A program made the position numbers and the translations under genes. This document shows, piece after piece, positions 1 to 64,000 of a stretch of 64,000 nt of DNA. The DNA lies in the NCBI GenBank assembly GCA_029238515.1, contig JAQWFW010000034.1, forward strand, positions 62,001 through 126,000. The letters run 5' to 3'. How positions within the stretch are numbered: position 1 is the stretch's first letter; every line of letters starts with the position of its first letter. The stretch is from Flavobacteriaceae bacterium (GTDB lineage: Bacteria > Bacteroidota > Bacteroidia > Flavobacteriales > Flavobacteriaceae). The notes below the pieces were generated by a model, which searched no databases, had not been told where the DNA came from, and saw only the letters and a program-made list of their open reading frames with translations.

Positions 1-179
1 GTACATTTATCTTTAAAGATATGAGATATCCTTTGATGGATGAAAATGATCCGAATTCATCTGTTTTTAGCTTTTCAATTCGTAAAGAAAATAAACGTTG
101 GATTGCTGCTCCTTTTTATCCTGAAAATCCAAATGAAAAGGATTTGACTAATTTCTGGGACCGACTCAAAGGGATTTAA
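1..179 (+). CDS. C-terminal fragment of an unidentified protein
   Basis: An open frame enters from the left edge (first full codon at 3) and stops with TAA at 177-179, giving the last 58 residues of a protein. The end is rich in Asp, Asn, Lys and aromatic residues and finishes NFWDRLKGI. No domain is recognisable and the start lies outside the window. It converges on the methionine gamma-lyase-like gene with a 4-base tail-to-tail overlap (176-179). An in-frame ATG at 21 exists, but a 52-residue protein starting there seems less likely than a continuation of an upstream gene. Confidence 0.6.
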   Translation, partial: TFIFKDMRYPLMDENDPNSSVFSFSIRKENKRWIAAPFYPENPNEKDLTNFWDRLKGI

Positions 180-1369
180 AGTATGCCAACAGATTTCATG
201 CATTTTTGCATAGCTTGAAAAGTACGTTCAATGTCATTATCTAACCCAACCGAAAAGCGAATTAAACCAGGGCTTAAACCCATTTCCTTTTGTTCGTCTT
301 CTGGAATTTCAGAAGATGTAGAAGATCCAGGCGCACTAAATAAGGTTTTATAAAACCCGAGACTAACTGCTAAATATCCTAAATTTTCATCTTGCATCAT
401 TTCCATCAAAGCATTTGCTTTTTCTAAGGTTTCTACATCAATGGTAAGCATGCCACCAAAGCCAAATTCGTTATTCATTTGACGCTTAAACTCTTTGTGT
501 GATGGATGAGAGTTTAGCCCTGGATAAACTGTTTTTATTCCCAATGATTCAAATTTTTCGGCCAAATACATGGCATTGATACTGTGTTGTTTCATCCGAA
601 TGTGAAGTGTACGAAGATTTTTTAGAATTGATGCTGCACGTAAACTGTCCATTGTAGCACCAAAGAGCATGGCCGCTCCATCATTTACATTCCGTAAGTT
701 ATCTATCAGTTCTTGTGTACCACAGACCACACCACCTATTGCATCACTAGCGCCATTGATGAATTTTGTGAGACTGTGAATAACAATATCTGCTCCTAAT
801 TGTTTTGGTGATATCGACAATGGCGAAAAGGTATTGTCCACTACAAGCTGAAGGTTATGTTTTTTTGCAAGCTTTGAAAGTGCCTGAATATCAGCAACTT
901 CAAGTAGAGGATTACTTACAGATTCACAATAAAGTACTTTTGTGCTTTTTGATATTGCAGCTTCAACAGCTTCCAAGTTTGTGATGTCTACAAAGCTGGT
1001 TTGTATGTTTAGTTTGGGTGCAAAATTTTTAAGAAATGCATAAGTACCGCCATAAATTGTTCGACTTGAAACGATATGATCTCCAGCACTACACAATTGC
1101 ATGATAACGGATGTAATGGCACCCATCCCAGAGGCAGAAACATTGGAAGTTTCTGTTCCTTCCATAGCCGCTAAAGCTTCTCCAAGATAGAGGTTTGATG
1201 GAGAACTGTGTCTGGAGTATAGATAACATCCATCGGCATTGCCCTCAAAAGTGTCAAACATTGTTTTGGCCGATAAGAATGTATATGTGGATGAGTCTGA
1301 TATTGAGGGATTTACACCTCCAAATTCTCCAAAGTACTGTAAGTCTTGAATTGAATCCGCTGGGTTCAT
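176..1369 (-). CDS. Cys/Met-metabolism PLP enzyme, methionine gamma-lyase-like
   Basis: A 397-residue fold-type I PLP enzyme of the transsulfuration family (PF01053). Lys202 in SLTKFINGASD is the expected Schiff-base lysine, preceded by VVDNTF with its cofactor-binding Asp, and the YSRHSSPS segment near residue 51 matches the phosphate-binding Tyr/Arg region of the neighbouring subunit. Such enzymes cleave methionine or related thioethers (gamma-lyase) or perform cystathionine chemistry; which one cannot be settled from sequence alone. It is transcribed away from an Lrp/AsnC regulator 156 bp upstream, an arrangement typical of amino-acid catabolic genes under local Lrp control. A second family member lies at 15546-16703. 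Confidence 0.85.
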   Translation of the reverse strand: MNPADSIQDLQYFGEFGGVNPSISDSSTYTFLSAKTMFDTFEGNADGCYLYSRHSSPSNLYLGEALAAMEGTETSNVSASGMGAITSVIMQLCSAGDHIVSSRTIYGGTYAFLKNFAPKLNIQTSFVDITNLEAVEAAISKSTKVLYCESVSNPLLEVADIQALSKLAKKHNLQLVVDNTFSPLSISPKQLGADIVIHSLTKFINGASDAIGGVVCGTQELIDNLRNVNDGAAMLFGATMDSLRAASILKNLRTLHIRMKQHSINAMYLAEKFESLGIKTVYPGLNSHPSHKEFKRQMNNEFGFGGMLTIDVETLEKANALMEMMQDENLGYLAVSLGFYKTLFSAPGSSTSSEIPEDEQKEMGLSPGLIRFSVGLDNDIERTFQAMQKCMKSVGIL

Positions 1370-1377
1370 ATTTTAAA

Positions 1378-1438
1378 GATTAATTTTAATCAAATATCGA
1401 TAATTAGTGATATAAAAACAATTGGTATTACTAATTAT
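1378..1438. promoter_or_regulatory. Candidate Lrp operator region between divergent genes
   Basis: Between the divergent lyase and Lrp genes lie two inverted repeats: GATTAA-TT-TTAATC at 1378-1391, and ATAATTAGT (1400-1408) facing ACTAATTAT (1430-1438). A possible minus-strand promoter for the lyase, TTG-N20-GATATTTG (plus 1391-1421, one mismatch in the -7 box), sits between and under these repeats. Binding by the adjacent Lrp protein is inferred from position only. Confidence 0.4.
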
Positions 1439-1483
1439 AGAAAATTAATCTTTTTAATAGATGTATTTTAGAATAAATTTTTA

Positions 1484-1491
1484 TAAATTTG
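1484..1491 (+). promoter_or_regulatory. -7 box for the Lrp/AsnC gene
   Basis: TAAATTTG matches the Bacteroidota -7 consensus TAnnTTTG and lies 34 nt before the ATG at 1526. No convincing -33 TTG is present at the usual 17-23 nt spacing. Confidence 0.5.
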
Positions 1492-1525
1492 TTTTTATTA
1501 ACCTATTCAAAGATAATTTTTCAAT

Positions 1526-1984
1526 ATGAAACTAGATGCATTGGACATCCAAATTTTACGTCTTCTTCAAAAAGATGCCAAACTAACCAACAAAGCACTC
1601 TCTGCCAAATTAGCACTTTCTGTAACAGCAATTTATGAACGCATAAAAAAACTTGAAAAAACAGGGTTTATAGAGGGATATGTAGCATTGATTTCCAAAG
1701 AAATGGTGGGTAAATCTTTTATTGCTTTTTGTCATGTAAAACTTATTCAGCACACTCAGGACAACGTAAAGCAATTTGAACGTGAAGTCATTACCATAGC
1801 GGAAGTTTTAGAATGCTATCATCTAAGTGGGGATTATGATTACTTGTTAAAGGTTCACGTAGAAGATATGGAATCTTACCGAAAATTTATGATTGAAAAG
1901 CTTACAAAATTAAATCATATTGGCAGTACACACAGCATGTTTATGATCAATCAAGTAAAGCATACAACAGCTTTAAATATTTAG
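1526..1984 (+). CDS. Lrp/AsnC family transcriptional regulator
   Basis: A 152-residue protein of normal Lrp/AsnC size. The N-terminal winged helix-turn-helix begins LDALDIQILRLLQKDAKLT and includes TAIYERIKKLEKTGFIEGY. The C-terminal RAM domain (about residues 65-145) contains the GDYDYLLKV segment that usually forms the amino-acid effector pocket. It is divergent from the methionine gamma-lyase-like gene, which suggests it senses an amino acid and controls that enzyme. A second, different Lrp protein is encoded at 54593. Confidence 0.92.
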   Translation: MKLDALDIQILRLLQKDAKLTNKALSAKLALSVTAIYERIKKLEKTGFIEGYVALISKEMVGKSFIAFCHVKLIQHTQDNVKQFEREVITIAEVLECYHLSGDYDYLLKVHVEDMESYRKFMIEKLTKLNHIGSTHSMFMINQVKHTTALNI

Positions 1985-2016
1985 ATTTTTATTTATCTGT
2001 ATTGAAAGGAAGTTTG

Positions 2017-2024
2017 TACTTTTG
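2017..2024 (+). promoter_or_regulatory. -7 box for lpdA (first copy)
   Basis: TACTTTTG is an exact TAnnTTTG match located 22 nt upstream of the ATG at 2047. A TTG lies only 12 nt further upstream, so the -33 element is not convincing. Confidence 0.6.
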
Positions 2025-2046
2025 TTCATACTAAAATTTTAATCCT

Positions 2047-3447
2047 ATGAAATCGTATGACGTTGCTGTAATTGGTTCTGGCCCTGGTGGATATGTAGCT
2101 GCCATTCGCTGCGCACAATTGGGTATGAAAGTTGCTATTATCGAAAAATACGCAACAATGGGCGGTACATGCCTTAATGTGGGTTGTATCCCAAGCAAAG
2201 CATTGTTGGATTCTTCTCATCATTTCGAAGATGCAGTAAAGCATTTCGATACCCACGGCATCGAACTTCCAGGTGAAGTAAAGGTTAATTTGGAAAAAAT
2301 GATGGCGCGAAAGCAATCTGTAGTAGATCAAACTACTGTTGGGATTGAATTTTTGATGAAAAAAAATAATATCGAAGTCTACCAAGGAGTTGGTGCTTTT
2401 AAAGATGCTACACACATTAGCATCAGCGGGAGCGAAATGCACGAAATTGAAGCTAAGCATGCAATTATTGCTACTGGAAGCAAACCTTCTACACTTCCTT
2501 TTGCTACCGTAGATAAAGAACGTATCATTACATCAACGGAAGCTTTAAAACTAAAAGAAATCCCAAAACACCTTATCATAATCGGCGGTGGTATTATTGG
2601 TTTAGAACTCGGTCAGGTATACAAACGTTTAGGTGCAGATGTTACCGTTGTAGAATACATGGATCGTATCATACCAACAATGGACAAAGGACTTTCAAAA
2701 GAGTTGAATAAAGTCCTTAAAAAACAAAAATTTAAAATCAATACTTCACATAAAGTGACTTCAGTAGCGCGTGATGCTGATACAGTTACTGTTACTGCTG
2801 AAAATAAAAAAGGCGATACTGTCACATTTGAAGGTGATTATTGCTTGGTCTCAGTAGGAAGAAGTCCGTATACAGCAGGATTAAATTTAGACGCTGCTGG
2901 AGTTCAATTGAGTGAACGTGGACAAGTATTGGTGAATAACGATTTGCAAACATCTACTCCTAATATTTACGCCATTGGTGATGTGGTTAGAGGAGCTATG
3001 TTGGCTCATAAAGCTGAAGAAGAGGGTGTTTTTGTTGCCGAAACTATTGCTGGACAAAAACCACACATCAATTACAACTTAATTCCAGGAGTGGTGTACA
3101 CATGGCCAGAAGTCGCTTCGGTTGGAAAAACAGAAGAACAGCTCACAGACGAAGGTGTTGCCTACAAAACAGGGCAATTCCCAATGCGTGCACTTGGTAG
3201 AAGCCGTGCAAGCATGGATTTAGATGGTTTTGTGAAAATAATTGCTGATGAAGCAACAGACGAAATTTTAGGGGTTCACATGATTGGCGCACGTTGTGCC
3301 GATCTCATCGCTGAAGCTGTAGTAGCCATGGAATTTCGTGCTTCCGCAGAGGATATTTCTAGAATGTCTCATGCTCATCCAACATTTACTGAGGCCATTA
3401 AAGAAGCTGCTCTTGCAGCCACTGAAAATCGTGCATTGCACATCTAA
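2047..3447 (+). CDS. lpdA: Dihydrolipoyl dehydrogenase (E3), first copy
   Basis: A 466-residue FAD/NAD flavoenzyme that reoxidises dihydrolipoamide in 2-oxo-acid dehydrogenase or glycine-cleavage complexes. Seen in sequence: N-terminal FAD motif GSGPGG at 10-15, redox disulfide Cys42/Cys47 in GGTCLNVGCIPSK, NAD-binding IIGGGIIGLELG near residue 180, FAD motif YAIGDV, and the catalytic His444/Glu449 pair in HAHPTFTEA. It appears monocistronic, with a -7 box upstream and a strong terminator downstream. A paralogue with GGVCLNWGCIPTK is at 21758-23134; in flavobacteria two E3 copies are common and may serve different complexes, but which serves which cannot be read here. Confidence 0.95.
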   Translation: MKSYDVAVIGSGPGGYVAAIRCAQLGMKVAIIEKYATMGGTCLNVGCIPSKALLDSSHHFEDAVKHFDTHGIELPGEVKVNLEKMMARKQSVVDQTTVGIEFLMKKNNIEVYQGVGAFKDATHISISGSEMHEIEAKHAIIATGSKPSTLPFATVDKERIITSTEALKLKEIPKHLIIIGGGIIGLELGQVYKRLGADVTVVEYMDRIIPTMDKGLSKELNKVLKKQKFKINTSHKVTSVARDADTVTVTAENKKGDTVTFEGDYCLVSVGRSPYTAGLNLDAAGVQLSERGQVLVNNDLQTSTPNIYAIGDVVRGAMLAHKAEEEGVFVAETIAGQKPHINYNLIPGVVYTWPEVASVGKTEEQLTDEGVAYKTGQFPMRALGRSRASMDLDGFVKIIADEATDEILGVHMIGARCADLIAEAVVAMEFRASAEDISRMSHAHPTFTEAIKEAALAATENRALHI

Positions 3448-3469
3448 CATAAAACTATTTACTAAATAT

Positions 3470-3497
3470 AAGCGGTCAAATTTGACCGCTTTTTTTA
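3470..3497 (+). terminator. Rho-independent terminator after lpdA
   Basis: An 11-bp perfect stem (AAGCGGTCAAA at 3470-3480 against TTTGACCGCTT at 3481-3491, the central A/T pairs forming the loop) is followed by a run of T, 23 nt after the lpdA stop. Confidence 0.88.
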
Positions 3498-3655
3498 TTT
3501 AAATCCTGAAGTATTTTTTTGTTTTCAAAAAAAATGTATATTTAAGTGATTGATTTACAGTGAATTGTCTAATGTTTTGATATTTACGTTAAACAAATTT
3601 CATAAATAATAACACAATACTTTAGAAATGAGGTATTAAAGCAACCCCAGTCGCT

Positions 3656-4252
3656 TTGAACTTGAATAAACAACAACACCAACCATCAGATGAAGCGCTA
3701 GTACGCGCCATTGTTCAAAAAGAAGATACTCAGCTTTTTGAAATTTTATATGATCGCTATTATGGATTTGTTCATAAACGATGTTCGAGTTTTTTCAAGA
3801 ATAAACAAGATGCAGAAGATGTCTCTCAAGAAATTTTTTTCAAAGTGTTTTTGAAACTTGAAACGTTTTCATTCAAATCAAAATTTTCTACTTGGCTTTA
3901 CAGTTTCGCCCAAAATTACTGCATCAACTACACCAGATCAGTTAAGTATCGAAAGTGGGAGAACCGCCATATAGATCCCGAAAAATTGAGTGCATATTTT
4001 TTTAGCTATAATTATGATTCATGTGAAATAGATCCAATTCAGTTGAAGCGATTAAAGCACGCAGTCAATTTGCTTTCAAAACACGAACAACAGCTGATAT
4101 TGATGAAATACTGTGGGCGCATTACAATTAAGGAACTTGGCGATATATTTGAATTAGGAGAGAGCGCTATGAAAATGAAATTAAAACGCGTCAAAGAGAA
4201 ACTAATTGCAAATTATCGAGCGTCAGATTTAGAGAATTTAAAATTAGTGTAA
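3656..4252 (+). CDS. RNA polymerase sigma factor, sigma-70/ECF type
   Basis: A 198-residue sigma factor of ECF size. Region 2 spans about residues 25-95, with DAEDVSQEIFFKVFLKLETF and the region 2.3-like FSTWLYSFAQNYCINY. Region 4 spans about 130-185, ending with the helix-turn-helix around TIKELGDIFELGESAMKMKLKR. No in-frame ATG precedes the conserved N-terminus, so the start must be TTG (3656 or 3662); an ATG at 3628 is out of frame and stops after three codons. No anti-sigma gene is adjacent, so the signal it answers to is unknown. Its stop abuts the stop of the convergent helicase with no gap. Confidence 0.88.
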   Translation: MNLNKQQHQPSDEALVRAIVQKEDTQLFEILYDRYYGFVHKRCSSFFKNKQDAEDVSQEIFFKVFLKLETFSFKSKFSTWLYSFAQNYCINYTRSVKYRKWENRHIDPEKLSAYFFSYNYDSCEIDPIQLKRLKHAVNLLSKHEQQLILMKYCGRITIKELGDIFELGESAMKMKLKRVKEKLIANYRASDLENLKLV

Positions 4253-5605
4253 TCACTTACGTTTGCGTCGGTTGAAATTTTTATCTCCTCTAGTTTTAGG
4301 TTTTTTGTATTTTTTTGCAATTGTTTTTCTGTAAGATCCGCCGAGGTTAACTTTTTTATTTTTTTCTTTTTTTTCATGAAAAGCAGGGCCAGGAGCATCT
4401 TCATCTATTTTTTTGTGCGGATTGTAACGCTCCTCGATGATGTTACGTTCTTCGGGCATTAGCTCATTAGAAACCTCGACTTCCGTTGGCCATGGATTGG
4501 TCATAATTTCGAAATTCATGTAAGCTTCAATTTGCACCCGATATTCTTGCTCTTTTTGTGTAGACAATAAGATACTCTCTCCTTGTTTTTGCGCTCGTCC
4601 AGTTCTACCAATACGATGCATATAATTTTCAGGAAATTCAGGAGTGTTGAAACTAATTACATGCGATACTAGATCGATGTCTATCCCGCGCGCCATAACA
4701 TCTGTAGACACTAGAATTCTTGAAGTGCCATTCCTGAATTCTTCGATCGCATTACGCCGGTAATTCTGAGATTTATTAGAGTGAAGTACGGCACATTCAT
4801 TCCCGAAATTCAAGGTTAAAGATTCAAACAATCGATCGGCAATACGCTTTTGATCCACAAAAATAAGCACCTTACTCAACTCTTCTCTATTTTTCAATAA
4901 ATGAATCAATAGGTTTAGTTTTGAATTGTAATTTTGCACATCATATCGAGACTGTTTGATGTTTGTCAGAGGAGTTCCAGAAAGTGCTGTTGATACTTTA
5001 TTTGGGGTCTTAAAAAATGCTGAAATAAGTTGATCTACTTCAGATGTCATTGTAGCAGAAAACATGATGTTTTGACGTTGTTCAGGAAGAACATCAAAAA
5101 TATTGATAAGCTGATGCCTAAATCCTAAATCTAGCATAACATCAACTTCATCTATGACAAGTTTTTGAATATCTTTTAAGCGTAAAACTCTGCTTATAGC
5201 CAAATCATATAGCCGACCTGGAGTTGCCACCACAATATCCGCACCTTCTTCGACTTGTTTTTTTTGAGTATTGATGTTGGTGCCTCCAAATATACCTATG
5301 GTTTTAAATGGGAGTTCAGAACACAATTTTTCGATACCATCTACGACCTGAAGCACCAATTCTCTGGTTGGTACAAGAATCAAAATTCGTGGGGAATGTT
5401 GTTTTGGTTGCGCCAAGTTTCTCAATAAAGGAAGCGTGTAAGCCAATGTTTTTCCAGTACCAGTTTGCGCTATTCCTACAAGATCTTTTCCAGAGCAAAT
5501 TTTTGAAAAAGAGTGTTGTTGAATTGGAGTTGGTTGGATAAACTTTAAGCGCTCAAGAGCGCTATATAAAGCAGGAGAAAGTATAAAATCGCTAAATTTT
5601 TCCAA
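4253..5605 (-). CDS. DEAD-box family ATP-dependent RNA helicase (DEVD variant)
   Basis: A 450-residue SF2 helicase. Motifs in order: Q-motif region PTPIQQ (25-30), motif I AQTGTGKT (46-53), PTREL, ATPGR, motif II DEVD at 152-155 in place of DEAD, SAT, and the C-terminal RecA domain with ARGIDI and HRIGRTGR. The tail after about residue 375 is strongly basic (GGSYRKTIAKKYKKPK and onward), as in RNA-binding extensions. The frame begins with TTG, since a nearby ATG (5608-5610) is out of frame. A role in ribosome assembly or cold-stress RNA remodelling is usual for the family but not shown here. Confidence 0.93.
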   Translation of the reverse strand: MEKFSDFILSPALYSALERLKFIQPTPIQQHSFSKICSGKDLVGIAQTGTGKTLAYTLPLLRNLAQPKQHSPRILILVPTRELVLQVVDGIEKLCSELPFKTIGIFGGTNINTQKKQVEEGADIVVATPGRLYDLAISRVLRLKDIQKLVIDEVDVMLDLGFRHQLINIFDVLPEQRQNIMFSATMTSEVDQLISAFFKTPNKVSTALSGTPLTNIKQSRYDVQNYNSKLNLLIHLLKNREELSKVLIFVDQKRIADRLFESLTLNFGNECAVLHSNKSQNYRRNAIEEFRNGTSRILVSTDVMARGIDIDLVSHVISFNTPEFPENYMHRIGRTGRAQKQGESILLSTQKEQEYRVQIEAYMNFEIMTNPWPTEVEVSNELMPEERNIIEERYNPHKKIDEDAPGPAFHEKKEKNKKVNLGGSYRKTIAKKYKKPKTRGDKNFNRRKRK

Positions 5606-5674
5606 ATCATAAATTTTTTCAAAGGTAATGTATTCTTAGAAAGTAGGTGTATATTTCAAATATCTGATTAAATT

Positions 5675-5695
5675 TACAACTAAATTTAAGTTGTA
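5675..5695. repeat. Inverted repeat at the pabB start region
   Basis: TACAACT (5675-5681) and AGTTGTA (5689-5695) form a perfect 7-bp inverted repeat around AAATTTA. The upstream candidate TTG start (5691) falls within the right arm, which favours the second TTG at 5703. It could be an operator or a leader hairpin. Confidence 0.4.
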
Positions 5696-5702
5696 TCACT
5701 TT

Positions 5703-6992
5703 TTGAGAACGCACCAGCATATTAAGCTTAAAAATATAGAACAATTCAAAAGAAAACTTTTGCAATGGGCCAATACTTTTCAAGAAGTAGTTTGGCTTGA
5801 TTCTAATGATTATCATCAGACGTATAGCAATTTTGATGCTATTCTTGCAGTAGATGCTTTTTCGCGTTTACAAATAGGTGTTTATCAGGGTTTCGATGCC
5901 CTAGATCGCTATACAAAAGCCACTTCTGATTGGCTATTTGGGTATCTTTCTTATGATTTAAAAAATGATTTGGAAGACTTAGAATCTTCAAATTTTGATG
6001 GGTTAAACTTCCCGGATATAGTTTTTTTTCAACCCAAAAAAATATTTATGTTTCATGGCGACGAGGTAAGTATTCATTACCTCAATGAATTTTCTTCTGC
6101 TATAGAAAATGATCTTAAATCCATCAGAAATCAATCTGATGCAGTAAGAAAAAAGCAATCTAAACAACTTGAAATCAAATCAAGAACACCAAAACCATCC
6201 TATATTCAAAAGGTTAAAACATTACAAAATCATATCAATAGAGGGGATGTTTATGAAGCCAATTTTTGTCAGGAGTTTTATGCCAAGGGCACACTAGATC
6301 CATTAGCGACTTTTTACAAACTTCAAGCGCGTTCTGCACCACCTTTTGCAGCTTATTTCAAAAATGGAGATCATTATGCTCTTTCTGCTTCTCCAGAGCG
6401 GTATTTAAAGAAGAATGGAAATAAAGTACTTTCACAACCAATAAAAGGCACCTCAAGACGTTCAAACAATGCTCACGAAGACTTAGAACTGAGAATGAAT
6501 CTTGAAGCCAACATCAAAGAACGAAGCGAGAATGTGATGATTGTAGATTTGGTGCGTAATGATTTGTCTAGAATCGCGCAGAAAGGATCTGTAAAAGTAG
6601 ATGAGCTTTGTGAACCTTACACTTTTGCACAAGTTCATCATTTGATTTCCACGGTAGTTGCGGAAATTAAAGACGATTTTTCTTCAATAGATGTTATTAA
6701 ATCGACCTTTCCTATGGGGAGTATGACTGGAGCGCCAAAAATATCAGCCATGAAACTTATCGATCGTCTGGAGGAATCAAAGCGAGGTTTATATTCTGGA
6801 GCGATAGGATATTTTACGCCTTCAATGGATTTTGATTTTAATGTCGTCATTAGAAGTATTTTATATAATGCTTCAAAATCTTACATATCTTTTTCAGTAG
6901 GAAGTGCCATTACGTCCAAAAGTATACCAGAAGCAGAATATGAAGAATGCCTTATAAAAGCCCAAGCACTTAAGGAATCTCTGGAGAATTAA
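5703..6992 (+). CDS. pabB: Aminodeoxychorismate synthase component I (PabB-like)
   Basis: A chorismate-binding enzyme of about 429 residues. The decisive motif is PIKGTSRR: Lys in place of the Ala of anthranilate and isochorismate synthases marks aminodeoxychorismate synthase, which adds ammonia to chorismate for p-aminobenzoate and folate. Other signatures are MIVDLVRNDLSRIA, STFPMGSMTGAPK and the Mg-binding EYEECLIKA at the end. No ATG is available near the N-terminus; TTG codons at 5691 and 5703 are the candidates. I use 5703 because 5691 lies inside an inverted repeat and the conserved region begins after it. No glutaminase partner is adjacent. tilS follows closely. Confidence 0.85.
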   Translation: MRTHQHIKLKNIEQFKRKLLQWANTFQEVVWLDSNDYHQTYSNFDAILAVDAFSRLQIGVYQGFDALDRYTKATSDWLFGYLSYDLKNDLEDLESSNFDGLNFPDIVFFQPKKIFMFHGDEVSIHYLNEFSSAIENDLKSIRNQSDAVRKKQSKQLEIKSRTPKPSYIQKVKTLQNHINRGDVYEANFCQEFYAKGTLDPLATFYKLQARSAPPFAAYFKNGDHYALSASPERYLKKNGNKVLSQPIKGTSRRSNNAHEDLELRMNLEANIKERSENVMIVDLVRNDLSRIAQKGSVKVDELCEPYTFAQVHHLISTVVAEIKDDFSSIDVIKSTFPMGSMTGAPKISAMKLIDRLEESKRGLYSGAIGYFTPSMDFDFNVVIRSILYNASKSYISFSVGSAITSKSIPEAEYEECLIKAQALKESLEN

Positions 6993-6996
6993 TTTG

Positions 6997-7004
6997 TATT
7001 TTTG
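6997..7004 (+). promoter_or_regulatory. -7 box almost touching the tilS start codon
   Basis: TATTTTTG matches TAnnTTTG exactly and ends 4 nt before the ATG at 7009. If it is used, transcription begins at or next to the start codon, giving a leaderless tilS mRNA. It also rules out the upstream in-frame TTG at 6994 as a start. Confidence 0.55.
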
Positions 7005-7008
7005 CAGC

Positions 7009-8337
7009 ATGTTAGCAGCTTTTAAAGAACATCTAGAGCATTATTTTCCAGACCTGTCCAATCAAAAGATTTTATTGGCAGTTTCAGGTGGATTGGATAG
7101 TATGGTGCTTGTTGATTTGTGCTTAAAATCTGCGCTAGATATTTCTATTGCACACTGCAACTTTAAGTTACGCGCTGAAGAAAGTGATGCAGAGGAACGT
7201 TTTGTACTTGCATTTGCCAAAAACCACAACTTAACTGTTTTTTCTAAACAGTTCGATACGAATGAATTTGTTGAAAATTCTAAACTATCCATTCAAATGG
7301 CAGCACGCCAACTGCGCTACGATTTTTTTAAACAATTACGAACCCAACATCATTTTGACACAATCTTGACCGCTCATCATGCGGACGATAATTTAGAAAC
7401 GTTTTTTATTAATCTAAGTCGAGGTTCAGGTATCGATGGTCTTGTTGGAATTCCAGAGAAAAATGAACACATCATCAGACCATTGTTAACCTTTTCGAGA
7501 GCTCAAATTCTAACCTATGCCAAAGCCAATGCTGTTAAATGGTGTACGGACAGCAGTAATGCGGATGTAAAGTATCAGCGCAATCACTTACGTCATAAAT
7601 TGATTCCTCAGTTGAGGGCCATTTACCCCTCAATTATGGGCGCCCTGAACACCACACAAAGACACCTTAGAGCCTCTCAAAACTTATTGAATAATCACAT
7701 TAAACAAGTAGAGCAGCAAATAATTGAAACCTCAAATTCTGAGGAAGTATATTATTCAATTTTTGAATTGAAAAAACTTCATACACTTAAAGATTATATG
7801 CACCCTTTATTTCATCAGTATGGATTTACAGATTATGATGAACTTTTTAATTTAATTGATGCTCAATCTGGAAAGCAAATACATTCCGAAACGCATACGA
7901 TTTTAAAAAATCGGACTTCATTGATTTTAACAAAAAAAAAATCAAATAAAAAAATTCATTTAATTATCGAAAATGAAGATGCATCTGTAGAGCTCAATCA
8001 ATATGGGGTAGTACTTCAATTGCAAAGTGCTTCAAAATTGGAAGACTCAACTCCTCAGATATTGTTTTTAGATATGGATAAAATTGAATTTCCACTTGTT
8101 TTGCGCTCTTGGGATAAAGGCGATTTTTTTTACCCCTCTGGAATGTCGGGTAAAAAGAAATTGAGCAAATATTTCAAAGATGAAAAACTTTCTCTGATCC
8201 AAAAATCAAAAGTACTGTTGTTGTGTTCAAACAATGCAATTGTTTGGGTAGTTGGGATGCGTTCAGATGCACGTTTTCTGGCCACTTCAAAATCAAAAAG
8301 AATATTAAAAATTAATCTATCAGATGCCTCTAGTTAA
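7009..8337 (+). CDS. tilS: tRNA(Ile)-lysidine synthetase
   Basis: A 442-residue enzyme that joins lysine to C34 of the CAU-anticodon tRNA-Ile so that it reads AUA. The N-type ATP pyrophosphatase loop SGGLDS is at residues 26-31. It is followed by AHCNFKLR, the LTAHHADDNLETFF segment and RNHLRHKLIPQLR, all typical of TilS. The C-terminal part (about 280-442) corresponds to the lysine/tRNA-binding domains. The start at 7009 is chosen over TTG 6994 because a -7 promoter box overlaps the intervening codons. The gene overlaps the next one by 14 bases. Confidence 0.93.
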   Translation: MLAAFKEHLEHYFPDLSNQKILLAVSGGLDSMVLVDLCLKSALDISIAHCNFKLRAEESDAEERFVLAFAKNHNLTVFSKQFDTNEFVENSKLSIQMAARQLRYDFFKQLRTQHHFDTILTAHHADDNLETFFINLSRGSGIDGLVGIPEKNEHIIRPLLTFSRAQILTYAKANAVKWCTDSSNADVKYQRNHLRHKLIPQLRAIYPSIMGALNTTQRHLRASQNLLNNHIKQVEQQIIETSNSEEVYYSIFELKKLHTLKDYMHPLFHQYGFTDYDELFNLIDAQSGKQIHSETHTILKNRTSLILTKKKSNKKIHLIIENEDASVELNQYGVVLQLQSASKLEDSTPQILFLDMDKIEFPLVLRSWDKGDFFYPSGMSGKKKLSKYFKDEKLSLIQKSKVLLLCSNNAIVWVVGMRSDARFLATSKSKRILKINLSDASS

Positions 8338-9283
8338 GTCGTATTTCACACCCAGATTTTTATTTAAAAGCGCATTTATTTCCACGGTATTTTCGGGTTT
8401 ATTTCGCCGTTTAAAAATTGCCCAACAACGAGAGCGCATAACCTTACGTGATGGAGATTTTATGGATTTAGATTGGAGTAGTGGAGCAGAACCCTCAAAA
8501 CAGCTTGTGATTTTACTTCATGGGATGGAAGGTCATGGTCAACGCCCCTATGTCTCTGGTGTTGCAAAGCATTTTAATGCCAATAATATTGATGCCGTTT
8601 GTATAAATTTTAGGAGTTGTAGTGGGGAACAAAACAAAAAATTCTCTAGTTTTCATTCTGGGCAAACAGATGATTTACAAGATGTTGTTGATCATATACT
8701 CAAAAACTATTCATACACTTCTATTTTTCTAAAAGGCATAAGCTTGGGTGGAAATATTGTTTTAAAGTATTTAGGAGAGGGTAACGCTATACCGTCCAAA
8801 ATTAAGGGCGCTATGGCAGTATCGGTTCCAATAGATTTGGCCTCATCTTCAAAAGCATTACATCAATTCAAAAATATATTATTTCATATTTATTTTATGA
8901 TTGGTTTGAAGTACAAATTAATGCAAAAACAACGCCAATTTCCTGAGCGGATTTCTAGAAAAACATTGTATTCTGTTTGGACCCTTCGTGCTTTGGATGA
9001 GGTGTATACTGCTAAAGCAAATGGGTTTAAAGATACTGCGGATTATCATCAGAAATCGAGTAGTCTTCAATATTTATCTTCTATAAGAACTCCAGTATTG
9101 TTGTTGAATGCCAAAAATGATTCATTTCTTACGCCATCATGTTTTCCTTATGATATAGCACAAAAAAGTGCCTTTTTACATTTAGAGACTCCAAAATACG
9201 GAGGTCATGTTGGTTTTGTGACTAAAGACAATGCATATTACAACGAAAAAAGAGCTTTAGCATTCTTTCGAGAACTTCAGTAG
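8324..9283 (+). CDS. Alpha/beta-hydrolase, YheT-like
   Basis: A 319-residue hydrolase. HGMEGHGQRPY carries the oxyanion-hole region, the nucleophile elbow is GISLGG (G-x-S-x-G), LLLNAKNDSFLTP supplies the acidic residue and GGHVGFV the catalytic His. The pattern is that of the YheT/UPF0017 branch of alpha/beta-hydrolases (often annotated as esterases; substrate unknown). Its ATG overlaps the end of tilS by 14 bases, so the two are probably co-transcribed and translationally coupled. Its 3' end overlaps the convergent maf gene by 27 bases. Confidence 0.85.
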   Translation: MPLVKSYFTPRFLFKSAFISTVFSGLFRRLKIAQQRERITLRDGDFMDLDWSSGAEPSKQLVILLHGMEGHGQRPYVSGVAKHFNANNIDAVCINFRSCSGEQNKKFSSFHSGQTDDLQDVVDHILKNYSYTSIFLKGISLGGNIVLKYLGEGNAIPSKIKGAMAVSVPIDLASSSKALHQFKNILFHIYFMIGLKYKLMQKQRQFPERISRKTLYSVWTLRALDEVYTAKANGFKDTADYHQKSSSLQYLSSIRTPVLLLNAKNDSFLTPSCFPYDIAQKSAFLHLETPKYGGHVGFVTKDNAYYNEKRALAFFRELQ

Positions 9284-9850
9284 TTGAGTATATATTTTAT
9301 CAATAGGAAAACCCATCACGTTGTAATATGATCCTTCAATTTTTGTTACTCCAATTTGCCCTATCCAATCTTGTATGCCATAAGCACCAGCTTTGTCCAT
9401 AGGATTGAAGTGATGGACGTAAAAATCAATCTCTTCCTGTGATAATGTCTTAAATGTTACTTTGGTAGTGGAATGAAAAACAATTTCGCGGTCTATTGTT
9501 TTTAGGCAAACAGAGGTAATAACTTCATGCGTATCATCGCTGAGATTGAGCAACATTTGAACGGCATTTTCTTTCGATCTTGGTTTGCCTAGAGCTGTGT
9601 TGTTATGCCATACAATGGTGTCGCTTGTGATTAGAATGTCTTGAGGGTCTAATTCATCTACAAATACATTGGATTTCAACTTTGCAAGGTAATCAGAAAT
9701 AGCACTATGGGATAGGTTTTTTGGGTAGTGTTCATCGATGTGCTTTAGACGCACTTCAAAAGGTATTTCCAAAGATTTGAGCAGTTCTTGCCGTCTTGGC
9801 GATGCTGATGCTAGGATGAGGTTTTTGTCCTTTAAATAGTCCTTTAGCAT
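9257..9850 (-). CDS. maf: Maf family nucleotide pyrophosphatase
   Basis: A 197-residue Maf/YceF/YhdE-type protein. Signatures are LILASASPRRQELL at the N-terminus, ITSDTIVWHN and LGKPRSKENAVQMLLNLS, and the C-terminal GAYGIQDWIGQIGVTKIEG. Family members hydrolyse non-canonical or modified nucleoside triphosphates and are linked to septum arrest. The ATG at 9850 is preferred to an in-frame TTG at 9856. It is the last gene of a DUF2520-kdsC-maf operon, starting 9 nt after the kdsC stop. Confidence 0.92.
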   Translation of the reverse strand: MLKDYLKDKNLILASASPRRQELLKSLEIPFEVRLKHIDEHYPKNLSHSAISDYLAKLKSNVFVDELDPQDILITSDTIVWHNNTALGKPRSKENAVQMLLNLSDDTHEVITSVCLKTIDREIVFHSTTKVTFKTLSQEEIDFYVHHFNPMDKAGAYGIQDWIGQIGVTKIEGSYYNVMGFPIDKIYTQLLKFSKEC

Positions 9851-9859
9851 AGCCAATAT

Positions 9860-10390
9860 TTAGTCATTTTTAGCATCAAAATCATTCATCCACAACCCTT
9901 TAACTTTCATCACTTGCTCAATTATATCTCTTGCTGCACCACAACCACCATGGACATGAGAAATATAATCTGAAATGGCCTTAATTTCTGGTGCTGCATC
10001 TTGTGGACAACAGGGTAGTCCTACCAGTTTCATCACAGGGAAGTCCGGGATGTCATCACCCATATATGCAACCTCATCTGCGCTTAAATTGTACTTTTCC
10101 AACAATTGATTGTAATGGTGTACTTTATCGTGTGCGCCCAAAATAATATCCTTTATACCCAAACCTTCTAAACGTTGTCGAACACCTTCATTTTTCCCAC
10201 CAGAAATTATGCAAATAGTTAACCCAGCTTCAACAGCAGCGCGCAGCGCATAACCATCTCGTGTATGCATTTTGCGAAGCAAATCGCCATTGGTTGTCAC
10301 CAAAAGTGAGCTATCGGTAAGCACACCGTCTATATCAAAAATGAGCGTTGTAATGTTTTTTAACAGCGTTTTATAATTTTTTTTAGCCAT
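9860..10390 (-). CDS. kdsC: KDO 8-phosphate phosphatase (HAD family)
   Basis: A 176-residue capless HAD phosphatase with the KdsC pattern: FDIDGVLTD with nucleophile Asp19 and acid/base Asp21, CIISGG (motif II), the Lys of HDKVHHY, and GDDIPDFPVM (motif IV). KdsC converts 3-deoxy-D-manno-octulosonate 8-phosphate to KDO for the lipopolysaccharide inner core. The C-terminal GGCGAARDIIEQV is typical of the family. It overlaps the upstream DUF2520 gene by 8 bases. Confidence 0.92.
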   Translation of the reverse strand: MAKKNYKTLLKNITTLIFDIDGVLTDSSLLVTTNGDLLRKMHTRDGYALRAAVEAGLTICIISGGKNEGVRQRLEGLGIKDIILGAHDKVHHYNQLLEKYNLSADEVAYMGDDIPDFPVMKLVGLPCCPQDAAPEIKAISDYISHVHGGCGAARDIIEQVMKVKGLWMNDFDAKND

Positions 10391-11141
10391 GAGTTTTTTG
10401 AATTAATGTTGTTATTTGCTCGTAAAGTTTTTTGTAATTCGGATGATTTTCTAAAAGTTTTAGATGAGTACGTATGGTTTTTTGATCACGTCTTTTTGCT
10501 GGTCCCGTTTGTGCCATATAAGGAGATATATGGTTTATTTTCTTTGCCGTTTCGGAAATTAATGGTTTCAAAATTTCAAAATCTAAATTTTTTTCATCAC
10601 TGAGCTCATGAGCAATACGGTATAGCTGATTGGTGAAATTATTTACAAAAACTGCAGATAAATGCAGGGCTTGTCGCTGTTCGGAATTGATGGCATACAC
10701 AGGGCTACCCAAGTGTTCTGCCAATGTCTTAAGCAAATACCGATCGTCTTTGTTTGTAGATTCAACACATATAGGCACATCTTTGAAATCTAATGTAGCA
10801 GTTTTAGAAAATGTTTGCAATGGATAAAAAACGCCACGTCTATTTTTGTTGTTTAGATGACGCATTGGTACGCTTCCAGAAGTATGTACAACCAAACGAT
10901 TTTTAAATGGGAGCTGATTGGATAGTTTTTCAACATGACCATCACTAACAGCTATGATATAAACATCAGCATCAACGAGATCATTCAAATTATGCACCTG
11001 ATTAACATCTTGTATGCTCAATGAATGATCAATTATTGATCTGTTATACCATTGTACGAGCTTTAGTTGTTCGGAGGTACTAATGGCTTTACACAAATGT
11101 GTGCCAACATGTCCGGCTCCTAAAACAACTACAGAAATCAT
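10383..11141 (-). CDS. Rossmann-like and DUF2520 domain protein
   Basis: A 252-residue protein with an N-terminal dinucleotide-binding fold (VVLGAGHVGTHLCKAI, residues 5-20) and VHTSGSVPM, followed by a helical DUF2520 region from about 125 including LHLSAVFVNNFTNQLY. The architecture resembles F420/NADP oxidoreductases and ketopantoate reductase relatives; the substrate is unknown. It is first in the operon with kdsC and maf, an order widely conserved in Bacteroidota, so a cell-envelope link is possible but inferred from context only. Confidence 0.85.
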   Translation of the reverse strand: MISVVVLGAGHVGTHLCKAISTSEQLKLVQWYNRSIIDHSLSIQDVNQVHNLNDLVDADVYIIAVSDGHVEKLSNQLPFKNRLVVHTSGSVPMRHLNNKNRRGVFYPLQTFSKTATLDFKDVPICVESTNKDDRYLLKTLAEHLGSPVYAINSEQRQALHLSAVFVNNFTNQLYRIAHELSDEKNLDFEILKPLISETAKKINHISPYMAQTGPAKRRDQKTIRTHLKLLENHPNYKKLYEQITTLIQKTHG

Positions 11142-11258
11142 AGCGCTAATTTACGCAAGAATCAGGTCTTTTAAAAGTTTACAAACTGCTTTATGAAATA
11201 ATTATTAAAATTAGTGTTAAAACCAGCATTTTAAAATTACTTTTTTGCAAAAAGTAAG

Positions 11259-11266
11259 TACCTTTG
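11259..11266 (+). promoter_or_regulatory. -7 box for the cytochrome c assembly gene
   Basis: TACCTTTG matches TAnnTTTG and lies 25 nt before the ATG at 11292. A TTTG lies only 11 nt upstream of it, too close for a standard -33 element. Confidence 0.5.
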
Positions 11267-11291
11267 TCATCCACAAAATTTGTCATTTTTA

Positions 11292-14200
11292 ATGCTCAAA
11301 AAAATAGCTAACATCCTTTTTTCTACCCGCCTCACAGCCGTTCTGTTTATTGTTTATGCTGTAGCTATGGCCGTTGGTACATTCTTGGATCAGGGGCAAA
11401 GTACGTCACCGACTCCATATTCAAGAACACTCATTTATAACGCATGGTGGTTTGAAGCCATTATGGTACTGTTTATGATTAATTTTGTGGGTAACATCTT
11501 TAGGTATCGTTTGTTGCGCAAAGAAAAATGGGCTACACTTACATTGCATTTATCTTTTATTTTAATTTTGTTTGGTGCATTCATCACACGCTATCACGGA
11601 TTTGAAGGCATGATGTCAATTCGAGAGGGCGCTACAGAAAACACCTTTTTATCTCAAAAAACATATTTGACAACATACATTGATGGCGATTATAAAATAG
11701 ATGGCCAACTTCAGCGCCTTGTGCACAATGATGAAGTTGATTTTTCGCCACGATTAGAAAATGAATATAATCTTGATACTAAATACGGGAATACGCCTGT
11801 AAGCATCACACTTACTGAATTTATATCTGGAGCCGAAGAAGATATAGTCCCAGACGATGATGGAGAGTACTACCTAAAATTAGTAGAAGCGGGTGGGGGT
11901 GCACCACACAATCATTTCTTGAAACTTGGGCAAGTAAGCAGTATTCACAATGTACTGTACGCGCTAAACAAACCTACTCCAGGCGCTATCAATTTGACCT
12001 ATTCCGACGAGGGTATAACCATTCAATCCCCATTTGAGGGGGAATACATGACCATGGCAACGGGTATGCAAGGTAGACTTGCGAAAGATAGTATACAACC
12101 TTTGCAGCTACGTTCTCGTTACATTATTGGAAATCAAGCAGTTGTATTTCCAAAACCTGTTGTAAAAGGTGTGTTTGATGTGGTTAAAAAGTCTGAGCTT
12201 CTCAAAGGGGATGAAGATGGTATTGCGCTTCAAGTGTCTGCAAATGGAGAAGTTAAAACTGTGAAATTGCTCGGTGGTCAGGGGATGAGTAACCCCTTTA
12301 AACAAGTTACTGTTGGAGGTCTCGATTTTGCATTTAAATACGGTTCTCAAATCTTGGAACTTCCATTTGATATCAAACTCAATGATTTTATTGCAGAACG
12401 TTATCCAGGCACCGAAAAAAGCTATTCATCATTTGAAAGTAAGGTCACTGTTTTTGATAAAAAAGAAGGCGATTTTGATTTTCATATTTACATGAATAAT
12501 ATTCTAAATCACAGAGGATATAAGTTTTTTCAGTCCTCTTTTGACCCCGACGAAAAAGGAACTATTTTATCTGTAAATCACGACTATTGGGGTACATGGT
12601 TTACGTATCTTGGTTATTATCTGTTGTATTTTGGTTTAATGGCTATTTTGCTCAGTAAAGGCGCGAGAATGGAAGTTTTACGCAAGCAACTGGATAAAAT
12701 AAAGCGTAAAAAAGCTATCCTTAGCGTTGTACTATTTACATTATTTTCTTTAAGCGGCTTTTCCCAAAAAACACATACTTCAAACCATCAAATGCTTCGT
12801 CCTAGCGAGCAACAGATCGATTCAATACTATCGGCTAACATCACTCCTGTTGAGGAGTCAGAACGATTTGGTCATTTGGTGATTCAAGATTCAGACGGAA
12901 GGATGAAACCCGTGAATACTTATGCTTCGGAATTACTGAGAAAGCTTTCCAAAAAGGATACTTATCAAAATTTTACAGCCGACCAAGTGTTTTTATCCAT
13001 GCAAGAGAGCCCTCAGTTGTGGTACAATGTTCCAGTCATTTATTTGAAACCAAAAAAAGCCGATACGATTCGCAATTTGATTGGGATTCCAAAAACACAA
13101 AAGTATGCTGCTCTAATCGACTTTTTGGATAAAAACTTAAATTATAAGCTTGGGCCATACCTCGAAGATGCATACAGTGCTCAAGTGCCAACAGCAATAC
13201 AAAAAGAGTTTAAAGAGGCCGATCAACGCGTGAGTCTATTATTCAATACACTAGAGGGTGATGCTTTACGTCTTTTTCCACTTCCAGATGATGAAAATAA
13301 TAAATGGGTTTCCCCTAAAGAATTTGTCCAAAAGGAGATTGTATTGAAGGATTCATTATACGCAAACTTTATCCGAACAGGATTTTTGGCCTATTTGGCA
13401 ACTTTGCAGAACGATAAGTTGCAAAAAACCGATTTTTCTCAAAGCCAAAAACTTTTAGCAGCACTAAAGAAAACCCAAAAGCGTTTTGGTGGAGATGCCA
13501 TGCTTTCTGATGAAAAAATTGATGCTGAAATCGCATACAACTCATGCGATATTTTTAAGAAATTGTTCAGTTGGTATATGTATGCAAGTAGTTTGATGTT
13601 TATTTTACTTATTGTTCAAATCCTAAAAGACAAAAGCAAATGGCTTAAAGTCTCTGTAAATGCCTTTAAATTTTTACTCTATGTCTGTTTCGGGCTACAT
13701 ACGGCAGGACTCATCGCACGATGGTATATTTCTGGACATGCGCCATGGAGTGATGCTTATGAATCCATGATTTATGTGGCATGGGCTACGATGGCATTTG
13801 GTGTGATGCTCGGCCAAAAGAGCAACCTTACATTTGCCTCCACAGCATTTGTAACAGCCATGATTTTGATGATTGCGCATTGGAATTGGATGGATCCCTC
13901 AATAGGTAATTTACAACCCGTCCTGAATAGTTATTGGTTGATGATTCATGTGGCCATTATCGTAGGAAGTTACGGGCCATTTGCTTTGGGTATGATTTTA
14001 GGAATCATCAGTCTTTTATTGATGATTTTGACAACCACTAAGAACAAAGTAAAGATGGAACTAAACATCAAAGAGCTAACTGTTATAAACGAAATGGCTC
14101 TAACGGTGGGCTTAGTCATGCTTACAATTGGAAACTTCCTTGGTGGGATGTGGGCCAATGAGAGCTGGGGGCGTTATTGGGGATGGGATCCTAAAGAAAC

Positions 14201-14477
14201 CTGGGCGCTTATTAGCATCATGATCTATGCTTTTGTAATTCATATGCGCTTAGTTCCTGGACTAAGAAACCGACTGGTGTTTAATATCGCTTCCATTCTT
14301 GCATTTGGAAGTATTCTGATGACGTATTTTGGTGTAAACTTTTACTTAGCTGGATTACACTCATATGCAAAGGATGATCAAGAAATCAGCATCACCTACA
14401 TTGGTGCTAGTTTGCTTATAATTACTATTTTGAGTGTATTGGCTTATAGAAAGCACCGAAAGTTTTATATCAAATAA
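11292..14477 (+). CDS. ccsA: Cytochrome c biogenesis protein, ResB/CcsB-CcsA fusion
   Basis: A 1061-residue polytopic membrane protein for haem delivery and cytochrome c maturation (system II). The N-terminal part (about 1-470) is ResB/CcsB-like, with membrane segments near residues 5-75 and at 435-455 around a long periplasmic stretch. A second periplasmic region (about 480-760) follows a further hydrophobic segment. The C-terminal third is CcsA, with many membrane helices and the haem-handling tryptophan-rich WWD motif in WGRYWGWDPKETWAL. Transcription starts from a TAnnTTTG promoter; an in-frame TTG at 11280 is a less likely start. This single-gene fusion is the usual Bacteroidota form. 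Confidence 0.92.
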   Translation: MLKKIANILFSTRLTAVLFIVYAVAMAVGTFLDQGQSTSPTPYSRTLIYNAWWFEAIMVLFMINFVGNIFRYRLLRKEKWATLTLHLSFILILFGAFITRYHGFEGMMSIREGATENTFLSQKTYLTTYIDGDYKIDGQLQRLVHNDEVDFSPRLENEYNLDTKYGNTPVSITLTEFISGAEEDIVPDDDGEYYLKLVEAGGGAPHNHFLKLGQVSSIHNVLYALNKPTPGAINLTYSDEGITIQSPFEGEYMTMATGMQGRLAKDSIQPLQLRSRYIIGNQAVVFPKPVVKGVFDVVKKSELLKGDEDGIALQVSANGEVKTVKLLGGQGMSNPFKQVTVGGLDFAFKYGSQILELPFDIKLNDFIAERYPGTEKSYSSFESKVTVFDKKEGDFDFHIYMNNILNHRGYKFFQSSFDPDEKGTILSVNHDYWGTWFTYLGYYLLYFGLMAILLSKGARMEVLRKQLDKIKRKKAILSVVLFTLFSLSGFSQKTHTSNHQMLRPSEQQIDSILSANITPVEESERFGHLVIQDSDGRMKPVNTYASELLRKLSKKDTYQNFTADQVFLSMQESPQLWYNVPVIYLKPKKADTIRNLIGIPKTQKYAALIDFLDKNLNYKLGPYLEDAYSAQVPTAIQKEFKEADQRVSLLFNTLEGDALRLFPLPDDENNKWVSPKEFVQKEIVLKDSLYANFIRTGFLAYLATLQNDKLQKTDFSQSQKLLAALKKTQKRFGGDAMLSDEKIDAEIAYNSCDIFKKLFSWYMYASSLMFILLIVQILKDKSKWLKVSVNAFKFLLYVCFGLHTAGLIARWYISGHAPWSDAYESMIYVAWATMAFGVMLGQKSNLTFASTAFVTAMILMIAHWNWMDPSIGNLQPVLNSYWLMIHVAIIVGSYGPFALGMILGIISLLLMILTTTKNKVKMELNIKELTVINEMALTVGLVMLTIGNFLGGMWANESWGRYWGWDPKETWALISIMIYAFVIHMRLVPGLRNRLVFNIASILAFGSILMTYFGVNFYLAGLHSYAKDDQEISITYIGASLLIITILSVLAYRKHRKFYIK

Positions 14478-14480
14478 AAC

Positions 14481-15140
14481 CTAATTCAATATATTTTTGA
14501 TGCTGCCATAGTTAATTTCTTCGTAATTAGAAATCAACATATCGGCAAGTGTGTAGTCTTGATTTTTAGAATGTTCACTTTTGTATGCTATACAAAAAAT
14601 TCCGGCACTTTTTGCGGCCTTTATACCGTTGGTAGAATCCTCAATAACGATACATTCGTTAGGAGAAACACCTGCAGACGATGCTGCATTGATGAAAATT
14701 TCCGGATGTGGTTTTGAAGCTTTTAAATCTGCACCACTCAATTTATCTTTAAAATATTGATTCAATCCAAAACGTTTCGTGATATTGTTGATGGTAAACA
14801 TAGAAGCAGAAGAGGCGAGAACTAGTGCCAACCCATTAGCGTGGTAATCCAAAATTAAATCTTTAACACCCTCCAAAAGTTGTAAATCATCATCTTCAAA
14901 AAAGAGTTTGGTAAAATTATTCCGCTTGATTTGTACCAATTCTTGGGGATCTTGATGAAGCTTAAAATATGAGCAAAGCTGAACACAAATGCCATAAGTC
15001 GATTGTCCAGTAAATCCCTCATACATTTCTGAACTCACATCAATTCCAACTTCGGAAAACATCTGTTGATATGCCTTATGGTGTAGGGGTTCGGTGTCTA
15101 CAATTACACCATCCATATCGAATAATACAGCTTTTAACAT
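14481..15140 (-). CDS. HAD-superfamily phosphatase, beta-phosphoglucomutase-like
   Basis: A 219-residue HAD hydrolase with a helical cap. Motif I is FDMDGVIVDTEPLH with nucleophile Asp8 and Asp10; motif II is LASSAS; KASKPHPEIF supplies the motif III Lys; motif IV is VIEDSTNGIKAA. This subgroup contains phosphatases of small sugar phosphates as well as beta-phosphoglucomutases, so the substrate is open. It converges on the cytochrome c assembly gene with 3 nt between stops. Confidence 0.85.
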   Translation of the reverse strand: MLKAVLFDMDGVIVDTEPLHHKAYQQMFSEVGIDVSSEMYEGFTGQSTYGICVQLCSYFKLHQDPQELVQIKRNNFTKLFFEDDDLQLLEGVKDLILDYHANGLALVLASSASMFTINNITKRFGLNQYFKDKLSGADLKASKPHPEIFINAASSAGVSPNECIVIEDSTNGIKAAKSAGIFCIAYKSEHSKNQDYTLADMLISNYEEINYGSIKNILN

Positions 15141-15243
15141 CTCATTTTTTTTGCGAAGATAAAACTTAGGTTATATTTTTTTTCAATTTATTGAACAATT
15201 AATCTTAATTTTTTCTATTTTTAACTTTTAAATTAATGCTTCA

Positions 15244-15429
15244 ATGAAATTTGTAAAACTATTAGGAATCACAAACACCCTTTTGTTGCTGTTGTGTGTG
15301 CTAATTATTGTAGTCTCTGAATATTTATTCTTTTCAGGAGATCAATTACACGGAATTTTTGTAGGGATCTGGGCGCCTATGCTTGTTGGTCTAATGATAT
15401 TTTTTAAACTCTTTCGCCTTGGCCGCTAA
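15244..15429 (+). CDS. Small two-helix membrane protein, unknown
   Basis: A 61-residue protein with two hydrophobic segments, roughly residues 8-30 (LGITNTLLLLLCVLIIVV) and 38-56 (IFVGIWAPMLVGLMIFF), ending in a basic FKLFRLGR tail. No family is recognised. It stands 104 nt downstream of the divergent HAD gene, and its last codons overlap a second small membrane ORF at 15419. Length and clean hydrophobic pattern support a real gene, but there is no functional hint. Confidence 0.65.
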   Translation: MKFVKLLGITNTLLLLLCVLIIVVSEYLFFSGDQLHGIFVGIWAPMLVGLMIFFKLFRLGR

Positions 15430-15526
15430 CGACATCGTACTCTATTTTTCTGTATTTGTTTCGGTTTGCGTCGCAATCTGGGCATTTGTTCTTATCAAAC
15501 AGTTCAACGATTTAGATAATAAATAG
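15419..15526 (+). CDS. Possible 35-residue single-pass membrane protein
   Basis: A short frame begins at TTG 15419 inside the end of the 61-residue gene (11-base overlap) and stops with TAG at 15524-15526. The product has one membrane segment (IVLYFSVFVSVCVAIWAFVL) followed by a polar KQFNDLDNK tail. The overlap suggests translational coupling. Only a TTG start is available, and frames this short arise by chance, so the call is tentative; the amphipathic layout is the main support. Confidence 0.45.
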   Translation: MAANDIVLYFSVFVSVCVAIWAFVLIKQFNDLDNK

Positions 15527-15545
15527 CGTTTAATAAACACTTTTA

Positions 15546-16703
15546 ATGTCAAAACAAAAACTAGGTGAACGTACCATCTGTACCCATACTGGTGCGGTGG
15601 AAGACCCCATTTTTAGAGGGGCAGTATCTCCTATATATCTTTCAACATCTTATGATTTTATAGATCAAGATCCAAAACGCTATCCACGCTATTTCAATAC
15701 CCCTAATCAAGAATTTTTAAGCAAAAAAGTTGCTGCGTTGGAAGACGCTGAAGCAGGAATACTTTTTTCGTCAGGAATGGCCGCAATATCAGCTGTTATG
15801 CTTACACTATTAAAATCAGGTGATCATGCTGTTATTCAAAACGATATCTATGGTGGAACGCGTAACTTTATTGAATCGCATTTTGAATCCTATGGCATAG
15901 CGTATACCTTCACAAAAGATTTATCTTCCAGTTCATTTGAGTCCTGTATAAAAGAAAACACCAAACTCATTTATGTTGAAACGCCATCAAATCCACTCCT
16001 CAAGCTAGTCGATTTATTTGCTATTGCAAAGCTCGCTAAAACGCACAATATCGTAACCGCTATAGACAATACCTTTGCAACTCCAATTATTCAAAAACCA
16101 TTGACGCTTGGAATAGATATTGTGATTCACTCTGCTACAAAATATTTTGGTGGACATAGCGATATCTCTGCTGGTGCTGTGGCTTCATCGCAAGCAATCA
16201 TTGATCAAATTTGGGGTTTAGCCAAAGATTTTGGTGGTAACCTTAGCGACTATTCCGTTTGGTTACTGGAACGTAGCATGAAAACATTGGCTATACGCGT
16301 CAAGGCACAACAAAAGAATGCAAAAAAAATTGCTCGTTTTTTAGAACAAAATAAAGCCATAAAAAGGGTTTATTACCCAGGTCTTGCTTCTCATGAAAAT
16401 CATCAATTGGCAAAAATCCAAATGAAAGGGTTTGGGGCGATGCTGTCTTTTGAATTGTCTAATGAACACGATACAATTTCTTTCTTAAAATCATTACAAT
16501 TGATTAAGCCCTCCATGAGTTTGGCAGGTGTAGAGAGTACAATGATTTTACCCGCCAAAACTTCTCATGCTTTACTTTCTGAAGCAGACCGTAAAGCGCA
16601 AGGTATATCCGATCAATTGATTCGTTTCTCTGTTGGGATTGAATCAAAAAAAGATTTGATTTTTGATATTGAACAAGCATTAGAAAACAGTAAAAATAAC
16701 TAG
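15546..16703 (+). CDS. Cystathionine gamma-synthase/lyase family enzyme
   Basis: A 385-residue PLP enzyme of the transsulfuration family. HSATKYFGGHSD contains the Schiff-base Lys199, AIDNTFATP the cofactor Asp, and IYGGTRNF the conserved Tyr/Gly region. PGLASHENHQLA and the C-terminal LIRFSVGIES are family hallmarks. It could make cystathionine from an activated homoserine, or cleave cystathionine; sequence does not separate MetB-, MetC- and CGL-type activity. It is followed 5 nt later by the bacillithiol gene bshB1, consistent with a shared role in cysteine/thiol supply. Confidence 0.87.
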   Translation: MSKQKLGERTICTHTGAVEDPIFRGAVSPIYLSTSYDFIDQDPKRYPRYFNTPNQEFLSKKVAALEDAEAGILFSSGMAAISAVMLTLLKSGDHAVIQNDIYGGTRNFIESHFESYGIAYTFTKDLSSSSFESCIKENTKLIYVETPSNPLLKLVDLFAIAKLAKTHNIVTAIDNTFATPIIQKPLTLGIDIVIHSATKYFGGHSDISAGAVASSQAIIDQIWGLAKDFGGNLSDYSVWLLERSMKTLAIRVKAQQKNAKKIARFLEQNKAIKRVYYPGLASHENHQLAKIQMKGFGAMLSFELSNEHDTISFLKSLQLIKPSMSLAGVESTMILPAKTSHALLSEADRKAQGISDQLIRFSVGIESKKDLIFDIEQALENSKNN

Positions 16704-16708
16704 AGGTT

Positions 16709-17428
16709 ATGAAAGTAGATATTCTTGCATTTGGTGCGCATCCAGACGACGTAGAGTTGAGTTGTGGTGGTACACTTCATAAAGCAGTTCAAGAAGGTAA
16801 AGTAGTTGCTGTTATAGACCTTACACGGGGAGAGCTTGGAACACGTGGTAGTGCAAAAATAAGAGAAGAAGAAGCCAATAGTGCTTCAAAAATTTTAGGT
16901 ATCCACTCAAGAGAGAATTTAGAGTTTTCTGATGGTTTTATATTCAATACTAAAGAAAATCAACTCGAAATCATCAAAAAAATACGTCAATACCAACCAG
17001 AAATAGTCTTTTGTAACGCCATTGAAGATCGCCATACCGATCATGCCAAATCGAGTGCTTTGGTGCGTGATGCTTGTTTTTTGAGTGGTCTAATGAAAAT
17101 TGAAACTCAAGACACTGCTGGAATAGCTCAGAAAGCTTGGCGACCCAAAGCGGTTTACAGTTATATTCAGTGGAAAAACATCACCCCGGATTTTGTAGTA
17201 GATATCAGTTCTTCTATAGACGCGAAAATGGCTGCGGTTGCGGCTTATAAATCCCAGTTTTTTGATCCTAAAAACAAAGCGCCTGAAACGCCCATTTCGA
17301 GTAAAAACTTTATGGAAAGTGTTCGCTACAGGGCAGCAGACCTTGGACGTTTGGTGCATACCGCGTATGCGGAGGGCTTTACATCCGATCGACTTTTGGC
17401 TGTCGAATCCATATTTGATTTAAAATAA
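16709..17428 (+). CDS. bshB1: Bacillithiol biosynthesis deacetylase BshB1
   Basis: A 239-residue zinc-dependent LmbE/PIG-L deacetylase. The AHPDDVE motif at residues 10-16 and the downstream EDRHTDHAKSS give the metal and catalytic residues; LTRGELGTRGS is typical of the BshB1 group. It removes the acetyl group from GlcNAc-malate in bacillithiol synthesis. Placement directly after a transsulfuration gene links it to cysteine supply. The last gene before the tRNA-His unit. Confidence 0.92.
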   Translation: MKVDILAFGAHPDDVELSCGGTLHKAVQEGKVVAVIDLTRGELGTRGSAKIREEEANSASKILGIHSRENLEFSDGFIFNTKENQLEIIKKIRQYQPEIVFCNAIEDRHTDHAKSSALVRDACFLSGLMKIETQDTAGIAQKAWRPKAVYSYIQWKNITPDFVVDISSSIDAKMAAVAAYKSQFFDPKNKAPETPISSKNFMESVRYRAADLGRLVHTAYAEGFTSDRLLAVESIFDLK

Positions 17429-17442
17429 ATTAAAAAAAAATC

Positions 17443-17473
17443 TTTGTATAAAATCATAAATGCGCTACATTTG
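17443..17473 (+). promoter_or_regulatory. Consensus promoter for tRNA-His
   Basis: TTTG (17443-17446), 19-nt spacer and TACATTTG (17466-17473) fit the Bacteroidota consensus TTTG-N19-21-TAnnTTTG with no mismatch. The tRNA begins 25 nt after the -7 box. This is the best promoter in the window. Confidence 0.85.
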
Positions 17474-17497
17474 CATGCGCATTTTTATGTGTCAAAC

Positions 17498-17575
17498 GGT
17501 GGTTGTAGCTCAGTTGGTTAGAGCGCCTGATTGTGGTTCAGGAGGTCGTCGGTTCGAGACCGATCTTCCACCCCA
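17498..17575 (+). tRNA. tRNA-His (GTG anticodon)
   Basis: A full cloverleaf can be drawn. The D arm starts at 17508; the anticodon stem CCTGA/TCAGG encloses loop TTGTGGT with anticodon GTG at 17533-17535; the T arm is GTCGG/CCGAT with loop TTCGAGA; CCA is encoded at 17573-17575. The extra G at 17498 (G-1) faces C73, the identity element of tRNA-His. The acceptor stem GTGGTTG/CTTCCAC has two adjacent U-U oppositions (5-68 and 6-67), which is unusual. Confidence 0.96.
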
Positions 17576-17580
17576 AAATA

Positions 17581-17612
17581 AAAAGCTTCTCTTTTTTTAG
17601 AGAAGCTTTTTT
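17581..17612 (+). terminator. Terminator after tRNA-His
   Basis: A 12-bp stem AAAAGCTTCTCT (17581-17592) with AGAGAAGCTTTT (17599-17610), T-rich loop and trailing T run. The symmetrical A/T flanks may also stop minus-strand transcription arriving from the M28 peptidase gene. Confidence 0.88.
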
Positions 17613-17638
17613 GGTTTTGCATCATCTTTAAATAGGAT

Positions 17639-19150
17639 TTACTTAAAAACTTTGTCAACTACAACTCGTTCTTCTCTGTTGGCCAGCTTCCATGCGGTAT
17701 AAAACACAAGACGTGTTCTGTTTTCTAATAAATCATATTCAATTTTGTCCGGTGTATCTGTAGCTTTATGATAATCGGCATGTGTGCCATTGAAATAAAA
17801 GATGATAGGAATATTGTTTTTAGCAAAATTATAATGATCAGAACGGTAATAAAAACGATTGGGATCGTTTTCATCATTATATGTATAGTCTAATTCTATA
17901 TTGGTATATTGTTTGTTGACTTCCTCAGACAATTCGTGAAGTTCTGTACTCAATTTATCACTTCCAATGAGATAAATGTAATTGCGTCTCCCTTTTTTTC
18001 GTTTAGGATCTGTTCTTCCAATCATGTCAATATTAAGGTTTGCAACTGTATTTTCTAGAGCAACCACAGGATCGAAATCCGTATAATATTGCGACCCCAA
18101 AAGCCCTTTTTCTTCGGCGGTTACATGCAAAAACACAATAGAACGTTTTGGTCCTTCACCATTCTCAACAGCAGCTTGAAAAGATTTTGCAATTTCTAAA
18201 ATAGCAATGGTTCCTGATCCATCGTCATCGGCGCCATTAAACACTTCACCATCGTGCATGCCCACGTGATCGAGGTGAGCAGAAAGAATAATGTATTCCT
18301 CAGGTTTTTCACTACCTGGTATTATAGCCACAACGTTTTCCGATGAAATTTTTTCAGAAGTGTTGTTGTAGGAAATAGAAATTGCTTTGTTGTAGGTTCC
18401 ATTTGTGTCTTTAATCAGTTGCGCTCCCATTTCGTCACCTGCCAAGAAGCCATAAAAGGCATTTTCTACATCGAGTGCCAAATTGCTTTCGCCGCCTCGT
18501 TTTTCAACGGCTTTATAATAGGACGAATAGCGCTCAAACATTGGTTGATCAATTAAAATAAAAGCTTTTGCACCCAACTCTTTTGCAAGGTTACGTTTGG
18601 AACTTAACGATTGTCGGCCATTAGACCACTTTGAAATGTCTTTTGTTCCAGAAACTAAATAATTTCCATTTTCGTCTTTTGGTTCACCAAATACTGCAAC
18701 TACTACTTTGTCTTTAACCTCTAAATTTTTGTAATCATTATATGTATTACTTTTAATACCATAGCCCACAAAAACAAATTCATCAGTATGTATTGTCGTA
18801 GAATCACTTGTTGCGACAGATATAAAATCATCGTAATAATTGTATTTGTTGTCCCCTATAGTAATACTTACATTAGGGGTTTTCATCAACTTGAGGGGGA
18901 CTTTTTGAAAATAGTCTCCATTGGCTTGTGCTGGGGCGATCCCTAGAGATAGGTATGTATTTTTTAAATATTCAACTGCCTTTTTCTCGCCTTCTGTTCC
19001 CGCTTCTCTACCTTCAAATTCGTCGGAGGCATAGATGTATAATTTTTCTTTTAGTTCGCTTGCGTTAATTATTTCGGCATATTTTAGGGGGTTTTGCGCA
19101 AGAATTGTTGTTGTAAAGCATAAGAAATACAATATAGAGTTAAGTTTCAT
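17639..19150 (-). CDS. Secreted M28 family metallopeptidase
   Basis: A 503-residue exported aminopeptidase-type protein. A signal peptide (MKLNSILYFLCFTTTILAQ) directs choosing the ATG at 19150 over one 10 codons upstream. A protease-associated-like insert occupies about residues 90-250. The M28 zinc site follows: SAHLDH, GADDDGSG, HVTAEEKG (catalytic/ligand Glu pair), LNIDMIG and GTHADYH. The enzyme probably trims peptides in the periplasm or outside the cell. It faces the tRNA-His terminator. Confidence 0.9.
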   Translation of the reverse strand: MKLNSILYFLCFTTTILAQNPLKYAEIINASELKEKLYIYASDEFEGREAGTEGEKKAVEYLKNTYLSLGIAPAQANGDYFQKVPLKLMKTPNVSITIGDNKYNYYDDFISVATSDSTTIHTDEFVFVGYGIKSNTYNDYKNLEVKDKVVVAVFGEPKDENGNYLVSGTKDISKWSNGRQSLSSKRNLAKELGAKAFILIDQPMFERYSSYYKAVEKRGGESNLALDVENAFYGFLAGDEMGAQLIKDTNGTYNKAISISYNNTSEKISSENVVAIIPGSEKPEEYIILSAHLDHVGMHDGEVFNGADDDGSGTIAILEIAKSFQAAVENGEGPKRSIVFLHVTAEEKGLLGSQYYTDFDPVVALENTVANLNIDMIGRTDPKRKKGRRNYIYLIGSDKLSTELHELSEEVNKQYTNIELDYTYNDENDPNRFYYRSDHYNFAKNNIPIIFYFNGTHADYHKATDTPDKIEYDLLENRTRLVFYTAWKLANREERVVVDKVFK

Positions 19151-19322
19151 AAGTAAGATGTTTTGTTGTGAATGTATCAAATTAGTACAAATTTCGATTA
19201 TTTATTCCAATTTTTGGTAAAATTTAGTGAAAAAACATCAAAAGGATTAATTTATTTACAACTACTTAAAAAGTCTATAAACTGCACGATTTTATCGTTG
19301 AAATTAAAAAAAAAGTGATTTT

Positions 19323-19356
19323 TTTGTTCTTTGGTAAATTATTTTGTCTAATTTTG
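19323..19356 (+). promoter_or_regulatory. Promoter of the BBP2-like porin gene
   Basis: TTTG (19323-19326), 22-nt spacer and TAATTTTG (19349-19356) fit the Bacteroidota pattern; the ATG follows 33 nt after the -7 box. Confidence 0.65.
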
Positions 19357-19389
19357 CCTTATTAATCATAAACAAAAAATAAATTAATT

Positions 19390-20439
19390 ATGAAAAAATT
19401 AATTACTTTAATGTCTCTTGCAGTGGTAGGTTTATCATTCGGTCAAGAGGAAGAACAAGCTCCTAAGTTTAATGTATCAGGTTCTGTTGACGCTTATTTT
19501 CACACAAGTTTAAATGGACCAAATGATGTGCCAGCTGGCTATGTTGGAAATGCTTTTTCATCTGCTCCTAGTGCTATTATGGGGAACGACGATCGTGGTT
19601 TCTCAGGTGCTAATGCAAATGTTAAACTTTCTTACGAAGGTGAGAAAGTTGGTTTCGTAGCTGATTTGGCTTACGGTCCTAGAGCTGATGCACAATTTTA
19701 TGACTTTGGAGTCGTAAATGAAGCTTACATGTATTGGAATGCTTCTGAGAATGTTACCCTTATGATGGGACGTTGGAACTCATGGATGGGGTACGAAAAT
19801 TTTGCTGCTGCGGATAATTTCCACTACAGTTACTCACACCAGTACACTTTTGGCCCAAGAAACATGAACGGTTTAGCCGCTCAGTTTTCTCTAGGAAATG
19901 ATGTCAATCTTGGAATAGGCGTTATGAATCCTGTAGAAACCACTGAAGGTAATACTTCTGGTGATTATTCAGTTGCTGCTGGTATTAGTAAAGGTGATTT
20001 CGGTGCTTCATTCTTAAGCAGCCAAGATGAAACTTTTATTGATGTGAAAGCTAAATTTAGTTTAACTGATAGTTTCTCAGTGGCCTTAAATGGTAACATT
20101 GCTTCATGGGATGATGACGCTATGTTAACTGGGACAAGAGGTGTTGCTTTGGCTGGTACTGAAGGGTATATGTCACTTTCAGCTTATTCACAATTTCAAG
20201 CTTCAGAAGCGTTTGCATGGGGTGTTCGTCTAGAGTATTTTAACATTAAGGAATCAGTAGGAGATGATACTAATGTAATTTCTCCAACTTTAACTGGAAA
20301 TTACTCTGTTGGAAACTTGACAATCAGACCAGAACTTAGATTAGATTCAGCTAGTGAAGATATTTTCTGGAACAGTGATGCTGATGATTACCAAGGAGGA
20401 TTATCAACGTTTACTTTAGCTGCTGTTTACAGCTTCTAA
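19390..20439 (+). CDS. Outer-membrane beta-barrel porin, BBP2/OmpL-like
   Basis: A 349-residue protein with a signal peptide (MKKLITLMSLAVVGLSFGQ) and alternating beta-strand pattern ending in a terminal aromatic, AAVYSF. The segment YMYWNASENVTLMMGRWN followed by WMGYENFAAADNFHYSYS matches the BBP2 (putative beta-barrel porin-2) pattern of a strand carrying MGRWxxxMGYE. It is a single gene with its own strong promoter and terminator and GC-richer, Ala/Gly-heavy codons, as expected for an abundant envelope protein. The permeating solute is unknown. Confidence 0.82.
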   Translation: MKKLITLMSLAVVGLSFGQEEEQAPKFNVSGSVDAYFHTSLNGPNDVPAGYVGNAFSSAPSAIMGNDDRGFSGANANVKLSYEGEKVGFVADLAYGPRADAQFYDFGVVNEAYMYWNASENVTLMMGRWNSWMGYENFAAADNFHYSYSHQYTFGPRNMNGLAAQFSLGNDVNLGIGVMNPVETTEGNTSGDYSVAAGISKGDFGASFLSSQDETFIDVKAKFSLTDSFSVALNGNIASWDDDAMLTGTRGVALAGTEGYMSLSAYSQFQASEAFAWGVRLEYFNIKESVGDDTNVISPTLTGNYSVGNLTIRPELRLDSASEDIFWNSDADDYQGGLSTFTLAAVYSF

Positions 20440-20460
20440 GCCAAACTAAATAATATATCT

Positions 20461-20490
20461 AAAAGCGATGCTTCGGCATCGCTTTTTTTT
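20461..20490 (+). terminator. Terminator after the porin gene
   Basis: A stem AAAAGCGATGC/GCATCGCTTTT closed by the stable TTCG tetraloop (20472-20475), then eight T. It lies 21 nt after the porin stop codon. Confidence 0.93.
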
Positions 20491-20578
20491 GTTTAATACA
20501 CTTAATAAAAAGACTAAACATAAAAATCAAAAATAATATTGTAATATATTTCAACAGATATAAAAAGTTCATTTTCAC

Positions 20579-20610
20579 TTGATTTTATGGTTTAAATTAT
20601 TTTAAATTTG
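20579..20610 (+). promoter_or_regulatory. Promoter of the small OMP gene
   Basis: TTG (20579-20581), 21-nt spacer and TAAATTTG (20603-20610) fit the Bacteroidota consensus; the ATG is 29 nt downstream of the -7 box. Confidence 0.7.
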
Positions 20611-20639
20611 CTCCATTATAAACCTAAATCTATATTAAA

Positions 20640-21215
20640 ATGAAAAAACTATTTCTACTTATGATTTCTTTAGTCGTATGTTCATTACATGCGCAAAATG
20701 TAACTTTTGGAGCAAAAGCAGGTCTGAATTTCGCCAGTCTAACCGGTGATGATGCTGAAGATATTGATGGCAGAACTTCTTTGCACCTTGGTGCAACCGC
20801 AGAATTTTCTTTATCAGAGACATTTTCCATTCAACCCGAATTATTGTATTCTGGTCAAGGATTTACTGCAAATGAATCCGATGTTGATATTACAGGAAAA
20901 ATGGACTATATCAATTTACCCATCATGGCTAAGTTTTATGCAGCAGAGGGGTTAAGTCTTGAAATTGGACCACAAATTGGTTTTCTTTTAAGCGCAAAAG
21001 CCGAAGGAAAATCAGAAGGGAATTCTGTATCTATTGATTTTAAGGATGAATCAAAATCAGTTGATTTTGGTGCTAATTTTGGAATTGGATATAAGTTAGA
21101 TTCTGGAATAAATTTTGGCTTCAGATATAATTTAGGACTAATTAGTGTTTCAGAAGAAGATTCAGAAGATTTAAAAAGTAATGTACTGCAATTATCAGTT
21201 GGTTACAACTTCTAA
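20640..21215 (+). CDS. Outer-membrane beta-barrel protein (PorT/OMP_b-brl_2-like)
   Basis: A 191-residue exported protein: signal peptide MKKLFLLMISLVVCSLHAQ, then VTFGAKAGLNFASLTGD, the common start of the Bacteroidota eight-stranded barrel family (PF13568-like). Alternating strands such as IQPELLYSGQGF and LEIGPQIGFLL follow, and it ends with the barrel terminus VLQLSVGYNF. Function unknown; proteins of this type are structural or adhesin-like outer-membrane components. Own promoter and terminator, so monocistronic. Confidence 0.85.
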   Translation: MKKLFLLMISLVVCSLHAQNVTFGAKAGLNFASLTGDDAEDIDGRTSLHLGATAEFSLSETFSIQPELLYSGQGFTANESDVDITGKMDYINLPIMAKFYAAEGLSLEIGPQIGFLLSAKAEGKSEGNSVSIDFKDESKSVDFGANFGIGYKLDSGINFGFRYNLGLISVSEEDSEDLKSNVLQLSVGYNF

Positions 21216-21233
21216 TGTGTAGCATAAACTTTT

Positions 21234-21263
21234 AAAAAAGGAAGCAACAGCTTCCTTTTTTTG
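21234..21263 (+). terminator. Terminator after the small OMP gene
   Basis: A 12-bp stem AAAAAAGGAAGC (21234-21245) with GCTTCCTTTTTT (21250-21261), AACA loop, T run. Confidence 0.9.
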
Positions 21264-21278
21264 TTTTTATAACTTTTG

Positions 21279-21286
21279 TACTTTTA
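21279..21286 (+). promoter_or_regulatory. Near-consensus -7 box at the aroQ start codon
   Basis: TACTTTTA (one mismatch to TAnnTTTG) ends 4 nt before the aroQ ATG at 21291. With the preceding terminator ending at about 21263, aroQ needs its own promoter and this is the only candidate. It implies an mRNA starting at or next to the ATG. Confidence 0.45.
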
Positions 21287-21290
21287 CCCC

Positions 21291-21707
21291 ATGAAAAATA
21301 TCATCATCATCAATGGGCCCAATCTCAATCTTTTAGGAAAGCGTGAACCAGAAATTTATGGTGCACAATCGTTTGAAGATTTTTTTGAAACCTTAAAGGC
21401 GGATTTTCCGCAATTCAAAATCGATTATTTTCAATCCAATATTGAAGGGGAGCTTATCGATAAACTACACGACGTTGGGTTTTCTTATGATGGGATTATT
21501 CTTAATGCTGCAGCATACACACATACTTCTGTAGGTATTGGCGATGCTGTAAAGGGGATCTCATCTCCGGTAATTGAAGTGCATATTTCCAATACTTATA
21601 AAAGAGAGGAATTTCGCCATCATTCGTTTATTTCGCCCAACGCTAAAGGGGTTATTTTGGGCTTTGGTCTTAAAAGTTACACTTTAGCGCTCCAAAGCTT
21701 TCTTTAG
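21291..21707 (+). CDS. aroQ: Type II 3-dehydroquinate dehydratase
   Basis: A 138-residue type II dehydroquinase (shikimate pathway, 3-dehydroquinate to 3-dehydroshikimate). It begins MKNIIIINGPNLNLLGKREP, has catalytic Tyr in EIYG, NAAAYTHTSVGIGDA with the active-site Asn and His, and EVHISNTYKREEFRHHS. The ATG at 21291 is supported by exact alignment to the family N-terminus; an upstream TTG at 21276 would add only MYFYP and overlaps the promoter. aroB is far away at 55079. Confidence 0.95.
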   Translation: MKNIIIINGPNLNLLGKREPEIYGAQSFEDFFETLKADFPQFKIDYFQSNIEGELIDKLHDVGFSYDGIILNAAAYTHTSVGIGDAVKGISSPVIEVHISNTYKREEFRHHSFISPNAKGVILGFGLKSYTLALQSFL

Positions 21708-21710
21708 CAC

Positions 21711-21746
21711 AAAAAAAAGACGGTCATATAGACCGCCTATTTTTTT
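21711..21746. terminator. Bidirectional terminator between aroQ and lpdA
   Basis: CGGTC-ATATA-GACCG (21721-21735) is flanked by A8 on the left and a T tract on the right, so it can act on both convergent genes. Confidence 0.75.
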
Positions 21747-21757
21747 AGATGCTGTTT

Positions 21758-23134
21758 TTAGATATGAATAACTTCGTCATAAGCGTCTGCAACCGCTTCC
21801 ATGACCGCTTCACTCATTGTAGGGTGTGGATGTACTGTTTTAAGTACTTCGTGTCCTGTAGTCTCTAATTTACGTCCTAATACCGCCTCGGCAATCATAT
21901 CGGTTACTCCAGCGCCAACCATATGGCAACCGAGCCATTCGCCATATTTGGCATCAAAAATAACTTTCACAAAGCCCTCGGTGTTTCCACCAGCACTGGC
22001 TTTTCCAGAGGCAGAAAATGGGAATTTGCCTACTTTTATGTCGAGTCCTTGCTCTTTGGCTTGTGCTTCAGTCAGTCCAACACTTGCAATTTCTGGACTA
22101 CAATACGTACAGCCCGGAATATTTCCATAATCTAATGCTTCAATATGATGCCCCGCAATTTTTTCAACACATAATATCCCCTCTGCGGAAGCGACGTGGG
22201 CGAGGGCAGGACCTGGAGTTACATCACCAATGGCATAATAACCAGGAATATTGGTTTGATAGAAATCATTGACCAAAATTTTGTCGCGATCTGTTACAAT
22301 TCCGACATCTTCCAAACCAATGTTTTCTATATTTGTTTTGATGCCAACTGCAGAAAGAACAATGTCAGCAGAAAGTGTTTCTTCGCCTTTTTTAGTTTTT
22401 ACAGTGGCTTTGACTCCTTTTCCAGAGGTATCTACTGCAGTAACTTCGGTAGAAGTCATAATCTTGATTCCACTTTTCTTGAACGAACGCTCCAGTTGTT
22501 TCGAAACTTCTTCATCTTCAACAGGAACGATGCGTGGCATGTATTCAACAACTGTAACTTCGGTGCCCATAGCGTTGTAGAAATACGCAAATTCTACTCC
22601 TATAGCACCAGAACCTACAATGATGAGCTTTTTCGGTTGTTTTTCTAATGTCATTGCTTGGCGATATCCGATCACTTTTTCGCCATCTTGAGGTAAGCTT
22701 GGTAGCTCGCGTGAGCGCGCACCAGTGGCAATAATGATGTGATCGGCAGTGTATTCTGTACCATCGACATCTACTTTTTTGCCTGGTTTTAGTTTTCCGT
22801 AACCAGAAATGACGTCAATCTTGTTCTTTTTCATCAAAAACTGAACGCCTTTGCTCATCCCCTCAGCCACATTACGGCTACGGTTTACAACGGCATCAAA
22901 ATCTTTGTCATATTCTTTAACTTTCAGGCCATAATCAGCTGCATGTTTTAGGTATTCAAAAACTTGTGCTGATTTTAAAAGAGCTTTTGTAGGAATACAG
23001 CCCCAGTTGAGACAAACGCCCCCAAGACTTTCTTTTTCAATCACAGCAGTTTTTAGTCCTAATTGCGAAGCGCGAATTGCAGTTACATATCCGCCTGGAC
23101 CACTTCCCAAAACAATCAAATCATATTTACTCAT
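21758..23134 (-). CDS. lpdA: Dihydrolipoyl dehydrogenase (E3), second copy
   Basis: A 458-residue paralogue of the enzyme at 2047. FAD motif GSGPGG (11-16), redox Cys41/Cys46 in GGVCLNWGCIPTK, NAD motif VGSGAIGVEF, YAIGDVTPG, and His437/Glu442 in VHPHPTMSEA. It differs from the first copy around the disulfide (NWGCIPT against NVGCIPS), so the two are not a recent duplication. No E1/E2 gene is adjacent. A TAAATTTG box on the minus strand lies 32 nt upstream of the start. Confidence 0.95.
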   Translation of the reverse strand: MSKYDLIVLGSGPGGYVTAIRASQLGLKTAVIEKESLGGVCLNWGCIPTKALLKSAQVFEYLKHAADYGLKVKEYDKDFDAVVNRSRNVAEGMSKGVQFLMKKNKIDVISGYGKLKPGKKVDVDGTEYTADHIIIATGARSRELPSLPQDGEKVIGYRQAMTLEKQPKKLIIVGSGAIGVEFAYFYNAMGTEVTVVEYMPRIVPVEDEEVSKQLERSFKKSGIKIMTSTEVTAVDTSGKGVKATVKTKKGEETLSADIVLSAVGIKTNIENIGLEDVGIVTDRDKILVNDFYQTNIPGYYAIGDVTPGPALAHVASAEGILCVEKIAGHHIEALDYGNIPGCTYCSPEIASVGLTEAQAKEQGLDIKVGKFPFSASGKASAGGNTEGFVKVIFDAKYGEWLGCHMVGAGVTDMIAEAVLGRKLETTGHEVLKTVHPHPTMSEAVMEAVADAYDEVIHI

Positions 23135-23166
23135 ACCTTAGTATCTTTAGTCGTTGTTAGAAGTTG

Positions 23167-23174
23167 CAAATTTA
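23167..23174 (-). promoter_or_regulatory. -7 box for lpdA (second copy)
   Basis: Minus-strand TAAATTTG, 32 nt upstream of the start codon; no clear -33 TTG. Confidence 0.45.
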
Positions 23175-23236
23175 CAAAACCTAAATCTATAAATAAAGCA
23201 GAAATGTACTAAAGTAAAGGGAAGTTTTTAAATTAT

Positions 23237-23632
23237 TTATGATTTTTTGAAGTCTAAACTCAAAGAGTTGACACAGTAACGCGTTCCTGTATCGGTAGGG
23301 CCATCATTGAACACATGACCCAAATGTCCATCACAAGAAGAACAGATAATTTCGGTGCGCATCATACCGTGACTTTTGTCTAGAATATATGTTATATTTC
23401 TTTTGATGGAAGCATCAAAACTTGGCCAACCACAACCGGCATCAAACTTGGTATGACTTTCGAACAAAGGATTTTGACACGCTGCGCAATGGTATATTCC
23501 GTTTTCAAAATGCATATTGTATGCACCAGTGAAGGGTCGTTCTGTACCTTTTTTTCGTAGTATGGTGTACTGAGCATCGGTAAGCTCTTTTTTCCAATCT
23601 TTTTCTGCTTTTATAACTTTTTTTAGACTCAT
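23237..23632 (-). CDS. msrB: Peptide-methionine (R)-S-oxide reductase, cytosolic form
   Basis: A 131-residue MsrB that reduces the R form of methionine sulfoxide. Zinc-binding CAAC and CSSC pairs, CGWPSFDA and GHLGHVFNDGP, and the catalytic Cys in RYCVNSLSL are all present. There is no signal peptide, so it should be cytosolic. It overlaps the upstream, lipoprotein-type msrB by 4 bases (ATGA-type junction) and is its paralogue; the pair probably repairs methionine on both sides of the inner membrane. Confidence 0.94.
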   Translation of the reverse strand: MSLKKVIKAEKDWKKELTDAQYTILRKKGTERPFTGAYNMHFENGIYHCAACQNPLFESHTKFDAGCGWPSFDASIKRNITYILDKSHGMMRTEIICSSCDGHLGHVFNDGPTDTGTRYCVNSLSLDFKKS

Positions 23633-24102
23633 TTTTTAGGTATAAATTTCAATGCTGCACCATTGATACAATGGCGTTTTCCAGTAGTTTTTCTTGGCCC
23701 ATCATTGAATACGTGCCCCAAATGTCCACCACAAGTGGCACAGTGTTCTTCTGTACGCGCAACTCCAATGTTGTAATCTACACTAAAAGCAACATTACCT
23801 TCTATTTCACGGTCAAAACTTGGCCATCCAGATCCAGAATTAAATTTATGTTCGCTTTTAAACAGTGGTGTAGAGCAAGCAGCACAAACATAAGTTCCAG
23901 GGCTGTAGTTTTTGTCTAATGGACTTGAAAAAGCACGTTCTGTGCCTTGTTTTCGTAACACGTAGTATTGTAAATCGGTAAGTTCGGCCTTCCACTCGGC
24001 ATCAGTTTTTTGAATTTTGAATGATTCTTCTTTTTGTGCTTCAGTTTTACACGCATTCAACAAAACAAAAACAATAACTAAGATTAAATTTTTATGATTC
24101 AT
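23629..24102 (-). CDS. msrB: Peptide-methionine (R)-S-oxide reductase, lipoprotein form
   Basis: A 157-residue MsrB with an N-terminal lipoprotein signal (MNHKNLILVIVFVLLNACKT; lipid-modified Cys18). The enzyme core has zinc CAAC and CATC pairs, SGWPSFDR, GHLGHVFNDGP and catalytic Cys in RHCINGAAL. It should act in the periplasm or at the outer membrane. It is the first gene of a two-gene msrB operon and is divergent from an M48 lipoprotein peptidase across a region holding a 16-bp palindrome. Confidence 0.94.
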   Translation of the reverse strand: MNHKNLILVIVFVLLNACKTEAQKEESFKIQKTDAEWKAELTDLQYYVLRKQGTERAFSSPLDKNYSPGTYVCAACSTPLFKSEHKFNSGSGWPSFDREIEGNVAFSVDYNIGVARTEEHCATCGGHLGHVFNDGPRKTTGKRHCINGAALKFIPKK

Positions 24103-24154
24103 GGGATATTTTATTGGATAAAATTAATTATTTTTAAGGTTAAGCGAATACTTT

Positions 24155-24170
24155 TCACAAAACTTTGTGA
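24155..24170. promoter_or_regulatory. Palindrome between msrB and M48 genes
   Basis: TCACAAA-AC-TTTGTGA is a perfect 7-2-7 palindrome placed 52 bp from the msrB start and 61 bp from the M48 start. The location between divergent genes suggests an operator; no regulator is known. Confidence 0.4.
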
Positions 24171-24231
24171 CTTTTTGATGTTTTTGGTGTCTAACACTAT
24201 GGAATGCTTTTTGTTTATGAATTGAAAACCT

Positions 24232-25056
24232 ATGATTATGAAAACAAAGATTTTATTTTTTTTGATGCTTTTTTTGGCCATTTCTTGTGCTACAAACCCT
24301 TTTACCGGGAAGAAAACATGGGCTTTGGTACCAAATTCTCAGATTTTACCAATGGCTTTTGCGCAGTATGATCAATTTCTCACCGAAAACAAAGTGATTA
24401 CAGGCACCGCCGAGTCTGATATGGTTAAGCGTGTTGGTCAGCGAATTTCGGCCGCCGCAAAGCGTTGGCTTGATGCTAATAATTATCAAGGATATCTAAA
24501 AGACTACAAATGGGAATACAATTTGGTAGATGATGAAACAGTGAATGCTTGGTGTATGCCAGGTGGTAAAATTGTGTTTTACACAGGTATTATGCCTATT
24601 GCTGCAAATGAAACTGGTGTGGCTGCTATTATGGGGCACGAGGTGGCACATGCATTGGCCAACCATGGCCAACAACGGATGAGTGCTGGGCTACTTCAGC
24701 AAGCGGGGGCAGTTGCAGGTAATGTCGCAATCAAAGATGAAAAACACAGAAACATATTCAATCAATCTTATGGGATTGGAACTACAGTTTTGGGGGTATT
24801 GCCGTTCAGTCGTGCGCATGAAACCGAAGCCGACAAAATAGGGGTGTACATTATGGCTATTGCAGGGTATAACCCCGATGAAGCATCTAAGCTTTGGGAA
24901 CGTATGAAAGCCAATAACAATGGAAAACAAGGTCCCCCTGAGTTTTTAAGTACCCATCCATCCAATGATTCGCGAATTGCAAATTTGAAGGCATTAGCAC
25001 CTGTTGCACGTGCCGAAGCTCAAAAATTTGGGGTGACAAGCTTTCGCTCATATTGA
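24232..25056 (+). CDS. M48 family metallopeptidase, lipoprotein
   Basis: A 274-residue peptidase with a lipoprotein signal ending LFLAISC. The zinc motif HEVAH is near residue 140 and the third ligand Glu lies in RAHETEADKIGVY; FLSTHPSNDSRI is the usual M48C ending. Such proteins (YcaL/LoiP-like) degrade misfolded envelope proteins. ATG codons at 24232 and 24238 are both possible; the second gives the cleaner signal. Divergence from a secreted msrB suggests a shared envelope-stress role, by inference. Confidence 0.9.
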   Translation: MIMKTKILFFLMLFLAISCATNPFTGKKTWALVPNSQILPMAFAQYDQFLTENKVITGTAESDMVKRVGQRISAAAKRWLDANNYQGYLKDYKWEYNLVDDETVNAWCMPGGKIVFYTGIMPIAANETGVAAIMGHEVAHALANHGQQRMSAGLLQQAGAVAGNVAIKDEKHRNIFNQSYGIGTTVLGVLPFSRAHETEADKIGVYIMAIAGYNPDEASKLWERMKANNNGKQGPPEFLSTHPSNDSRIANLKALAPVARAEAQKFGVTSFRSY

Positions 25057-25084
25057 ATTATATTAAAATAAATACTTAAATTAG

Positions 25085-25114
25085 AAGCTGCTTATAAATG
25101 AGCAGCTTTTTTTT
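25085..25114 (+). terminator. Terminator whose T tract abuts the MFS start codon
   Basis: Stem AAGCTGCT (25085-25092)/AGCAGCTT (25101-25108), loop TATAAATG, T8 ending at 25114. The MFS gene's ATG is 25115, with no spacer. It ends the M48 transcript but leaves no room for a promoter between it and the MFS gene. Confidence 0.85.
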
Positions 25115-26431
25115 ATGAAAAAACTTGAAAGGGGAAGTAAAAAACTCATTAATGCATGGGCATTTTACGACTGGGCCAACTCCGTATATCCACTAGTCAT
25201 CAGCACTGCTGTCTTTCCAATTTATTACAGCAGTATGGCAAATTCTTTTGCCAATGTTGAGGGTGATATATCGTTTTTAGGGGCACTTTGGGATCCTACT
25301 GTACTGTATGATTATACCTTGGCAATTTCATTTCTAATGGTAGCATTTTTTTCTCCTATCCTCTCAGGAATTGCAGATTATACAGGCAACAAACTAAAAT
25401 TTTTAAAAGGGTTTTGTTTGTTGGGTTCTTTGTCTGTAATGTCACTCTATTTTTTTAATAGTGAATCTACGCTTTGGTTAGCTCTTTTATGTACTGTTTT
25501 TGCAAGTATAGGTTTTTGGGGAAGTATTGTTTTTTATAACGCCTATTTGCCAGAAGTAGCTTTTCCTGAACAACAAGACAAAGTAAGTGCAAAAGGATTC
25601 ATCTATGGTTATGCGGGTTCGGTATTGTTGCTGATTTTTAGTTTGATTTTGGTCCAAAAACCAGATTGGTTTGGTATTACAGATCCAACTTTAGCACCTC
25701 GTATCACATTTGTTTTGGTAGGACTTTGGTGGTTTGGGTTTGCCCAAATTGCATACCGCCGTTTGCCCAATAATGTTTTTAATCACAAACCTGAAAAAGA
25801 CTATATCTGGAAAGGATTTTTGGAACTTAGAATGGTTCTGAAATCATTGTCTCAGCACACACGATTAAAATACTTTTTAATTGCCTTTTTCTTTTTGAGT
25901 GTTGGGGTTCAAACCATCATACTTATGGCAGGGATTTTTGGAAGTGAAGAACTAGGTTTGCCTACTTTAAATCTAATTTTAACCATATTGATTGTTCAGA
26001 TTGTGGCTATACCAGGGGCTTATTTATTTTCTAGATTATCTGAAAAAATCGGGAATCTTACGACATTAAAAATAACGCTTTTAATTTGGGGTGGAGTTTG
26101 TTTTATTGCCTTTATTTTGGATAAAAATCAACCAAATGTAGATTACTATTTTTATGTCATGGGGGTTGTTTTGGGCTTTGTTTTAGGCGCTACACAGTCC
26201 TTGACACGTTCTACCTATTCCAAACTTTTACCAGAAACGCACGATCATGCTACATATTTTAGTTTTTATGATGTCACCGAAAAAATAGCCATTGTTTTGG
26301 GAATGATCATCTTTGGACTTTTAATTTCGATTACAGGATCAATGCAATATTCTGTTTTGGCACTTGCTTTTTTCTTCATGGTCGCATTTGTTGTGCTTTA
26401 CAAAATAAAAAGAACTACACACGTCTATTAA
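25115..26431 (+). CDS. MFS transporter, UMF1/Atg22-like
   Basis: A 438-residue polytopic protein with about 12 hydrophobic helices. The N-terminal NAWAFYDWANSVYPLVI is the signature of the UMF1/Atg22-like branch of the major facilitator superfamily, and GATQSLTRSTYSKLLPETHD is also characteristic. The substrate is unknown; relatives in yeast export amino acids from vacuoles. The start codon directly follows a terminator-like hairpin, so expression must come by read-through or from a promoter inside the upstream gene. Confidence 0.87.
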   Translation: MKKLERGSKKLINAWAFYDWANSVYPLVISTAVFPIYYSSMANSFANVEGDISFLGALWDPTVLYDYTLAISFLMVAFFSPILSGIADYTGNKLKFLKGFCLLGSLSVMSLYFFNSESTLWLALLCTVFASIGFWGSIVFYNAYLPEVAFPEQQDKVSAKGFIYGYAGSVLLLIFSLILVQKPDWFGITDPTLAPRITFVLVGLWWFGFAQIAYRRLPNNVFNHKPEKDYIWKGFLELRMVLKSLSQHTRLKYFLIAFFFLSVGVQTIILMAGIFGSEELGLPTLNLILTILIVQIVAIPGAYLFSRLSEKIGNLTTLKITLLIWGGVCFIAFILDKNQPNVDYYFYVMGVVLGFVLGATQSLTRSTYSKLLPETHDHATYFSFYDVTEKIAIVLGMIIFGLLISITGSMQYSVLALAFFFMVAFVVLYKIKRTTHVY

Positions 26432-26549
26432 TTACTTTACTTCAAATCTTAGCTTGGCACAAGAATTGTCTTTATGGCTGTGTTCAGTGGTGAGTTTTTC
26501 ACATTTAAGAAGATAACCTAGATTGAACACAAAAGATAAACCCTAATAT

Positions 26550-26571
26550 ATTCTGTTTTGCATGACAGAAT
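26550..26571. repeat. Inverted repeat just upstream of lon
   Basis: ATTCTGT (26550-26556) and ACAGAAT (26565-26571), 8-nt spacer, ending 14 nt before the lon ATG. It could be an operator for stress control or a leader hairpin. It does not resemble CIRCE. Confidence 0.4.
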
Positions 26572-26585
26572 GACTTATAAATCAT

Positions 26586-29036
26586 ATGAATAACCCAAAA
26601 TATAAATTACTTGACAGTTTGTCACTTCAAGATTTTGATGAAAATTCAGAATTGATTCCATTGATGACTACCGAAGACGAAGAAGTGATCAAGAATGAAA
26701 TACTCCCAGATTCTATACCTGTCCTTTCATTAAGAAACACAGTGCTTTTTCCTGGAGTAGTAATCCCCATCACTGCTGGTCGCGACAAATCCATTAAATT
26801 GATTAATGATGCCAACAAAGGTTCCAAAGTCATTGGTGTTGTAGCACAAAAAGATGAAAGCGTAGAAGATCCAAAATTCGATGATATTCACAGTATAGGA
26901 ACAGTAGCACGTATTTTGAAAGTTTTGAAAATGCCAGACGGTAACACCACGGTAATTATTCAAGGCAAAAGACGTTTTGAAATTACAGAATTGGTTTCAG
27001 AAGAGCCGTACATGACAGCCAAAATAAAGAGTGTTGATGAACTAATTCCTCAAAAAAATGATGGAGAGTTTAATGCTGCTATAGAGTCAATCAAAGATTT
27101 ATCTTTAGAGATCATCAAGCAAAGCCCCAACATTCCAAGTGAAGCATCGTTTGCTATAAAAAATATTGAAAGCAATTCGTTTTTGATCAACTTTGTATCC
27201 TCCAATATGAATATTTCTGTAGTAGAAAAGCAGGAACTATTGGAGATTAATAATCTGCATCAACGTGCCCTAAAAACACTCAAGCACATGAATGTTGAAT
27301 ATCAACGTTTGGAGCTTAAGAATGATATTCAGTCCAAAGTTCAGCACGATATGAATCAGCAGCAGCGTGAGTATTTTCTTCAACAGCAAATCAAAACCAT
27401 CCAAGAAGAATTGGGCGGTGTTAGCTACGAAGAAGAAATTGAGGACATGAAAAAGCGCGCCAAAACGAAACAATGGGACAAAAAAATAAAAGCGCATTTT
27501 GAAAAAGAAATTGGAAAACTTCAACGCATGAATCCACAAGTTGCCGAGTATTCTATTCAGCGCAATTATTTGGACTTATTTCTTGATTTGCCTTGGGATC
27601 ATTTCAGTCAAGATAATTTTGATTTAAAACGTGCTCAACGCATTTTGGATCGTGATCATTTTGGACTCGATGAAGTTAAGCGTCGAATTATAGAATATTT
27701 GGCTGTTTTGAAACTTCGAAACGATATGAAATCTCCGATTTTATGTTTGTACGGCCCTCCAGGAGTTGGTAAAACTTCTTTGGGCAAATCCATTGCAGAA
27801 GCTTTAGGTAGAGAATATGTACGCATATCTCTTGGTGGCTTGCGCGATGAAGCAGAAATTCGAGGGCACCGCAAAACATACATCGGCGCTATGCCAGGGC
27901 GAATTTTACAAAGCTTAAAAAAAGCAGGAACATCAAATCCAGTATTTGTTTTGGATGAAATAGATAAATTGTCTAATTCTCACCAAGGTGACCCCTCATC
28001 TGCGATGCTCGAAGTGTTAGATCCTGAACAAAACGCTGAGTTTTATGACAACTTTTTGGAAATGGGCTACGACCTTTCAAAAGTCATGTTTGTGGCAACC
28101 TCAAACAGTTTAAATACAATCCAACCTGCACTTTTGGATCGTATGGAAATTATCAATGTTACAGGATATACCATTGAAGAAAAGGTACAAATTGGTAAAA
28201 AATATCTTTTGCCCAAACAACTTAAAGAACATGGTCTTTCTACAAAAGACCTAAAAATCGCACAACCTCAATTAGAAAAAATAATTGAAGGATACACAAG
28301 AGAATCAGGTGTTCGAGGTCTCGAAAAACAAATCGCAAAAGTGGTACGCTATGCAGCCAAAAATATTGCGATGGAGGAGGACTACAACAAAAAAGTGTCC
28401 AATGAAAATCTTATCGAAATTCTTGGTACACCAAAACTTGAGCGTGACCGCTACGAAAACAACAATGTGGCTGGTGTGGTTACAGGTTTGGCTTGGACAC
28501 GAGTAGGCGGTGATATTTTGTTTATAGAATCTATACTTTCTAAAGGTAAAGGTACTCTTAATGTTACTGGAAATCTTGGAAAAGTGATGAAAGAATCGGC
28601 TACGATAGCCATGGAATACATCAAAGCCAATGCCGATGATTTTGGCATTAAAAGTCATGTCTTTAGCGACTATAATGTGCACATACACGTTCCAGAAGGC
28701 GCAACGCCTAAGGATGGTCCTAGTGCTGGGATTACGATGCTGACGTCTTTGGTATCTTTGTTTACACAGCGAAAAGTAAAAAAGAATATCGCCATGACGG
28801 GTGAAATCACGTTACGTGGAAAAGTACTTCCAGTAGGGGGGATTAAAGAAAAAATATTAGCTGCAAAACGAGCAAAAATCAAAGAAATCGTACTCTCAAA
28901 AGCCAACAAACGTGATATAGATGAAATAAAGGCAGAGTACCTCAAAGGGTTAACTTTTCATTATGTTTCCGAGATGCGTGAAGTTATTGAAGTCGCCATT
29001 ACCAAAACAAAAGTAGCACATGCCAAAACGCTCTAG
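26586..29036 (+). CDS. lon: ATP-dependent Lon protease
   Basis: An 816-residue LonA. The N-terminal substrate domain runs to about 310, including [17 protein letters not shown]. The AAA+ domain has Walker [10 protein letters not shown] (near 390), Walker [10 protein letters not shown], and sensor residues. The C-terminal serine protease domain has catalytic Ser in DGPSAGITM and the Lys of [16 protein letters not shown]. It degrades damaged and regulatory proteins in the cytosol. It stands alone with a palindrome just upstream and porQ downstream. Confidence 0.96.
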
Positions 29037-29117
29037 ACCGCTCTAGGATTAGTCTGTTATTAATCTGCAATCCACTAAAATAAAGCGCTTAAAAACTCGT
29101 TTTAGCATAGAAATAGT

Positions 29118-29125
29118 TATTTTTG
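29118..29125 (+). promoter_or_regulatory. -7 box close to the porQ start
   Basis: TATTTTTG matches TAnnTTTG and ends 7 nt before the ATG at 29133, implying a very short or absent leader. Confidence 0.5.
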
Positions 29126-29132
29126 ACCGCCA

Positions 29133-30152
29133 ATGAGGATATTAATTACCCTTTTTTTTGTGATTAGTGCAGTAACATCAGTAGGTGCACAACTGGGGGG
29201 TAACGCGACCTATCAATTCCTCAACCTTATGTCGTCGCCAAGACAAGCAGCACTCGGGGGGAAAACCATCACTAATGTTGATTATGATGTTACGCAGGGC
29301 TTGTACAATCCTGCAGCCATCAATGTAGAAATGGACAATCAATTGGCACTAAATTATGCCAATCACCTTGGAGATATCCGCTATGGTACCGCTGCTTATG
29401 CCTATACTGTAGATCGAAGAACGCAAACTTTTCATGCGGGAGTAACATACATAAACTATGGCTCTTTTGATGGCTATGACGAAAATGGAAACAGTACAGG
29501 CACCTTTACTGGAAACGAAGCTGCACTTTCATTTGGTTATGCGTTTCAAATCGGTTTTTCAGATTTTTATGCCGGCGCCAATATTAAACTCATTTCGTCA
29601 AAATTGGAACAATACAGTTCATTTGGTGGTGCTTTAGATTTTGGATTAATTTACATCAATGAATATCTTGATTTTAATGCGGCTTTGGTAGTGCGAAATA
29701 TCGGTACTCAATTTACAACCTATGCAGATCTTCGGGAACCATTACCTTTTGAGATTGATTTGGGATTGAGCCAAACCCTACAATTTGTACCGATTCGTTG
29801 GCATTTGACATTTGAAAACCTTCAGCAATGGCCTATTGTGACCGCCAATCCTGCACGTGCTTCAACAGATTTAAACGGTAACCAAACACAAGAAAAAGTT
29901 AGTTTTTCGAGTAATTTATCGCGCCATACATTAATAGGGCTTGAGTTGTTTCCAGACAAGGGATTTAATATCCGATTGGGGTACAGTTTTAGACGTGCAG
30001 AAGAGCTAAGAATTATAGATCAGCGTAACTTTTCGGGTTTATCTTTTGGAATTGGAATGAAGTTTAATAAATTACGTTTTAGTTACACTCATGCACGTTA
30101 CTCATTAGCAGCAAACACCAGTTTTTTGGGCATGCAAATAGATTTACAATAG
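29133..30152 (+). CDS. porQ: Type IX secretion system protein PorQ
   Basis: A 339-residue outer-membrane barrel. After the signal peptide (cleavage near VGAQ) comes GGNATYQFLNLMSSPRQAAL, the hallmark opening of PorQ, followed by barrel strands. PorQ belongs to the T9SS attachment/shuttle complex (PorU-PorV-PorQ-PorZ) that anchors or releases CTD-bearing cargo at the cell surface. Directly followed by cmk with a 1-base overlap, a gene order common in Bacteroidota. T9SS cargo (41758) and the regulator PorX (59438) are also in the window. Confidence 0.9.
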   Translation: MRILITLFFVISAVTSVGAQLGGNATYQFLNLMSSPRQAALGGKTITNVDYDVTQGLYNPAAINVEMDNQLALNYANHLGDIRYGTAAYAYTVDRRTQTFHAGVTYINYGSFDGYDENGNSTGTFTGNEAALSFGYAFQIGFSDFYAGANIKLISSKLEQYSSFGGALDFGLIYINEYLDFNAALVVRNIGTQFTTYADLREPLPFEIDLGLSQTLQFVPIRWHLTFENLQQWPIVTANPARASTDLNGNQTQEKVSFSSNLSRHTLIGLELFPDKGFNIRLGYSFRRAEELRIIDQRNFSGLSFGIGMKFNKLRFSYTHARYSLAANTSFLGMQIDLQ

Positions 30153-30838
30153 TGAAAAAAATTATTATTGCCATCGATGGCCATTCGTCAACAGGGAAAA
30201 GTACTCTTGCCAAACAACTTGCCGAAGCGCTGGATTACATTTATGTTGACTCTGGGGCTATGTATCGTGCAGTTACCTTGTATGCTCTTGAGCAAGGATT
30301 TATTAGCGACAAAAAATTTGATACCGATGCTTTGATTTCAAACATTGAAAACGTCAATATTGAATTCAAAAAGGAAGGAAACAATCCAACCGTTCTTTTC
30401 TTGAATAACAAAGAAGTGTCCTCAAAAATTAGAGGGATGGAAGTTTCAAATTTAGTCAGTAAAGTGGCGGCACTTCCTCTGGTTCGACAATGCCTTGTAA
30501 AAGAGCAGCGTAAGATGGGGCAACACAAAGGCATTGTAATGGACGGTAGAGATATTGGTACTGTTGTTTTTCCAGATGCAGCGCTTAAAATCTTTATGAC
30601 GGCTTCTGCTCAAACACGTACTCAACGCCGATTTGATGAGCTTACCGCAAAAGGGGAGCAGGTTGATTTCGATGAAGTCTATGAAAACATCACTTCACGC
30701 GACCATAAAGACTCCACCAGAGCTGATTCCCCACTCACACAAGCCAAAGATGCACGTGTACTAGACAACTCGCAACTCACTCAAAATGAGCAGTTTGATC
30801 TTGTTATGGAGTGGGTAAATACTATATTAGAACAATAA
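30152..30838 (+). CDS. cmk: Cytidylate kinase
   Basis: A 228-residue kinase phosphorylating CMP and dCMP. P-loop IDGHSSTGKSTLAKQLA at the N-terminus, VDSGAMYRAVTLYAL, MDGRDIGTVVFPDA and the RDHKDSTRADSPL lid region are typical. It starts with GTG whose G is the last base of the porQ stop codon, so translation is coupled to porQ. Confidence 0.95.
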   Translation: MKKIIIAIDGHSSTGKSTLAKQLAEALDYIYVDSGAMYRAVTLYALEQGFISDKKFDTDALISNIENVNIEFKKEGNNPTVLFLNNKEVSSKIRGMEVSNLVSKVAALPLVRQCLVKEQRKMGQHKGIVMDGRDIGTVVFPDAALKIFMTASAQTRTQRRFDELTAKGEQVDFDEVYENITSRDHKDSTRADSPLTQAKDARVLDNSQLTQNEQFDLVMEWVNTILEQ

Positions 30839-30864
30839 AAACCTTAGTTTTTATTAATATTATT

Positions 30865-31242
30865 CTAAAGCTTCGGAATCACCAATTCTTGGTTAGGATG
30901 AATCAAATCTGGATTTTTAAGAATATCCGAATTGGCTTGAAAAATCTGTTTATACTTCATAGGATCGCCATAGTAGTGTTTGGCAATTTTCCCTAAAGTT
31001 TCGCCACTTTTTACCGTATGACGATGGCACACACTTTCATCGGAAACTTTAATATCTGCTTTAATGTCGGACGGATTTTGTCCTCCAACAGCTTTAATTT
31101 CATCCCAAATAATATTTTTTTCGTACTGTGTTTTGGCCGTTCCTTTAATTTTTAGAACACCATTTTCTTCGGAAACATCGCCATTTTGGATGTTCAATTT
31201 GGTGCCTAAGTCCAACACCGATTGGTATTTTTGTTTGATCAT
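30865..31242 (-). CDS. BON/LysM domain protein
   Basis: A 125-residue protein with a small N-terminal BON-like part (about 5-60, VLKIKGTAKTQYEKN) and a C-terminal LysM domain from about 73 (HTVKSGETLGKIAKHYYGD, ending NQELVIPKL). The arrangement matches the YgaU/Kbp group of LysM proteins (potassium-binding in E. coli). No signal peptide is seen, so it may be cytoplasmic. It converges on cmk and is divergent from rpsA. Confidence 0.85.
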   Translation of the reverse strand: MIKQKYQSVLDLGTKLNIQNGDVSEENGVLKIKGTAKTQYEKNIIWDEIKAVGGQNPSDIKADIKVSDESVCHRHTVKSGETLGKIAKHYYGDPMKYKQIFQANSDILKNPDLIHPNQELVIPKL

Positions 31243-31363
31243 AAGAGTAGATTTATAGGGTTAATAATTATTAAAACTAAGATATTTTTTTCTTTTTAAA
31301 CAATTTTAATATTCTTTTTCGACACATTAAAAGCTAACATTCTCAAAATCAAAAAGATAAATA

Positions 31364-31395
31364 TTTGTCCAAATTATAGATTAGTCGTATTATTG
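31364..31395 (+). promoter_or_regulatory. Candidate rpsA promoter
   Basis: TTTG (31364-31367), 20-nt spacer and TATTATTG (31388-31395; one mismatch). It gives a leader of roughly 110 nt before the ATG at 31510. Confidence 0.5.
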
Positions 31396-31414
31396 CACTC
31401 TTCTTAGCAAAAAA

Positions 31415-31491
31415 GGTTGGAGAGAAGAACAAAAAATCATTAACACTTCTGTGTGTATTTGCATTAAATTCAACCAAAACCACTCACAGAA
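31415..31491 (+). promoter_or_regulatory. Possible structured rpsA leader
   Basis: Two crossing helices can be drawn: GGTTG (31415-31419) with CAACC (31471-31475), and TTCTGTG (31447-31453) with CACAGAA (31485-31491), together an H-type pseudoknot or two alternative folds. S1 autoregulation through its leader is known in enterobacteria; here it is only a possibility, as helices this short occur by chance. Confidence 0.3.
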
Positions 31492-31509
31492 TACAAACTA
31501 TAATCGGCT

Positions 31510-33339
31510 ATGGCTGAAGAACAAACTACAAACACGGAGGAAACTACACAAGATACTCCAGTTGTTGAAACCACAACAAACGAAGCTCAATCTAATCCAG
31601 AGCAATTTTTAAAAGATTTTAACTGGCACAACTACGAAGAAGGAATTGATCCTGTTGCAGACGAAAAACTCGATGAATTCGAAAAACTCGTATCTGAAAA
31701 CTTTGTAGAGACTTTAGATGATCAGGTTGTAGAAGGAACTGTTATTCACATGACAGAACGCGACGCAATTATAGACATCAATGCAAAGTCCGAAGGCGTT
31801 ATTTCACTCAATGAGTTCAGATATAATCCAAATCTTGCTGTTGGTGACAAAGTGGAAGTTTTGATAGACGTTCGTGAAGATGCTACAGGACAACTTGTAT
31901 TGTCGCACAGAAAAGCACGAGTCATCAAAGCATGGGATCGTGTAATTGCTGCAAACGAAACTGGCGAAATTGTCAATGGATTTGTAAAGTGTCGTACAAA
32001 AGGTGGTATGATTGTCGATGTATTCGGTATCGAAGCATTCCTTCCTGGATCTCAAATTGATGTTAAACCAATTAGAGACTACGATCAGTATGTGAACAAA
32101 ACAATGGAATTCAAAGTGGTAAAAATCAACCACGAATTCAAAAATGTTGTGGTATCACATAAGGCACTTATTGAAGCTGATATTGAAATCCAAAAGAAAG
32201 AAATCATCAGTCAACTCGAAAAAGGTCAAGTTCTCGAAGGTATTGTCAAAAACATTACTTCTTACGGCGTATTTATGGATCTTGGAGGCGTAGATGGTCT
32301 TGTTCATATTACAGACCTATCATGGTCTAGAATCAATCACCCAAGCGAAATTGTTGAACTTGATGAGAAACTCAACGTAGTTATCCTTGATTTTGATGAA
32401 AACAAATCAAGAATACAATTGGGGCTTAAGCAATTGAGCAAACATCCATGGGATGCACTTGGTGAAGACGTTAAAGTCGGCGATGAAGTAGAAGGTAAAG
32501 TTGTAGTTATTGCAGATTATGGAGCATTTATAGAAGTCGCAGAAGGCGTAGAAGGTTTGATCCACGTATCAGAAATGTCATGGTCTACACACTTGCGCTC
32601 TGCACAAGATTTTGTGAGTGTTGGTGATGTTGTGAAAGCACAAATTTTGACTCTCGACAGAGAAGATCGTAAAATGTCTTTAGGTATCAAGCAACTCACG
32701 CAAGATCCTTGGACAGACATTACATCAAAATTCCCAGTAGGATTCAAACACACGGGAATTGTAAGAAACTTTACAAACTTTGGTGTATTTGTTGAAATGG
32801 AAGAAGGAATTGATGGTCTTATTTATATTTCAGATTTATCTTGGACTAAGAAAATCAAGCACCCAAGCGAATTTTGCGCTGTAGGTGATGAACTTGAAGT
32901 TGTTGTTCTCGAACTGGATGTAGAAGGAAGAAAATTAAGTCTAGGACACAAGCAGACTAAGGAAAACCCTTGGGATAAATATGAATCTGAATTTGGCTTA
33001 AACACAAAGCACACAGCTTCAATATTAGAAATTGTGGATAAAGGTGCAACGGTACAATTCAACGACGATATAGTCGCATTTATACCTTCCCGTCATCTCG
33101 AAAAAGAAGACGGTTCTAAGCTCAAAAAAGGCGAAGAAGCAGAATTTGTAATCATTGAGTTCAGTAAAGAATTCAAAAGAGTTGTTGCATCGCACACAGC
33201 GATTTTCAAAGCAGAAGAAGTGAAAAACGTTAAAGCTGCAGCCAAAAAAGCAGCCAAAGCTGCTTCTGAAGCCAAAACTACTCTTGGTGATGCGAATGAA
33301 GCACTTCAAGCGTTGAAAGACAAAATGGATGGCAAATAA
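31510..33339 (+). CDS. rpsA: 30S ribosomal protein S1
   Basis: A 609-residue protein with six S1/OB repeats: beginning near residues 69, 155, 235, 320, 405 and 495. Repeats 3-5 are the most canonical (GVFMDLGGVDGLVHITDLSW and similar). The acidic Thr/Glu-rich N-terminus and Lys/Ala-rich tail (AAAKKAAKAASEAK) are usual for Bacteroidota S1. It has a long leader and a strong terminator. In this phylum ribosomes rely little on Shine-Dalgarno pairing, so S1 may be important for mRNA capture. Confidence 0.97.
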   Translation: MAEEQTTNTEETTQDTPVVETTTNEAQSNPEQFLKDFNWHNYEEGIDPVADEKLDEFEKLVSENFVETLDDQVVEGTVIHMTERDAIIDINAKSEGVISLNEFRYNPNLAVGDKVEVLIDVREDATGQLVLSHRKARVIKAWDRVIAANETGEIVNGFVKCRTKGGMIVDVFGIEAFLPGSQIDVKPIRDYDQYVNKTMEFKVVKINHEFKNVVVSHKALIEADIEIQKKEIISQLEKGQVLEGIVKNITSYGVFMDLGGVDGLVHITDLSWSRINHPSEIVELDEKLNVVILDFDENKSRIQLGLKQLSKHPWDALGEDVKVGDEVEGKVVVIADYGAFIEVAEGVEGLIHVSEMSWSTHLRSAQDFVSVGDVVKAQILTLDREDRKMSLGIKQLTQDPWTDITSKFPVGFKHTGIVRNFTNFGVFVEMEEGIDGLIYISDLSWTKKIKHPSEFCAVGDELEVVVLELDVEGRKLSLGHKQTKENPWDKYESEFGLNTKHTASILEIVDKGATVQFNDDIVAFIPSRHLEKEDGSKLKKGEEAEFVIIEFSKEFKRVVASHTAIFKAEEVKNVKAAAKKAAKAASEAKTTLGDANEALQALKDKMDGK

Positions 33340-33357
33340 GCCAATCTGAATATCTAC

Positions 33358-33388
33358 AAAAAAGCCCTTCTATCTGAAGGGTTTTTTT
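33358..33388 (+). terminator. Terminator after rpsA
   Basis: CCCTTC (33365-33370)/GAAGGG (33376-33381) extended by A-tract/T-tract pairing, TATCT loop and seven T. Confidence 0.92.
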
Positions 33389-33412
33389 CATTTATAAAAG
33401 AATTAACTTTTT

Positions 33413-33447
33413 TTTGTAACTAAAAAAAAATGTTATAGTTAATTTTA
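33413..33447 (+). promoter_or_regulatory. Candidate promoter of the GapN-like gene
   Basis: TTTG (33413-33416), 23-nt spacer and TAATTTTA (33440-33447; one mismatch); ATG 33 nt further on. Confidence 0.45.
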
Positions 33448-33479
33448 TATATCAATAAACAAAAAATAAAAATATAATT

Positions 33480-35066
33480 ATGGGTTATCAGGATATCCCC
33501 GAACAATTTAAAATCAATTCATTAATTCATCAAAAAACTTATCTCGTTGGCGGAGAATTGAAATCATGGAAGGGAGCTACATCCGATGTGTACTCGACTA
33601 TATCCTCTACAGAAAGTTACGCACCAACACTTTTGGGTTCTATTCCCTTATTAGAAAAAGAACAAGCTCTAGAAGCGCTTGATGCTGCATCTGAGGCCTA
33701 CAACAAAGGACAAGGGTTGTGGCCAACAATGAAAGTCGCCGACCGAATAGCATGTATGGAAAAATTTGCTAAGCAAATGAAAACCAAACGTGCTGAAGTT
33801 GTCAAATACTTGATGTGGGAAATTGGTAAAAACCTTCAAGATTCAGAAAAAGAATTCGATAGAACAGTCGATTACATCCTAGACACTATAGACGATTATA
33901 AGCAGCTCGATCGTAATGCGGCTAAATTTCATAAACATTCAGGTGTTTATGCTCATATAAGAAGGGGGCCTTTAGGTGTTGTGTTATGTTTAGGGCCATA
34001 CAATTATCCATTAAACGAAACTTTTGCGCTTCTGATCCCCGCATTGATTATGGGAAATACTACCATTTTCAAACCTGCAAAATTAGGTGTGCTTTTGTTG
34101 ACACCCTTGATGGAGGCCTTTCAAAACAGCTTCCCAAAGGGAGTGGTTAACATTCTTTTTGGTCGCGGTAGAACATTAGCTTCACCACTCATGGAAACGG
34201 GAAAAATTGATGTTTTAGCACTTATTGGACACAGTAATTCTGCCAATGCACTTCAAAATGCACACCCAAAGAAAAACAGATTAAGAATTGTCCTTGGTCT
34301 CGAAGCCAAAAACCCAGCAATTGTCCTTCCAGATGCCGATTTAGATTTGGCTGTCAAAGAATGTATTGCAGGTACTTTATCGTTCAATGGACAACGTTGT
34401 ACTGCTTTGAAAATTTTATACATCCACGAAACTATTTTTGATGCATTTAAAGATAAATTCTGTGCTGAAGTAGATGCGCTCAAGTTTGGAAATCCGTGGG
34501 AAGATGGAGCTATGCTCACACCACTTCCAGAACCCAACAAACCCGACTATATTGAAGGATTGATACAAGATGCAAAAGCAAAAGGGGCAACAATCTTAAA
34601 TGAAAAGGGAGGAATACGTACCGAAAATTACATATACCCATCGGTGCTCTATCCCGTAGACAAAACAATGGATGTGTATCATGAAGAGCAATTTGGGCCA
34701 GTGATTCCAATCATGACCTTCAAAGACATTCAACAACCTTTGGATGATATGGCAGAATCTAATTATGGTCAGCAGGTCAGTGTATTTGGAAAAGACACAA
34801 AAACTCTTGCACCACTCATAGATACGCTAGTGAATTTGGTTTGTCGTGTAAATTTAAACAGTTCTTGTCAGCGTGGGCCAGATGTTTTTCCTTTTACGGG
34901 AAGAAAAGACTCTGCATTTAGTACATTAAGTGTTCGTGATGCCTTGCGTTCATTTTCCATTCGTACGTTTGTAGCGGCTAAAGATAATCCGTACAATAGT
35001 GAAATTTTAAAAGAAATGCTTGACGAAAAACAGTCGAATTTTATAAGTACAGATTATCTGTTATAA
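33480..35066 (+). CDS. gapN: NADP-dependent glyceraldehyde-3-phosphate dehydrogenase (ALDH family)
   Basis: A 528-residue aldehyde dehydrogenase of the GapN type. [17 protein letters not shown] and [13 protein letters not shown] form the cofactor region, [17 protein letters not shown] carries the general-base Glu, and [10 protein letters not shown] holds the catalytic Cys. [21 protein letters not shown] is characteristic of the non-phosphorylating GAPDH/GapN clade, which yields 3-phosphoglycerate and NADPH. Monocistronic; the C-terminus extends about 40 residues past the usual end. Confidence 0.82.
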
Positions 35067-35144
35067 CACGTTTGTATTTTTAGAGTAAAGTTAAAATTTG
35101 AGTAGCGAACCCTGTGGGAGAATAGGTATGTCAAATTTTTCTAT

Positions 35145-35152
35145 TACCTTTG
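35145..35152 (+). promoter_or_regulatory. -7 box for the pyrR operon
   Basis: TACCTTTG matches TAnnTTTG and ends 23 nt before the pyrR ATG at 35176, supporting that start over upstream in-frame TTG/ATG codons at 35098 and 35128. Confidence 0.6.
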
Positions 35153-35175
35153 CGCTCGAATATGTTGAAAATACT

Positions 35176-35715
35176 ATGAGTCAAAAAGTTTTACTGAACG
35201 AAAAAGAAGTAAACATCATCCTCCACCGATTGGCTTGTCAACTCATTGAAAAACACAGCGATTTTTCGAACACCATTCTAGTGGGATTGCAACCTAGAGG
35301 AAAGTACCTAGTAGATCGACTCACACAATTATTAGCATCAGATTATAACATTTCTAATCCACAAGTGGGTTATCTTGATATTACCTTTTACAGAGACGAT
35401 TTTAGAAGGTCCAACAAAGTACTTGAAGCCAGTGCAACAGAGATGGACTTTATTGTCGAGGGTAAAAATGTAGTTTTTATAGACGATGTATTATACACAG
35501 GACGAAGTATTCGCGCCGCACTGACCGCCATTCAATCTTATGGCCGCCCAAAAAGTATAGAGTTACTTATTTTAATAGACCGAAGATTCAGTAGACATTT
35601 GCCCATTCAACCCGATTATCGCGGTCGTCAGGTCGATGCTATTGATGACGAGAAAGTTATAGTCAATTGGAAAGAAACACAAGGTGAAGACGCCGTATAT
35701 TTGATAAAACAATAG
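35176..35715 (+). CDS. pyrR: PyrR: pyrimidine regulator / uracil phosphoribosyltransferase
   Basis: A 179-residue PRTase-fold protein of normal PyrR length. VGLQPRGKYLVDRL and DITFYRDDF are PyrR signatures; the PRPP loop is VVFIDDVLYTGRS. In Firmicutes PyrR binds pyr mRNA; no binding loop or attenuator is visible here, since the gene starts within about 25 nt of its promoter. It is followed 3 nt later by pyrB, so it is the lead gene of a pyrR-pyrB-(rnz) operon. The longer frame from 35098 is rejected because it spans the promoter. Confidence 0.94.
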   Translation: MSQKVLLNEKEVNIILHRLACQLIEKHSDFSNTILVGLQPRGKYLVDRLTQLLASDYNISNPQVGYLDITFYRDDFRRSNKVLEASATEMDFIVEGKNVVFIDDVLYTGRSIRAALTAIQSYGRPKSIELLILIDRRFSRHLPIQPDYRGRQVDAIDDEKVIVNWKETQGEDAVYLIKQ

Positions 35716-35718
35716 ATT

Positions 35719-36648
35719 ATGAGCACATTGAGTGTAGATCACTTATTAGGAATTAAACAGCTTACCAAAGATGATATTCATTTAATTTTTGAAACTGCCG
35801 ATCATTTCAAACAAGTCATCAATCGTCCCATAAAAAAAGTTCCTTCACTCCGCGATATAACTATTGCTAACCTTTTTTTCGAAAATTCAACACGGACCAA
35901 GCTTTCCTTTGAAATTGCTCAAAAACGTCTTTCGGCTGATGTTATTAATTTTTCTGCTGGTCAATCTTCCTTAAAAAAAGGAGAAACCCTTATTGATACT
36001 GTCAATAATATTTTATCTATGAAAGTAGATATGGTAGTGATGCGCCATCCCAAACCCGGTGCTGCAGAATTTTTGATGCGTCATGTCGATGCGAAAATCA
36101 TTAATGCTGGTGATGGTGCACATGAGCATCCTACACAAGCCCTATTGGATACTTATTCGATTCGTGAGCGATTGGGTACGGTTGTCAATAAAAAAGTGGT
36201 GATTGTTGGCGATATTTTACACAGTAGGGTAGCGCTTTCCAATATTTTTGCCCTCCAACTTCTTGGTGCTGAAGTCATGGTTTGTGGGCCAAAGTCTTTA
36301 ATCCCAAAACATATAGAAGACCTTGGTGTTCATGTAGAAACCAACCTTAAAAAGGCACTTCAATGGTGCGATGTTGCCAATATGTTGCGCGTTCAAAATG
36401 AGCGAATGGAAGTCAGCTATTTTCCATCTACTCGAGAATATACACAGCAATATGGCGTCAATAGAGCACTTTTGGATGAGTTGGAACAGCCCATAGTTAT
36501 CATGCATCCTGGCCCAATAAATAGAGGCGTAGAAATTACCAGTGATGTCGCCGATTCTGATCAAGCCATCATTTTACATCAAGTAGAAAATGGTGTTGCC
36601 ATTCGAATGGCAGTAACCTATTTATTAGCTTCAAAAATTAAGTCTTAA
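35719..36648 (+). CDS. pyrB: Aspartate carbamoyltransferase catalytic subunit
   Basis: A 309-residue catalytic chain. The carbamoyl phosphate motif FFENSTRTKLSFE is near residue 55, HPTQALLDTYS and the C-terminal MHPGPINRGVEI complete the active site. It forms N-carbamoyl-aspartate in pyrimidine synthesis. No pyrI regulatory gene is present, as usual where PyrR leads the operon. Its stop codon overlaps the next ATG by one base. Confidence 0.96.
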   Translation: MSTLSVDHLLGIKQLTKDDIHLIFETADHFKQVINRPIKKVPSLRDITIANLFFENSTRTKLSFEIAQKRLSADVINFSAGQSSLKKGETLIDTVNNILSMKVDMVVMRHPKPGAAEFLMRHVDAKIINAGDGAHEHPTQALLDTYSIRERLGTVVNKKVVIVGDILHSRVALSNIFALQLLGAEVMVCGPKSLIPKHIEDLGVHVETNLKKALQWCDVANMLRVQNERMEVSYFPSTREYTQQYGVNRALLDELEQPIVIMHPGPINRGVEITSDVADSDQAIILHQVENGVAIRMAVTYLLASKIKS

Positions 36649-36980
36649 TGCACTTTGAACTAAAAGATCAAAACATTCTCGTTTATCAAAAGGAACAGCT
36701 CTTTTCTGAATTTTTTGCGGCATATGACCTTTATTACCCTGAATTTCAATCTTATAACATCATTTTTTTTCCTGCAAAAACTCAAGCGTTAACATCAGAT
36801 TTTTCTGATGCTTTATTTCAACGTACAAAAATGCATCAAGCCCAAAAGAAATCATTTGTTCTTGTATCCTCACATCTAACTCATGATGACCTCTCTGAAG
36901 AAATAGTTCTAGTCCCCACCTTACAGGAAGCAATTGATCTCATAGAAATGGACGAAATGCAACGCGATTTAGGATTTTAA
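36648..36980 (+). CDS. Conserved small protein co-encoded with RNase Z
   Basis: A 110-residue soluble protein without signal or membrane segment, ending IDLIEMDEMQRDLGF. The alternating alpha/beta pattern (NILVYQKE, NIIFFPA, SFVLVSS, IVLVPTLQEAIDLI) resembles an STAS-like fold. It starts on the last base of the pyrB stop and ends 10 nt before rnz; in flavobacteria a protein of this kind regularly precedes rnz. Function unknown; a partner of RNase Z is inference from position only. Confidence 0.75.
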   Translation: MHFELKDQNILVYQKEQLFSEFFAAYDLYYPEFQSYNIIFFPAKTQALTSDFSDALFQRTKMHQAQKKSFVLVSSHLTHDDLSEEIVLVPTLQEAIDLIEMDEMQRDLGF

Positions 36981-36990
36981 AACAAAGACT

Positions 36991-37896
36991 GTGAAACTAA
37001 CGATATTGGGATGCTATAGTGCTACACCAAGAATTTCTGCCCATACAACCTCTCAGGTTTTGGAGTCCAGGGGTCATGTATTTCTCATCGATTGTGGTGA
37101 AGGTACCCAAATGGAGTTGAGAAAGCATAAAGTAAAATTTAACCAAATCAAGCATATATTCATCTCTCATCTTCATGGTGACCATTGTTTTGGTTTGATT
37201 GGCTTGATTTCTACATTTCGGTTACTTAACCGTGAAACGGATTTACATATTTATGGTCCAAAAGGCATAAAGGAACTGATTATGTTACAATTAAAATTGT
37301 CCAAGTCATGGGTTAATTTTAATTTGATTTTTCACGAACTCAAATCATCAGATTCTGAGCTTGTTTTTGAGGATGATAAGATCGAAGTGCATACTATTCC
37401 TCTCGACCATAGGGTATATACCAATGGGTTTTTATTTAAAGAAAAGCCATTTGATCGCAAATTACTTGTTGAAAAAGCAGAAGCCAGAAATATTGATGTT
37501 GCCTATTACAGAAAGCTCAAACAAGGCCATGATGTCATGAATAATGATGGAGTCTTGATTTCAAATACTGATGTAACAACACAAGGGGCTATATCAAAAA
37601 GCTACGCCTTTTGTAGCGATACAGCGTACAATGAAGCTATTGTACCGCTGGTCAAAAACGTAGATGTGCTGTATCACGAATCTACTTTTTTGGAAGCGCA
37701 CGCCGATTTTTGTGCTAAAACAAAACATTCAACAGCCCAACAAGCCGCGACTATTGCCAAAAAAGCTGCTGTAGGAACACTGATTTTAGGGCATTATTCG
37801 TCACGATACACAGATTTAGAAGAGTTTAAATCTGAAGCATCAGCTGTTTTTGAAGCCGTCGTTCTGGCTAAAGATGGACTAACACTTTCGATTTAA
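36991..37896 (+). CDS. rnz: Ribonuclease Z
   Basis: A 301-residue metallo-beta-lactamase-fold tRNA 3'-endonuclease of the short form. Zinc motif SHLHGDHCFGLIGL, IDCGEGTQMELRK near the N-terminus, CSDTAYNE, YHESTFLE and the late LGHYSSRY supply the metal ligands and family signatures. It starts with GTG; no in-frame ATG occurs before the conserved LTILGCYSATPR. Last gene of the pyrR-pyrB cluster. Confidence 0.94.
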   Translation: MKLTILGCYSATPRISAHTTSQVLESRGHVFLIDCGEGTQMELRKHKVKFNQIKHIFISHLHGDHCFGLIGLISTFRLLNRETDLHIYGPKGIKELIMLQLKLSKSWVNFNLIFHELKSSDSELVFEDDKIEVHTIPLDHRVYTNGFLFKEKPFDRKLLVEKAEARNIDVAYYRKLKQGHDVMNNDGVLISNTDVTTQGAISKSYAFCSDTAYNEAIVPLVKNVDVLYHESTFLEAHADFCAKTKHSTAQQAATIAKKAAVGTLILGHYSSRYTDLEEFKSEASAVFEAVVLAKDGLTLSI

Positions 37897-37912
37897 AAAT
37901 AAGGTCTGTAAC

Positions 37913-38086
37913 TTACAAATAATTAATAAGTCGTCTACTCAACAAAAAGGTTATTCCAAATAAGACTAAAATGTAAAACCAACGCTTTTTGGTTCTAGGT
38001 TTTCTGATTTTTTTCACCACCAAATAAATAAAATAGGCATATAACAACAGGGTTACTATGTCAGAAACGATATCAATTGTACTCAT
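37913..38086 (-). CDS. Small two-helix membrane protein, unknown
   Basis: A 57-residue frame starting with ATG (complement of 38084-38086) and ending TAA (37913-37915). It has two hydrophobic segments, IVTLLLYAYFIYLVV (about 10-24) and WFYILVLFGITFLL (36-49), separated by a basic KKIRKPRTKKR loop; by the positive-inside rule both ends would face the periplasm. It converges on rnz, 16 nt away. It is the only gene-like feature in the 343-bp gap between rnz and the TIGR02757 gene. No family recognised. Confidence 0.55.
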   Translation of the reverse strand: MSTIDIVSDIVTLLLYAYFIYLVVKKIRKPRTKKRWFYILVLFGITFLLSRRLINYL

Positions 38087-38239
38087 GACTAGTTCAATAC
38101 GTTACTAAAAAAGAATCTTAAACTTGTAAACGTACTTCTGAACAACTATACAAACGACAAAACGAACACGTCGAATAAGAATAAATTTCTGAGAAAAGTG
38201 CTTTTCTGGGGCAAGCAGAAGTTCAAATTTATAAAAAAA

Positions 38240-39037
38240 TTAAAAATTTTCAAAAACTCCTAAACCAAATAATGCGAAATCATATTTTACGGGGTCTTTG
38301 GCGTTCAATTTTCGAAGGTTTTTGTCTAATTCTGCTAATGCTTTGGCATCATTTTGTCTTCTGGTTAAAAGCCCTAATTTTCTGGCAACGTTTCCAGAAT
38401 GAACATCTAAAGGACAAGAGAGAAGGGCAGGAGAAAGAGTTTTCCAAAGCCCAAAATCAACTCCAGAGTCATTGGGCCGTACCATCCAACGCAAAAACAT
38501 ATTGATGCGTTTTGCGGCTGAATTTTTCAGTGGATCACTAATGTGTTTTTCAGTTCTTTTGGAATGTTCTATTTCAAAAAATAATGTTTTGAATTTGTGT
38601 ATAGCATATTGTAAATTTCCATCCTTACTGTTTTGAAAAAAAACGGATTCCATACCATCGTGTTTTGAATAGATATGCCGCAGACTTTTGATGAATTGTT
38701 GTGCGTCAATGGCGTTGAATGTTCGGTGAACAAACCCCTCAAAAACAGATAAATCTTGTGGTTCATGTGTCATTACAAAATCATAGGGTGCATGATCCAT
38801 CAGCGTGACAAATCGCTGTGCATTTTTGATGATGCTTTTACGATTGCCCCAGGCAATAGTAGCAGTTAAAAAAGCTGCAATTTCTATATCTTCTTTTTTA
38901 GAATATATATGTGGTATTTGTATGGGGTCACTCGCTATAAATTGTGTGGTATTGTACTGTTGGACTTTGGCATCTAAAAATTGCTTGAGTTCCTCAAAAC
39001 TCAATCCATTATAGGATTTAAGACGACACTTGCCCAT
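38240..39037 (-). CDS. TIGR02757 family protein (DUF2400)
   Basis: A 265-residue helical protein typical of Bacteroidota and recognisable by [35 protein letters not shown] and [15 protein letters not shown]. The family is related to helix-hairpin-helix DNA glycosylases by fold, but no activity is established. The first codons (38 nt from 39037) overlap the end of the ABC transporter gene by 20 bases; a slightly later start is possible. Confidence 0.85.
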
Positions 39038-39680
39038 CAGTTATGGTGATTTTTCGGTCGGCCATATTGGCCAATTCATCATTGTGTGTCACAATGATAA
39101 ATGTGTATCCAAAGGCATCTCTAAGTTCAAAAAATAACTGGTGCAATTGCGTTGCAGATGTGCTGTCTAAGTTTCCAGAGGGTTCATCGGCCAAAACTAA
39201 AAGCGGATCGTTAATCAATGCTCGAGCAACAGCAACACGCTGTTGTTCACCACCTGAGAGTTCACCTGGTTTATGGTTTAGTCGTGTACTTAGACCGAGA
39301 AAATCCAATAATTTTTTTGCTTTTTCGCTAGCTTCTTGCTCAGAAGTTCCTTTTATATAAGCTGGGATGCATACATTCTCCAAAGCAGTAAATTCTGGGA
39401 GGAGTTGATGAAATTGAAAAATAAACCCTAAATGTTCATTTCTAAATTTAGCCAATGCTTTTTGACTGAGTGATTCAACGCTTGTGTTGTTAATCACTAA
39501 AGAAGTATCTTCAGATTCAGATGCTTTGTCAAGTGTTCCAAAAATCTGTAGCAAAGTTGTTTTTCCCGCACCAGAAGCCCCAACAATAGAAACAATCTCT
39601 CCTTTGTTGACAACCATATTTACCCCTTTCAATACATGGAGTTCATTATAATACTTATGAATATTTTTGGCACTAATCAT
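39018..39680 (-). CDS. ABC transporter ATP-binding protein, LolD-like
   Basis: A 220-residue ATPase. Walker [11 protein letters not shown]-loop [16 protein letters not shown], signature [15 protein letters not shown], Walker [15 protein letters not shown] and the switch His in VTHNDE are all intact. [16 protein letters not shown] and DEPSGNLD place it in the LolD/MacB group, which handles lipoproteins or extrusion, but no permease is adjacent. The ATG at 39680 is preferred to one 12 codons upstream because a near-consensus -7 box lies between them. Confidence 0.9.
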
Positions 39681-39685
39681 ATTTG

Positions 39686-39693
39686 TAAATTTA
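39686..39693 (-). promoter_or_regulatory. Near-consensus -7 box at the LolD-like start
   Basis: Minus-strand TAAATTTA (one mismatch) ends 5 nt before the ATG at 39680, so any mRNA from it would be nearly leaderless. Confidence 0.35.
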
Positions 39694-39748
39694 ATGGATA
39701 TGATGCTGATGTGCAATCATATTCTGCTTTTTTCATGTTAACTTTTAC

Positions 39749-39756
39749 TAACTTTG
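39749..39756 (+). promoter_or_regulatory. -7 box for msrA
   Basis: TAACTTTG matches TAnnTTTG, 18 nt before the ATG at 39775, and covers the in-frame TTG at 39754, which therefore cannot be the start. Confidence 0.6.
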
Positions 39757-39774
39757 GGTTTTAATTTTCAATTG

Positions 39775-40317
39775 ATGAAACAAGCAGTATTTTGTGGTGG
39801 GTGTTTTTGGTGCACCGAGGCAGTTTTCAAGCGTTTGAAAGGCGTCTTTAGTGTACGTTCGGGCTATACAGGCGGTTTTATAAAAAATCCGGCCTATCGT
39901 GAGGTCTGTCAAGGCCGCACAGGTCATGCAGAGGGTATTCTTATAGAATATGATCCCCAGCAAGTTTCGTATCAAGAATTGCTTGAAGTATTTTTTGCTA
40001 CGCACAATCCTACAACGCTAAATCGACAAGGATATGATGTAGGAACACAATACCGTTCAGCCATTTTTTATACCGATAAAAATCAACACGATACTGCGCA
40101 ACACTATATAGAGCTGTTGGACGTTTCAAGAGTATTTTCAGATCCCATTGTCACCACTTTAGAACCGTTAGATGTTTTTCATGAAGCAGAGGAGGAGCAT
40201 GACGATTATTATGATCAAAACTCTGAGCAGTCTTATTGCCAGTTTGTGATTTTACCCAAAATAAATATTCTAGAACAACGTTTTAAAGAAAAACTAAAAT
40301 CCAATGAACCTACATAA
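39775..40317 (+). CDS. msrA: Peptide-methionine (S)-S-oxide reductase
   Basis: A 180-residue MsrA reducing the S form of methionine sulfoxide. The active-site motif GGCFWCTEAVF is at residues 7-17, followed by SGYTGG, EVCQGRTGHAEGI and ATHNPTTLNRQGYDVGTQYR. No signal peptide. Complements the two MsrB proteins at 23237-24102. It overlaps the next gene by 14 bases, suggesting an operon. Confidence 0.95.
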   Translation: MKQAVFCGGCFWCTEAVFKRLKGVFSVRSGYTGGFIKNPAYREVCQGRTGHAEGILIEYDPQQVSYQELLEVFFATHNPTTLNRQGYDVGTQYRSAIFYTDKNQHDTAQHYIELLDVSRVFSDPIVTTLEPLDVFHEAEEEHDDYYDQNSEQSYCQFVILPKINILEQRFKEKLKSNEPT

Positions 40318-40573
40318 ATTAAAAAAGTACCAGAAACTTATTTTTGGACTTATTTGTGATCTTTTGGGTTATGTGTCTTTTATTTTCCCACCTTTTGATT
40401 TTGTTTGGGCACCGCTTTCGGGTTATTTGATGACCAAACTTTACGAAGGAAAAAAGGGGAAAATTGCAGGTTTTATTGTTTTTGTAGAAGAAGCGCTTCC
40501 CTTTTTGGATGTAGTTCCTACATTTACTATGATGTGGGTGTATACCTATTGGAACAAGTCTTCCGAAGTCTAG
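40304..40573 (+). CDS. Small conserved membrane protein, unknown
   Basis: An 89-residue protein with hydrophobic segments near 12-35 (LIFGLICDLLGYVSFIF) and 55-82 (GFIVFVEEALPFLDVVP, then TFTMMWVYTYW). The Pro, Glu and Asp inside the second segment hint at a re-entrant or functional helix. It overlaps msrA by 14 bases and is probably co-transcribed with it. No function can be assigned. It ends 3 nt from the convergent membrane protein gene. Confidence 0.75.
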   Translation: MNLHKLKKYQKLIFGLICDLLGYVSFIFPPFDFVWAPLSGYLMTKLYEGKKGKIAGFIVFVEEALPFLDVVPTFTMMWVYTYWNKSSEV

Positions 40574-40576
40574 CTC

Positions 40577-41083
40577 TTATTTGTCTAAAAATCGTCCCAG
40601 TCCAAAACGGCGCAACATTTTCTTTTCAAAATTCCAAAAGAATGTAAACTGTCCTAATACAAAGCCCCAAAATACAAGTAGAATTTGATAAAAAATTAAA
40701 CTTACAACGACAAAAATAATCCAATATAATACCGCTCCTAGATTTTCCACGGAAACGCCAAGCATTTTAATGATTGGTCGCCCCACAAAAACGGAAGAGG
40801 ACCCTGTTATGGCAAAAATTATAAAAATACGAATCAGTTCCCAACGCTGTTGAACCTTCCATTTGGCCTCTAATTTACGAATACTAAACACACAAAACTT
40901 TAGCGCCAAATGACCTAGTGCCAAGCCCATCAGCAATTGAAGGGCTGTAGAGGTTTGGACAAGTTTTGTTCCTAATCTGTATCCTAAATAGTAGGTACTG
41001 AGTGCGCCCAGAAATGGATAAATGAGTTGCCAATTTCGACTTATTTCCCAAGTGGATTTAAAACGTTCGATGCGGTTTTTCAT
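40577..41083 (-). CDS. Conserved membrane protein (DUF6787-like)
   Basis: A 168-residue protein with about four membrane segments (near 18-38, 45-65, 85-105 and 118-140). The second half (VQQRWELIRIFIIFAITGSS and ending FFWNFEKKMLRRFGLG) resembles a flavobacterial family known as DUF6787; that name is from memory and uncertain. Basic and aromatic residues close to the end suggest a cytoplasmic C-terminus. Function unknown. Confidence 0.72.
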   Translation of the reverse strand: MKNRIERFKSTWEISRNWQLIYPFLGALSTYYLGYRLGTKLVQTSTALQLLMGLALGHLALKFCVFSIRKLEAKWKVQQRWELIRIFIIFAITGSSSVFVGRPIIKMLGVSVENLGAVLYWIIFVVVSLIFYQILLVFWGFVLGQFTFFWNFEKKMLRRFGLGRFLDK

Positions 41084-41118
41084 GCCCGCAAATATAGTAC
41101 ATTACAGCGTTTTTTTAC

Positions 41119-41751
41119 TTATTTTTTATTAAACAGTTTTCCGAGTAGACCGCCTATGTCGTTGTTGCTTTTTCCAAGTACTGCCCCAGCCACATCATCT
41201 ACGATGGAACCATCATTATCGGCATCCAAAATGGATTCAAAAAAGTTTTGTTTGTTGTTGTGGAAATTTCCACCAATGAGTCCACCCAACATGTTGGTCA
41301 ATCCGCTGGCATCTCTAACCGATGCTTGACGTTGCTGCTTTCCCAAAAGCCCCATGACTACTGGTGCAGCAATTTTTAATATTTTTGACACAGATGAAGC
41401 ATCCACTCCTGATTGTTTGCTAAGCGCGTTTTGGATATTCTGTTGGCGATTTCCAAAAACATGTCCCAAGATTTTACCTCCATCTTCTTGCACTGCATTT
41501 GAGTTAGATCCAGAAAAAACAGCTCCTAAGTTATCCAAAATACTACCGTCGTGTTTGTTGGAGAGCGCACCCATAAGTCCTGCTGCTCCTTTTGGTGATG
41601 ACGTATTGCGTTGCATCGCTTGCAAGAGCACCGGCATGGCCATGTTTAGTAAATTGCTTGTGTTTGATTTTGATTGTCCTGTTTGGCTGGACAAGCCCTC
41701 GACGAGTGATTTCCCTAAATCCCCACCAAGTAAGTTCATGATTCCTGACAT
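41119..41751 (-). CDS. DUF937 domain-containing protein
   Basis: A 210-residue Gly/Ala/Ser/Asn-rich protein of the DUF937 (YidB-related) type. It has repeated segments such as LLNMAMPVLLQAMQRN, ILDNLGAVFSG, ILKIAAPVVMGLLGKQ and SILDADNDGSIVDDVAG, the last with an Asp-rich, calcium-loop-like stretch. No signal peptide is visible. Function unknown. It stands 6 nt downstream of the C-type lectin gene, on the same strand, so may share its transcript. Confidence 0.85.
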   Translation of the reverse strand: MSGIMNLLGGDLGKSLVEGLSSQTGQSKSNTSNLLNMAMPVLLQAMQRNTSSPKGAAGLMGALSNKHDGSILDNLGAVFSGSNSNAVQEDGGKILGHVFGNRQQNIQNALSKQSGVDASSVSKILKIAAPVVMGLLGKQQRQASVRDASGLTNMLGGLIGGNFHNNKQNFFESILDADNDGSIVDDVAGAVLGKSNNDIGGLLGKLFNKK

Positions 41752-41757
41752 AGTAGA

Positions 41758-42606
41758 TTATTTAATTATTTTTTTGGTGATGGATTTACCATTTTTTTGA
41801 TGCATTTTGATAAAATAAATCCCTCGGTTAAAGTTTCTAAAATCAATTGTTTTTGATTTTGATAAATCTTCCGATGAAATGGTTAAAATTGTTTGTGCCA
41901 GAGCATTAAGCACCACCACTTCACGAAGTTCTGTTCCGTTGGTTTCTATGGTAAGGAAATCGACAACAGGATTAGGTTTCAGTTCAATTCTAGTCTTTAA
42001 GCCATGCTTTTTTGTTGAAAGTATGCCTGGATGCTCAATGACGTAATACAATACATTGGTGTGGTTTACATCGTTCCATTGCCCAGCACTGCCATATGGC
42101 CAATTTGTAAGCGAAAGCGCTAAGCCATCTTGATTGTTATTAAAGTTGTCGGGCTCGATTTCGCTTGGCCAATTGCTCCAAAGTCCACCCACAGTGTTTC
42201 CGCTAGAATCTCCATCCCAAAACTGAGTACTTGTACCGTCGTTGTTGCCATCCCAAACCCAATTGCCTTCCGTGGAGATATCATTACCACCAATCCAAAC
42301 ATAAGCACCACCACCGCCGTCTGCTGCAATGGTATTATTTGTTGTGATATTGGCATTGTTGTCAAGGGCATCAAAAATAGCATTTTGCTCTGCCAAATCA
42401 TTGATTTCGGTCAAAATTCCGCCTCTTTCTACGGCACATGAAGCCGCATCTACCCATGATTTATTTTCTTTAACGACTTCGTAGGTTTTACTGTTGTAGT
42501 TAAAAGCGTAAATGTTTGAAGTAGTGGCGCACTGGCCATAGCTAAGGTAACTGCTCATAGCAAGAACCAATGCTGTGGCATAGGTTATTAATGTCGTTTT
42601 GTTCAT
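41758..42606 (-). CDS. Secreted C-type lectin protein with T9SS sorting domain
   Basis: A 282-residue exported protein: signal peptide (ending MSSYLSYGQ), a C-type lectin domain (about 30-195) with cysteines near its start, the calcium-site motif EPDNFNNNQD and WND, and a type A T9SS C-terminal sorting domain (about 205-282: ELKPNPVVDFLTIE, GIYFIKM, ending KSITKKIIK). It should be exported by the type IX system and shown at, or released from, the surface, perhaps binding sugars. Only one of the usual lectin disulfides is evident. Start at 42606 or 42615; the two differ by three residues. Confidence 0.87.
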   Translation of the reverse strand: MNKTTLITYATALVLAMSSYLSYGQCATTSNIYAFNYNSKTYEVVKENKSWVDAASCAVERGGILTEINDLAEQNAIFDALDNNANITTNNTIAADGGGGAYVWIGGNDISTEGNWVWDGNNDGTSTQFWDGDSSGNTVGGLWSNWPSEIEPDNFNNNQDGLALSLTNWPYGSAGQWNDVNHTNVLYYVIEHPGILSTKKHGLKTRIELKPNPVVDFLTIETNGTELREVVVLNALAQTILTISSEDLSKSKTIDFRNFNRGIYFIKMHQKNGKSITKKIIK

Positions 42607-42762
42607 TGTATACATGTTTTAAAACCCAAAAAATAACTCCATTACAAACATTAACTAACGGTTCTGTTTGCTTAAAAAAATGTACAGTCTATCGGTAAGA
42701 TCCGTAGGTCGTTCATGTATGTGAAGAACAAATTTGGGTATTGTTCATGTCAAAGATATAAA

Positions 42763-42790
42763 AAAATCCCAACAATTTTGTTGGGATTTT
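42763..42790 (-). terminator. Terminator after serC-serA
   Basis: AAAATCCCAAC/GTTGGGATTTT with an AATTTT loop. The A-run at 42761-42766 gives the T-run on the minus strand, so it stops transcription leaving serA. Confidence 0.85.
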
Positions 42791-42836
42791 AAAGAATATT
42801 AAGAAGTTGAACTATAATTCAATGGTTGTTTAAGAA

Positions 42837-43787
42837 TTATTTCAATATTGAAATAATCTGTGATGCCAACTCTGAACCAATGCGTTCTTGTGCTTGTGTG
42901 GTTGCCGCACCAATGTGTGGAGTTAGGGATACATTGGGTGTCATCAAGACTTGTACAGCAGGTGTTGGTTCGTTTTCAAATGTATCGACACCAGCAAAGC
43001 TAAGTTTACCTGATTTGAGCGCTTCTACCATAGCCACTTCATCGACTACTCCGCCACGCGCCGCATTGACAAGTCCAGCGCCATCTTTCATGAGCTCTAG
43101 TTCGGCTGTTCCTATTACAAACTCTTTCTGCGCAGGAACGTGAAGGGTGATAAAATCTGATTGTTTTAAAACATTTTCTTTGCTGTCCATGGGGATGTCA
43201 AAGTCCAAAGACTGTCCATCAAAAAAGGATACAGAAACGGTAGCTTTTTCCATAAATGGATCAAAAGCGATTACATTCATGCCAAGTCCAAGACCAATTT
43301 TGGCGGTAGCTTGACCTATACGTCCAAAACCGATTACACCTAAAGTTTTACCTCTTAGCTCTGTACCTTTTGCGTACGCTTTTTTGAGCGCTTTAAATTT
43401 TGAATCACCATCGAGTGGCATGTTACGGTTGGCATCATACAAATAACGAACCCCAGAGAACAGGTGAGCAAAGACGAGCTCTGCTACCGACGCTGAAGAG
43501 GCCGCTGGTGTATTGATGACATGTAAACCTTTTTCGCGTGCGTATTCCACATCTATATTGTCCATACCAACACCACCACGTCCAATAATTTTTAAGCTTG
43601 GACAAGCGTCAATCAAATCTTTGCGGACTGTTGTTGCACTGCGTACAAGCAAGGCCACAATATTCTCGGAGTTGATGTAATTTTCTAATTGTTCTTGTGC
43701 TACAGTTACAGTACTGACTTCAAATCCTGCAGCTTCTAATTCTTCAACGCCATTTTTGGAAATACCGTCGTTTGCTAATATTTTCAT
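42837..43787 (-). CDS. serA: D-3-phosphoglycerate dehydrogenase
   Basis: A 316-residue short-form enzyme starting serine synthesis. GRGGVGMDNIDVEYA, the NAD-binding GKTLGVIGFGRIGQATAKI, VNAARGGVVDEVAM with the catalytic Arg, and TPHIGAATTQAQ with the catalytic His are all present. The regulatory ACT domain of E. coli SerA is missing, so direct serine feedback is unlikely. It follows serC by 5 nt; together they form an operon ending at a strong terminator. Confidence 0.94.
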   Translation of the reverse strand: MKILANDGISKNGVEELEAAGFEVSTVTVAQEQLENYINSENIVALLVRSATTVRKDLIDACPSLKIIGRGGVGMDNIDVEYAREKGLHVINTPAASSASVAELVFAHLFSGVRYLYDANRNMPLDGDSKFKALKKAYAKGTELRGKTLGVIGFGRIGQATAKIGLGLGMNVIAFDPFMEKATVSVSFFDGQSLDFDIPMDSKENVLKQSDFITLHVPAQKEFVIGTAELELMKDGAGLVNAARGGVVDEVAMVEALKSGKLSFAGVDTFENEPTPAVQVLMTPNVSLTPHIGAATTQAQERIGSELASQIISILK

Positions 43788-43792
43788 TTAAT

Positions 43793-44854
43793 TTATGCTT
43801 TTCGTTCTAATTCACTCATAATTTCTACCAATACTTGAACGCTTTCTAGCGTTAATGCATTGTACATGGAGGCCCTGTAACCACCAACACTTCGGTGTCC
43901 ATTCAAACCATTGATGCCTGCTTCTTGCCACATCGTGTCGAAAGTATCTTTTAAATCTTCATTATCCAAAGTAAAGGTTGCATTCATGGTCGATCGATCG
44001 GCTTTGGCTGTAAATCCATTAAATAAAGGATTGAGGTCTATTTCGGAATAAATGAGTTGTGCTTTCTTTTCGTTTTCTTTTTCAATAGCAGCAATGCCTC
44101 CTTTGTTTTTTAACCATTCTAAGTTAAGCATAGAAGTATACACAGGAAAAACAGGTGGTGTATTGAACATACTGCCCTTGCCAATGTGTACTTTGTAGTC
44201 CATCATTGAAGGAATTTTGCGTGATACTTTCCCTAAAATATCTTCGCGAACAACGACTAAAGTTGTTCCTGCAGGACCCATATTTTTTTGTGCTCCTGCG
44301 TAAATCAATCCAAATTTCGAAAAATCAAGTGTTCTGGAAAAAATATCACTACTCATATCACAGACCATAGGAATATCACAATCAGGAAATTCTTTTATTT
44401 GCGTTCCAAAAATGGTATTGTTGGATGTGCAATGAAAATAGTCGTGATCCGTTGGGATATCATATCCTTTTGGAATGTAGTTGTAATTGGCATCTTTTGA
44501 AGATGCAACTTCTAGAACATCATCAAAAATACGTGCTTCTTTGATGGCTTTATCACTCCAAGTTCCAGTATTGAGGTAAGCAGCTCGCTTTTCTAATAAG
44601 TTTAGTGCAACAGCCAGAAATTGAGTACTGGCACCACCTTGTAAAAACAATGCTTTGTAGCCCATGCCTTCCAATCCAAGAAGTTCCAATGCAAGTGCAC
44701 GTGCACGTTCCATAACGTCTACAAATGCTTTACTACGGTGTGATATTTCAACAAGCGAAAGGCCATTATCGAAGTTTAGCACTGCTTCTGCAGACTTGTC
44801 GAGTACTTCTTGAGGTAATACGCATGGTCCAGCGCTAAAATTATGTCTTTTCAT
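43793..44854 (-). CDS. serC: Phosphoserine aminotransferase
   Basis: A 353-residue PLP aminotransferase. It begins MKRHNFSAGPCVLPQEVL, has ISHRSKAF, the Schiff-base Lys in YAGAQKNMGPAG, and ends with NGLNGHRSVGGYRASMYNA. It makes 3-phosphoserine from 3-phosphohydroxypyruvate, the step after SerA, and also serves pyridoxine synthesis in organisms with the DXP route. First gene of serC-serA. Confidence 0.96.
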   Translation of the reverse strand: MKRHNFSAGPCVLPQEVLDKSAEAVLNFDNGLSLVEISHRSKAFVDVMERARALALELLGLEGMGYKALFLQGGASTQFLAVALNLLEKRAAYLNTGTWSDKAIKEARIFDDVLEVASSKDANYNYIPKGYDIPTDHDYFHCTSNNTIFGTQIKEFPDCDIPMVCDMSSDIFSRTLDFSKFGLIYAGAQKNMGPAGTTLVVVREDILGKVSRKIPSMMDYKVHIGKGSMFNTPPVFPVYTSMLNLEWLKNKGGIAAIEKENEKKAQLIYSEIDLNPLFNGFTAKADRSTMNATFTLDNEDLKDTFDTMWQEAGINGLNGHRSVGGYRASMYNALTLESVQVLVEIMSELERKA

Positions 44855-44940
44855 TTGGTAGGTGTTTGCTGTTAAAAAATTAAGCCGTAAAGGTCTGAAT
44901 TAATTATTGATATTTGTACAAAAAAAGTGATAATATTATG

Positions 44941-46002
44941 TTATATTTTCAACAGGAAATCAACAGTATTTAAACCGTCTGCATAATCTGATAGTTTTGG
45001 GTGTTGTGTACTGCCAAAAGCAACTTCATTGGGCAAAATGCCATTTGCAACTACGCATTGAATTTGATCGCTATCCTTTTGGATTTTTGCTTTCAAATGA
45101 TCCAAATTTTCATAATCCTCATAAAACAATGTGGCAATTGGCGATCCATAGCGTTCATCTTTTTTGAGCATGAGAAATCCATTTTCGATTAAATCAAATT
45201 CGCTCATCAAGTACACTGCTTTATTGTAATCGTAATTATTGGCATATTTTGCACTGTTCATGATGGGATGCCAATCATAAACCGCATTGAAAAAAGCATC
45301 AAAATTATAATCTTTTGGAACAAAAAGTTTAGAAACACTACGGCAGCCCAAACCATAGTATCTAAAAATATCCTCGGCCAATCCTTTCAACACTTCTTCG
45401 GATTCATGGCCCGTCAATACCGCTACAGAATTGCGGTTTTTACGGATGATTGAAGGATGGTCTTTAAAATAGCTTTCAAAATAACGCGCGGTGTTATCGC
45501 TTCCCGTGGCAATCACCGCATCAAAATCTTTTAATTGTTCTGTGGTAAATTTGATTTTTCCTTTGATTTCTGGGGAAAGATGTGTCAAATAGACTGCCAA
45601 AAAGGGCAACAAATGGCTATCGTTCGATGATTGTTTGATGAGTAAGTGATGGCCTGTAACCAAAGCCGAAATAAAATCGTGAAAGCCCACCAACGGAATA
45701 TTTCCCGCCATGATAAGGGCAACAGTTTTGGGGGTTTTGTTGGGGAGAGCATAGGGGGTAAGCCATGCTTCTAAGGGCTCTGTTTGAAGGACTTGACTCC
45801 ACTGTTTTAACGCAAAACATAGATTATCTTTGGTGAACCAACCATTGTGTTCATTGGCCAATTTGAGTTGGTGCTTAAACCCATCAAAAAATATATCATT
45901 ATATAAAACATGTTCTGATTTTTTGGGTTCAATGGTTGAAAATTGCTCCAAAAAATCCCCTAAGTGGGTTAATGTTTTTATTATATTTTTTTTATGATTC
46001 AT
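44941..46002 (-). CDS. Acyl-CoA reductase, LuxC-like
   Basis: A 353-residue protein of the LuxC family. VALIMAGNIPLVGFHDFISAL, VIATGSDNTARYFE and RKNRNSVAVLTG form the nucleotide-binding part, and YYGLGCRSVSKLFVP holds the likely catalytic Cys. LuxC reduces activated fatty acids to aldehydes in light-emitting bacteria, but luxD/E/A/B are absent and the conserved flavobacterial neighbourhood (serC/serA and a ferredoxin) gives no obvious aldehyde consumer. It is divergent from the ferredoxin gene across 70 bp containing opposed promoters. Confidence 0.85.
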   Translation of the reverse strand: MNHKKNIIKTLTHLGDFLEQFSTIEPKKSEHVLYNDIFFDGFKHQLKLANEHNGWFTKDNLCFALKQWSQVLQTEPLEAWLTPYALPNKTPKTVALIMAGNIPLVGFHDFISALVTGHHLLIKQSSNDSHLLPFLAVYLTHLSPEIKGKIKFTTEQLKDFDAVIATGSDNTARYFESYFKDHPSIIRKNRNSVAVLTGHESEEVLKGLAEDIFRYYGLGCRSVSKLFVPKDYNFDAFFNAVYDWHPIMNSAKYANNYDYNKAVYLMSEFDLIENGFLMLKKDERYGSPIATLFYEDYENLDHLKAKIQKDSDQIQCVVANGILPNEVAFGSTQHPKLSDYADGLNTVDFLLKI

Positions 46003-46004
46003 AA

Positions 46005-46036
46005 TTTGTTAAACCGTGATTTTGGCGTTAATTTTG
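46005..46036 (+). promoter_or_regulatory. Consensus promoter of the ferredoxin gene
   Basis: TTTG (46005-46008), 20-nt spacer and TAATTTTG (46029-46036) match the Bacteroidota consensus exactly; ATG 36 nt further on. Confidence 0.75.
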
Positions 46037-46039
46037 TGG

Positions 46040-46047
46040 CAAATTTA
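46040..46047 (-). promoter_or_regulatory. -7 box of the acyl-CoA reductase gene
   Basis: Minus-strand TAAATTTG, 37 nt upstream of the ATG at 46002. It lies 3 bp from the opposing ferredoxin -7 box. Confidence 0.55.
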
Positions 46048-46426
<379 letters not shown>

Positions 46427-46448
46427 GTCATTTAAAACCAGAACATTA

Positions 46449-46483
46449 TTTGATGCATTTAAGTTTTCATTTGTGTACTTTTG
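46449..46483 (+). promoter_or_regulatory. Promoter of ychF
   Basis: TTTG (46449-46452), 23-nt spacer and TACTTTTG (46476-46483); ATG of ychF at 46502. It overlaps the in-frame TTG at 46481, excluding that as a start. Confidence 0.7.
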
Positions 46484-46501
46484 CACTCAAAATGTAATTC
46501 T

Positions 46502-47596
46502 ATGAAAGCAGGAATTGTCGGATTGCCTAATGTAGGCAAATCAACTCTTTTTAATTGTTTATCCAATGCCAAAGCACAAAGTGCCAATTTTCCATTTTGT
46601 ACCATTGAACCCAACATTGGTGTAGTCAATGTACCTGATCCACGGCTTTCAAAGTTGGAATCTCTTGTGAATCCAGAAAAAGTCATTCCAGCGACTGTAG
46701 AAATCGTAGACATTGCTGGACTGGTCAAAGGTGCGAGTAAAGGTGAGGGGCTTGGCAATCAGTTTTTAGGAAATATCAGAGAAACTGATGCTATTTTGCA
46801 TGTCTTGCGTTGCTTTGATAATGATAACATTGTTCATGTTGATGGCAGTGTAGATCCTATTAGAGATAAGGACACCATCGATATGGAGTTGCAATTGAAA
46901 GATTTAGAAACTGTTGAAAAGAAACTCGAAAAAGTCAAACGAACGGCCAAAACAGGCAACAAAGAAGCCCAAAAAGAAGCAGAAGTTCTAGAACGCATCA
47001 AAGCTCATTTGGAGTCTGGAGCATCGCTAAGAAGTTTGGATGTTTCAGATGATGATTTTGCGGATTATGTCAAACCCTTACAATTTATCACTGCCAAACC
47101 TGTACTTTATGTTTGTAACGTGGATGAAAACTCAGCCGTTGGTGGCAATAGTTATGTGGAGCAAGTAAAAACTGCTGTGGCCAACGAAAATGCCGAAGTA
47201 TTGGTGTTGGCTGTAGGAACCGAGGCCGATATCAATGAGTTGGATGATTTTGAGGAACGCCAACTCTTTTTGGACGATATAGGATTAGATGAACCAGGAT
47301 CGGCCAAATTGATCCGAGCGGCGTACAAACTCCTTAACCTTCAGACCTACTTTACTGCTGGGATAAAAGAAGTACGTGCTTGGACCATTCCAATTGGGGC
47401 CTCAGCACCTCAAGCTGCAGGTGTGATTCATACCGATTTTGAAAAGGGCTTTATCCGTGCCGAAGTTATTGCCTATAACGACTATGTCAGTTTTGGTAGT
47501 GAAGCCAAGGTTAAAGAAGCTGGAAAAATGCGAGTCGAAGGCAAAAACTATATCGTCAAAGATGGTGATGTGGTTCACTTTCTCTTTAACGTCTAA
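46502..47596 (+). CDS. ychF: Redox-regulated ATPase YchF (OBG-family)
   Basis: A 364-residue universally conserved P-loop protein that prefers ATP. G1 [12 protein letters not shown] (residues 8-19), [11 protein letters not shown]3 [10 protein letters not shown], the NVDE motif in place of NKxD (ATP preference), a coiled-coil insert and the C-terminal TGS domain with [11 protein letters not shown]. It associates with ribosomes. The ATG at 46502 aligns with the family N-terminus. Confidence 0.96.
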
Positions 47597-47729
47597 ATTG
47601 TTTAGCACTGTTTTTTTAACCCTAAATGTTCTCAACATTTCTTCTTATTTTTTGTTAATTATTTTGTGTTTTAAAGGTTTTATTTTACCATTCGTTGTAC
47701 TATATTAGCGCTTCATCTGACCAATTTTT

Positions 47730-49595
47730 ATGGCCCAAAACACAAGCTACACAGAAGACAACATTAGATCCCTCGATTGGAAGGAGCATATCCGTATGCG
47801 CCCCGGTATGTATATCGGTAAACTGGGTGATGGGTCTTCTGCCGACGATGGGATTTATATTCTCCTCAAAGAAGTTTTGGACAACTCTATTGACGAATAC
47901 GTCATGGGTGCGGGAAAATCCATCGAAATTTCCATACAAGGCAACAAAGTGATTGTGCGGGATTATGGTCGTGGTATTCCACTTGGTAAAGTTGTGGATG
48001 TAGTGTCTAAAATGAATACGGGTGGAAAATACGATTCTAGAGCATTTAAAAAATCGGTAGGACTTAACGGAGTAGGAACAAAAGCCGTAAATGCACTTTC
48101 GACCTATTTCCGAGTTGAATCCAATAGAGAAGGGAAATCTGCTTCTGCAGAATTTGAATCTGGAGTATTGACTCATGAAGAAATCTTAGAAGATACCACG
48201 CGCCGAAAAGGAACTAAAGTATCATTCATTCCCGATCCGGTAATTTTTAAGAATTATAAATATAGAAATGAGTATGTCGCCCGTATGCTCAAAAATTATG
48301 TTTATCTGAATCCAGGTTTAACCATTACTTTTAACGGTGAAAAATTCTTTAGCGAAAATGGATTAAAAGACCTTTTGGAGGACAATTCTAATAAAGAAGA
48401 TCGTTTATATCCTACCATCCACCTTCGTGCCGATGATATAGAGGTCGCCATCACACACAGTAGAACCCAGTACAGCGAAGAATACCACTCATTTGTAAAT
48501 GGTCAGAATACTACGCAAGGGGGGACGCATTTGGCGGCTTTTAGAGAGGCATTTGTCAAAACCATTCGCGATTTCTTTGGAAAGAGTTATGACGCTTCCG
48601 ATATTCGAAAATCCATCATTTCTGCTATTGCGGTAAAAGTTATGGAGCCTGTTTTTGAAAGTCAAACCAAAACAAAATTGGGCTCAACGGATATGGGTGG
48701 AGGATTGCCCACAGTACGAACGTTTATAAATGATTTTCTCAAAACACATTTGGATAATTATTTGCATAAGAATCCAGACACAGCTGAAGCTATTCAGCGC
48801 AAAATTTTGCAAGCCGAACGTGAGCGAAAAGAACTCTCTGGTATTCGTAAAATTGCCAAAGAACGTGCTAAAAAGGCAAGTTTACATAATAAAAAATTAC
48901 GCGATTGCCGTGTACATTTTGGGGATGCCAAAAACAACCGAAATTTAGAAACAACACTGTTTATTACAGAAGGGGATTCGGCCTCCGGAAGCATCACAAA
49001 ATCTAGAGATGTAAATACTCAAGCGGTGTTTAGTTTAAAAGGTAAACCCCTAAACTGTTATGGGCTAACCAAAAAAATTGTGTACGAAAATGAAGAGTTC
49101 AATTTACTTCAAGCAGCGCTCAATATCGAAGAATCTATAGAAGATTTACGCTACAACAACATTGTTATTGCTACAGATGCCGATGTAGATGGGATGCATA
49201 TTCGTTTGTTGTTGATCACATTCTTTTTACAATTTTTCCCAGAGCTTATCAAAGAAGGACATTTGTATATTTTACAAACGCCACTATTTCGTGTGCGCAA
49301 CAAAAAAGAAACCATCTATTGTTATACGGAACAAGAACGTGTGGCTGCCATTGAGAAATTAAAACCTAAACCAGAAATCACTCGGTTTAAGGGATTAGGT
49401 GAAATTTCCCCCAATGAATTTAAGCATTTCATAGGCGAAGACATTCGATTGGATCCTGTGATGTTGGATACAGAAAAAAGTATTGGCGAACTGTTGTCCT
49501 TTTATATGGGTAAAAATACACCAGAGCGTCAAAAATTTATTATAGATAATCTTAAGGTAGAGTTAGACTTAATCGACCCTGTAAAGCCCTCGTAG
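47730..49595 (+). CDS. parE: DNA topoisomerase IV subunit B
   Basis: A 621-residue type IIA topoisomerase ATPase subunit. GHKL motifs [20 protein letters not shown] and [14 protein letters not shown]; the QTKTKLGS segment; and the TOPRIM domain with EGDSASGS and [12 protein letters not shown]. The shortness and the immediate pairing with the A subunit (parC begins at the next base) fit the Bacteroidota topo IV pair rather than gyrase. It relaxes and decatenates replicated chromosomes. Confidence 0.92.
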
Positions 49596-52289
49596 ATGAT
49601 TGAAGAACAAGACCATATTCCAGAAGAAAACACACAAAGTCATGAAACCATCACCAGAGTAACTGGGATGTACAAGGATTGGTTTTTGGACTATGCTTCA
49701 TATGTAATTTTGGAGCGTGCTGTTCCTGCAATCGAAGACGGATTTAAGCCCGTTCAGCGTCGTATTTTGCATTCCATGAAAGATTTGGACGATGGGCGTT
49801 ACAATAAGGTAGCCAATATTGTAGGTCATACTATGCAATATCATCCACATGGAGATGCTAGTATTGCCGATGCTATGGTTCAGATTGGGCAAAAAGATTT
49901 ATTGATTGATACGCAAGGGAACTGGGGAAACATTCTTACAGGAGACCGTGCTGCGGCTTCTCGATATATTGAAGCGCGACTTTCGAAATTTGCTCTAGAT
50001 GTTGTCTTTAATCCAAAAACAACAGAATGGCAGGCTTCTTATGATGGACGCCGAAAAGAGCCCATCAATTTGCCTGTAAAATTCCCATTGCTTTTGGCGC
50101 AAGGTGCAGAAGGGATTGCCGTTGGGCTTTCAACCAAAGTATTGCCGCATAATTTTATTGAACTCGTAGATGCTTCGATTAAGCACCTTCAAGGTAAACG
50201 TTTTAGCATCGTTCCAGATTTCGCTACAGGTGGAATTGCAGATTTCACAAACTATAATGACGGTTTACGTGGAGGAAAAGTACGTTGTAGAGCACGCATC
50301 AGTCAATTGAATAAAAATACGCTGGTGATTACGGAGGTTCCTTTTGGAACAACGACTTCATCTCTAATTGACTCCATCCTTAAAGCCAATGATAAAGGCA
50401 AAATAAAAATCAAAAAGATTGAAGACAATACAGCGGCCGAAGTTGAAATTTTAATCCACTTACCCTCTGGTATTTCTCCTGATAAAACTATTGATGCTTT
50501 GTTTGCTTTTACCAACTGTGAAACCTCAATTTCACCTCTTGGTTGTGTAATTGAAGACAACAAACCCCTGTTTGTTGGCGTGTCAGAAATGTTGCGTCAT
50601 TCTACAAACCACACTGTAGAGCTTCTAAAACTTGAACTTGAAATAAAACTCAAAGAATTAGAAGAGCAATGGCACTTCGCATCGTTAGAACGTATTTTTA
50701 TCGAAAAGAGAATTTATCGTGATATCGAAGAAGAGGAAACCTGGGAAGGTGTTATTGCAGCCATTGATCGAGGATTACAACCGCACATCAACCACCTGAA
50801 ACGTGCTATTACCACAGAGGATATCACGCGGCTAACTGAAATTAGAATCAAAAGAATTTCAAAATTTGATATTGATAAAGCACAGCAAAAAATAGAAGCT
50901 TTAGAAGATCAAATTGAAGAAACAAAAGGGTATTTGGCCACCATCATAGACTATGCTATTGATTACTTTAAGCGCTTGAAATCAGATTATGGAAAAGGGA
51001 AAGAACGAAAAACGGAAATAAAAGTATTTGCTGATGTAGACGCGACTAAAGTTGTGATTAGAAACACAAAACTTTACGTCAACAGAGAAGAAGGTTTTGT
51101 AGGTACCGGTATGCGTCGTGACGAATATGTGTGTGATTGTAGTGATATTGATGACATTATTGTGTTTACCAAAAGCGGTAAAATGATGGTCACTAAAGTG
51201 GATACCAAAACATTTGTAGGTAAGAATATCATACATGTAGCAGTATTCAAGAAAAAAGATACCCGAACGGTCTACAACATGATATATAAAGACGGAAAAG
51301 GAGGGGCGTCTTATATCAAACGCTTTGCTGTGACGTCCATTACACGTGATCGCGAATATGATCTAACCACAGGAAAACCACAAACCAATGTGTTGTATTT
51401 TTCCGCAAACCCCAATGGAGAAGCTGAGGTTGTAACTGTCTTATTGCGTCAAGTAGGAAGCATTAAAAAATTGAAATGGGATGTCGATTTTTCAAGCATC
51501 TCGATAAAAGGTAGAGGAACAAAAGGAAATATTGTTACAAAACACGCCGTAAAGCGTATCGAGCTCAAAGAAAGAGGCGTAAGCACACTCAAGCCACGCA
51601 AAATATGGTTCGACAACACCATACAGCGTTTAAACGTCGATGGACGAGGAGATTTGATTGGTGAATTCAGAGGGGAAGACCGCTTGTTGGTCATCACGCA
51701 ATCTGGAATTGTAAAAACAATTATTCCTGAAATTACAGTACATTTTAGTGAAGATATGATTGTATTGGAAAAATGGATTCCCAAAAAACCTATTTCTGCT
51801 ATTTATTATGATGGCGCCAAAGAAAAGTATTTTGTGAAGCGCTTTCTGATTGAGAATGAAAATAAAGAAGATGTTTTTATTTCTTCTCATGCTTCAAGTA
51901 CGCTAGAAATTGTAAGTACAGACTGGCGTCCTGTTGTCGATATAACTTTTGCTAAAGACAGAGGAAAAGCTAGAAAACCCAACCAAACCATTGATATTGA
52001 GCAATTTATAGATGTAAAAGGTATTTCTGCTCAAGGAAATCAATTGTCTCGTCAAAAAGTAAATCAAATAGATTTATTGGAACCTTTGCCCTATGAAGCA
52101 CCAGAAACGATGCATGCTGATGAGTTGGAGGTAGTAGATGAAATAGAAGTTTCGGGACATACAGCAGAAGTAACGCCAACACCTTCGGAGGTAACTTCAG
52201 AAGACCTGGAACATCCTACGGATGAGCCAACAGTATCAAATGATGATGCAAATTCCTCAACGGAAGAAGGGCAAATTACGTTATTTTAA
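49596..52289 (+). CDS. parC: DNA topoisomerase IV subunit A
   Basis: An 897-residue A subunit. The catalytic Tyr lies in GDRAAASRYIEARLS; PVQRRILHSM and YHPHGDASIADAMV form the winged-helix/quinolone region; a coiled coil spans about 420-470; beta-propeller blades follow from about 500 (for example GKMMVTKVDTKTFVGKN). The last 60 residues are acidic, Thr/Ser-rich and probably disordered, ending in GQITLF. That ending resembles a sliding-clamp-binding peptide. It follows parE with no gap and overlaps the convergent lipoprotein gene by 4 bases. Confidence 0.93.
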   Translation: MIEEQDHIPEENTQSHETITRVTGMYKDWFLDYASYVILERAVPAIEDGFKPVQRRILHSMKDLDDGRYNKVANIVGHTMQYHPHGDASIADAMVQIGQKDLLIDTQGNWGNILTGDRAAASRYIEARLSKFALDVVFNPKTTEWQASYDGRRKEPINLPVKFPLLLAQGAEGIAVGLSTKVLPHNFIELVDASIKHLQGKRFSIVPDFATGGIADFTNYNDGLRGGKVRCRARISQLNKNTLVITEVPFGTTTSSLIDSILKANDKGKIKIKKIEDNTAAEVEILIHLPSGISPDKTIDALFAFTNCETSISPLGCVIEDNKPLFVGVSEMLRHSTNHTVELLKLELEIKLKELEEQWHFASLERIFIEKRIYRDIEEEETWEGVIAAIDRGLQPHINHLKRAITTEDITRLTEIRIKRISKFDIDKAQQKIEALEDQIEETKGYLATIIDYAIDYFKRLKSDYGKGKERKTEIKVFADVDATKVVIRNTKLYVNREEGFVGTGMRRDEYVCDCSDIDDIIVFTKSGKMMVTKVDTKTFVGKNIIHVAVFKKKDTRTVYNMIYKDGKGGASYIKRFAVTSITRDREYDLTTGKPQTNVLYFSANPNGEAEVVTVLLRQVGSIKKLKWDVDFSSISIKGRGTKGNIVTKHAVKRIELKERGVSTLKPRKIWFDNTIQRLNVDGRGDLIGEFRGEDRLLVITQSGIVKTIIPEITVHFSEDMIVLEKWIPKKPISAIYYDGAKEKYFVKRFLIENENKEDVFISSHASSTLEIVSTDWRPVVDITFAKDRGKARKPNQTIDIEQFIDVKGISAQGNQLSRQKVNQIDLLEPLPYEAPETMHADELEVVDEIEVSGHTAEVTPTPSEVTSEDLEHPTDEPTVSNDDANSSTEEGQITLF

Positions 52290-52654
52290 TCGACACGTTT
52301 GGCATTGCCTTTCTGCTTGATGGGGCTGCCAACATATCCGTATTCAAAAGTATAGCCATCTTTAGAGGTAGTTAAGATCTTCAGGTGTACATCTTTCTGT
52401 TCAGCTCTATTTTTCGGGTTTATGGTTCTGAAAACCATCTCACAGTCATTGATCCATCGTACCGAGGCGCTATCTGTTTTAGAGTTAAAACGTTCAATTT
52501 GTAAATTATTAGATCGAGTAAATTCCGAAACATAAGCTGTGCCATCAATAATGACTGTACTCTGGAACGCACCTGTTTTAAAATCTTGACAGTTGCGCTC
52601 AACCTGATAACAAGAAAGACACGAAATAAAAAGGAATAAATAAATAGATTTCAT
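52286..52654 (-). CDS. Small lipoprotein, unknown
   Basis: A 122-residue exported protein with a short lipoprotein signal (MKSIYLFLFISCLSC; lipid Cys15). The rest contains beta-type strands and three more Cys (two conserved-looking, in ERNCQDF and NDCEMVF). Homologues beside parC are sometimes labelled 'DNA topoisomerase IV' by proximity; the sequence gives no support for that. A -7 box 4 nt from the ATG makes it independent of its neighbours. Confidence 0.72.
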   Translation of the reverse strand: MKSIYLFLFISCLSCYQVERNCQDFKTGAFQSTVIIDGTAYVSEFTRSNNLQIERFNSKTDSASVRWINDCEMVFRTINPKNRAEQKDVHLKILTTSKDGYTFEYGYVGSPIKQKGNAKRVD

Positions 52655-52658
52655 TTTG

Positions 52659-52666
52659 CAAAAATA
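52659..52666 (-). promoter_or_regulatory. -7 box at the lipoprotein start codon
   Basis: Minus-strand TATTTTTG matches TAnnTTTG and ends 4 nt before the ATG at 52654, implying a leaderless mRNA. Confidence 0.5.
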
Positions 52667-52682
52667 CAAAACTCCGGAAACT

Positions 52683-53075
52683 CTATTTCAACACATCAGG
52701 ATCATAATTTCCAAAAGTACCATCTTTAAAGAAAATCACAATACGCTCAATATCTTTCGAGAAGTGCTTAGGATTGGCTTTTGTAGTTTCCGGTTGACCA
52801 ATACCACCAATTTTTGCTTTTTCGCCAACTGATGGAGTAGTGGAGGGTATTGAATTGATCATCTCCCCCGTATTATTAAGTAGCCAATACAAGTTAATGT
52901 CTTGAAATGCCATATTTAATTTTAGTATAAAATCTAAACTGGGTTTATTTCGCCCACTCAATACGTGTGAAATACTGGATCTTTGTACACGAATCAATTC
53001 TGCAAAAGCAGAAGCCGACAGGCCATAATAGGTCATTATTTTGTTCAGTCGTTCACTAAAATCTGTAGTATTCAT
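52683..53075 (-). CDS. XRE-family helix-turn-helix regulator
   Basis: A 130-residue DNA-binding protein. The HTH_3/XRE domain covers residues 1-60: FSERLNKIMTYYGLSASAFA, VQRSSISHVLSGRNKPSLDF is the recognition region. The C-terminal half (about 75-130: KAKIGGIGQ, IERIVIFFKDGTFGNYDPD) may be a dimerisation or sensor part. It is divergent from an M14 peptidase across 280 bp holding several TTTACA-N2-TGTAAA sites, one on its own promoter, so it probably represses itself and the peptidase. Start at 53075 or the adjoining ATG at 53078. Confidence 0.85.
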   Translation of the reverse strand: MNTTDFSERLNKIMTYYGLSASAFAELIRVQRSSISHVLSGRNKPSLDFILKLNMAFQDINLYWLLNNTGEMINSIPSTTPSVGEKAKIGGIGQPETTKANPKHFSKDIERIVIFFKDGTFGNYDPDVLK

Positions 53076-53082
53076 CATAGAT

Positions 53083-53119
53083 TACAAATGTATATAAAAT
53101 TATTATTTACAAGTGTAAA
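53083..53119. promoter_or_regulatory. Operators A and B over the XRE promoter
   Basis: Site A (TACA-AA-TGTA, 53083-53092) covers the minus-strand -7 box TACATTTG (53085-53092). Site B (TTTACA-AG-TGTAAA, 53106-53119, perfect 6-2-6) covers the minus-strand -33 TTG (53110-53112), 17 nt away. The centres are 25 bp apart. The layout predicts repression by blocking polymerase. Confidence 0.6.
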
Positions 53120-53272
53120 ACATTCTAAATTGGATTATTTTTACCTTAAAATAGATTAAAATTTATTAGATTAAAACTTTATATAATTATATTTAAATTA
53201 CTGGTAAACAATGTTTTATGTAAATTTTAATAATCGGAAAATAAAATTTACATTTAATCTATGATTTTTGTA

Positions 53273-53341
53273 TACAGTTGTAAACAAAATAAGTTTTTTT
53301 AAATGTTTACAGATGTAAAAAACATAATGTTTACATTTGTG
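53273..53341. promoter_or_regulatory. Operators C, D and E upstream of the M14 gene
   Basis: Site C (TACA-GT-TGTA, 53273-53282), site D (TTTACA-GA-TGTAAA, 53306-53319, perfect) and site E (TTTACA-TT-TGTGTT, 53330-53343, degenerate right half). Site E contains the plus-strand -7 box TACATTTG (53332-53339), 19 nt before the M14 ATG. D and E centres are 24 bp apart, mirroring A/B. Extra half sites occur at 53219 and 53247. Confidence 0.6.
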
Positions 53342-53358
53342 TTTTCTAAAATTATGCG

Positions 53359-54492
53359 ATGCAAGCACTTGATGATTTGGTCTCAAAATATAGCCACATG
53401 AAAGCATCTGACCTAGCTGGTCGATACATAACAAATGCTGATATTTTGCCTTTGCTTAATAACCTATCAGAAGAATTTTCTACTGAAATTATAGGTCATT
53501 CAGAGCAAAATCGTCCAATTTACAGCGTTGCTGTCGGAAAAGGGGCAACCAAAATCTTGATTTGGTCTCAAATGCACGGTAATGAATCCACCTGTACAAA
53601 AGCTCTTTTCGATGTATTTAACTTCTTAAAATTGGCATCTAGTAGTTATATTTTACAGCACTGTTCTTTGGTTATTATTCCAATTCTCAATCCTGACGGT
53701 GCTGAGGTGTACACACGTCACAATGCAAATAATGTAGACTTAAACAGAGATGCAACTCAGCTGACTCAGAAAGAAAGTAAAGTCTTGCGCAAGGTTTTTG
53801 ATGCGTTCAAACCTGATTACGGATTTAATATGCATGATCAACGAACTCTTTTTAATGTTGGACAAAGCGATAAACCAGCAACAGTGAGCTTTCTTGCTAC
53901 AGCTCAGGACGTCCAATTGTCCTTAACCCCGAACCGTTTGCGCGCAATGTCTGTGATTCATCAGATGAATTTGTGCTTACAGCAATTAATTCCAGGGCAA
54001 ATAGGTCGTTTTGATGACGCTTTCAACATCAACTGTGTTGGTGATTATTTTCAAGCGCAAGGCGTAGCAACAATTTTGTTTGAGGCAGGCCATTTTCCAG
54101 ACGATTATAACAGAGAAGAGACCAGAAAATTCATTGCTTTGTCTATTCTTGAAGCTTTATCAGTCATTAGTTCTGGGACTGTTTCCGAAAACGACCTGAA
54201 CTATTATTTAGAAATTCCAGAAAATGACACTTTATTTTTTGATATACTCCTGAAAAATGTATTGATATCAAGTGAAGCGCAAGAACACACAATCGATATT
54301 GGAATTACATATCAGGAAACTCTAACCAATCATAAGATATCTTTTCTACCCCAAATAAAGATCAAAGGAGATCTATCTTCACATTTCGGGCACATTTCAT
54401 TGAATCTTAATCAGACTGCATTAGATAGCTCCAAACAAGCTTTAAAGGTACTGGGAAGAGATTTTTGCGACATTATCACAAAAAATTGTTAA
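53359..54492 (+). CDS. M14-type zinc carboxypeptidase, cytoplasmic
   Basis: A 377-residue metallopeptidase of the M14 family without signal peptide. Zinc ligands are in HGNEST (H-x-x-E, near residue 73) and NMHDQRT (third His); IPILNPDGAEVY and NNVDLNRDA form the substrate-binding loop and Arg, and LFEAGHF gives the catalytic Glu. The C-terminal third (about 270-377) is beta-rich and unassigned. Substrate unknown; cytoplasmic M14 proteins cleave peptides or amide-linked conjugates. Controlled, in all likelihood, by the divergent XRE regulator. Confidence 0.87.
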   Translation: MQALDDLVSKYSHMKASDLAGRYITNADILPLLNNLSEEFSTEIIGHSEQNRPIYSVAVGKGATKILIWSQMHGNESTCTKALFDVFNFLKLASSSYILQHCSLVIIPILNPDGAEVYTRHNANNVDLNRDATQLTQKESKVLRKVFDAFKPDYGFNMHDQRTLFNVGQSDKPATVSFLATAQDVQLSLTPNRLRAMSVIHQMNLCLQQLIPGQIGRFDDAFNINCVGDYFQAQGVATILFEAGHFPDDYNREETRKFIALSILEALSVISSGTVSENDLNYYLEIPENDTLFFDILLKNVLISSEAQEHTIDIGITYQETLTNHKISFLPQIKIKGDLSSHFGHISLNLNQTALDSSKQALKVLGRDFCDIITKNC

Positions 54493-54551
54493 TATTCATT
54501 TTACCTTAAAGATAATTTAATATAAACCCTTTTTTATTGTTTTTTATTTAT

Positions 54552-54559
54552 TAAATTTG
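54552..54559 (+). promoter_or_regulatory. -7 box for the second Lrp gene
   Basis: TAAATTTG matches TAnnTTTG, 33 nt before the ATG at 54593. A TTG lies 12 nt upstream, too near for a normal -33. Confidence 0.45.
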
Positions 54560-54592
54560 CGTTTTATTTTTAATATTTTATAAATTTTTAAC

Positions 54593-55072
54593 ATGGCTAA
54601 GTTCAAACTAGACGAAATCGATCACCAAATCCTCAATATGCTCATAGACAATACGCGTATTCCATTTACAGATATTGCAAAAAAGCTACTCATTTCTGCT
54701 GGAACTGTTCATGTTAGAGTAAAGAAAATGGAAGATGCCAAAATCATCAAAGGATCTTCACTGACTTTAGATTATCAGAAGCTGGGTTATACCTTTATTG
54801 CGTATGTTGGTATTTTTCTTCAAAATACCTCACAAACAAAATTTGTTTTACAACGCATAAAAGATATTCCACATGTTACTGTGGCGCACATCACAACAGG
54901 GAAGTTTAATATTTTTTGTAAAATACGTGCAAAGAGTACAACACACGCCAAAGAGATCATCTTTAAAATTGATGATATTGAAGGTATTTACAGAACTGAA
55001 ACAATGATTTCTTTAGAAGAAAGTATCAATGACAAGAAACGTTTGATGCATTCAATTTTTAATGAATTGTAG
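54593..55072 (+). CDS. Lrp/AsnC family transcriptional regulator
   Basis: A 159-residue regulator. The N-terminal winged helix includes LDEIDHQILNMLIDNTRIPF and GTVHVRVKKMEDAKIIKG; the RAM domain covers about 70-150, with ITTGKFNIFCKIRA at the effector pocket. It is distinct from the protein at 1526. It follows the M14 peptidase gene by 100 bp with its own -7 box and converges on aroB. Its amino-acid signal is unknown; proximity to proline dehydrogenase is only suggestive. Confidence 0.92.
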   Translation: MAKFKLDEIDHQILNMLIDNTRIPFTDIAKKLLISAGTVHVRVKKMEDAKIIKGSSLTLDYQKLGYTFIAYVGIFLQNTSQTKFVLQRIKDIPHVTVAHITTGKFNIFCKIRAKSTTHAKEIIFKIDDIEGIYRTETMISLEESINDKKRLMHSIFNEL

Positions 55073-55078
55073 TAGTTA

Positions 55079-56146
55079 CTAGGCGGAATAATATTCGAAC
55101 GCTTCTAAAATTAAAGCTTCATCTACAGCGACATCCATTTGGCATTGTCCGATGGAATTAAGTAAGACAAAATTCACACGGCCGTGACTGTTTTTTTTAT
55201 CGGATTGCATCAGACCGATGATTTCCTTTATGCTTTGCTTGTTGAAAACAACACTGGGATACATCGCATAAAATGTGGTTTTGATTTGTTTCAATTCCTC
55301 TTGAGATAAGCCACATAATTTTGAGGACAAATAGCCCTCCAAAATCATCCCAATTGCAATAGCTTCTCCGTGCAACAGGGTAGACACATGATCGTGATCA
55401 AGACAATACGTTTCAATAGCATGTCCTAATGTATGTCCAAAATTTAAAATTTTGCGGATTCCCATTTCAGTAGGATCTTCAGTAACCACCTCGTTTTTTA
55501 TGGCAACTGAATGGTGAATCAAACCGTCCAAATCATTGAGAGTAAGCGCTCCTAAGTTTCTCAATTTTGACCAATAGCTTTGATCGCGAATAAGTCCATG
55601 TTTAAGCATTTCTGCAAATCCAGAGCGTAATTCATTTTTTGGGAGTGTGTCCAAAAATTCAGGATCGATAAGAACCATATCTGCGAATGTGATTGTGCCA
55701 ATTTGATTTTTAGACAGATCTAAATCTACTCCAGTTTTTCCACCAACAGAAGCATCAACCATCGCCAAAAGTGATGTAGGAACATTCACAAATTTTATCC
55801 CTCTTTTAAATGTCGAAGCAACAAAGCCCCCTAAATCTGTTACAACACCACCACCAAGATTTATTAGCAAAGATTTGCGGTCTGCTGAAAGATCTGAAAG
55901 ACTACGCCAGACTTCCATACAAGTTGCAATGGTTTTATGAACTTCACCTTGAGGAATTTCAATAATTTCAAATGAAGTTTCAAATTGAATTTGACTCAAA
56001 AAATGAGGCAAACAATGCTCGTGGGTATTTTCATCGACAAGTATAATGATTTTTGAAAAATTATTTTCTTTCAGATAAGCCACTAATGATGCATATGCGA
56101 GAGCATTGAAATGGATTGCGTACGATGGTGTTTGTATAGATTTCAT
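55079..56146 (-). CDS. aroB: 3-dehydroquinate synthase
   Basis: A 355-residue NAD- and zinc-dependent enzyme of the shikimate pathway. GGGVVTDLGGFVASTFKRG, PTSLLAMVDASVGGKTGVD and the zinc-ligand FGHTLGHAIE and LLHGEAIAIGM are all present. The ATG at 56146 aligns with the family N-terminus; an upstream frame adds seven residues across the promoter. Divergent from proline dehydrogenase, the two -7 boxes lying 23 bp apart. Confidence 0.95.
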   Translation of the reverse strand: MKSIQTPSYAIHFNALAYASLVAYLKENNFSKIIILVDENTHEHCLPHFLSQIQFETSFEIIEIPQGEVHKTIATCMEVWRSLSDLSADRKSLLINLGGGVVTDLGGFVASTFKRGIKFVNVPTSLLAMVDASVGGKTGVDLDLSKNQIGTITFADMVLIDPEFLDTLPKNELRSGFAEMLKHGLIRDQSYWSKLRNLGALTLNDLDGLIHHSVAIKNEVVTEDPTEMGIRKILNFGHTLGHAIETYCLDHDHVSTLLHGEAIAIGMILEGYLSSKLCGLSQEELKQIKTTFYAMYPSVVFNKQSIKEIIGLMQSDKKNSHGRVNFVLLNSIGQCQMDVAVDEALILEAFEYYSA

Positions 56147-56155
56147 TTTGTGTGC

Positions 56156-56163
56156 CAAATATA
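56156..56163 (-). promoter_or_regulatory. -7 box for aroB
   Basis: Minus-strand TATATTTG, 9 nt before the aroB ATG; another short leader. Confidence 0.5.
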
Positions 56164-56186
56164 GCATGAAATTTGTTAAGAATTAA

Positions 56187-56194
56187 TAATTTTG
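56187..56194 (+). promoter_or_regulatory. -7 box for proline dehydrogenase
   Basis: TAATTTTG matches TAnnTTTG and is 26 nt before the GTG at 56221, which argues against the longer frame beginning at TTG 56173. Confidence 0.5.
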
Positions 56195-56220
56195 ATAGAA
56201 CAAAAACCGTTTTTTATACA

Positions 56221-57396
56221 GTGGTACAATCAAAAATAGATTTCAGCAACACAGAGGTTGCCTTTCATCTTAAGACTGATGCAGAGTTGGAGCGCGCCTA
56301 TTTTTTATTTAAAATGATTGCCAACGAACCTTTGGTTCGCATTGGTACTGCAGCCACAAACTTCGCATTAAAAACACATCTACCAGTTGAAGGGCTCATT
56401 CGTGCCACAGTTTTCGATCATTTTTGTGGTGGTGTTAGTGCCGAAGATTGTATGCCTAAAATCGATCAAATGTTTCGAAGTGGGGTGTATAGTGTTTTGG
56501 ATTATTCGGTGGAAGGAAAGCAAGAAGAAACGCAATTTGATCTGATTTTGGAGCAAATGTGTACCTTAGTCGATTTTGCCGATGAAAAAGCCGCAATGCC
56601 TTTTGCGGTATTTAAACCGACTGCCGTTGGTCGATTTGATATTTATAAAAAAATAAGTGCATCTATACCCCTTAGTGATGAGGAACTAAGCGAGTGGAAA
56701 CGTATTCAAGAAAGATTTCATCATATTTGTCGTTATGGGCAAGAAAAGAATATTGCCATTTTGGTGGATGCCGAAGAAAGTTGGATTCAAAAAGCAGCCG
56801 ACGATTTGCTATTAGATATGATGCGCACTTATAATAAAGACAAAGTTGTTGTGTATAACACTCTTCAGGCATACCGCTGGGATCGTTTGGATTATCTGAA
56901 ACACCTTCACCAAATTGCCAAAAAGGAGGGCTTCAAGCTAGGATTTAAGCTTGTTCGTGGTGCCTACATGGAAAAAGAACGTGAACGGGCCGAAAGAAAA
57001 AACTACTCCTCCCCAATTTGCAATACCAAAGCCGATACAGATATTCAATTTGATGACTGTCTCACCTATATGCTAAACAACTTAGATGACACTTCCGTTT
57101 TTTTAGGAACACACAACGAACGCAGCACACATTTAGCGCTTAATTTGATGACTCAATTGGGTGTCAATATCGATGATCCTCGAATTTGGTTTGGTCAATT
57201 GTTTGGAATGAGTGATCACATCAGTTTTAATTTGGCCAACGCCAAATATAATGTTGCCAAATACCTTCCTTTTGGGCCTGTTCGTGATGTAATGCCTTAT
57301 CTCATAAGACGTGCAGAGGAAAATACTTCAGTAGCAGGACAAACCAACAGAGAATTATTGCTCATTAAACAAGAAAAAAAGCGCAGAAAAACATAG
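56221..57396 (+). CDS. Proline dehydrogenase
   Basis: A 391-residue monofunctional, FAD-dependent ProDH oxidising proline to pyrroline-5-carboxylate. FKLVRGAYMEKERERA, GTHNERST, FGQLFGMSDHIS and YLPFGPVRDVMPYLIRRAEE are the conserved strands of the barrel and substrate loop. No in-frame ATG occurs near the start; GTG 56221 follows a -7 box, while TTG 56173 precedes it. No P5C dehydrogenase is adjacent. The stop abuts the convergent DUF4258 gene. Confidence 0.92.
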   Translation: MVQSKIDFSNTEVAFHLKTDAELERAYFLFKMIANEPLVRIGTAATNFALKTHLPVEGLIRATVFDHFCGGVSAEDCMPKIDQMFRSGVYSVLDYSVEGKQEETQFDLILEQMCTLVDFADEKAAMPFAVFKPTAVGRFDIYKKISASIPLSDEELSEWKRIQERFHHICRYGQEKNIAILVDAEESWIQKAADDLLLDMMRTYNKDKVVVYNTLQAYRWDRLDYLKHLHQIAKKEGFKLGFKLVRGAYMEKERERAERKNYSSPICNTKADTDIQFDDCLTYMLNNLDDTSVFLGTHNERSTHLALNLMTQLGVNIDDPRIWFGQLFGMSDHISFNLANAKYNVAKYLPFGPVRDVMPYLIRRAEENTSVAGQTNRELLLIKQEKKRRKT

Positions 57397-57759
57397 CTAT
57401 TGCTTTGTTTTAACGTCCAGCACAATTGCAGTGGTTTTACAATTTTCTACAAGAATTTGAATTGTTTTGTGGTTTATGACATAACGCTTACAGCTGTCCA
57501 AATCAGTTTTACTTTTTTTAAAATCAACATCCCCTTTTGAGAGTAATTCGCTAAGTCTCAGCGAATCGATATCTAGAGCCATTAATTTGGTTTGAATTTC
57601 AGGTTGAATACTAAGCGATTTAGTGGAAATATTTTTTAAAACCCTACTGTTTGGCCCATAAGCACAACTTGTTTTTTTACCACTTAAGAAAAACATTAAA
57701 AAAATCAATCCGATAGAAAATCCTCCAAGGTAAAATCCAAGGCGATGAATGAATTTCAT
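57397..57759 (-). CDS. DUF4258-type small membrane-anchored protein
   Basis: A 120-residue protein with one N-terminal membrane segment (LGGFSIGLIFLMFFLSG, about 11-27) followed by SCAYGPNSRVLKNI and a soluble domain with two more Cys (LDSCKRYVI, VENCKTTAIV). The pattern matches the DUF4258 family. Function unknown. Probably the last gene of the porX-tsaE-ald operon, 9 nt after ald. Confidence 0.78.
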   Translation of the reverse strand: MKFIHRLGFYLGGFSIGLIFLMFFLSGKKTSCAYGPNSRVLKNISTKSLSIQPEIQTKLMALDIDSLRLSELLSKGDVDFKKSKTDLDSCKRYVINHKTIQILVENCKTTAIVLDVKTKQ

Positions 57760-57768
57760 ATATAAATT

Positions 57769-58968
57769 TTAAAAAATTAAAAGGTTCAAATCGCTGCAAT
57801 CTAAATCGAACCAATTGGATACACTTTTGTTGGTAATGACGCCATGATAAACATACAACCCGTTTTTCAAACCATGATCTTGACGAATTGCATTTTCCAG
57901 TCCGCCAGCTTCGGCAATTTGTAATAAATATGATGTAAAAATATTACTCAAAGACACAGATGATGTCCGCGAGTATCTTGCCGGAATATTTGGAACACAG
58001 TAATGAATCACGCCGTGTTTTTCAAATGTAGGATTATCATGTGTGGTGAGTTCGCTAGTTTCAAAACAGCCCCCCATATCGATACTCACATCAATAACCA
58101 CAGCCCCTTGTTTCATAGATTCAACAATTGCCTCATTGACTAAAATAGGGGCTCTGTTTTTCCCTTTTGTAGCTCCAATAGCAACATCACAGCGCATGAG
58201 TGCTTTCATGAGGTTTTTGGGTTGCATGGTGGAGGTATAGATGCGTTGCCCTACATTGGCTTGCAATGTTCTTAGTTTTGATATCGAACCATCAAATACT
58301 TTGACATTAGCTCCTAGGCCTAAAGCCGATTTTGTAGCAAATTCGCCTACAACGCCAGCGCCAATCACGACTACTTCTGTTGGAGGAACACCGCTAATAT
58401 TCCCAAGCAATAAACCATTCCCTTGATTGGTGATAGACATAATCTCAGAGGCAATGAGAATTGAAGCTGTTCCTGCAATTTCACTCAGTTGACGTACTGC
58501 TGGGAATGCGCCTTCACTATCTTTTATAAACTCGAATCCTAGTGCTGTAATTTTTTTTTGTGTCAACGCTTCAAAATAACTCTTTTGTTGCATTTTCAAT
58601 TGTAAGGCCGACAACAATATGGTATTGGGTTTGATGAGCTCAATTTCTTTAAGGGTAGGCGGCTCTACTTTTAAAATCATTGGACATGCAAATACTTTGG
58701 CAGTATCTTTTGTGATTTCTGCTCCAGCTTCACTGTACTCTTGATCATCAAAAGCAGCGTTTTGTCCAGCTCCAGATTCAATTAGGATGCGGTGACCATT
58801 GCTAGTTAGCGCAGAAACAGCATCTGGAGTTAGGCAAATTCGTTTTTCTTGAAATGATCGTTCTTTGGGTAGCCCAATGCAAAGTTTTTCGTTCTGATTT
58901 GAAACCTCCAAACGTTCTTCTTTAGGCAGTAATTGGGCTTTGGAAAAAGGAGAGATTGGTTTTTGCAT
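57769..58968 (-). CDS. ald: Alanine dehydrogenase
   Basis: A 399-residue NAD-dependent enzyme interconverting alanine and pyruvate plus ammonia. CIGLPKERSFQEKRICLTPD, ILIESGAGQNAAFDD and MILKVEPPT at the N-terminal catalytic domain, then the Rossmann fold VVIGAGVVGEFATKSALGLG and VIDVSIDMGGCFETS. It lies 45 nt behind tsaE. The N-terminal extension of about 25 residues is longer than in other Ald proteins but typical of Bacteroidota. Confidence 0.9.
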   Translation of the reverse strand: MQKPISPFSKAQLLPKEERLEVSNQNEKLCIGLPKERSFQEKRICLTPDAVSALTSNGHRILIESGAGQNAAFDDQEYSEAGAEITKDTAKVFACPMILKVEPPTLKEIELIKPNTILLSALQLKMQQKSYFEALTQKKITALGFEFIKDSEGAFPAVRQLSEIAGTASILIASEIMSITNQGNGLLLGNISGVPPTEVVVIGAGVVGEFATKSALGLGANVKVFDGSISKLRTLQANVGQRIYTSTMQPKNLMKALMRCDVAIGATKGKNRAPILVNEAIVESMKQGAVVIDVSIDMGGCFETSELTTHDNPTFEKHGVIHYCVPNIPARYSRTSSVSLSNIFTSYLLQIAEAGGLENAIRQDHGLKNGLYVYHGVITNKSVSNWFDLDCSDLNLLIF

Positions 58969-59013
58969 AGTATTTGTAATGTTTCTGCAAATTACAATTA
59001 TTTTTTACATGCT

Positions 59014-59433
59014 TTAAGAAATTTCACTTTCAAAACACTCTATTGTGCGTTGCTGTTCGTTATCAATCCTCAAATTTACGACGGTAACATCTTTGGGGAG
59101 CAATATTTTTATCTTTTCAGGCCATTCTATAAAATTCCAGTATCCAGAGCAGAAATAGTCATCAACCCCAATATCTAGAGCTTCATAGTGGTTTTTGATT
59201 CTATAAAAATCAAAATGATACACAAAATCATTCGGAACTTTATACTCATTTACAATTGAAAAAGTTGGACTTGAAGCGTCTTCTGTTCCACCAAGTGCAC
59301 GAACAAGAGCACTGATTAATGTGGTTTTACCAGCACCCATTTCGCCATTGAAAAGGACAATTTTTGAGCCAAAAACTCCAAGCAGATCTTTAGCAACCTC
59401 GTCGATTTCTTCTATGTTAAACGTTTTTTTCAT
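59014..59433 (-). CDS. tsaE: tRNA threonylcarbamoyladenosine ATPase TsaE
   Basis: A 139-residue P-loop ATPase that turns over the t6A-forming TsaBD complex. Walker A GEMGAGKTTLISALVRALG near residue 36, SSPTFSIVNEY, YHFDFYRI and FIEWPEKI are the family signatures. The ATG at 59433 is preferred to one nine codons earlier; it lies 4 nt after the porX stop, so the two are coupled. Confidence 0.95.
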   Translation of the reverse strand: MKKTFNIEEIDEVAKDLLGVFGSKIVLFNGEMGAGKTTLISALVRALGGTEDASSPTFSIVNEYKVPNDFVYHFDFYRIKNHYEALDIGVDDYFCSGYWNFIEWPEKIKILLPKDVTVVNLRIDNEQQRTIECFESEIS

Positions 59434-59437
59434 TCTT

Positions 59438-60988
59438 CTATCTTGGTGTAAGCACAGCAAATGGTATGAGTATTTCTTCTAAGGAAATGCCTCCGTGTTG
59501 ATATGAGTTTCTGTAGTAATTGACATAATGATTGTAATTGTTAGGGTAGGCGAAAAAAGAACTTTCTTTTGCAAAAATGAAAGAACTATTCATTGAAATT
59601 GAGGGTAGTTCTACACTTTTAGGATCTTTAATAGCCAAAACGTCTTTGCCATTATAACTCAAACTACGACCTGTTTTGTAACGTAAGTTTAAGCTTGTCT
59701 CTCGGTCGCCCACTACTTTTGATGGATTTTTTACATTTATAGTACCATGATCGGTGGTGATGATAAGTTTGAAATTGAGCTGTTGTGCCTGTTTGATAAT
59801 ATCCAATAAAGGTGAGTTTTTGAACCAGCTGTGCGTGAGTGACCGAAACCCCTTGTCGTCTGAAGCTAGTTCTTTAACGACTTCCATGTCAGTTTTGGAA
59901 TGAGATAGCATATCAACAAAATTATAAACCAAAACTGTGAGGTCGTTTTTGGTTTTTGTTTTGAAGTTATCGGCTAATTTTTTACCAGCTTTTAAATTTG
60001 TTATTTTAATGTATTCATGTGTCAAATGATTGATATTCAACCTTTTGATCTGTTCAGCCAAAAATTTATCCTCATACATGTTTTTGCCTCCTTCGTCTGT
60101 ATCATTTTTCCAATATTTTGGATAGAGTGTTTCCATTTGTTTTGGCATTAATCCAGAAAATAGAGCATTTCGCGCATATTGAGTAGCTGTAGGTAGAATA
60201 CTATAATACATACTATTTTCAGAAGTCTTGTAGTAGGTATTGATGGTCTTTTCGATTGTTTTCCATTGATCATAACGTAAATTATCAATCACAACCAGTA
60301 GGGTAGGTTGGTCTTTAGATAGATGCTGAGCAATTTTTGTTTCAAAAAGTGTATGTGACAAAATTGGCGCCTCATTGTCTTGAAACCAATCGGCATAGTT
60401 TTGTTCAATAAAACGACCAAACTGTTGGTTGGCTTCTATTTTTTGCGCTTCTAAAATTTCCAACAAAGTTCTATCTTGAGAATCTTCGAGTTTCAATTCC
60501 CAAAAAATCAATTTTTGATACAGATTTTTCCAATCTTCAGTAGATTTTAACCCCATCATTTCCAGAGAAATTTTTCGAAATTCTTGCAGATAACTCGAGG
60601 ATGTTTTTTCGGAAATCAAGCGGCTATGATCAAGGTTTTTTTTCAAGCTCAATAAGATTTGATTTGGGTTTACTGGTTTTATCAAGTAATCCGCAATTTT
60701 ACTTCCAATGGCTTCCTCCATGATGTATTCTTCTTCGCTTTTTGTGATCATCACTACGGGGATGTTTCCATTTAGTTTTTTTAATTCAGATAGGGTATCC
60801 AAACCTGAAAGTCCAGGCATATTTTCATCTAAAAATACAATGTCAAAATTATTTTGTGCGAAGACTTCAAGAGCATCTGATCCATTGGAGCAAGGAGTGA
60901 TTTTGTAGTTTTTTTGTTCTAAAAATATGATGTGTGGTTTGAGGTGAGAAATCTCATCATCAACCCACAAAATGTGTATACTGCTCAT
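59438..60988 (-). CDS. porX: T9SS response regulator PorX (receiver plus PglZ phosphatase domain)
   Basis: A 516-residue regulator. The receiver domain (1-125) has Asp10/Asp11, phospho-acceptor Asp54 in FLDENMPG, Thr82 and Lys104. The C-terminal PglZ/alkaline-phosphatase-like domain (about 200-516) has VVIDNLRYDQW, metal-site TTDHGTINVKNP and the closing HGGISLEEILIPF. This two-domain form is PorX, which with PorY and SigP controls T9SS in Porphyromonas gingivalis. It leads porX-tsaE-ald-DUF4258 and is divergent from the HD protein and lpxD-lpxC. Confidence 0.93.
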   Translation of the reverse strand: MSSIHILWVDDEISHLKPHIIFLEQKNYKITPCSNGSDALEVFAQNNFDIVFLDENMPGLSGLDTLSELKKLNGNIPVVMITKSEEEYIMEEAIGSKIADYLIKPVNPNQILLSLKKNLDHSRLISEKTSSSYLQEFRKISLEMMGLKSTEDWKNLYQKLIFWELKLEDSQDRTLLEILEAQKIEANQQFGRFIEQNYADWFQDNEAPILSHTLFETKIAQHLSKDQPTLLVVIDNLRYDQWKTIEKTINTYYKTSENSMYYSILPTATQYARNALFSGLMPKQMETLYPKYWKNDTDEGGKNMYEDKFLAEQIKRLNINHLTHEYIKITNLKAGKKLADNFKTKTKNDLTVLVYNFVDMLSHSKTDMEVVKELASDDKGFRSLTHSWFKNSPLLDIIKQAQQLNFKLIITTDHGTINVKNPSKVVGDRETSLNLRYKTGRSLSYNGKDVLAIKDPKSVELPSISMNSSFIFAKESSFFAYPNNYNHYVNYYRNSYQHGGISLEEILIPFAVLTPR

Positions 60989-61085
60989 AAAGTGCTCTAA
61001 TTAAGAATATAAGTCCTGTGATTTTATTACTTTTACACCAGAAAATTTGATTCTATTTCGGAATACAAAATAAAACTAAATTAGT

Positions 61086-62315
61086 TTGAATACCAGTAAT
61101 AAGCTCAAAATATTTAACGATCCAATATATGGATTTATTACAATTCCTAACCCTTTAATTTTTGATCTTATTGCTCATCCTTATTTTCAACGTTTGCGCA
61201 GAATTTCGCAAATGGGTTTGTCATACTTAGTTTATCCAGGAGCACACCATACACGATTTCATCATGCTCTCGGGTGTTTGCACTTGATGCAAAAAGTAGT
61301 TCGTATTCTTAAATTCAAAGGCATATCTATTTCAGAGGAAGAGGAAAATGCACTTTATATTGCAATTTTACTACACGATATTGGTCATGGACCATTTAGT
61401 CATGCTATGGAGCATAGTCTTGTTCATGGTATAGATCACGAATCAATATCCTTGCGTTTTATGGAGGCTTTGAACCAAGAATTTGACGGTCAATTGAGTT
61501 TAGCTATCACCATTTTTAAAGGTGCATATTCGCGCAAATTCTTTGGTCAACTTATTTCTAGTCAATTGGATATGGATCGGTCAGATTACCTGAAACGCGA
61601 TAGTTTTTATACTGGCGTGTCTGAGGGTAATATCAATAGTGAACGGTTAATTTCTATGATGAATGTCGTTGATGATCAATTAGTTATAGAAAAAAAAGGG
61701 ATTTTTTCTATTGAGAAATTTCTGACAGCTCGTCGTTTGATGTATTGGCAAGTTTATCTTCACAAAACTGGTTTGGTTGCAGAACAAATGATTATCAACG
61801 TATTGAAACGCGCAAAAGAACTTGCTCACCAATCTGTACCATTAAATGTTAGCCCTTCATTTGCTTTTTTTTTAGAAGAAACAATTGATGATACTAATTT
61901 TGATTCGAGAGTATTAGAACAGTTTTCAATGCTTGATGATTATGACATCATAGCTGCATTGAAATCGTGGCAAAACCACAAGGATGATATCCTTAGAGAT
62001 CTGTCTCAGCGTTTATTAGAACGTAAGCTTTTAAAAATAAAGTTCTACAAAAAGAGCCAAATTGAAAAAGAGTTGGATAGATTAACCAAAAAGTGGCAAA
62101 AATCTACAAAACTCAAAAGCACTTCAGTTTCATATTATGTTTTTTCTGGGACCATAAAAAATACAGGATACAAACCACATGAAGACGGCATATCTATTTT
62201 GCATAAAGACGGGAAAATTTCTGATGTCATAGACGCCTCTGACAATCTGAATCTCAAGGGTTTATCCAAAACAGTCAAAAGACATTATATATGCTTTCCG
62301 AAAGAGTTGCTATGA
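61086..62315 (+). CDS. HD-domain phosphohydrolase, SAMHD1/dGTPase-like
   Basis: A 409-residue protein. The HD metal site is built from HHTRFHHALG (near residue 54) and LLHDIGHGPFSHAME (near 98), with DMDRSDYLKRDS later; this order is typical of SAMHD1-like dNTP triphosphohydrolases. FDLIAHPYFQRLRRISQMG is a hallmark of the group. The frame opens with TTG 61086 and lacks an early ATG. It precedes lpxD-lpxC by 25 bp, an arrangement conserved in flavobacteria though its role there is unclear. Confidence 0.88.
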   Translation: MNTSNKLKIFNDPIYGFITIPNPLIFDLIAHPYFQRLRRISQMGLSYLVYPGAHHTRFHHALGCLHLMQKVVRILKFKGISISEEEENALYIAILLHDIGHGPFSHAMEHSLVHGIDHESISLRFMEALNQEFDGQLSLAITIFKGAYSRKFFGQLISSQLDMDRSDYLKRDSFYTGVSEGNINSERLISMMNVVDDQLVIEKKGIFSIEKFLTARRLMYWQVYLHKTGLVAEQMIINVLKRAKELAHQSVPLNVSPSFAFFLEETIDDTNFDSRVLEQFSMLDDYDIIAALKSWQNHKDDILRDLSQRLLERKLLKIKFYKKSQIEKELDRLTKKWQKSTKLKSTSVSYYVFSGTIKNTGYKPHEDGISILHKDGKISDVIDASDNLNLKGLSKTVKRHYICFPKELL

Positions 62316-62325
62316 TTATTTTTTT

Positions 62326-62333
62326 TACTTTTG
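62326..62333 (+). promoter_or_regulatory. -7 box close to the lpxD start
   Basis: TACTTTTG matches TAnnTTTG and ends 7 nt before the ATG at 62341, so an lpxD mRNA from it would have almost no leader. Confidence 0.55.
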
Positions 62334-62340
62334 CACTGAA

Positions 62341-63363
62341 ATGAAATTTACAGCTAATCAAATAGCAGAATTAATCGGCGGAGAAGTCGTTGGAGATGAA
62401 AATGCAGAAGTTTTTACCCTTTCCAAAATTGAAGAGGGTATAGAGGGTTCTCTTACTTTTTTGTCTAATCCAAAATATACTCCATTTATATATTCAACCA
62501 ATGCGACGGTTACCATTGTTGATGACGATTTTGTTGCCGATAAAGAAATTACAACTACACTAATAAAAGTGGCAAATGCCTATACTGCGTTCTCTACACT
62601 TTTGGAGCATTACAATTTAATTAAAAACAACAAAACAGGAATTGAATCTCCTGTGTCTATAGCATCAACAGTAACGCATGGGGATAATGTCTATATCGGT
62701 GCATTTACTTCGATTGGAGAAAATGTCCGTATCGGAAATAATGTAAAAATTTATCCAAATTGTTATATTGGAGACAATGCAGAGATTGGTGACAACACAA
62801 CGATTTTTGCAGGTGTAAAAATTTATTCCGACTGTATAGTTGGTGCGCACTGCACCATTGATGCAGCAGCGGTTGTAGGTGCTGATGGTTTTGGTTTTTC
62901 TCCAGATGATGATGGAGTTTATAAAAAAGTTCCTCAAATTGGAAATGTAATTATTGAAGATCATGTTGATGTTGGTGCTGCAACGACTATTGATCGAGCA
63001 ACTTTAGGATCTACCATCATAAAAAAAGGAGTAAAACTCGATAATCAAATTCAAATTGCTCACAATGTAGTTATTGGCGAAAACACTGTTATAGCTGCAC
63101 AAACTGGAATTGCAGGATCAACAAAAATTGGTGCTCATTGTCAAATAGGTGGGCAAGTTGGTATGGCTGGACATATCACAATTGGTAATCATGTAAAAAT
63201 CCAAGGGCAGTCTGGAATTACAAAAAGTATTCCTGATCACGAAGTAGTTCAGGGTACACCTGCATTTGGCTATGGAGATTACTACAAATCTTACGTACAT
63301 TTTAAAAACCTACCTCACTTGGCAAAAACAATAGGTGAGCTCGAAAAAAAATTAAAAAAATGA
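62341..63363 (+). CDS. lpxD: UDP-3-O-acylglucosamine N-acyltransferase
   Basis: A 340-residue left-handed beta-helix enzyme adding the N-linked hydroxyacyl chain in lipid A synthesis. The N-terminal uridine-binding domain (about 1-100) has LTFLSNPKY; hexapeptide repeats run from about 105 to 290 (IGENVRIGNNVKIYPNCYIG and so on); VVGADGFGFSP and the catalytic His in QIAHNVVIG are present. A C-terminal helix binds the acyl carrier protein. Its TGA overlaps the lpxC ATG. Confidence 0.96.
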   Translation: MKFTANQIAELIGGEVVGDENAEVFTLSKIEEGIEGSLTFLSNPKYTPFIYSTNATVTIVDDDFVADKEITTTLIKVANAYTAFSTLLEHYNLIKNNKTGIESPVSIASTVTHGDNVYIGAFTSIGENVRIGNNVKIYPNCYIGDNAEIGDNTTIFAGVKIYSDCIVGAHCTIDAAAVVGADGFGFSPDDDGVYKKVPQIGNVIIEDHVDVGAATTIDRATLGSTIIKKGVKLDNQIQIAHNVVIGENTVIAAQTGIAGSTKIGAHCQIGGQVGMAGHITIGNHVKIQGQSGITKSIPDHEVVQGTPAFGYGDYYKSYVHFKNLPHLAKTIGELEKKLKK

Positions 63364-64000
63364 TTACAAAAACCCAATCGAAACAAACAACAATTACAAA
63401 GCCAACTACGCTTAAAGGAGTAGGATTGCATACAGGAAACGATGTTACACTCACTTTTATGCCAGCTGATGCAAACTTTGGTTATGCATTCAAAAGAGTC
63501 GATTTAGAAGGCGAACCCATTATTAAAGCAGATGCTAATTTTGTAACAAGCACCCAACGCGGAACTTGTCTCGAAAAAAATGGTGTTTCTATACAAACAA
63601 GCGAACACGTACTTGCCGCACTAGTAGGATTAGAAATTGATAATGTTATCATTGAATTGGATGCTTCTGAACCACCTATAATGGATGGGTCTTCAAAGTT
63701 TTTTATTGAAGCACTCGAAAAAGTTGGTATTGAGGAATTAGATGCTTACAGAGAAGTCTACGTAGTCAAAGATGTTATTTCATACACTGATGAAGAAACC
63801 GGAAGTGATATCACCATTATTCCATCGGACGAATACCAAGTGACCACAATGGTTGATTTTGGGACTAAGGTTTTGGGTACACAAAATGCAACCTTACAAA
63901 AACTTTCAAACTTTAAAAAAGACATAGCAGACTCCAGAACATTTAGTTTCTTGCATGAGTTAGAAATGCTTTTAGAAAACGGTTTGATAAAAGGAGGTGA
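63360..64000 (+). CDS. lpxC: UDP-3-O-acyl-GlcNAc deacetylase LpxC (5' part)
   Basis: The first 213 residues of LpxC, cut by the window edge. TLKGVGLHTG and the zinc-ligand His in TSEHVLAAL are seen, followed by IELDASEPPIMDGSS. It catalyses the committed step of lipid A synthesis. In Bacteroidota lpxC is often fused to fabZ; that part would lie beyond the edge, so cannot be confirmed. The ATG overlaps the lpxD stop (ATGA), indicating coupling. The frame ends ENGLIKGG at the edge. Confidence 0.96.
   Translation, partial: MITKTQSKQTTITKPTTLKGVGLHTGNDVTLTFMPADANFGYAFKRVDLEGEPIIKADANFVTSTQRGTCLEKNGVSIQTSEHVLAALVGLEIDNVIIELDASEPPIMDGSSKFFIEALEKVGIEELDAYREVYVVKDVISYTDEETGSDITIIPSDEYQVTTMVDFGTKVLGTQNATLQKLSNFKKDIADSRTFSFLHELEMLLENGLIKGG

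Follow-up and report, generated by a model that had tools for sequence, protein, structure and literature searches.

The Atg22/UMF1-like transporter gene in the window, the whole 64,000-nucleotide stretch of Flavobacteriaceae DNA that was analysed, starts directly behind a terminator-like hairpin, and this hairpin is probably the terminator of the upstream M48 metallopeptidase gene overlapping the promoter of the transporter, in such a way that incoming transcripts should stop and the transporter's own transcripts should pass. It is most likely not a new kind of signal, but an unusual and conserved combination of two known ones.

Organization of the M48–transporter junction

The features of the junction, in coordinates of the window, are as follows.

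24232–25056, + strand: upstream gene, M48-family metallopeptidase, lipoprotein-like (PF01435, 5.5e-34; open reading frame)
25053–25055, + strand: possible -33 TTG, weak, 21 nt 5' of the box (read from the sequence)
25077–25084, + strand: candidate -7 promoter box TAAATTAG of the TAnnTT type (sequence, and 43 loci with the element described below)
25083–25094, + strand: hairpin 5' arm AGAAGCTGCTTA (direct reading, scan, folds)
25089–25090, + strand: predicted transcription start (from the box position -12 to -5 in PMC9723704)
25090–25114, + strand: predicted 5' leader of the transporter, about 25 nt (from the box)
25095–25098: hairpin loop TAAA (direct reading)
25099–25110, + strand: hairpin 3' arm TGAGCAGCTTTT (scan, folds, pair counts)
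25107–25114, + strand: T8 tract, putative M48 terminator tract that would double as the final 8 nt of the transporter leader (direct reading)
25115–26431, + strand: Atg22/UMF1-like MFS transporter (PF11700, 3e-68; PF07690, 2.1e-21)

The sequence of the junction is directly observed. The 12-bp hairpin spans 25083–25110 with four G-C among its 12 pairs, and the G+C core of its 5' arm begins at 25087. A sequence-only reading of this DNA had described a hairpin with a T8 tract directly abutted by the ATG at 25115–25117; this is correct, and direct reading, terminator scan and fold agree on it. That reading also held that later in-frame ATGs would cost the protein its conserved N-terminus, and this is borne out: ATG 25115 is the sole in-frame ATG ahead of the conserved WAFYDWANS motif, which the next one would delete, and the distance from ATG to motif is 39 nt in all ten same-genus loci (L082–L091), the same as in the window. 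On the sequence, ATG 25115 is the right start codon of the transporter. The next gene after the transporter is lon, and the NCBIfam models for BepA and LoiP score far under their cut-offs against the M48 gene. On the - strand at 23237–24102 of the window two adjacent reading frames (131 and 157 aa, with a 4-base overlap) read as methionine sulfoxide reductase B proteins related to each other, and the second, the one that was tested, matches PF01641.

The hairpin as a probable terminator

A stable G+C-containing hairpin lies directly 5' of a T-tract and close behind the M48 stop codon, as in an intrinsic terminator. It lies 30 nt past that stop, and 10 of 13 other co-directional terminators are found at 24–27 nt. 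The whole hairpin folds at -15.4 kcal/mol, and the 84-nt fold around the site has z = -3.41, with an equally good fold in 1 of 200 shuffles. A terminator scan of 22000–28500 gives six sites against 5.2 (sd 2.1) in shuffles, so that such sites are not in excess of chance in this region, and the hairpin at 25083–25110 has the most pairs (12) of the six. Its position is rare: the window and 20 stretches of the same-genus genome G006, together 464 kb, contain 14 intergenic terminators that are co-directional, and no other of these has its core 8 nt or less from a start, the second nearest lying at 18 nt, where the starts of genes other than the transporter are approximate and come from a crude gene finder based on open reading frames.

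A known Rfam leader or riboswitch was rejected, the weak matches being far below gathering: in the whole window the gathering threshold is reached only by a tRNA at 17499–17572 and by nothing at the hairpin site, where the best sub-threshold match is the L20 leader with 22.1 bits against 58.7 required. The idea that the stem sequence is unique to this junction was also dropped, since the stem motifs with a T-tract occur in 34 of 149 genomes of the family, some of these occurrences being the M48–transporter junction itself, and in 6 of 13 near relatives.

Candidate promoter box and predicted start

The main promoter box in Bacteroidetes, that of the flavobacterial sigma-A promoter, is TAnnTTTG. 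Transcript starts mapped in F. psychrophilum put this box at positions -12 to -5, where boxes of another class (SM5, TAnnTTGY) are found as well, and the median leader of this species is 24 nt (PMC9723704). For B. thetaiotaomicron, PMC7366714 gives a median leader of 32 nt and purines above expectation at starts. In the window TAAATTAG stands directly 5' of the stem, and its end is 2 nt from the G+C core. With the published position applied, +1 should fall at 25089 or at the next purine, 25090, within the 5' arm, and the predicted leader of 25–26 nt is close to the F. psychrophilum median. The sequence-only reading had seen no space for a promoter or a leader, which is probably wrong in view of this box and leader. 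The box agrees with TAnnTT. Its last two letters, however, match neither TAnnTTTG nor TAnnTTGY, and position 7 is A, not T or G. Promoter activity at the box and the exact start site are predictions from sequence. A scan for the sigma-70 consensus found 17 sites against 20.4 in shuffles, with no excess, as expected for the phylum.

Register of box, hairpin and T-tract in relatives

The junction was compared in 110 loci, the best 80 from a search of genome contigs and 30 kept from 60 genomes (52 of them with a match), where L081 is the window's own. A usable start is present in 105 (L057, L065 and L100 were dropped for lack of the start motif, L037 and L110 for lack of an ATG), with M48 at most 150 nt upstream in 64, farther off in 11 and no M48 match in 30. 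L088 has the same upstream DNA as L001 and was left out of the tree, yet is counted among the 64; the distinct loci number 104. The compound element was defined as a box 0–3 nt before the G+C core together with at least 5 T of 8. Such a comparison of the hairpin in relatives had been proposed by the sequence-only reading, and it finds the element in 43 of the 104 distinct loci, window included, following M48 adjacency. Loci of Polaribacter, Flavivirga jejuensis and Winogradskyella eximia, of which cultures exist, are among those with the element.

The element loci were picked in two steps, first by a hairpin near the start (57) and then by box score (43 of the 57), and the invariance of the box and the pairing percentage are therefore partly built in. 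The fixed register itself is directly observed in many loci: between the end of the box and the core there are 3 nt in 21 of the 43, 2 nt in 18 and 0 nt in 4. The T, A, T and T columns of the box are invariant in 43 of 43 loci, which were selected with the box score, and the fair comparisons for the box count are with other terminators and with shuffled DNA. The 464 kb contain 65 other terminators, of which 14 are inside predicted genes, and the same scoring finds the box at 3 of the 65; base-shuffled upstream DNA passes in a mean of 7.0 of 43 loci (maximum 15). In a separate scan the box is in register at about 4 of 181 terminators elsewhere, after removal of 6 rows that repeat the M48–transporter junction, against 40 of 49 at that junction.

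Exact TAnnTTGY boxes among the 43 loci are TATATTGC (10 loci), TATATTGT (9) and TAAATTGT (4); TAAATTGT is the box of the same-genus loci L082, L084 and L085, and TATATTGC, an exact SM5 box, is that of the Tenacibaculum-type loci. A -33 TTG at spacer 21 is barely seen, in only 4 of 42 element loci against about 0.6 per position, and no general -33 element was found across these 42. Near the predicted start, all 43 element loci have a purine in aligned column 15, which for most rows is the sixth base past the box; a simple count of the sixth base past the box gives 37 of 43.

One stem C and its partner G are invariant in the alignment of the 43 loci, and at the base of the stem the letters are conserved along with the pairing. 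Eight of nine stem pairs have changed on both sides and 98.2% of cells pair, a percentage owed to the selection of loci for hairpins; double changes number 66 cells against 19.1 in shuffles, and none of 500 shuffles is as high on any of five measures. The informative remainder is that the orthologous place, as its sequences read, holds a paired stem of varying sequence in so many loci.

These data bear on two other explanations. A plain M48 terminator might happen to end at the start codon with an accidental A+T-rich box-like sequence beside it, for which the A+T-rich DNA, the roughly 7 of 43 shuffled loci that pass and the enrichment of looser A+T patterns ahead of other close terminators (below) can be cited, but coincidence is made very improbable by the box score, which 43 of 57 loci with a hairpin pass and only 3 of the 65 background terminators do, by the single register and by the many tree branches involved. 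The inverted repeat could alternatively be a DNA operator for a dimeric regulator at the start site, as a palindrome at a promoter with CCGTTC/GAACGG half-sites in many loci would allow; since half-site spacing varies widely, the paired changes preserve RNA pairing and a T-tract follows, an operator is scarcely credible.

Linkage of the hairpin to M48 and of the box to the transporter

The link of the element to M48 is directly observed. It is present in 42 of the 64 loci with M48 within 150 nt, in 1 of 11 with M48 farther off and in none of the 30 without an M48 match. The upstream DNA of these 30 loci covers 130 nt in L053, 1,467–1,918 nt in 11 and about 3 kb in 18, and M48 may thus lie farther off in some of them. 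On the tree of the 104 transporters the element needs 20 changes, and independent pairs give about 9 in agreement with M48 adjacency, 0.1 against and 5 without difference (median sign-test p 0.004). The element is dispensable, since 22 of the 64 M48-adjacent loci (the duplicate L088 included) are without it; the M48-adjacent loci L070, L074, L075, L076 and L079 have terminators without a box in register. Exceptions are L019, which has the element though the M48 gene ends 376 nt upstream, and L040 and L055, where box and hairpin lie beside M48 and the transporter starts about 130 and 90 nt beyond the hairpin. In L005 an apparent tandem duplication of the transporter (about 1638 and 3001) has the element at the first copy, directly behind M48, and not at the second.

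Persistence of the box without the element is a direct observation too. A looser box, TA..TT[TGA] with its end 20–55 nt ahead of the ATG, occurs in 19 of 21 M48-adjacent loci that are without the element, where shuffles average 9.5 and none of 300 is as high. Among the loci without an M48 match it occurs in 26 of 30, against a shuffled mean of 11.1 and again none of 300. Where M48 is farther off and the element missing it occurs in 6 of 10, with no excess over shuffles (mean 4.8; 99 of 300). Exact TATATTTG is found 18–21 nt ahead of the start in five loci without an M48 match (L035, L039, L046, L053 and L061). In L034, L045, L094, L041, L049 and L050 another terminator lies right behind the M48 stop and the hairpin at the transporter is absent or decayed; TATATT is kept there in L034, L045 and L094 despite this, and L041 and L050 have no clear box. 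Within the genus of the window, most of the hairpin is gone from L086, L087 and L089 while TAAATT is kept; TAAATT is also seen by eye in L090, and L091 has nothing in register. From the looser-box counts and the loci where M48 has its own terminator we infer that the hairpin follows M48, and that the box follows the transporter.

The sequence-only reading had offered two sources of transporter expression, M48 transcripts that read through and a promoter located in the M48 gene, with the hairpin acting as attenuator or start-codon mask. In favour of this, 64 of 105 loci have M48 no more than 150 nt upstream, and some members of the genus have lost the hairpin, which would permit read-through. 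It is nevertheless quite improbable, given the -7 box in register ahead of the hairpin and the exact TATATTTG in the five loci without an M48 match, L053 having just 130 nt upstream. Both alternatives become unneeded if the box is a promoter, because it would provide a start in the 5' arm and a normal leader; an attenuator would be conceivable with a true start a few bases upstream of the predicted one. Masking of the start codon is rejected as unsupported, the AUG being outside the hairpin stem and unpaired in the folds.

Fold energies and proposed mechanism

In the preferred reading the hairpin and T8 would be the intrinsic terminator of the M48 gene, overlaid by the transporter promoter. 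Polymerase arriving from M48 would copy the full 5' arm, the hairpin would form against the U-tract and read-through would stop. As the -7 box ends 2 nt before the G+C core, transcription of the transporter would begin inside the 5' arm, predicted at 25089/25090, and RNA from this promoter would not contain the A-tract and the first G+C pairs. The leftover hairpin would be weaker and no longer touch the U-tract, and for this reason the own transcript should pass, giving an mRNA with a leader of about 25 nt.

In calculated folds RNAs starting at 25087, 25088, 25089, 25090 and 25091 have -11.1, -6.9, -4.7, -4.0 and 0 kcal/mol, respectively. Medians over the 43 loci are -14.5 for the whole hairpin, -7.0 from the fifth and -5.0 kcal/mol from the sixth base past the box. 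From the sixth base the values range from -13.9 to -1.1, weaker than -5 in 20 of 43; where the stem is long, the hairpin remains stable after truncation, at the -13.9 end of this range. A difference in termination efficiency between M48-derived and own transcripts is what this folding model would predict. The truncation model hinges on a start predicted to about 2–3 nt: with a start 2–3 nt earlier most of the core would be retained, and a start at 25087 would keep all of it.

That same promoter with a start 2–5 nt earlier, at 25085–25087, would give an mRNA whose 5' end carries the whole G+C core, and the hairpin could then lower or regulate expression or protect the 5' end. Box–hairpin spacing permits this earlier start, the RNA from 25087 would have a fold of -11.1 kcal/mol, and the stem base is kept in sequence besides pairing. 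We consider a 5'-terminal attenuator or stabiliser rather unlikely, since the box position in PMC9723704 places +1 later, and since absence of the element from all 30 loci where no M48 was found is not expected of a device that regulates just the transporter.

Possible occurrence at other gene junctions

On weaker evidence, the data suggest that the arrangement of a terminator over a promoter recurs at other flavobacterial junctions. A covariance model of the element has matches with E <= 0.01 in 75 of 120 Flavobacteriaceae genomes. Its 60 best places are the M48–transporter junction in 18 of the top 20 (one being the window) and in 20 of the next 40. In 12 of the remaining 20 of these 40, a co-directional ATG lies no farther than about 77 nt away and its frame stays free of stops over 70 codons or as far as the stretch extends, in an uncontrolled count; the 12 include four racemase-like genes (L211 by PF01177; L215, L218 and L222 from the N-terminus) and a gene for a pseudouridine synthase (L212, PF00849). 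Within the top 20, L177 has the box TATTTTGC, 3 nt, and a CCGTTC hairpin with T-tract at about position 1500, shortly 5' of a class II tRNA-synthetase gene (PF00587, PF03129), which we take to be glycyl. Applied to the window's own genome, the model scores the M48–transporter site at E 3.8e-5; five other matches are weak, with E 0.3 and above, and one of them (L196; G000:C29:5955–5993, - strand) precedes a racemase-like gene.

A similar hairpin and T-tract with a TA..TT-like box is seen close before a racemase-like (murI-like) gene in L196, L211, L215, L218, L222 and L138, where L196 and L211 were called by Pfam and the others by N-termini or neighbouring sequence. Another hairpin whose T-tract meets the ATG directly is found on the - strand of L020 (about 515–536) and L028 (about 590–606); the gene in L020 encodes a DUF1572/DinB-like protein (PF07609) and TAAATTAG overlaps the stem there.

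A count that is free of the model, over 1.80 Mb, finds TA..TT 0–5 nt ahead of the core for 9 of the 34 terminators with a co-directional start within 60 nt against 10 of 215 others (p = 0.0002), and in 6 of 21 against 7 of 144 when restricted to three genomes (p = 0.002). The 34 exclude, from 35 close terminators, the L005 copy of the M48–transporter junction, and the 0 to 5 nt range is the one quoted here, as a range of -2 to 4 was chosen after seeing the data. Recurrence elsewhere is suggestive only, because strict published boxes occur at 0 of 35 close co-directional terminators outside the M48–transporter site in the 1.80 Mb and because the control AA..TT is enriched too (11 of 34 against 19 of 215, p 0.0006); the control AT..TT is enriched less (7 of 34 against 13 of 215, p 0.01). 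It is conceivable, if doubtful, that the Flavobacteriaceae have a recurrent boundary device in which an upstream terminator lies over the next start site, the hairpin tells transcripts apart by their origin and a polymerase that has terminated would already sit on the following promoter and could restart there, and which serves racemase (murI-like), tRNA-synthetase and pseudouridine-synthase genes as well.

Comparison with known systems

If the preferred reading holds, a seemingly impossible gene start becomes a compact device in which about 40 bp end one gene, insulate the next and start it, and in which hairpin strength would be set by where the RNA begins. Confirmation would alter the annotation of starts, operons and "attenuators" in flavobacteria, users of short leaders, since a hairpin of terminator type that meets a start codon may be the sign of a promoter and not of attenuation. 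Among the matches listed from the open-access literature, which are mostly abstract openings, no description of a terminator over a promoter was found.

Recycling of RNA polymerase after termination (PMC6978380, PMC6978322) is alike in that a terminator beside a promoter could pass polymerase to the next gene; by this analogy recycling is a possible consequence at the M48–transporter junction, and not evidence for the arrangement. Attenuators and other 5' cis-regulatory RNAs share a terminator-like hairpin ahead of a gene, but the hairpin of the window tracks the upstream gene in the comparison and has no Rfam match at gathering; neither an alternative structure nor a leader peptide was seen at the hairpin in minimum-energy and centroid folds, where a start inside M48 would mean a longer leader. 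The junction resembles the flavobacterial sigma-A promoters (TAnnTTTG, and TAnnTTGY of SM5, PMC9723704) in its TAnnTT box, the right distance and a predicted leader of normal length, and differs from them in the A of TAAATTAG at position 7 and the weak -33. With intrinsic, Rho-independent terminators it shares the G+C-containing stem, the short loop, the T-tract and the place 30 nt past the upstream stop; unlike them, it has the predicted start site of the following gene inside its 5' arm, and a T-tract that reaches right up to the start codon of that gene.

Follow-up and report, generated by a model that had tools for sequence, protein, structure and literature searches.

How the divergent promoters of a regulator gene and a peptidase gene might be controlled by the palindromes lying between them is the question raised by a locus in a 64,000-nucleotide stretch of Flavobacteriaceae DNA (GCA_029238515.1, contig JAQWFW010000034.1, positions 62,001 to 126,000), referred to here as the window. 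The reading that we favour, with a probability of about 0.72, is that the XRE-family protein encoded at this locus is a private autorepressor which shuts both divergent promoters, probably by looping two phased clusters of operators.

The XRE-family regulator (131 aa; 52683-53078, minus strand) has an N-terminal HTH, which matches HTH_3 (PF01381) with 28.4 bits, above the Pfam gathering score of 23, followed by a disordered linker (residues 80-106) and a C-terminal beta-hairpin (residues 113-125). An AlphaFold2 model of the monomer, with a mean pLDDT of 75.9 and values below 50 in the linker, suggests a DNA-binding dimer in which a tether bears another surface for contacts. Assignment as a HigA antitoxin was rejected, the match to TIGR02607 reaching 26.4 bits against a cut-off of 47.7. 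Downstream of this gene lies a small lipoprotein-like gene (52286-52654) with no Pfam or NCBIfam match, which remains in several genomes after the XRE gene has been lost.

The divergent gene (53359-54492, plus strand) encodes a protein of 377 aa in which no signal peptide was apparent by eye. Judged by its PF00246 match (44.2 bits), its fold, its zinc ligands and its catalytic residues, this protein is an M14 zinc carboxypeptidase. In fact, H73, E76, R120, N129, R130, H159 and E242, matched to CPA numbering by reading the alignment, are invariant, and a fold search returned the carboxypeptidase fold with a Z score of 24.9 to PDB entry 3l2n, the closest folds (Z about 25) being those of pancreatic enzymes and of CCP-like ones from bacteria. 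Its beta-rich C-terminal part, residues about 285-355, is barely covered by these PDB matches and could form a domain of its own. A role as the murein tripeptide amidase MpaA was discarded, since the M14 protein scores 28 bits against the PRK10602 equivalog cut-off of 157. Orthologues of the XRE protein were found in 51 of 60 relatives and those of the M14 protein in 46 of the 60, and the two genes are divergent in most. An Lrp/AsnC-family regulator gene (54593-55072, plus strand) follows directly 3' of the M14 gene, both in the window and at every XRE-less M14 locus read; it is treated as a conserved neighbour only, and its membership in the switch is putative.

The XRE and M14 genes stand 280 bp apart, and the G+C content of this gap is 16%. 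The sequence-only reading had placed five copies of TTTACA-N2-TGTAAA in it, two of them perfect, together with additional half sites, and all were recovered at the positions given: site A, ATTACAAATGTATA, at 53081-53094 (two mismatches); site B, TTTACAAGTGTAAA, at 53106-53119 (perfect); site C, TATACAGTTGTAAA, at 53271-53284 (one mismatch), 35 bp upstream of D; site D, TTTACAGATGTAAA, at 53306-53319 (perfect), 200 bp from B; and site E, TTTACATTTGTGTT, at 53330-53343 (three mismatches). The mirror-like arrangement described earlier, with B and D lying 24-25 bp from A and E, also held, the spacings being 25 bp for A-B and 24 bp for D-E. Base composition does not account for the array: two perfect copies were obtained in 0 of 5000 dinucleotide shuffles of the gap (shuffle mean 0.002), three copies with at most one mismatch likewise in 0 of 5000, and four copies with at most two mismatches in 2 of 5000. 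The consensus drawn from 282 sites is the symmetric (G)TTTACA-WW-TGTAAA(C).

The flavobacterial -7 box has been described as TAnnTTTG, located at -12 to -5 (PMC9723704), and the operator contains this element whenever its centre is TT as read in the direction of the gene. Among relatives the box is found in 77 of 81 B sites, read in the XRE direction, and in 73 of 75 E sites, read in the M14 direction, while it is present in only 19 of 106 D sites; as the scoring matrix was symmetric, no direction was favoured in these counts. In most relatives, site D, between the two promoter sites, is thus by sequence a pure operator. In the window, the octamer TACATTTG lies at 53332-53339 on the plus strand within site E, where sequence and consensus predict it as the M14 -7 box, and again within site A on the minus strand (53092-53085), in agreement with the earlier observation that A and E share it. 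The proposal that both sites act as -7 boxes survives for E and fails as a rule for A, since most relatives use B. Similarly, a -33 TTG within B is possible in the window (53112-53110, 17 bp from the box in A), but it is no rule of the family, the B position in the relatives being itself the -7 box. Which site serves the XRE gene in the window is uncertain, as B there has a CT centre and reads TACACTTG, one mismatch from the box, and the exact box is in A. With A as the -7 box the XRE leader would be 1-2 bases long, and with B about 26 bases. Leaderless mRNAs make up 5.5% in F. psychrophilum (PMC9723704); the nearly leaderless mRNA derived from A would therefore be of an uncommon kind, and the XRE start in the window's genus could depend on either A or B. 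In any case, the predicted XRE and M14 -7 boxes are more than 200 bp apart, so that the divergent promoters do not overlap.

This coincidence raises the possibility that the motif is no operator at all and simply represents a strong promoter element of the -7 type (TTTACATTTG), as could be argued from the -7 consensus contained in B and E and from the off-locus copies, such as that before a SPOR-like gene, which resemble plain -7 boxes. It is nevertheless very improbable, given that the palindrome is symmetric over 282 sites, that the D sites are the best conserved although they have no -7 box, and that M14 genes without an XRE neighbour keep their promoters and not the array. According to the autorepressor reading, the XRE protein would bind the (G)TTTACA-WW-TGTAAA(C) copies that lie between its own gene and the divergent M14 gene. 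The -7 boxes of the two promoters would be formed by one site on the XRE side and by the last site on the M14 side, where repressor would contend with polymerase for one and the same stretch. Since operator and -7 box would consist of the same bases, bound repressor would exclude RNA polymerase at both promoters.

Repression rather than activation is, however, something that we infer. An XRE protein acting as an activator, or as both activator and repressor in the way that RcoLS20 does at its own promoter, is a rather improbable alternative. At low concentration RcoLS20 does act as an activator of its own promoter (PMC4207663), and two sites, C and D, are located on the upstream side of the M14 -7 box; nevertheless, B and E are -7 boxes, from which a bound protein should exclude polymerase.

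The ownership of the sites was addressed by comparison of loci. Through an M14 profile, 80 further named flavobacterial loci were collected, 70 of them with an adjacent XRE gene; these being the 80 loci that match the query best, the set is biased towards near relatives. With the XRE-less locus L055 added to these 80 and two truncated loci removed, at least two sites were found upstream of the M14 gene at 68 of 70 loci with an adjacent XRE gene and at 0 of 9 without it (Fisher p 2.7e-10), four independent supported pairs all being concordant. An XRE orthologue elsewhere in the genome was found in none of the nine genomes with XRE-less M14 genes (eight searched together, the ninth being G001). 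Moreover, the first 30 orthologous XRE loci all carry the array except L025, which ends at a contig edge. The clade of Zobellia, Maribacter and Arenibacter has no site B and shows other spacings (172, 215 and 237). The expectation that the motif would be found near orthologues of both genes in a flavobacterial search is borne out by the adjacent pairs.

The converse situation also occurs. XRE genes without an M14 partner keep the array in other families of the same order (L164, L166, L167, L170, L172 and L175) and at L199, L200, L201 and L209, which include other orders of the class, and in genome G032 the M14 gene was lost and the array retained. Since the array tracks the XRE gene both ways, being lost with it and kept without M14, it belongs to the XRE protein, and the comparative evidence thus supports the earlier claim of an autoregulatory XRE array over both divergent promoters. 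The array is likely older than the link between XRE and M14. As it has outlasted the M14 gene in G032, the M14-side sites may serve XRE autoregulation more than the M14 gene. At L174 a small lipoprotein gene is inserted between the array and M14, so that the array may now drive another gene. At L200 and L201, which belong to another order, the XRE gene and its array, including the 35-bp step, lie downstream of a recF-like gene and the array is located about 200 bp upstream of the XRE gene.

The same pattern bears on whether another regulator could own the sites, for instance a LexA-like S24 regulator of the Bacteroidetes. The half sites are indeed similar, one such regulator binding TTAC-AAATT-GTAA (PMC8565304), but the dyad spacer is 5 bp there, with spacer changes abolishing binding by both regulators tested (PMC8565304), and the inner spacer here is 4 bp. 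Furthermore, the XRE protein has no S24 match in a Pfam scan, and M14 loci that have lost the XRE gene have no array. Foreign ownership is accordingly given next to no weight, and a LexA-like SOS regulator in particular was rejected on spacer length, on the S24 domain missing in the Pfam scan and on the pattern of loss.

A further property, unseen in the sequence-only reading, is that the two operator clusters are, on comparative evidence, in helical register. In this comparison, B stands for the best match found between 15 and 45 bp upstream of the XRE start, and D for the best match found between 150 and 300 bp upstream of XRE that has a second site 24 bp on. Over 70 loci, the B-D distances were 185-187 bp (3 loci), 190 (1), 200-203 (5), 210-215 (23), 222-224 (31) and 233-234 (7), with none between those classes, 66 of the 70 falling in 200-203, 210-215, 222-224 or 233-234 and the distances clustering at about 190, 201, 213, 223 and 233 bp. 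The window's own genus holds the off-register class of 185-187 bp. When changes in this distance were placed on the M14 protein tree, the 34 steps comprised 19 of 1-2 bp, none of 3-8 bp, 13 of 9-11 bp and 2 of 13-14 bp, and zero steps of 3-8 bp were obtained under every penalty tried. For the M14-Lrp gap, which served as a control on this tree, changes of 3-8 bp made up 6 of 19 at one penalty and 3 of 19 at the other. Helical periods of 10-11 bp fit equally well. A second scan, by pattern search at any distance of 200-230 bp, covered 219 genomes that almost all represent different genera and gave 29 matches, 27 of them in the earlier classes, or 23 of 25 once four already-used genomes were removed, some of the others possibly sharing species with the named loci; the binomial p of 9e-9 is only indicative because of this partial overlap and the shared ancestry of species.

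These data have to be weighed against an explanation with no looping, in which XRE dimers bind the clusters independently, each promoter being blocked locally, and the spacing follows from another constraint such as DNA curvature or supercoiling-coupled divergent promoters. In its favour, there is a -7 box within both clusters already, and the within-cluster spacings of 24 and 35 bp could suffice for local cooperativity. Still, we consider it unlikely, given that none of the 34 steps measures 3-8 bp and in view of the recurrence of the same classes in further genomes; XRE genes with no M14 partner retain a distal site too, at 179 (L166), 191 (L167), 191 (L170) and 202 bp (L164). In the looping autorepressor, dimers at both clusters would probably touch, perhaps via the conserved C-terminal hairpin, and a loop of about 190-234 bp would close, strengthening direct occlusion; for loop closure, the clusters would have to keep their helical register. 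A signal, perhaps some peptide connected with the substrate of the peptidase, might then release the XRE protein, with induction of both genes. A broader version, held tentatively and at slightly below even odds, is that of an ancient looping XRE autoregulator of the Bacteroidia that predates M14, its spacing evolving by whole helical turns while the partner changes.

Several described systems share parts of this arrangement. AraC and LacI form phase-dependent short loops of 90-210 bp, whose phasing was shown by engineered insertions; they belong to unrelated protein families, and here the phasing comes from natural variation. In E. coli, the local LysR-type regulator PgrR stands beside mpaA, a gene for a cytoplasmic M14 peptidase, and the likeness lies in a local regulator adjoining such a gene. 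Lambda CI and HTH phage repressors use 14-17 bp palindromes arrayed over divergent promoters, with cooperative binding and looping. The XRE locus resembles lambda CI in its HTH repressor and palindrome array over divergent promoters, but has no S24 cleavage domain, would form a short loop as opposed to one of 2.3 kb (PMC4207663) and is not in a prophage.

By analogy, the nearest described mechanism appears to be that of RcoLS20 from plasmid pLS20 of Bacillus subtilis. This XRE regulator forms tetramers and acts through phased operators 75 bp apart (PMC4207663), a 5-bp insertion destroying regulation of its Pc-Pr switch (PMC4207663). Both cases present one XRE regulator, divergent promoters including its own, two operator clusters and dependence on helical phase, the last deduced here from sequence comparison. 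RcoLS20, however, is found on a Firmicute plasmid, with overlapping promoters, a 75-bp spacer containing a static bend, a tetramer and conjugation genes, whereas the present system is found on Bacteroidia chromosomes, with separate promoters, clusters about 190-234 bp apart and a peptidase or no partner. Since the promoters overlap in one and are separate in the other, a similar mechanism is indicated and not the same system. Neither the motif nor the XRE/M14 gene pair was found to have been described before in the open-access literature, which is not proof of absence.

The regulatory logic of the Bacteroidia is poorly known, and the locus offers a candidate for a regulator that is both widespread and self-contained. 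Its predicted operator is defined, a -7 box would double as operator, and the spacing rule is testable. If looping is true, the natural spacing variants across genera would represent helical phase under long-term selection, and, should the ancient-loop reading also be true, a natural record of DNA looping over many genera. In addition, the peptidase and the signal could be an entry to a cytoplasmic peptide pathway.

As regards the rest of the genome, the perfect motif occurs exactly twice in 1.72 Mb, both copies being in the XRE/M14 gap, and for this reason a regulon is not indicated. The motif with one mismatch occurs at 30 sites, compared with 27 for a reversed control. A regulon was therefore rejected, perfect off-locus sites, among those read, being mostly inside genes and one-mismatch sites at the control level. 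Motif frequency had been put forward as a means of refuting the whole proposal; with the off-locus motif at background, it excludes a regulon and leaves the local switch untouched. A recurrent exception is a single motif copy 15-28 bp upstream of a gene for a SPOR-like secreted protein in four species of the genus (L223:1226-1239 in the window genome, L177:1262, L180:1306 and L183:1247). This gene is divergent from a cytochrome-c gene and has no array there; its upstream site looks like a -7 box, and could be a second target.
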